Shown piece by piece: positions 1 through 21,463 of a stretch of 21,463 nt of DNA. Positions within the stretch are counted from its first letter, which is position 1, and the number at the start of each line of letters is the position of its first letter. The translations under genes were made by a program, and so were the position numbers. This DNA is from Candidatus Brocadiaceae bacterium. GTDB lineage: Bacteria; Planctomycetota; Brocadiia; SM23-32. Location: the NCBI GenBank assembly GCA_003551785.1, contig PUNP01000462.1:1-21463 (forward strand), given 5' to 3'. The notes under the pieces are model-generated. The model worked only from the letters and a program-made list of their open reading frames with translations, was not told the DNA's origin and did no database searches.

Positions 1-2
1 TG

Positions 3-3000
3 CGCCAATACGGTACGGATTTGGAACGGAGGGCTTTGGAGAGCGACACTGCGCTTTTCTCATACCAATTTCGTGACCTGAGGCGTTCAAGGGCTTTTAG
101 GATTTTCCATGATTTGGGACGCACTTATACACGCAGCTATCGTGTAATGGTCGAAGGAGCACCTGAGATCGTTGAATCGCGATTTCTTATTTCACCCCCG
201 GATTACACTGGACTACCTGAAAAAGAAGTTTTAGGTCCTCCACGGCCGGTTGAAGGCTTGCCGGGGTCCCATATCAAGGTCGATGTGAAGCTTGAGCGAT
301 TTGTCGACAACCTATTCTGGGAATCCGATGGTGAAAAAATTGCCTTGGAAAGTGAAGACGGACGAAGGTGGCTGGCGGAAACAGAGATAGAAGAATCAGG
401 CGGTTACGATATCTCCACCTTCCTGGGGCAAGGAGGTGAACGGCAGGTTATTGCTTCCGGAAGCATACTTACCAAGCGGGACAATCCACCATACGTTGAA
501 TTCGTTACTGACAGGTATAATCGCGAGGCCTGGCCCGGCCAGATGGTCTCGTTTGAAATAGAAGCCGAAGACGATTACGGGATTTCAGAGATCATACTGG
601 AGGCTGAACTTTCAGGGAGTGACGGGGCACGCGAAAGTGATGAGTTGAATCGTTGGAGACTTGAAGGGCCGCCCGGTGATAAAGACCCTCAATCGGTAGA
701 GTTTTCTTTCCGCCTTGACCCCAGCAGGTTCGCGCCCGGAGATGAATACATGTTCAGAGCAAAGGCAAAGGATTTTCATCCTGACCGTCAGACTGGACAT
801 TCCAGCCCGATAATGGTGAGTATCACTGGCATGGACGAGCTTCCCGGGGACTTTGATGCGTCCGATGCATTCGGATTGCTCAGCCAGGCTATTGAAATGC
901 AGCAAAGAGCGCTTTCCAATACCCGCACCGTTTCCAATTATATGGATGCTGTGCTTGGTCTGGATCCTGACAGTCCGGATTTCACTTTTTATAACCACCG
1001 ACATCAGATTGAGGTGCGTCAAAGCCGTGTGAAGGAACTTTTGAGTAATGTGCTTCGTTTATCTTCTGAACCTTTGCCCTCATATATCGAAAAATTAGAG
1101 GAGGTCAGTGAAAAAAATGTAAAGCCGCTTGTCAAGCGTATCGGGGGATTGGCTGGAGATGCAAGCCCATGGTTCGAGGATTCTGAACGTGTGGCGGCTT
1201 CAAATGCCTACACGGATGATGGTGAAGGTTGGCATGAGGTCGGGTTTGACGGTAATGATGCTCGTTACGTTGGACTAAGGTTTTATGATTACGATAACCG
1301 ATTTGCGATTTCCAATATGGGGTTTATCGACGCCGAAGGAGAAGTTATCCCCCCGCCATATGTTAATAAATTTTATGTTTCTCCGCATTATAAGGAGTGG
1401 GGGGGGCCGGTTGATTTTGTTGATTTGACCCGGGATGAATTTGATCGTTTTACCGAAAAAGCGCTCAATACCCCACTCAAAGGAGATGAGGGAGCTGTGG
1501 TGAACCTTACCAACAGGGTCGAGGATGCACCCGACCGGAATGTAACTTTATATGCCGTTCGTAAAATTATATGCGAAGAACCACGGCGTGTGTTCCTATA
1601 TGCCGGCAGCAGTGATTCCCTAAGGGTTTGGAGTAACGGGAATCTGGAAATTAACACCCTGACCAGACGTTCTCCTCAACCTGATCAGAATCGTGTAGGT
1701 CTTAGGCTCCGGGAGGGGGAAAATATTATTGTGGCGGAAGTTTCAGCCGATAACAGGGACCCTGCTCTTGCCATGAGGTTTACTGATCGTGACGGCAATA
1801 GCCTCGCTTTGACAGACGATGGTCATCTTGTCCGGGCTGTAGAACCTCAAGTAGTGCATGCCGGGGATGCCCCTGAAAGCGCACTTAATGTGATTGACCG
1901 CGACAGCAATTCTAACTGGCGTGTCGACCATGGCAGACCTCAGCTGTTTATTGTTGACCTCGGGCATGAAATGGAATTATCGGGACTGCGCCTTCGCGTC
2001 CCCGGCGGTGAGGGCCGTAACGCCTTTGGAAGTCATGAAATTTTTGCTGCACGGAATCTCAAAATATATGATACATTGCCTGGACATGTAGAGGCAATTG
2101 AGGATGAACAGGAGGCAATCCTTGATCGGCTGACGGCTATCAGAACCGCTTGGCTGGATGACGATAAAGGTACCCGAATAGCCGAGGAGGAGGGGAGAGA
2201 AGATGAAGAGATGAAAGAGGATGAAGAAAAGGAGGAAGAACTCTCAGGAACTCCGGCTATTGCTTCCGAAGAAATTGAAAGACTGATGGCCGAAACGATG
2301 GAAAGAAGCGAAGAATCCGTTCAGCTTGCTGAACAGCGTAGAAGTGTGCTGGATATGTTTGGGGATGATTTTACTGAAGATGCACTTGATGAGCTCCAGG
2401 AAATTAAGGATAGAGAAAGTCGTATAGCCGAAATTCTGGGTGACGTAGTACACAATATGTCTGAATTGGGGGCTATGGATATGGCCGAAGCCCAGCAGGT
2501 AGAGGGTTTCAGTGAGTTTCGCGAAGCTGCCGAAGAAATGGCCGACCTCATGGAGGAAAAATCTGACGCTTCCCGTGATCAGGACATAACCGCTCTTGAT
2601 GAACTTGGGAAAAACCTTTATGAGGAACTTTTGACTCACGGTGAGACGACAGGTTTCCTGGATAAACAGGATATACCAGCCGCGGTAATGGAGGATGAAG
2701 AAGATGAGCTGGTGCCTCTCCCCCTGGCCGAACTCCCTCAAAGCCTTCATGATGTTATCGGTGAGATGGAAGAAGCGGCTATGGATTATGATGAAGATGA
2801 TGTTGAACAGGAAAGCATCGGTTCCCAACTGCAATCTACCGATGACGGCTTTGGCCCGGTCTCACCGCCGTTAGAGGTCGCGAGCACCTCTGCTCAGGGT
2901 AAGACAGGTAACCAGAGACCTGATGTCTCGCGAGAACTGGAAGGCCGTGCAGGTTTTGGCCGCACCGGTCGGGCCAGCGGTGAGGGGGTCGGCGATGTGG

Positions 3001-3551
3001 CTCAGGATATACCTCAGGACGATGTAGTTCCTCCGGAAAGAGATACCGGAGGTTCCCTGGAAGAGGGTATGGTGGAAGATCAGAGCACCGAGGCCGCCGC
3101 CGAAGCTACCGGCCTGGGTAAACAGACTGATGATACCGAGGAGTTCGGTATGGGGGGCGGAGAACTGCCGCCCGGCCTTTTGGATAATTTGCGTGAAACC
3201 GCCCGGCGATCAGAAGAGTTTCGTGAGACTACAGGGGAAATGGTCACCATACTTGAGCGGCATAACATGCCCTCCCCCGAGCTGAACCGTGCTTTGGAGG
3301 CATTGGAACGGGCGGGAATCGCAGCCGAGGAAGGAGATATCCAGGCTTTTCGCGAATCATACAATCAGGCAATTGACCTCATGACAGATGCCCATGAAAG
3401 TGTAGGGCGGGAAGTGGGACTTCAATATATCAAGGATCGGCAGGCTGGCACCGAGCGTGACAGAGATGTTGTTGATTCAGTAGATATGCCTGAAGGATTT
3501 GAGGATATGATATCGGAGTACTTTAAGGCCCTTGCGGGTGAGGATGAGTAA
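3..3551 (+). CDS. DUF4175-like large coiled-coil protein, 5' end off window
   Basis: The frame is open from base 3 with no stop before the first possible start (TTG at 21), so the true N-terminus, which in this kind of protein usually carries membrane helices, lies upstream. Residues are numbered from the TTG. About 45-270 is beta-rich and Ig-like (PPDYTGLP, then NPPYVEFVTDRYNREAWPGQ), matching the extracytoplasmic part of DUF4175-type proteins. About 280-370 is helical. About 500-600 looks like a sugar-binding jelly roll (VFLYAGSSDSLRVWSNG). About 610-680 resembles an F5/8 type C (discoidin) fold (ALNVIDRDSNSNWRVDHG). From about 690 to the end it is very acidic and coiled-coil prone, with a Gly/Arg-rich stretch near 970-990 (GRAGFGRTGRASGEG). 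The function is unknown; a cell-envelope scaffold role is inferred. It converges on the hydrolase remnant with only 10 bp between their stop codons. Confidence 0.8.
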   Translation, partial: RQYGTDLERRALESDTALFSYQFRDLRRSRAFRIFHDLGRTYTRSYRVMVEGAPEIVESRFLISPPDYTGLPEKEVLGPPRPVEGLPGSHIKVDVKLERFVDNLFWESDGEKIALESEDGRRWLAETEIEESGGYDISTFLGQGGERQVIASGSILTKRDNPPYVEFVTDRYNREAWPGQMVSFEIEAEDDYGISEIILEAELSGSDGARESDELNRWRLEGPPGDKDPQSVEFSFRLDPSRFAPGDEYMFRAKAKDFHPDRQTGHSSPIMVSITGMDELPGDFDASDAFGLLSQAIEMQQRALSNTRTVSNYMDAVLGLDPDSPDFTFYNHRHQIEVRQSRVKELLSNVLRLSSEPLPSYIEKLEEVSEKNVKPLVKRIGGLAGDASPWFEDSERVAASNAYTDDGEGWHEVGFDGNDARYVGLRFYDYDNRFAISNMGFIDAEGEVIPPPYVNKFYVSPHYKEWGGPVDFVDLTRDEFDRFTEKALNTPLKGDEGAVVNLTNRVEDAPDRNVTLYAVRKIICEEPRRVFLYAGSSDSLRVWSNGNLEINTLTRRSPQPDQNRVGLRLREGENIIVAEVSADNRDPALAMRFTDRDGNSLALTDDGHLVRAVEPQVVHAGDAPESALNVIDRDSNSNWRVDHGRPQLFIVDLGHEMELSGLRLRVPGGEGRNAFGSHEIFAARNLKIYDTLPGHVEAIEDEQEAILDRLTAIRTAWLDDDKGTRIAEEEGREDEEMKEDEEKEEELSGTPAIASEEIERLMAETMERSEESVQLAEQRRSVLDMFGDDFTEDALDELQEIKDRESRIAEILGDVVHNMSELGAMDMAEAQQVEGFSEFREAAEEMADLMEEKSDASRDQDITALDELGKNLYEELLTHGETTGFLDKQDIPAAVMEDEEDELVPLPLAELPQSLHDVIGEMEEAAMDYDEDDVEQESIGSQLQSTDDGFGPVSPPLEVASTSAQGKTGNQRPDVSRELEGRAGFGRTGRASGEGVGDVAQDIPQDDVVPPERDTGGSLEEGMVEDQSTEAAAEATGLGKQTDDTEEFGMGGGELPPGLLDNLRETARRSEEFRETTGEMVTILERHNMPSPELNRALEALERAGIAAEEGDIQAFRESYNQAIDLMTDAHESVGREVGLQYIKDRQAGTERDRDVVDSVDMPEGFEDMISEYFKALAGEDE

Positions 3552-3561
3552 TTACCATGTC

Positions 3562-4941
3562 CTAGTGTTTCGCCGCAAGTGTCACAACCGTATGTATATC
3601 TTCGTTGAGCAGGTGTTTTTCCTTTACCAGTGCGTGAGCTGCGATCCGAATACGGTTAAGATAATCACGTCTGGAGTTGTAGCGTTCATTAATGGATCGG
3701 CGGGTGTCCCCGGAGTGAATCCTCTCTTCTCGGCTCAGCGGAAAGGGTATCGTAGCCCCCCAAAGCGTGAGTAGCTGTCCGTCACCTCCTGTATGCGGAT
3801 GACGCACATTCCATCCGGTGCAAGTTGCCAGAGGCACTTTCACCTCGGGCAGCTGGATGCCGGCAGCCTCATTGCCGTCCTTATCAACAGCCGATACCAG
3901 CATCGGGTACGGACATCCTATCCTGGGGGGGAGAGTGGTGAGGATACCCCGTGCTTTATCCATCCCGAAGTCCATGCGATGGGCAAGATGGAGGTATGCC
4001 GGGAATTCCTTAATGTCAGGTATGTTTTCGTAAATGGCTTTCATATCTTCAGGACTTACGGCAGTGTTGTTGTCTAAGCGGGGGTGGCAGCTCGGTGGCG
4101 GGGTTTCTCCCATCACAACCCATCTGTCAAGATTTTCCAGGGCGGCGCGCAGCAGCGGGCGATAATCAAGAATATTCATTATCTGCCGGCTGATCTTCCT
4201 GCCATTTTTCGGGTCTTCGTTGCTCCAAAGTAAAGGAGTGATACTGTGCTGAGTGGACGCATAATGATATATTCGGACGTTATCAGATATCTGCAAATCG
4301 CAGGACCCATCCGGTGCCACATGGATAAGGGCTGCGTCGCCCCGCCAGTATTCCGAGGCGGTGTTGATGAAGGACACCTTTGGTGTTTTCCCCTCGTTTT
4401 CAAGCCGGGCGAGAAGGCCGTCGCTTTCTCCCGTCTTCGGATCCGTTTGAACCGAATCGGCGAACGGGAAAGTGCGCCCGGTTGTGTGTTTTGGCCCGGC
4501 ACCGGGTTGGCCGAAACGCTGGTTCATTTCTCCCCGTCCTCCTCCAGCGGCTACAGACATCAGACCGTCAAAGACAACACGTCCGTGAGTGTCATTTGTC
4601 AGACCGAGGTAGAGTATATGCCGCAGGAGACTGCCTGTTTGTGATCGGCCATGTGCGAATGCATAATCGATATCACCGGCGCAGGGATTTCCACTTTCAG
4701 ACGAACCGTATCGCAAAAACGACACGAAATCACGTAGGGCAAGCAGGCCCGCCCCCGTCACCACTGCGCCACTTGTCTCATAGATGAGCGTGTAAAATTT
4801 GCCCGGTTGAAAACCCTTCTCCAGCCATACCCTACATGCTTCCCCAGTGTCTGATCCGTTGTCGGCGGTTGTGAAACCCCATTTGAACTTTACGTAAAAT
4901 TGGATTCTCGTATAATATTCAGCGACTCCGTCAACTCGCCT
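3562..4941 (-). pseudogene. Alpha/beta hydrolase (Abhydrolase_10-like), N-terminus lost
   Basis: The C-terminal portion of an alpha/beta hydrolase is recognisable. It has the nucleophile elbow HGRSQTG (GxSxxG), the preceding GLLALRDFVSFLRYG helix and a later YHYASTQHS segment that may supply the histidine, as in the Abhydrolase_10 family. The first usable start is GTG at 4764, giving 400 aa. However, clearly homologous sequence (VWLEKGFQPGKFYTLIYE) continues upstream in the same frame to an in-frame stop at 4942-4944, with no ATG in that extension. Family members normally have a further beta-rich N-terminal part, which I cannot find upstream; that space holds short palindromic elements. I therefore call it a 5'-truncated remnant, although expression from the GTG cannot be excluded. 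Such enzymes are usually secreted esterases of unknown substrate, and any signal peptide here is gone. Confidence 0.7.
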
Positions 4942-5070
4942 TTAACCTCAATTGTGCCCAATAACATCTCTATAACATATAGCGTGGAGTGACATTTGGC
5001 ATTATCACGGACAGTGTCAATCTGATCACGTATGGTGCCAGTTGACATTATCTCGCATTTCTCACCTATT

Positions 5071-5244
5071 GGACCATTCCACTTGTTTTTATGGATTCAG
5101 CCGGAGCGCCGGAGGTTCAGATGCAAGTTGAAGTGAGAAGCCAGACCTTGTCAGGTCGGCGCCGATCGGCAACGCAGCAGATGATCCACCGCCGCCCGGC
5201 CCTGCGGGAGGCATTCTGAACCACAAAAACAAGTGGAATGGCCC
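5071..5244. repeat. 174-bp element with 30-bp inverted ends (MITE-like)
   Basis: The left end 5071-5100 and the right end 5216-5244 are inverted copies. They share CCATTCCACTTGTTTTT exactly, with two transitions and one 1-nt bulge over the rest. The interior is GC-rich and contains no credible gene. A perfect 10-bp palindrome (CCACTAGTGG, 5243-5252) sits at the right border. No target-site duplication is evident. It abuts the second repeat element and lies upstream of the truncated hydrolase. It could be a non-autonomous mobile element or a structured non-coding repeat; one copy in this window cannot decide. Confidence 0.6.
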
Positions 5245-5257
5245 ACTAGTGGTTTGA

Positions 5258-5381
5258 CCGAAAAGGTGCAGGCGGAATGCATGACAGGCATCTTGCCTGT
5301 CCAAAGCGCACGCAGGGATGCGTGCTATACGAATGACAGCCACCCTTGCATCATTATACAGCTAATGTTGTACCTTTTCGG
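5258..5381. repeat. Dispersed two-hairpin repeat, copy 1
   Basis: The ends CCGAAAAGGTGCA (5258-5270) and TGTACCTTTTCGG (5369-5381) are inverted with one mismatch. Inside are two perfect hairpins: ACAGGCA/TCT/TGCCTGT (5284-5300) and GCACGCA/GGGA/TGCGTGC (5308-5325). A near-identical unit lies at 11766-11893. Reading through it gives the peptide ILPVQSARRDACYT, a translation artefact. The right end stops 2 bp short of the purB stop codon, so its hairpins would be the first structure transcribed after purB and could end or stabilise that message. Confidence 0.8.
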
Positions 5382-5383
5382 GA

Positions 5384-6838
5384 TTAAACTCTCAATTCCG
5401 GTTCTTCCTCCGGCAAATTCATTTCATTTAATGCCGGATTAACTACGTCCTTAATATACTCTTCGACCTGCTGAGCGGCACGGCCGGTGAAGGATACAGG
5501 ATCAACAATTGTGTCAAATTGATCTCTTATTGGTGCAAAAGCGGCATCGGCTCCGAGCCTGTCTAAAAGGTCGTTTATACCGTCGCCTTTTTTGACTCTT
5601 TCCGCTGCTTTCATAGAATGTCGGCGAATCTTTTCATGCAGTTCCTGCCTATCCCCACCCGCTTTGACGGCTTCCATGAGTATATTTTCGGTGGCCATAA
5701 ACGGAAGTTCCGCCTCCAGGCGGCGATTGACAACTCCTTCATTGATGATAAGGCCGCCGGTTATGTTTGCCGCCAGACGCACTATAGAATCAACTCCCAG
5801 GAACCCCTCGGCCAGGGCCAGTCTGCGGTTTGCCGAGTCATCAAGCGTGCGTTCCATCCATTGATCGGCAGCGGTAAAAGAAGCGTTTTGGACGTTGTTG
5901 ATGACGAATCGTGCAATGGCGCACATCCGCTCGCTGCGCATGGGGTTTCGCTTATACGCCATAGCCGAACTGCCGATTTGACGTTTTCCGAAAGGTTCCT
6001 CCAATTCCTTCATCCCGGCTAAAAGCCGGATGTCGGTGGCCATTTTGTGTAAGGAGATTGCCAACCCTCCTAAAGCGGAGAGAACACGCCAATCGAACTT
6101 ACGCGGGTAGGTCTGGCCGGTGACGGGATAGACGGAACGGAAACCCAATTTCTCCGCCACCATCTGATCCAGTTTTTTGACCTTACCTTCATCGCCCTTA
6201 AACAGTTGCATGTAGCTTGCCTGAGTGCCGGTCGTCCCTTTAGCTCCCCTGAAAAGCATGTTCTTTTCGATTTTCACTATCTCTTCAAGATCACTCAGGA
6301 CGTCCTGGAGCCAGAGTGATGCCCTTTTGCCGACAGTAGTAACCTGGGCGGGTTGGTAATGAGTGTAAGCGAGACATGGCAGGGCGCGGTTATTCATAGC
6401 GAAATCGGCCAGGTTGCGGCAGACCCGTGTTAATTGAGGGATTATCGCGCGTAAACTCTCACGAATCATGATCAGTTCAGAATTATCGCCGACAAAACAG
6501 CTTGTAGCTCCCAGGTGAATTATGGGCCTGGCATCTGGACATTGGTCACCGAAAACACTGACATGAGCCATAACGTCATGCCTCAGTTTTTTTTCATATT
6601 TCGCTGCTGCTTCGAGGTCCAGATTATCTTTATTGGCTTCGAGCTGTTTTAATGCCTCATCGCTAATATCCAGCCCCAATTCTTTTTGGGACTTGGCCAG
6701 AGCAATCCATAGCCTGCGCCATAATTTAAACTTATGGTCATCGCTCCAAATGCTCAACATTTTTTCGCCCGCCCATCTTGTGACGAAGGGGGAGCGGTAT
6801 TTTTCATGCTTTTCGGTTTGCTTCTCGGACTTATTCAT
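5384..6838 (-). CDS. purB: Adenylosuccinate lyase
   Basis: This enzyme catalyses two fumarate-releasing steps of purine synthesis, SAICAR to AICAR and adenylosuccinate to AMP, in the cytoplasm as a homotetramer. The 484-aa protein is full length and resembles the animal-type enzyme more than the shorter Bacillus type, judging by the stretches ATSCFVGDN, RGAKGTTGTQASYMQLF and TDIRLLAGMKELEEPF. Catalytic regions are present: RHDVMAH (His87), THYQPAQ (His160, general acid) and the fumarate-lyase signature GSSAMAYKRNP at about 289-299 (catalytic Ser). The signature has Ala where I expect Pro (AMPYKRNP). The ATG at 6838 lies 27 nt after the upstream stop; I see no strong Shine-Dalgarno, so expression probably depends on read-through from the two genes before it. 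Confidence 0.96.
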   Translation of the reverse strand: MNKSEKQTEKHEKYRSPFVTRWAGEKMLSIWSDDHKFKLWRRLWIALAKSQKELGLDISDEALKQLEANKDNLDLEAAAKYEKKLRHDVMAHVSVFGDQCPDARPIIHLGATSCFVGDNSELIMIRESLRAIIPQLTRVCRNLADFAMNNRALPCLAYTHYQPAQVTTVGKRASLWLQDVLSDLEEIVKIEKNMLFRGAKGTTGTQASYMQLFKGDEGKVKKLDQMVAEKLGFRSVYPVTGQTYPRKFDWRVLSALGGLAISLHKMATDIRLLAGMKELEEPFGKRQIGSSAMAYKRNPMRSERMCAIARFVINNVQNASFTAADQWMERTLDDSANRRLALAEGFLGVDSIVRLAANITGGLIINEGVVNRRLEAELPFMATENILMEAVKAGGDRQELHEKIRRHSMKAAERVKKGDGINDLLDRLGADAAFAPIRDQFDTIVDPVSFTGRAAQQVEEYIKDVVNPALNEMNLPEEEPELRV

Positions 6839-6865
6839 AACTGTATTTTTGACAGGCTGAAAGGG

Positions 6866-7615
6866 TTAACTGTCATATCCGAACGGCGGTTCACCGTGGA
6901 CTTGTGCGAGCAGCGTGTTAACGTTTTCAATTTGCTCTTCAGTGCCCCAGGCGGACATACGGACGGAGCCTTCGGCACCGAGGATTCCGCCTGCTGCTAT
7001 GGGCCAGGCCTCGACATTGCATAACACTTTTAACGCTTCGATTTCAGTGAATATTTCACCGCTGACCGGCCAGAGTGTCGGGCCGCTGCCACCGGATGCA
7101 CACTCGATCATTTTAGCCGTATCGTATAAATCGCCCGGGATGCTCTTCTCTATACTGACCGGAATCAGCAGGACCGCTCTGCGTGCGACGAGTGTTCCGA
7201 TAGCGGCACCGATAGTGCCTCCGGTCGGGTGGCCAACCAGGATGCCGGCTTGGTCACGGTCATAATTTAATGCATTAGCGCCTTTGATGAATACATCGGC
7301 GGCTTTCATTTTTGCTACGGCATCAGCAGCAGAAATCCCCTCCCAGAGTTGTCCGTCCCGGTAAACGAGATCCGACAGTTCATTGGCAGTATTAACGTCT
7401 GACTTTTTTTTGACAGGTTTCGTGGTTCCTGTGCAATATAATGTTTTATCGATAGGTTCTCCGGAGAGTTCTTCGGCTACGTAGCTGTTGGTGGTTCCTT
7501 TAGCGACGGCTACGATACCTTTGCGGAGGGCGTTTTTCACTAATTCATATTCAGCTATACCTTTAGCGATAAGGCGTTTTGATTCGGAGGATGTCAGCAC
7601 GAAACTTTTTTGCAT
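6866..7615 (-). CDS. Conserved-looking protein of unknown function, 249 aa
   Basis: I do not recognise this family with certainty. The preferred start is ATG at 7615, because AGGAGA (7623-7628) sits 7 nt before it; a TTG two codons upstream is less likely. The protein is soluble, with no signal peptide or membrane helix. It is glycine-rich and has segments typical of an alpha/beta nucleotide- or sugar-phosphate-binding fold: VAKGTTNSYVAEEL (about 40-53), FIKGANALNYD and VGHPTGGTIGAAIGTLVARR (about 130-150), then CASGGSGPTLWPVSGEIF. A NagB/RpiA-like fold is possible but is only a guess. It sits 27 nt upstream of purB and 27 nt downstream of the DUF481 gene, so it is probably co-transcribed with both. 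It ends FGYDS. Confidence 0.75.
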   Translation of the reverse strand: MQKSFVLTSSESKRLIAKGIAEYELVKNALRKGIVAVAKGTTNSYVAEELSGEPIDKTLYCTGTTKPVKKKSDVNTANELSDLVYRDGQLWEGISAADAVAKMKAADVFIKGANALNYDRDQAGILVGHPTGGTIGAAIGTLVARRAVLLIPVSIEKSIPGDLYDTAKMIECASGGSGPTLWPVSGEIFTEIEALKVLCNVEAWPIAAGGILGAEGSVRMSAWGTEEQIENVNTLLAQVHGEPPFGYDS

Positions 7616-7642
7616 TATCAATTCTCCTATTGGCGGTAAAGG

Positions 7643-8383
7643 TTAAAACGAGATAGATATGCCGGCATAGTACCGCAAATCCCAGTTACGGGTTTCAGTG
7701 CCGACCGAAGATTCGTATTCGTGTTCTATACCTGCATGCATATTAATTCCGCGTGCCTGATCGAGCTGGATATTATATTCCGCGTTGGATATAAGACGGT
7801 ATTCCGGCCAGTCGTCAAGATAGGGGTATAAGTAAGAGGAAGCTATAAAAGATTGCTGTTCGTTAATACTCCACTCGCCATCGAGTCCTAATAGCCCCTC
7901 GGGCTGCAGATCATCTGTAGGTTCCCATTGTTTTGAAGCGCCTAAACCCAATCTGCCGAGGATTTCAGCGTTTTCTGTTTTCAGAAGCTGCTCTCCCAGT
8001 CCGGCATGTGAATTAGCCCGATGTGTCCAGGCCTTAAAATCATCGAAATCGTATCTCAATTTAGCAAACGCGAACCAGGTGGCGTTGGGTACAAGCCAGT
8101 CGTTGAGCGCTCCGGCGGTGGCGGCCGTTTTAGTGCGAACGTTTTCGGCTTCACCGTAAAGGTAACTGGCATCAAGCCGATGCCGGTGCCTTTCAGTTTC
8201 CTTTCGCGCGCGCCAGCCGGTGTTGAGCTCAAAGTCGCGCGTGTTACCTGAAGAACCGCTCATGTTGAGGTGAAAACGCTGTTTCCACCGGGGCGGTGCT
8301 TCGTCATCGTCGGCAAGTAATGCAGAAGTTGACAATAATACCGTTGCTATAGCAACTAAAGTAAATAATTTACGGAATCTCAT
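7643..8383 (-). CDS. DUF481-family outer-membrane beta-barrel protein
   Basis: This 246-aa protein has a clear signal peptide (MRFRK, hydrophobic core, probable cleavage after ALLA at residue 24). The rest is an alternating aromatic/polar beta pattern with many YxxxxW and RLDASYLYG-type strands, and it ends in Phe (YYAGISISF), the usual outer-membrane assembly signal. The opening strands (FHLNMSGSSGNTRDFELNTG, then KETERHRHRLDASYLYGEAE) match DUF481, a family of salt-induced or poorly characterised outer-membrane proteins. The start is supported by GGAGG at 8391-8395, 7 nt from the ATG. As the first gene of the apparent operon, it would give an outer-membrane protein the same promoter as purB. 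Confidence 0.88.
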   Translation of the reverse strand: MRFRKLFTLVAIATVLLSTSALLADDDEAPPRWKQRFHLNMSGSSGNTRDFELNTGWRARKETERHRHRLDASYLYGEAENVRTKTAATAGALNDWLVPNATWFAFAKLRYDFDDFKAWTHRANSHAGLGEQLLKTENAEILGRLGLGASKQWEPTDDLQPEGLLGLDGEWSINEQQSFIASSYLYPYLDDWPEYRLISNAEYNIQLDQARGINMHAGIEHEYESSVGTETRNWDLRYYAGISISF

Positions 8384-8432
8384 GGCTTAACCTCCAGAAA
8401 ATTTTGGGTTGTAACTTATTACGATAACTTGC

Positions 8433-8460
8433 AGTATAAAAATACAGCGGCGTTTGACAT
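8433..8460 (-). promoter_or_regulatory. Probable promoter of the DUF481-purB operon
   Basis: On the minus strand, ATGTCA (8455-8460, 4 of 6 to TTGACA) and TATACT (8433-8438, 5 of 6 to TATAAT) are separated by 16 bp. The predicted transcription start is about 40 nt before the DUF481 ATG at 8383. Prediction only. Confidence 0.5.
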
Positions 8461-8524
8461 TTGGCCACAGACGCACCACTGAAAAAGCGTGAAATATGCA
8501 GGATAAGGAGTCTCTAAAAATTCA

Positions 8525-8765
8525 AGCCCCAACGGGTTGTCTTAATAATAGCCCAACATGGAGCGATCTGAAGACTCGCGGAATGTTGGGACAGCTGTCG
8601 ATGGCAAAATTATCTGACCTGAAAGGTCATCTCAAATTGTCAACGGACTATTCCAAAGGTATTGAAATGAGCTTTCAGCTCATGTTTTATGTTCATCATC
8701 ATGAATCCCAGGATTCCATGTCCTTTCAGGACATTCCATCCTGGGCTATTATAACCCCGTCACTT
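8525..8765. repeat. Hairpin cluster with inverted ends (structured repeat)
   Basis: The left edge (GCCCCAACGGG, then TAATAATAGCCCA) and the right edge (TGGGCTATTATAACCCCGT) are roughly inverted. Between them are five palindromes. (1) CCCAACAT/ATGTTGGG (8552-8559, 8583-8590), with inner stem GCGA/TCGC. (2) GACAGCTGTC (8590-8599). (3) TGACCT/GAA/AGGTCA (8615-8629). (4) ATGAGCT/TTC/AGCTCAT (8667-8683). (5) CCCAGGAT/ATCCTGGG (8707-8714, 8738-8745), enclosing ATGTCCT/TTC/AGGACAT. The 107-aa ORF across it is not credible. The 'AACGGG...AATAGCCCA' edges resemble repeats I remember from planctomycete and related genomes (memory, unchecked). Confidence 0.7.
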
Positions 8766-8897
8766 AGGGACTTTCAACGTAATGCCAAAATTCATTGCTG
8801 CTTAAAGACATGTAGCTGAGGGTCATTATAAGTAAAAATACCCATAGATTCAAAGAAACGTGGAAAATTCTTTTCAGATAACTCGAGTTTGATATTG

Positions 8898-8926
8898 TTT
8901 ACGAATTCAGCGCTTTGAGTTATAAT
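8898..8926 (+). promoter_or_regulatory. Probable promoter of miaB-glycerate kinase
   Basis: A perfect TATAAT (8921-8926) lies 17 bp after TTTACG (8898-8903, 4 of 6 to TTGACA). It is flanked by a 7-bp inverted repeat, CGAGTTT (8884-8890) and AAACTCG (8933-8939), which could be an operator. The miaB ATG is 50 bp downstream of the -10 box. Confidence 0.6.
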
Positions 8927-8975
8927 AGGATTAAACTCGTTTCTCTCTTCATTTTTGAATTCGCTTTACAATTCA

Positions 8976-10319
8976 ATGCAAAAAAAATCATTCCACATAG
9001 TGACGTTTGGGTGTCAGATGAATAAGCTGGACAGTGAAATGCTGCATGCGGCACTGGAAAGCAGCGGTTGGGTACCTGTTGATGAACCTGATGACGCGGA
9101 GGTTCTGATTTATAACACCTGCAGTGTGCGTCGCCATGCCGAAGACCGTGTCATGTCCAATATCGGGCGTTGGCGCAAGAAGGCCGAGTCGAATCAGCAC
9201 TTCATGGTTGGCGTAGTGGGATGCATGGCGCAAAGAGTCGGAGAAGATATCATGAAGAAATACCCTTTTGTACGGTTCGTCTGCGGTACACGCGCCTTTC
9301 TGAATGTACCTCAATATATCGATGAAATATGCCGGACAGGAGGACACATTACCGCCCTTGAGGACTCAGCACTCGAATACGAACGTGATCCATCTGCCGT
9401 TTCCGGCCATTACCATGCCTATGTCGGCATTATGCGCGGTTGCAGCAACTATTGCACTTATTGTATCGTGCCCTACGTGAGGGGCCCTGAAGTCAGCAGA
9501 CCGATTGATACAATCGTGGATGAAGCTGGGAAACTCGTTGAAAGCGGGGTAGTGGAAATTACTCTGCTCGGGCAGAATGTTAACGCTTACGGCAGGCACC
9601 CCGGGAATGTTGAGGGAGCCGAAGGCGGGCTGCCCGAACTGCTCGGCAGGCTCAACCAACTGCCCGGCCTGAAACGAATACGGTTCGTCACCAGCCATCC
9701 GAAAGACATGAGCGAGGATATTCTGCACGCGGTTGTCCGCAACCCCAACGTCTGCGAGCACCTGCATATGCCGATACAAAGCGCCTCAGACCGCGTTTTG
9801 AAAGCGATGAACCGCAAATATAACAGAAAAAACTACATGGGCATCGTGGAGAAGGCTGAGGAAATTATCCCGAATATTGCCCTTTCCAGTGATTTTATCG
9901 TCGGTTTCCCGGGCGAAACCGATGAGGAATTTCAGCATACGCTTTCTCTTTTGGAGCATGTCGGATTCCAACAAAGTTATATCTTCAGGTATTCTCCGCG
10001 TCCCGGCACTGATTCGGAAAAACTGCCCGATGATGTGCCCGATGAGGTAAAAAGGGAACGTCAGCAGATTCTGCTTGCAGCGCAGAAGGAGGCGGATATT
10101 CAACGCCGGCGGCGCCTTATCGGAGAAACAGTGGAGGTTATGTGCGTTGGTGAAAATACTTCCCAACCGCACGAAGGGGCTTTCAGCGGCCGCACCCGCC
10201 ACAACGACATCGTTATTTTCGGTGAGGCGAGCGATGATACGGAACCGGGCGGGGTGCGGGTAGTTAAGATTCGGGACGCAACGGCATTGACTTTATTCGG
10301 AGATACGATATGCGAATAG
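8976..10319 (+). CDS. miaB: tRNA-2-methylthio-N6-dimethylallyladenosine synthase
   Basis: This radical-SAM methylthiotransferase converts i6A37 to ms2i6A37 in tRNAs reading UNN codons. The start is taken as ATG 8976 (447 aa, MQKKSFHIVTFGCQMN), which puts the protein start where MiaB proteins usually begin; the TTG at 8955 adds only seven poor residues. The N-terminal MTTase domain carries the cluster cysteines Cys13 (FGCQMN), Cys49 (NTCSVR) and Cys83 (VVGCMAQR). The radical-SAM motif CSNYCTYC gives Cys156, Cys160 and Cys163. SHPKDM, HMPIQSAS and DFIVGFPGET follow as expected, and a TRAM domain closes the protein (about 375-447). NTCSVR and the CSNYCTYCIVPYVRG context fit MiaB better than MtaB or RimO. 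No clear Shine-Dalgarno is visible. It overlaps the next gene by 10 nt. Confidence 0.96.
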   Translation: MQKKSFHIVTFGCQMNKLDSEMLHAALESSGWVPVDEPDDAEVLIYNTCSVRRHAEDRVMSNIGRWRKKAESNQHFMVGVVGCMAQRVGEDIMKKYPFVRFVCGTRAFLNVPQYIDEICRTGGHITALEDSALEYERDPSAVSGHYHAYVGIMRGCSNYCTYCIVPYVRGPEVSRPIDTIVDEAGKLVESGVVEITLLGQNVNAYGRHPGNVEGAEGGLPELLGRLNQLPGLKRIRFVTSHPKDMSEDILHAVVRNPNVCEHLHMPIQSASDRVLKAMNRKYNRKNYMGIVEKAEEIIPNIALSSDFIVGFPGETDEEFQHTLSLLEHVGFQQSYIFRYSPRPGTDSEKLPDDVPDEVKRERQQILLAAQKEADIQRRRRLIGETVEVMCVGENTSQPHEGAFSGRTRHNDIVIFGEASDDTEPGGVRVVKIRDATALTLFGDTICE

Positions 10320-11479
10320 CGATAGCGCCGGACAGTTTTAAGGAGAGCCTTTCGGCTGTTAAAGTGGCCGAAGCGATTAAACGCGGGATTCTTATGGCAT
10401 CTCCGGAAGCGGAGACAGTTCTGATCCCTATGGCCGATGGAGGTGAGGGGACGGTCGAGGCCGTAGTGAATGCCGCCGGCGGGCGATTCTGCGATGCTGC
10501 TGTGCCCGACCCCCTCAACCGCCCGGTTTCTGCAAGGTGGGGGATGGTCAATGATGCAGAAGCCGTTATTGAGATGGCGGCGGCCTCCGGATTGGATTTA
10601 TTGAAGGTTGACGAACGAGACCCTTTACATACCACAACGCGCGGCACCGGCACTCTGATCAGCCGCGCACTCGATTCCGGAGCACGTAAAATTGTTGTCG
10701 GTGTCGGCGGCAGCGCAACGGTGGACGGCGGAACGGGTATGGCGGCGGAGCTTGGCGTTAAGTTCCTGGACTCTCACGGGCGTATTATGGAGGAAATGAA
10801 CGGCGGGGCTCTTGAACGCATCGCTCGTATTGATATGAATGGTTTAGATGCCAGAGCAGATGCAACGGAATTTGTCGTGGCATGCGATGTGACGAATCCA
10901 CTGGTCGGTGCGGAGGGTGCAGCCCGGGTTTACGGGCCGCAGAAGGGGGCGGATGAGGCGGCGGTTGAACGGCTCGAAAAAGGACTTGAAAATCTGGCCG
11001 AAGTGATTGAAGCCGATTTGGGAGTGGATATTGCCGGGCTGCCGGGCGGCGGCGCCGCGGGCGGGCTGGGAGCCGGTTTATCAGCTTTTTTGAACGCTGA
11101 AATCACAAGCGGGGTGCAAACAGTGCTGGAAACAGTGGATTTCACGAGTAAAATCCAGGGATGTGATCTGGTGATTACCGGTGAAGGTGCGGCCGATTAC
11201 CAGAGCGCCTTCGGAAAAACTCCCGCCGGGGTGGCCGGAATCGCCCAGCTGCACGGTATACCGGCGGTGATGGTGGCCGGGCGGCTGGGCGAAGGATACA
11301 GGGAACTTTACCGGCATGGGATAACGGCACTATTCGGCATACTGGATGGAGCAATGGCTTTAGAGGAGGCGTTGAGTAATACTTCCACACTTCTGGAGCA
11401 GACCGCAGAATCGATTGCCAGGCTGTATGAGTCCGGTGTTAATGCGGGTAAGGCGCTTAGATTCCGTACATCATCATAA
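10310..11479 (+). CDS. Glycerate 2-kinase (GarK/GlxK family)
   Basis: This cytoplasmic kinase phosphorylates D-glycerate, giving 2-phosphoglycerate in this family, and so feeds glyoxylate or sugar-acid breakdown into glycolysis. It is full length at 389 aa. The N-terminus MRIAIAPDSFKESLSA, the PMADGGEGT motif (about 40-48), TRGTGTLI, GVGGSATVDGGTGM, FVVACDVTNPLVG, YGPQKGA and the late ITGEG...FGKTPAGVA are all family landmarks. After ITGEG the usual R-D-Q residues read AADYQSA, so the conserved Arg seems to be lost; Asp and Gln are kept. The ATG lies inside the miaB end (10-nt overlap), preceded by GGAG at 10299-10302, which indicates translational coupling. The pairing with a tRNA-modification gene looks like positional convenience, not shared function. 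Confidence 0.93.
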   Translation: MRIAIAPDSFKESLSAVKVAEAIKRGILMASPEAETVLIPMADGGEGTVEAVVNAAGGRFCDAAVPDPLNRPVSARWGMVNDAEAVIEMAAASGLDLLKVDERDPLHTTTRGTGTLISRALDSGARKIVVGVGGSATVDGGTGMAAELGVKFLDSHGRIMEEMNGGALERIARIDMNGLDARADATEFVVACDVTNPLVGAEGAARVYGPQKGADEAAVERLEKGLENLAEVIEADLGVDIAGLPGGGAAGGLGAGLSAFLNAEITSGVQTVLETVDFTSKIQGCDLVITGEGAADYQSAFGKTPAGVAGIAQLHGIPAVMVAGRLGEGYRELYRHGITALFGILDGAMALEEALSNTSTLLEQTAESIARLYESGVNAGKALRFRTSS

Positions 11480-11546
11480 ATATCAAAAATCAAAGGCTGG
11501 TAGCGTGACTGTCCTGACCGCAGAACCAAGCAGGCAGTCATTTCTT

Positions 11547-11690
11547 CCACGGGGGCAAGCCCCGTGGAGATTTGATCTTTTCGTTGAGATTCGCCTCCCC
11601 CACGGGCCTTGTGCCCGTGGCTTGCATGACTGACTATCAGGTAAATACAACGCCAACAACAGGGAGACTCCACGGGGCTTCTCCCCGTGG
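11547..11690. repeat. Three spaced hairpins, CCACGGGG-N5-CCCCGTGG
   Basis: Perfect 8-bp stems with 5-nt loops lie at 11547-11567 (loop GCAAG), 11600-11620 (CCACGGGC/GCCCGTGG, loop CTTGT) and 11670-11690 (loop CTTCT). CAGTCAT (11535-11541) and ATGACTG (11626-11632) enclose the first two as an outer inverted pair. They follow the glycerate kinase stop by 68 nt and could limit read-through or 3' decay. No poly-T follows any of them, so they are not ordinary intrinsic terminators. Confidence 0.75.
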
Positions 11691-11765
11691 TTATCATGAT
11701 TAGCCTAAAAGCACAATGAAGATACTAAAACTAAAACTTTACTCGGACTTACGCAACTAAGAGCG

Positions 11766-11893
11766 TGGCCGAAAAGGTGCAGGCGTAATGTATGAAAGGC
11801 ATCTTGCCTGTCCAGAGCGCACGCAGGGATGCGTGCTATACTATGAAAGGCATCTTGTGTTACTATATTGCTCATTTTGCACCTTTTCGGCCA
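11766..11893. repeat. Dispersed two-hairpin repeat, copy 2, perfect 16-bp ends
   Basis: TGGCCGAAAAGGTGCA (11766-11781) and TGCACCTTTTCGGCCA (11878-11893) are perfect inverted repeats. The interior repeats the copy-1 hairpins: AGGCA/TCT/TGCCT (11797-11809) and GCACGCA/GGGA/TGCGTGC (11819-11836). A partial internal duplication of TATGAAAGGCATCTTG follows at about 11843. The unit is similar to copy 1 in length, order and sequence. No transposase or clear target duplication is seen, so it is either a MITE-type or a REP-type element. Confidence 0.85.
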
Positions 11894-11934
11894 ACCCCCT
11901 GGTTCACTGAGGACTTATTTAAAATTCTTCATAC

Positions 11935-11963
11935 TTGCACTTTTTTTCCAAAAGCAATATCAT
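11935..11963 (+). promoter_or_regulatory. Possible promoter for sulfatase-glgP-clc
   Basis: TTGCAC (11935-11940) and TATCAT (11958-11963, 5 of 6 to TATAAT) are 17 bp apart in an AT-rich stretch just after the repeat element. The -35 match is weak (3 of 6). The remaining 45 bp to the ATG contain no clear ribosome-binding site. Confidence 0.35.
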
Positions 11964-12008
11964 ATCAAAAACGAATTTTATCGTTATTACCTTTAACGAG
12001 ATTTTTTT

Positions 12009-13433
12009 ATGAGCGACCAACGACCCAATATTATTTTTATCATGTCCGACGACCATGCCTCTCATGCGATGAGCTGTTACGGCAGCAAGATAAACCATAC
12101 ACCTAATTTAGATCGTATTGCCGAAGACGGGATGAGATTGGATAACTGTTTTTGCACGAATTCGATCTGCACGCCAAGCCGGGCCGCTATCTTGACCGGC
12201 ACCTATAACCATGTCAATGGCGTCACTACGCTTGCCACTCCCATGGATAACAGGCTGCAGACCTACCCGAAAATTCTCCGGGAAGCGGGCTATCAGACCT
12301 CAATTTTCGGCAAATGGCATCTGGGTACCGGGCCGGAGCATTGCCCGACCGGATTTGACGATTGGGCCGTGCTGCCCGGACAGGGCCGTTATCATAACCC
12401 CGAGTTTATATTCAAAGGTCCTGACGGCGGCGAGAAAAGAACCGTCAAGGGCTATGTTACGGACTTGATTACGGATATGAGTTTGGATTGGCTCCAAAAG
12501 CGCGATAAGGATAAACCGTTCTGTATGATGTATCACCATAAAGCCCCGCACCGCCCGTGGTTCCCGGATGAAAAGCATGACAAGATGTTTTTAGGTGAAA
12601 ACATTCCGGAACCCGAAACTTTGCTGGATTATTATGAAACACGTGCTAAAGCCGCAAAAAACGCCTGGATGCGGGTCGGCGTTCATATGAATAAGCTCGA
12701 TCTGAAGTCGGAAATCCCTAAAGAATTACCGGAGAACGATCTGCGTAAATGGGCCTATCAGCGATATATCAAGGATTACCTGCGTGTGGTGGCAAGCATA
12801 GACGACAATGTCGGGCGTTTGCTCGATTACCTGGAAAAAGAAGGGCTGGATGAAAACACGATGGTGATTTACACCTCCGACCAGGGGTTTTTCCTTGGAG
12901 ACCACGGATGGTATGATAAGCGGTTTATGTATGAGGAATCATTGCGGATGCCCTTCATCGTTAAATACCCAAAAGAAATCGAACCCGGTTCTGTTAATGA
13001 TGATATTGCGCTCAATGTCGATTTCGCGCCCCTGTTCCTTGACCTGGCCGGTGTGCCGATACCGCAGGATTTCCAGGGACGCAGCTTGCGCCCGCTGCTC
13101 AATGGTGAAACTCCCGATGATTGGCGGGATTCCATGTATTATCGCTATTGGATGCATAACGATGGAAGCCACAACGCTTATTCTCATTACGGGATAAGGA
13201 CAAAGCGATATAAACTGATTTATTATTACGCTGACGGGCTGCAGCAGCCGGGCAGCGGGCGAGAGACTGACGAGCCGGAATGGGAACTTTTTGATTTAGA
13301 AAAAGACCCGGATGAAATAAACAATATTTATAACGATCCTGCTTACGCAGGGATCGCCTGTGATTTGAAGGATGAACTTCACCGGCTCCAGGCTGATGTC
13401 GGAGATGAACGTTATCATAAAGATAAAGATTGA
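12009..13433 (+). CDS. Type I (Cys-type) sulfatase without signal peptide
   Basis: This arylsulfatase-superfamily hydrolase has 474 aa. The N-terminal RPNIIFIMSDDH supplies the metal-binding Asp pair (Asp14, Asp15). The core motif ICTPSRAAILTG places the formylglycine cysteine at Cys54 (C-x-P-S-R), which must be oxidised by a maturase not present here. GKWHLG (Lys102, His104) and SDQGFFLGDHGWYDK (Asp291, His299) complete the active site. The C-terminal part ends with the usual ELFDLEKDPDEINN subdomain. An in-frame TAA at 11994-11996 rules out an N-terminal extension, so no signal peptide is encoded; most polysaccharide sulfatases are exported, so this one probably acts inside the cell on an imported sulfated sugar (inference). 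It lies 30 nt before glgP. Substrate unknown. Confidence 0.94.
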   Translation: MSDQRPNIIFIMSDDHASHAMSCYGSKINHTPNLDRIAEDGMRLDNCFCTNSICTPSRAAILTGTYNHVNGVTTLATPMDNRLQTYPKILREAGYQTSIFGKWHLGTGPEHCPTGFDDWAVLPGQGRYHNPEFIFKGPDGGEKRTVKGYVTDLITDMSLDWLQKRDKDKPFCMMYHHKAPHRPWFPDEKHDKMFLGENIPEPETLLDYYETRAKAAKNAWMRVGVHMNKLDLKSEIPKELPENDLRKWAYQRYIKDYLRVVASIDDNVGRLLDYLEKEGLDENTMVIYTSDQGFFLGDHGWYDKRFMYEESLRMPFIVKYPKEIEPGSVNDDIALNVDFAPLFLDLAGVPIPQDFQGRSLRPLLNGETPDDWRDSMYYRYWMHNDGSHNAYSHYGIRTKRYKLIYYYADGLQQPGSGRETDEPEWELFDLEKDPDEINNIYNDPAYAGIACDLKDELHRLQADVGDERYHKDKD

Positions 13434-13463
13434 CATAAATTTGATTTTCATTGATAACTGATT

Positions 13464-15599
13464 ATGGATTTCCAGCAAAGATTAAAAGAACTTTCGTGCA
13501 ATTTATATTGGACATGGCGTCCGGAGATGATCGATATGTTTCGCGATATCGATCCTGTTTTATGGCGCGAAGCGAACCATAACCCGGTTGAGTTTCTGTC
13601 GCTAATATCGTCTGAAAAGCTGGAGGAAAAGGCTGATTATCTGGCGCTTAACGCGCGGATTAACCATTCTTTTCACCACTTGAAAAAGTATTTACAAGCA
13701 GACCAGACCTGGGGTAATCTGCACGCAGCGCCGTTACACGCGCATCCGGTGGCGTATTTCTCTGCTGAATTTGGACTTCATGAGTCTCTGCCGCTATACT
13801 CCGGCGGTTTGGGCGTGCTGGCCGGCGATCATTTAAAAAGTGCTTCCGACCTCGGCGTGCCGGTCGTCGGTGTGGGTCTGTTCTACGCACATGGGTATTT
13901 CAATCAGAAACTCTCCGAAGACGGATGGCAGAAAGAAGATTACTTCGTCTCCGATGTCAGCGGCCTACCGATAGAGAAGGCGCTGCGTGATGACGGCTCG
14001 CCCGTCGAGATCGAGGTCAATACGCTATCGAGCTCTATCCAGGCACATGTGTGGAGCGCCAATGTCGGACGCAACCGGTTGCTGCTGCTCGATTCGGATG
14101 TCGAGTCGAACTCTGAAAAAGACAGGAGTCTGACCGCAACGCTTTACGGCGGTGATGAGCGGACACGGATACGCCAGGAACTGTTGCTCGGGGTCGGGGG
14201 GCTCAGAACCTTGCTGGAATTGGGAATTCAGCCAGGCCTTTTGCACCTGAATGAGGGGCACAGCGCTTTCGCTATCCTTGAATATGCCCGACGGCTCATG
14301 GAAATGGAGGGACGTTGTTTTGCTGATATTCGGCACAAGACAGCTCAAAAAATCGTCTTTACAACCCATACACCTGTCGAGAGTGGGCATGACAGTTTCG
14401 ATCCCGCCCTGGTTGAGGATACGCTGGAGCCGATGCGCAGAGCGTTAAAACTCCCTCCGCACGATCTGTTGGCATTGGGGCGGGTAAATTCCGATAATCA
14501 TCATGAACATTTTTGCATGACCGTGCTGGGACTCAAGATGTCGAATTACATGAACGCCGTTTCCGCCCTTCACGCCCAGACAACCAGGAAGATGTGGCGT
14601 GAGCTATGGCCGCACACACCGCATCATCACGGCGGCATCAATTACGTCACCAACGGCATCCATACGACTTCCTGGCTGGCCGTCCCCCTGGCGGGACTCT
14701 ACACCCGCCACCTTGGGCAGGGCTGGCAGGACAGGCTTTGCCGCCCTCAAACCTGGGAGAAGCTGAATGATCTGGATCATGATGAGTTCTGGGAACATCT
14801 GCAGGTACCAAAAACCCAGCTCGTCAAGTTCATACACAGGCGGGTCTGCGAAAAATGCGGAAGCAAAAGGCGGGGTAACCTGCTCACACCGCATGATAAG
14901 CTGCGCCTGCATCCGGAAACGCTCACTATCGGATTTTCACGGCGGTTCTCCGAATATAAACGCGCCTTCCTCATACTGGAAGACCTGGAACGGCTGGACA
15001 AAATCATCAATAATGAAGAAAGGCCTGTGCAACTGGTCTTTTCCGGCAAAGCGCATCCTGCCGACCAGCAGGGAAAACAGCTTCTGCAGCAGGTCATCAA
15101 CGTGACCAGGGACCCGAGGTTCCAGGGAAGGGTGATATTTATCGAGGATTACGACATCAATGTCGCCCGGCATCTGGTGCAGGGCGTTGACGTATGGCTG
15201 AATACACCGCGGCGTCCGCTCGAAGCTTGCGGAACAAGCGGCCAGAAGGTCGTGCTCAACGGCGGGCTTAACCTCTCCACTTTCGACGGTTGGTGGCCGG
15301 AAGCTTATGACGGGCAGAACGGGTTCTGTATCGGTAACGGCTCTGAGCATGCCAACACTTCAGTGCAGGATGAAAGGGATACCCGGGCGCTCTATGACAT
15401 CTTGGAAGAGACCGTCATCCCGATGTTTTATAACCGCCCCGAGGACGGCGTCCCTTACGAGTGGGTGGCCTTCCAGAAGCACGCCATTCGGACGCTTGCC
15501 TGGCGCTTCAACGCCGCAAGAATGGTGAAAGATTATACCCTGCAAGCGTATCTGCCGGCCATCGGTGGCGCAACGTCTGGGAAATACTGCATTAAGTGA
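13464..15599 (+). CDS. glgP: Alpha-glucan (glycogen/maltodextrin) phosphorylase
   Basis: This GT35 enzyme releases glucose-1-phosphate from alpha-1,4-glucans using pyridoxal phosphate. At 711 aa it is the shorter bacterial type that starts with a DUF3417 segment (SCNLYWTWRPE at about 11-21). Family landmarks are AYFSAEFGLHESLPLYSGGLGVLAGDH split around residues 97-123, LHLNEGHSAFA, FTTHTPVESGHD, NYVTNGIHTTSW, FSRRFSEYKRAFL and the cofactor site GTSGQKVVLNGGLN with Schiff-base Lys595. Position 594 is Gln where I remember Met in many homologues. The start ATG at 13464 has no visible Shine-Dalgarno, but the DUF3417 alignment supports it. Its last codons overlap the ClC gene by 4 nt (GTGA), so the two are translated together. 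Confidence 0.96.
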   Translation: MDFQQRLKELSCNLYWTWRPEMIDMFRDIDPVLWREANHNPVEFLSLISSEKLEEKADYLALNARINHSFHHLKKYLQADQTWGNLHAAPLHAHPVAYFSAEFGLHESLPLYSGGLGVLAGDHLKSASDLGVPVVGVGLFYAHGYFNQKLSEDGWQKEDYFVSDVSGLPIEKALRDDGSPVEIEVNTLSSSIQAHVWSANVGRNRLLLLDSDVESNSEKDRSLTATLYGGDERTRIRQELLLGVGGLRTLLELGIQPGLLHLNEGHSAFAILEYARRLMEMEGRCFADIRHKTAQKIVFTTHTPVESGHDSFDPALVEDTLEPMRRALKLPPHDLLALGRVNSDNHHEHFCMTVLGLKMSNYMNAVSALHAQTTRKMWRELWPHTPHHHGGINYVTNGIHTTSWLAVPLAGLYTRHLGQGWQDRLCRPQTWEKLNDLDHDEFWEHLQVPKTQLVKFIHRRVCEKCGSKRRGNLLTPHDKLRLHPETLTIGFSRRFSEYKRAFLILEDLERLDKIINNEERPVQLVFSGKAHPADQQGKQLLQQVINVTRDPRFQGRVIFIEDYDINVARHLVQGVDVWLNTPRRPLEACGTSGQKVVLNGGLNLSTFDGWWPEAYDGQNGFCIGNGSEHANTSVQDERDTRALYDILEETVIPMFYNRPEDGVPYEWVAFQKHAIRTLAWRFNAARMVKDYTLQAYLPAIGGATSGKYCIK

Positions 15600-17857
15600 A
15601 AAAAACGGTGAATACTGAAAATCAAAGTGAAAATAAAACTTATATTGGCGGAGTTCTTGACGTTCTGCAATCCAGGCTTATAGCCCTTTACAACAGGCTG
15701 GACAGCACGTATATGCCCCGGATGGTCATTCTCGGTGCTATCGTCGGTATTGTCGGTGGCCTTGGCGCCGTGGCCTTCCATTATCTGATACTCGGCTTCA
15801 AATATGTATTCTGGGGCGCAACATCGACCGAAACGTTTCTGGACGCCGTCAGGGCGCTTCCCTGGCAGTACCGTCTGATCGCCCCAGCGATCGGCGGACT
15901 TATTGTGGGGCCGCTGGTGACGTATGTTGTTAGGGAGGCCAAAGGCCACGGCGTGCCGGAGGTAATGGAAGCGGTAGCACTGCGAGGGGGATCGATCCGT
16001 TTCCGCGTAGCACCGCTGAAGGCCATCATATCCGCCATCTGCATAGGTTCCGGTGGCGCCGCCGGGCGTGAAGGGCCGATAGTGCAGATCGGCGCGACGT
16101 TCGGTTCGGCGCTGGCCAGGTATCTTAAGCTGACCCCCGAGCGGGTGGAAACACTCCTTGGAGCGGGCGCCGCAGCAGGGATCGCCGGCACATTCAACGC
16201 CCCCCTGGCCGGTGTTATCTTCAGCATGGAAGTGCTGCTTAAAAAGGTCAAACTCGACAGTTTCTCGCCCATCGTGGTGGCTGCCGTCGTGGGCACCGCC
16301 GTGGCCAACAAACTTTTCGAGCGCACCACCCCTATCTTCGATATCCCCGTCCATCAGATGGTCAGCTACTGGGAATTGTTCTTTTATATCGGGTTGGGAA
16401 TTGTCGGGGCGGGTGTGGCGATACTCTACGCCAGATCGCTCTATGGGGCCGAGCACCTTTTTGAAAAGATACCGGTGCCGGCGGCTTCCAAAGCGGCGAT
16501 CGGCGGGCTTCTGCTTGGTTTGTTTGCTCTGCTGCTGCCCCAGATACACTCGACAGGCTATCCGGTGATGGAGAGCGCCCTGCATGGCAAGCTGGGCCTG
16601 CAGCTCGTCTTTGGGCTGATGCTCGCCAAAATCCTTGCGACCTCGCTCACTCTGGGCAGCGGCGGCTCGGGCGGCATTTTTGCACCGGCCCTGTTCATCG
16701 GCGCCATGATGGGCGCGGCATACGGCATAGTTATCCATTCGATATTCCCGGATGTCACCGCCGGGCCAATCTCCTACGCCATTGTAGGCATGGGCACGGT
16801 CTTCGCCGGCGCTACGCATGCGCCCCTGACCGCGATCATCATCTTGTTCGAGATGACCCGCGACCCGATGATCATGGTCCCGATGATGTTCACATGCATC
16901 ATATGTTCCGTACTCACCGCCCGATTCCAGAAATGGAATATCTATACCAAAAAGCTCCTCAACCGCGGCGTTGATATCGATGCTATGCAAGAGCGTAAAG
17001 CACTGGAGAGCCTTAAGGTGGCCGATGCGATGAACACGCACTTTACCGCATTGAGTGAAAGGACGTCCGTCGATGAGGCACGGCAGGTATTCCTCAGAAC
17101 CACCTGCGAACATCTCCCGGTCGTTCAGGAGGGGACCGAAAAGCTTGTCGGTCTGCTCGGATACCGTCGCCTGATCGACCACCTGTCGGAGGGCGAAGAT
17201 GGCGATACGGCGGTCGGCAGGCTGGCGCAGCCGCATCCCGCCTGCGTGTATGAGAACGACAGCCTTAAAGTTGCCTTGGCCCGTCTGGAAGACATCATAC
17301 TGAACCTGGTGCCGGTGCTGAAGGATGAAAGCTCCCGAAAAGTTGTCGGGCTTCTGAGCCGCGGGGTGCTGGATCGGACACAGCGCTATGACTGGCTGCT
17401 GTATCTCTCGGCCGACAATATCCTGCTCGAGTTGGAAGCCGATGATCGCGATTCGGCCATAGCGGAGATGTGCCTGGCCGTCGCCGAAAAAATCCCGGAT
17501 TACACCGCTGAAGAACTGGCCGGTGCGGTAAAAGAGCGCGAAAACAGGATGCGGACCGCTCTTGAAGGCGGTATCGCCTTCCCCCATGCCCGTCTGAAAG
17601 GCATCGATCGGCCCGTGGTGCTGCTGGCCCGGAGCACACCGGGGATCGCGTGGGACGCGGACGATGGTGAAGCCACGCATCTGATTTTCCTGGCACTCAC
17701 TCCGGAGAATGATGTCGATACTCAGCTTCAGATAGCCGGCGGTATAGCCGACCTGGCGAGCGATCCGGAAGCGCGCCGTGAACTTTTAGAATGCACGACA
17801 GCTACCGAAGAACTGGCCTGCCTGAACAGGCTGATGGAGATGAAAGGATCAGATTGA
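15596..17857 (+). CDS. ClC anion channel fused to CBS pair and PTS EIIA domain
   Basis: This 753-aa protein has three parts. Residues 40-445 form a ClC membrane domain with GHGVPE (117-122), GREGP (157-161, gating Glu159), FNAPLAGVIFSME (200-212) and GIFAP (360-364). Residues about 473-600 are two CBS repeats (MNTHFTALSERTSVDEA and LAQPHPACVYENDSLKVA). Residues about 605-750 are a fructose/nitrogen-type PTS EIIA domain with the phosphorylatable histidine in GGIAFPHAR (His664). The position matching the E. coli ClC proton glutamate 203 appears to be Val213, which favours a channel-like or non-classical mechanism. The GTG start overlaps the glgP stop (GTGA), so the pair is translationally coupled. 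EIIA modules elsewhere act as phosphorylation-dependent regulators; here it probably senses phosphotransfer state and gates anion flux (inference). Confidence 0.94.
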   Translation: MKKTVNTENQSENKTYIGGVLDVLQSRLIALYNRLDSTYMPRMVILGAIVGIVGGLGAVAFHYLILGFKYVFWGATSTETFLDAVRALPWQYRLIAPAIGGLIVGPLVTYVVREAKGHGVPEVMEAVALRGGSIRFRVAPLKAIISAICIGSGGAAGREGPIVQIGATFGSALARYLKLTPERVETLLGAGAAAGIAGTFNAPLAGVIFSMEVLLKKVKLDSFSPIVVAAVVGTAVANKLFERTTPIFDIPVHQMVSYWELFFYIGLGIVGAGVAILYARSLYGAEHLFEKIPVPAASKAAIGGLLLGLFALLLPQIHSTGYPVMESALHGKLGLQLVFGLMLAKILATSLTLGSGGSGGIFAPALFIGAMMGAAYGIVIHSIFPDVTAGPISYAIVGMGTVFAGATHAPLTAIIILFEMTRDPMIMVPMMFTCIICSVLTARFQKWNIYTKKLLNRGVDIDAMQERKALESLKVADAMNTHFTALSERTSVDEARQVFLRTTCEHLPVVQEGTEKLVGLLGYRRLIDHLSEGEDGDTAVGRLAQPHPACVYENDSLKVALARLEDIILNLVPVLKDESSRKVVGLLSRGVLDRTQRYDWLLYLSADNILLELEADDRDSAIAEMCLAVAEKIPDYTAEELAGAVKERENRMRTALEGGIAFPHARLKGIDRPVVLLARSTPGIAWDADDGEATHLIFLALTPENDVDTQLQIAGGIADLASDPEARRELLECTTATEELACLNRLMEMKGSD

Positions 17858-17939
17858 ATTGAACCGTCAAACAATACCGGAGAAATGACGCGGCTTCCGT
17901 TCTGCCTTGACTATCTGTTCATATGCGGATAGAATGTAA

Positions 17940-18329
17940 GTCCTCAGTAAAACCGATAAAATCCGTGACGAATCAAAGGTCGGAAGTGGTTTTGGAAAAA
18001 ACATTTCTAACTGGAAAGGGCGTAAAAAAGCTTATCCGACTAACGTGCTCCATTTGGCTACGGAATGCAACAATAAAAATCACAGCGCTGCATTCCCTGA
18101 AAGCTTACCGGAGTGGTTCATCAAACTTTTTACAAAAGAAAATGATGTTGTTTTGGATCCTTTTATGGGATCGGGGACAACGAATATTGTCGCTCAAAGA
18201 ATGAGAAGAAACTCGATTGGTATCGACATCGTACCTGAGTATTATCACGCAGTCAAAGGTAGTGTTGATGAAGTGCAGCTATGCCTCTTTGAATCAGAAC
18301 CTGATTATGAAACCTCTAAAACTGATTGA
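17940..18329 (+). pseudogene. C-terminal remnant of N6/N4 DNA methyltransferase
   Basis: From the stop at 17937-17939 the frame reads SKTDKIRDESKV, NWKGRKKAYPTNVLHLATEC, HSAAFPESLPEWFIKLFT, VVLDPFMGSGTTNIVAQR and NSIGIDIVPEYYHAV. This is the target-side and S-adenosylmethionine-binding end (motif I, DPFMGSGTT) of a beta-class methyltransferase of the N6_N4_Mtase family. In that class the catalytic DPPY motif lies upstream, and it is absent here. The only possible start, GTG at 18045, would give 94 aa without catalysis. It is a 5'-deleted gene, about 80 bp after the ClC stop. Its last codons overlap the start of a second broken reading frame. Confidence 0.85.
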
Positions 18330-18369
18330 AGTCACGGAATATGTTGAAAAGAATATCTCTTCGTTATAA
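18307..18369 (+). pseudogene. Truncated start of a restriction endonuclease gene
   Basis: An ATG inside the methyltransferase end opens a 20-codon frame, MKPLKLIEVTEYVEKNISSL, then stops. The overlap arrangement is typical of type II modification/restriction pairs. The peptide looks like the opening helix of PmeII-type endonucleases, which I recall beginning with a similar 'xxVxxYVExNI' pattern (memory, unchecked). The remainder is missing where the tsaC gene from the other strand begins to overlap (18364). Confidence 0.4.
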
Positions 18370-19401
18370 AATCCGCTGGGAAGCTCGTCTCAGTCGATCC
18401 ATAATAGCCGATCCCAACCCCTTTTCGGGGACGGGCTGGGCTAAAATCACATCAATGTCGGCGCTGTCGAGTTCACGTATCGCACGGAACAGGTTAGCGG
18501 CGGCTTCACGCAAATCGCCCTTTGGCGATAAATTGACGGCTTTATATATATTTTTGGCCTCAACACGTCGTTCGCCAAAACAGAGTAAGCCAACTTTTTT
18601 TCCTTTTAACGACTCTTTGTCGGCTTCATCTTCCAGCAAAACCGGTGTTGCGGGGGCGTAATGGCGAGAGAGCATGCCTGGAGCAATCGGTTTTCCCTCC
18701 GATGTGCGCTTTGACGTATCGACATCGCCAATGATTTTGCTTATATCTTCTATCGGCAGCCCCCCCGGTCGCAGCAGGCGGGGCTTATTCGGCTGAATGA
18801 GGGAGATTATCGTTGACTCAACACCGACGGAACAGGCCGGCGCTTCGACAATAGCGTCAACCGCCTCTCCAAGTTCCGTTCTCACATGGGCGGCGGTCGT
18901 CGGGCTGGTCTTCCCGAAACGATTCGCGCTCGGCGCCGCCAGGGGGGTGCCGGCGTGTTTTATTATTGATAAGGCGACGGGGTGATCGGGGCAGCGCACC
19001 GCTACCGTAGGCAGGCCGCTGGTGACAATATCAGGAACGGAAGTTTTTTTGGGCAGCACCAGGGTCAGCGGGCCCGGCCAGAACGCCTCGGCCAGCCGCC
19101 GGGCGGGGTCGGGCATGGACTGCACGAGCAGCGCAGCCTGCTTCATGTCGGTGACATGCACGATAAGCGGGTCAAATGCCGGTCGGCCCTTAATCTCAAA
19201 TATCCGCGCTACCGCCTCGGGATTGAAAGCGTCGGCCGCCAACCCGTAAACCGTTTCGGTCGGGATAGCTGCAACGCCCCCTTTTTTTATGATACGCGCC
19301 GCATTCAACACCGATTGCTCCAATTCTTCGGAGTTGTTCCCTGTATGAGCGCTTTCGTCAATTATCGTCCCATCTCTGCCTGAAAATATACCTTTTTTCA
19401 T
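18364..19401 (-). CDS. tsaC: Threonylcarbamoyl-AMP synthase (Sua5/YrdC type)
   Basis: It makes threonylcarbamoyl-AMP from threonine, bicarbonate and ATP, the first step of t6A37 modification in ANN-decoding tRNAs. The start is set at ATG 19401 (345 aa, MKKGIFSGRDG), because the 51 residues that a longer frame would add are not family-like. The YrdC domain covers about 25-215: AIPTETVYGLAADA, KGRPAFDPLIVHV, FWPGPLTLVLPKK, VAVRCPDHPVA, TPLAAPSANRFGKTSPT and VESTIISL. It is followed by the longer Sua5 tail (APGMLSRHYAPATPV and onward), so this is the two-domain Sua5 form. No clear Shine-Dalgarno precedes it. It lies 146 nt after the transporter gene on the same strand; the gap holds two AAGCTT palindromes (19487, 19511) and nothing else I can name. 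Confidence 0.95.
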   Translation of the reverse strand: MKKGIFSGRDGTIIDESAHTGNNSEELEQSVLNAARIIKKGGVAAIPTETVYGLAADAFNPEAVARIFEIKGRPAFDPLIVHVTDMKQAALLVQSMPDPARRLAEAFWPGPLTLVLPKKTSVPDIVTSGLPTVAVRCPDHPVALSIIKHAGTPLAAPSANRFGKTSPTTAAHVRTELGEAVDAIVEAPACSVGVESTIISLIQPNKPRLLRPGGLPIEDISKIIGDVDTSKRTSEGKPIAPGMLSRHYAPATPVLLEDEADKESLKGKKVGLLCFGERRVEAKNIYKAVNLSPKGDLREAAANLFRAIRELDSADIDVILAQPVPEKGLGSAIMDRLRRASQRIL

Positions 19402-19547
19402 TGAATCATGTGTTATGATTAAGAATACTGTTTTTTTAACTTTACAGATAAAATGACGGTTAAAACGCGCTGTGCTCGTAACCATTAAGCTTGATACCCA
19501 ACTTTGCCGTAAGCTTTGTCGCAAGCCCCGAAGGGACGGATTCATAA

Positions 19548-20738
19548 CTACCATGAATCACTCGAATTGCCAGGGGCATATTTCCTGAAGACAAAGGCGA
19601 TCACTGCTGCGGAGACCAGCACGATAACGGAGCTTAAAAGCACGGCCGAGGCAAAAGAGCCCGTAGTATCGGCGACCCAGCCGCCGAACCCCGGGCCGAT
19701 AATTCCTGCGACGCCGTATCCTAAGAAACATAGCGGGTAAAGGCGTGGGAAAAAATCGATACCGAAGTAGTCAACTATCGAAGAGGCATAGACGACGAAA
19801 CATGCACCGAACCCTAAACCTACCAATACAACTACAAGCAGCATCAAGGCCGTGGGAAGCGATAAGCTCAGGGGCAGCAGAAAGACACCTAAAAAGATAA
19901 GGGACACAATAACCGTGGCGCGCGTCCCGATCCTGTCATGTACCTGTCCCCAGGTTATACGTCCGGCCGTGTTGCCCAATGCGAACAGGGAAATTGAAAG
20001 CGTAGCGGCATTATCGCCAAGTCCCGCCCTGAGCATAATGGGTGTTAAATTCCCTATAGCCAGCAGGCCTGCAAAGGTTCCGGAGAACATCCCCAGGCAC
20101 AGCAGCGCGAATGGCACGGACAAAATATACGCCCTGGTGCTTTTTTGGGCCGATTCATCATGCCCGTCTTCTTCCGGTTTCGAGGGGTCGCTCAAAAACA
20201 TTGTGGATAAAAATGCTACTCCACCAAAAGCTAAACCGACGAACCGAAATACAGCCATTACGTCCCATTGCGCAACATATAAAAGCTGCTGCACGGCGAA
20301 GCTCAACGCGACGGCACCGGCACCGAAACCGGCAACCGCAATCCCCGTCACTAACCCTTTATTGTTCGGAAACCACTTCATCGTAACGGTGAGCGGGCAT
20401 ACGTAGGCGGTGCCTATGCCCGCGCCGGTAATGACGCCTATACCCAATAAAACAAGATAAAAACTTCCATTGGAGAGCGAAGCGAAGAGGTATCCGGCGA
20501 TGAAAAGTAAAGCCCCTGTTCCGGCAATAATCCTCGGGCCAAACTTGCTTAAAAGTTGACCGGATATCACCATCACGCATGTAAACACGGCAATGGTTAA
20601 GCCGAATATGAAACCGGCCTGGCTGTTGGAAAAACCGTAATTATTAATTAGAGAAGGCGTAAAAGCACTCCAGGCGTATACGCCCCCAAGGACCGTCTGC
20701 AGGATAACGCCCGCCGTTAATACAATCCAGCGTTTCAT
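19548..20738 (-). CDS. MFS transporter, oxalate/formate antiporter (OFA) family
   Basis: This 396-aa inner-membrane protein has about 12 hydrophobic helices split by a charged central loop (SDPSKPEEDGHDESAQKS, about 184-201). The opening GVILQTVLGGVYAWSAFTPSL, the first-half loop SKFGPR, GIGTAYVCPLTVTMKWFP with NKGLVTGIAVAGFG, and the second-half NTAGRITWGQVHDRIGTR are hallmarks of the OFA family, whose known members exchange monocarboxylates or oxalate for formate. The substrate cannot be assigned from sequence. The ATG at 20738 is preceded by AAGGG (20746-20750) at 7 nt. The next gene on the same strand is tsaC, probably an accidental neighbour. Confidence 0.92.
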   Translation of the reverse strand: MKRWIVLTAGVILQTVLGGVYAWSAFTPSLINNYGFSNSQAGFIFGLTIAVFTCVMVISGQLLSKFGPRIIAGTGALLFIAGYLFASLSNGSFYLVLLGIGVITGAGIGTAYVCPLTVTMKWFPNNKGLVTGIAVAGFGAGAVALSFAVQQLLYVAQWDVMAVFRFVGLAFGGVAFLSTMFLSDPSKPEEDGHDESAQKSTRAYILSVPFALLCLGMFSGTFAGLLAIGNLTPIMLRAGLGDNAATLSISLFALGNTAGRITWGQVHDRIGTRATVIVSLIFLGVFLLPLSLSLPTALMLLVVVLVGLGFGACFVVYASSIVDYFGIDFFPRLYPLCFLGYGVAGIIGPGFGGWVADTTGSFASAVLLSSVIVLVSAAVIAFVFRKYAPGNSSDSW

Positions 20739-20789
20739 TTAATCACCCTTTTTGTATTATTAATTGTAATATTTTTGCTTTTTGGCAAA

Positions 20790-20909
20790 AGTTGCTGGTT
20801 GCTGGTAGGCAGTCAAAAAAACAGGCGAATGACAGCCGACACGAATAGATGAAAAACTACTCAATTCCCGCAAAAAGCATCGAAGTCGTTTTACCAGCAA
20901 CCAGCAACT
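20790..20909. repeat. Perfect 18-bp inverted repeat, 84-bp spacer
   Basis: AGTTGCTGGTTGCTGGTA (20790-20807) and its exact reverse complement (20892-20909) face each other across 84 bp that contain no gene. Each arm is itself a short tandem of GTTGCTG. It begins about 50 bp upstream of the MFS start codon. It could be a dispersed repeat or a long-range RNA stem. The rest of the gap to 21004 shows nothing else I can support. Confidence 0.75.
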
Positions 20910-21004
20910 AACAACGACAACTAAAATCGACTTTTCCGGCTTATGCGGGTTATGATTCAGATCATCAAGTTTTTTTCAGGATAGCAAATTTCGCGCCATT
21001 ATTA

Positions 21005-21051
21005 TTGCATTTTCAGAGTGCAAAATGCAAGTTTAGACGCTTCGCCTAAAC
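21005..21051. promoter_or_regulatory. Tandem palindromes next to ATPase promoter, possible operator
   Basis: TTGCATTTT (21005-21013) pairs with AAAATGCAA (21022-21030) as a perfect 9-bp inverted repeat with an 8-nt spacer. It is followed directly by GTTTAG/CTAAAC (21031-21036, 21046-21051) with an inner GC-TTC-GC. They end 4 bp before the -35 box at 21056, a position suited to regulator binding. Confidence 0.45.
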
Positions 21052-21055
21052 CCTT

Positions 21056-21084
21056 TTGACAGATTTACGATTGTATCATAGAAT
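21056..21084 (+). promoter_or_regulatory. Near-consensus promoter, predicted leaderless transcript
   Basis: A perfect TTGACA (21056-21061), a 17-bp spacer and TAGAAT (21079-21084, 5 of 6) form the best sigma-70-like promoter in the window. The ATG at 21092 is only 7 nt past the -10 box, so transcription would start at or beside the start codon and there is no room for a ribosome-binding site. Confidence 0.7.
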
Positions 21085-21091
21085 AGACACC

Positions 21092-21463
21092 ATGAGAAAG
21101 CGATACATAGAACATTATTTACAGCGGGATGCCGGTTATTATCCCGTTTTGGTGCTGACCGGGCCGCATAGGATAGCTTTTAAATTATTCCTCTCTGGCC
21201 AATGATTGCGGCATCTCTGTGGATACGGTCAAGCGCTGGATATCGGTGCTGAAAACAAGCTTCATCCTCAAACGCATAATTAAAAGCCCCCTCATGGTGG
21301 TGCAAACAGGCGGATGTGCCCCGCCCGAATGCCACACTCGTTTACGGTGGCGAACAAAGACAGCAGCGCAACGACATATCAATACGCCCGTGGTTTTCCG
21401 TGTGATGGTAATGATTAGGTCCTTAGTTGCAGTACATCGACACAAAATTGTCGATGTACGCAA
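21092..21463 (+). pseudogene. Decayed AAA_14/DUF4143 ATPase gene
   Basis: The ATG opens MRKRYIEHYLQRDAGYYPVLVLTGPHRI, the start of an AAA_14-type ATPase, but the Walker A motif that should follow TGP (normally R-Q-x-G-K-T) is missing and the frame stops at 21203. In the +1 frame from about 21177 the sequence resumes as LLNYSSLANDCGISVDTVKR then WISVLKTSFIL, which is the DUF4143 helix-turn-helix-like region from the C-terminal half. It then jumps directly to KRIIKSP, omitting the dozen or so residues usually between. At least one large internal deletion with a frameshift and one small deletion have occurred. Downstream sequence to the window end is no longer recognisable. Intact members are ATPases of uncertain role, often in accessory regions. 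Confidence 0.8.
21432..21459. repeat. Perfect 11-bp hairpin at the window edge
   Basis: GTACATCGACA (21432-21442) and TGTCGATGTAC (21449-21459) pair exactly around a 6-nt loop, CAAAAT. No T-run follows (GCAA), so it is not an obvious terminator. It may be the end of a repeat or mobile element that continues beyond the window. Confidence 0.6.

Follow-up and report, generated by a model that had tools for sequence, protein, structure and literature searches.

The gene at 15596..17857 on the forward strand of the window (the whole stretch of 21,463 nucleotides analysed here) encodes a protein of 753 residues, with a GTG start, in which a ClC membrane domain, a CBS pair and a PTS EIIA domain are joined in one chain, as called from the open reading frame list, Pfam, NCBIfam and a structure model. 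We read the protein most readily as a channel that carries its own PTS switch, and as one case of the planctomycete addition of EIIA tails to ion transporters. More precisely, we lean towards an anion channel, or a loosely coupled ClC transporter, whose EIIA tail would act in cis as a phospho-switch.

The initial annotation had described a ClC protein with two CBS domains and a PTS EIIA domain containing the phospho-site His664, a description now confirmed by Pfam and by alignment to PDB sequences. All coordinates below refer to the forward strand. The membrane domain (residues 100–440; 15893..16915) scores 334 bits against Pfam Voltage_CLC, which is present over its full length. The CBS pair consists of one strong stretch (residues 475–531; 17018..17188; Pfam, 50 bits) and one weak stretch (about residues 540–595; 17213..17380), the latter matched at a laxer limit only and with bounds set by eye on the model. 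The tail (residues 603–743; 17402..17824) is identified as EIIA by Pfam, NCBIfam and PDB sequences alike; it matches the type 2 EIIA model PTS_EIIA_2 (PF00359) with 80 bits against a cut-off of 27, and PtsN chains among the PDB sequences with a best E of 1.4e-11. The earlier proviso that the C-terminus might not be EIIA is thus answered by a domain of the fructose/Ntr type. An AlphaFold2 model built from 82 sequences (mean pLDDT 90.7) supersedes an earlier one from 7 sequences (pLDDT 50.1). In the structure comparison the 50 rows shown are ClC entries, and the matched rows stop at residue 597 or earlier, so that the EIIA fold of the tail rests on sequence.

Aligned with E. coli IIANtr (PtsN, 1a6j; residue numbers counted on the alignment), His664 (codon CAT, 17585..17587) is the counterpart of the phosphorylated His73, Arg648 (17537..17539) is that of Arg57, and Gln710 (17723..17725) stands at the place of His120, the second active-site histidine. 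His664, whose lack of conservation would have spoken against a switch, is present in all eight ClC-EIIA proteins. Across the 38 EIIA rows compared, the histidine is found in 38 and the arginine in 36 (seven of the eight ClC-EIIA proteins, the exception being P0003), a conservation that is somewhat built in, since the rows were recruited with the EIIA model and such recruitment favours His and Arg. Position 710 is Gln in six and His in two of the eight ClC-EIIA proteins, and His in 19, Gln in six and Tyr in five of the 30 non-ClC rows. The phospho-acceptor site therefore looks constrained at the sequence level, and the EIIA active site looks not fully canonical.

The glutamine found in six of the eight proteins would suit another reading, which we regard as rather unlikely: that the tail is a protein- or ligand-binding scaffold, no longer a phospho-acceptor, and positions or tethers the channel in the manner of the EIIA-like cytoplasmic domain of band 3, which serves as a scaffold. 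The overlap of Pfam Band_3_cyto with the EIIA domain of two planctomycete proteins, above its cut-off in L200 alone and below it in L191, likewise suggests that such tails need not use phosphate. In a mere scaffold, however, the histidine should drift, contrary to its presence in every ClC-EIIA protein and in every EIIA row, where the arginine is nearly as constant. A PTS relay, moreover, exists in G022, the one searchable genome in which a ClC-EIIA protein was found. There, EIIA, HPr and EI lie side by side (C130:12563-13644), and HPr has its histidine, in SLHLRP. HPr and EI, two of the three partners named in the initial annotation, are accordingly present in that genome. The third, HPr kinase, was not found in G022 by a search that also misses the control Bacillus subtilis, an organism that has an HPr kinase, so that its absence is only weakly indicated; the same search gives a match in three of 14 control genomes, two of them above the cut-off, and also in Halanaerobium G002.

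Under the switch reading that we prefer, PEP would phosphorylate EI, which would pass the phosphoryl group through HPr to His664 of the EIIA tail. The resulting change in the tail would be transmitted via the CBS pair beneath the membrane domain, the pore would open or close, and anion flux would thereby track the carbon and energy state as given by PEP/pyruvate. That the tail is phosphorylated, that it gates the pore and in which direction, and that chloride is the ion carried are our inferences. If PtsN and YcgO are a guide, the tail would more likely act as a brake in its unphosphorylated form: the available text of PMC11808508 describes unphosphorylated PtsN of E. coli as binding and inhibiting the K+/H+ antiporter YcgO. 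In the same vein, unphosphorylated PtsN1 binds KdpD, according to the available part of PMC9239096, and a phosphoryl chain operates in some bacteria without PTS transporters, as set out in the accessible text of PMC2405797.

The CBS pair had also been proposed to bind adenine nucleotides and to read energy charge. Two CBS stretches are indeed present; their ends read GLLGYRRL and GLLSRGVL, and neither has the Asp of G-x-x-[ST]-x-x-D, which we take to be the adenine-nucleotide motif of CBS domains. Energy-charge reading is therefore only weakly suggested by these sequences.

As regards the pore, Glu_ex of the GREGP motif is E159 and is conserved in 56 of 56 rows of the ClC alignment (set A2), whose tails are TrkA_C in 44, EIIA in eight and HATPase in two. 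The Ser_cen place (GSGIP) is taken by His118, in the motif GHGVP, with His in 55 of the 56 rows, and Tyr450 sits just past the membrane domain. By alignment to 1kpl, the Glu_in place (E203 of CLC-ec1) is Val213; across the same 56 rows it is Val in 28, Ile in 27 and Leu in one. According to the available text of PMC3519907, valine occupies this place in all CLC channels, and replacement of Glu_in of CLC-ec1 by nonprotonatable residues abolishes H+ transport and keeps Cl- transport (further background on Glu_in is given in the accessible part of PMC7274781). Tight proton coupling is thus unlikely, and the protein is most likely an anion channel or a weakly coupled transporter, presumably for chloride. 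A channel is not thereby proven, given the isoleucine in 27 rows and given that, in the same text of PMC3519907, Glu_in is absent from some antiporters too. From the earlier suggestion of anion or proton flux, the residues accordingly favour the anion channel and make the proton part unlikely.

The ClC-EIIA fusion is rare yet real, and rare even in Planctomycetota, as judged from sequence searches. The search for the architecture, which the initial annotation had proposed, yielded seven further proteins beyond the window (P0001–P0005, P0007 and L089), of which P0001 is 90% identical to the ClC protein of the window. Six of them (P0001–P0005 and P0007) were the EIIA-bearing ones among the 120 matches listed of 6180 in a full-length homology search; a search with residues 450–753 returned two proteins. 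A ClC at an E of 1e-60 or better occurs in 155 of 392 Planctomycetota genomes, and one of the 35 Planctomycetota ClC frames scanned carried EIIA. The contig scan of genomes covered the best 80 of 584 relatives, with 34 domain-scanned; the other 46 were 44 frames below 640 residues, L053 (internal stop) and L059, and a ClC-EIIA protein of about 620 residues could be missed among them. By far the closest Planctomycetota ClC, with 79% identity over residues 12–473, is that of G022, a ClC-EIIA protein of 659 residues with no CBS match. None of the 146 pattern matches in viral contigs was a relative of the ClC protein, and none of the 358 matching plasmid records covers 80% of the query. Fusions of IIA domains with other proteins are described in older PTS surveys. 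For a ClC-EIIA protein, no paper was found among the open-access PMC articles listed, in agreement with the earlier statement that no system of this composition was known to be described.

The relatives also suggest how the tail was acquired. In a quick-method tree of 69 ClC core rows, one clade of nine rows with an SH-aLRT of 96 unites the window protein, P0001–P0003, P0007, L089, P0017, P0025 and P0061, and within it three kinds of tail occur: CBS-EIIA (window, P0001–P0003), EIIA without CBS (P0007, L089) and TrkA_C (P0017, P0025, P0061). Just outside, with a support of 89 at each fork, lie P0009, for which no tail domain was called, and P0004 and P0005, which have CBS-EIIA. The cores of P0007 and L089 are nearly identical and may represent one lineage. 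A tree of EIIA domains, built by the careful method from 38 rows, joins the six CBS-EIIA tails with two tails of Na+/H+ exchangers (94/89, below the star of the tool). The P0007 and L089 tails fall instead with the MnhG-EIIA that G022 also carries (97/84, starred), and the next branch out holds tails of amino-acid permeases (89/94). The MnhG-EIIA and the ClC-EIIA of G022 are thus close to each other in this tree. A tree constrained to a single EIIA origin for all eight ClC tails was rejected, at a cost of 89.8 log units and a p-AU of 1.2e-5; the group so constrained is a natural one, though it was put to the test with the tree already known, and the main weakness of the test is that EIIA domains are short and diverged. 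On these sequences, this ClC core lineage thus probably acquired EIIA on two or more occasions, and from distinct EIIA lineages. The swapping of tails over related ClC cores amounts to a natural experiment on the cytoplasmic gating of ClC proteins.

The same diversity could be taken differently, namely as the mark of a chloride (salt) uptake route in bacteria of salty or soda water, where EIIA, HATPase, TrkA_C or no tail at all would be lineage-specific osmotic or redox sensors without a common logic. Among the near relatives with a named source are Halanaerobiales and a haloarchaeon, and several of the best genome loci come from the Sed10/Sed16 sediment MAGs, presumably soda-lake samples. We nevertheless consider this explanation improbable: the pI of the 12 window proteins tested ranges from 4.4 to 9.4, which is not the uniform acidity of salt-in organisms, and the repeated choice of EIIA tails in Planctomycetota argues for a common logic.

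That choice extends well beyond ClC. A transmembrane transporter domain was present in 22 of the 44 non-ClC EIIA frames examined from Planctomycetota. The first 17 of these frames (all 14 listed of at least 400 residues, the G022 ClC-EIIA excepted, and three hand-picked ones of 230–331 residues) included 11 with a transporter: two CNNM, four Na_H_Exchanger, four amino-acid permease and one MnhG. The other 27 (at least 360 residues, not already taken, among the matches listed) also included 11: three CNNM, three Na_H_Exchanger, two HCO3_cotransp and three amino-acid permease. The remaining 22 of the 44 comprised five HTH-EIIA, two HPr-EI-EIIA, one ABC ATPase, one octopine dehydrogenase and 13 frames in which EIIA was the sole Pfam domain. 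A transporter-EIIA fusion occurs in at least 14 of 49 Planctomycetota genomes (12 from the matches listed, plus G022 and G053), against one of 50 Acidobacteriota genomes, a contrast that covers two phyla. EIIA itself occurs in 20 of those 50 genomes (29 matches), where the frames examined, those of at least 360 residues, numbered four: three HPr-EI-EIIA and the one Na+/H+ exchanger.

Tails of the same kind on several ion transporters of Planctomycetota may mean that one relay switches many of them. One might go further and suppose, as a tentative proposal to which we give rather less than even credence, that EIIA serves in this phylum as a plug-in tail through which a single phosphorelay governs a fleet of transporters (anion channel, Na+/H+, CNNM, HCO3-, Mrp, amino acids) with no separate regulators. 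The PEP/pyruvate state would then set the ionic state of the cell, and the twice-tailed ClC would be a selected control point. Two other groups of planctomycete EIIA proteins deserve mention. In the band 3-family HCO3- transporters at L191:2293-4677 and L200:1167-3188, the EIIA domain overlapped by Band_3_cyto is N-terminal, a possible link of bacterial EIIA to the cytoplasmic domain of eukaryotic band 3. The proteins at L149:1594-2814, L150:2264-3478 and L153:1502-2710, in G022 and two class relatives, have about 405 residues, an unassigned N-terminal part of 255 residues and a C-terminal EIIA with Tyr at the second-His place.

At its locus, the ClC gene is preceded by a glgP-like alpha-glucan phosphorylase gene (13464..15599, forward strand; 711 residues; DUF3417 and phosphorylase domains), whose product passes TIGR02094 with 792 bits against a cut-off of 191.7. 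The clc start overlaps the glgP stop by four bases, GTGA at 15596..15599, as had been observed initially. The translational coupling proposed from it is inferred from spacing: with a start at the in-frame alternative GTG (15608) there would be no overlap, and by eye neither GTG (15596 or 15608) is preceded by a clear Shine-Dalgarno sequence. Upstream of glgP lies a sulfatase gene (12009..13433, forward strand; Sulfatase and SGSH_C by Pfam, CTPSR motif by eye) without an N-terminal signal peptide apparent to the eye. It ends 30 bp before glgP and is likely the first gene of a transcription unit shared with glgP and clc, so that the unit is probably sulfatase-glgP-clc rather than a glgP-clc pair. 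Promoter and terminator scans of the window gave 10 and 8 hits against 5.9 (sd 2.7) and 7.5 (sd 2.9) expected, and no riboswitch, for fluoride or otherwise, was matched at the Rfam gathering score within the window.

Elsewhere in the window, the 530-base gap preceding the sulfatase gene contains a palindrome-like 22-base repeat, present three times at 11546-11690 (CCACGGGG...CCCCGTGG; 64–100% alike). At 11755-11904, inverted arms of 27 bases, 81% complementary and 96 bases apart, enclose two identical 16-base repeats, an arrangement like that of a small mobile or repeat element. Two predicted proteins are without a Pfam match: an acidic one of 1176 residues (21-3551; pI 4.4) and one of 251 residues (6866-7621, reverse strand), flanked by adenylosuccinate lyase and a DUF481 protein.

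The position of glgP had led to the proposal of a unit for glycogen breakdown: GlgP and the channel would cooperate, and CBS and EIIA would read energy charge during glycogen use. The shared strand, the four-base overlap and the fact that both genes touch phosphoryl metabolism are compatible with it. Against this, glgP was found at none of 124 ClC loci (among 179 loci; upstream reach was at least 2 kb at 65 of the 104 measured, and P0001–P0005 fall outside the sample), nor in the draft genome of G022 at an E of 1e-20; the query recovers itself in the window and elsewhere gives chance-level matches, with E up to 10. The ClC gene of L089 starts 47 bp off a contig end, too close for an adjacent glgP to show. 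Conversely, in the six class members that carry glgP, no ClC was matched at 1e-100. The sulfatase belongs to the same gene run, and the nucleotide-binding residues of CBS domains are absent. GlgP of the window is about 140 residues shorter at its C-terminus than in the four class relatives compared (four of the six with glgP, the other two being shorter frames of 568 and 595 residues), and ends exactly where clc begins. P0001 may well share the glgP-clc pair. The glycogen link is nevertheless probably incidental, and a cooperating glycogen unit strikes us as very improbable.

The switch that we propose has its closest functional parallel in PtsN and YcgO, where, according to the available text of PMC11808508, the activity of an ion transporter is controlled by an EIIA of this type, by way of a cytoplasmic region of the transporter that includes putative RCK and CorC domains. 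That system, however, consists of two proteins acting in trans on a cation/proton antiporter, with no ClC. CLC-ec1 and the eukaryotic CLC proteins with CBS tails (1ots, 3org, CLC-7), on the other hand, have no EIIA, and differ from the window protein in its His at Ser_cen and Val at Glu_in. The ClC-CBS-HATPase proteins of Halanaerobiales and the ClC-TrkA_C proteins share a related core, 49–62% identical to that of the window (P0010, P0013, P0014 and P0017; alignment A4), but their C-terminal regulator is HATPase_c beside CBS, or TrkA_C, and not EIIA. Indeed, many of P0010–P0055, from Halanaerobiales and others, combine the related core and CBS with a C-terminal histidine-kinase-type ATPase domain. 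The planctomycete Na_H_Exchanger-EIIA, CNNM-CBS-EIIA, amino-acid permease-EIIA, HCO3_cotransp-EIIA and MnhG-EIIA proteins resemble the window protein in carrying an EIIA with conserved His on a membrane transporter, CNNM-CBS-EIIA even in the same CBS-EIIA order; they differ in their transport domains and in the second His, which 19 of the 30 non-ClC rows retain. Known PTS control of ion transport involves separate EIIA proteins acting on transporters or sensors such as YcgO and KdpD, whereas here EIIA is covalently built into an anion channel, as we read it, and into several other transporters of one phylum. The old question of what a regulatory PTS without sugar permeases does thereby becomes directly testable, with one domain, one histidine and one flux assay.
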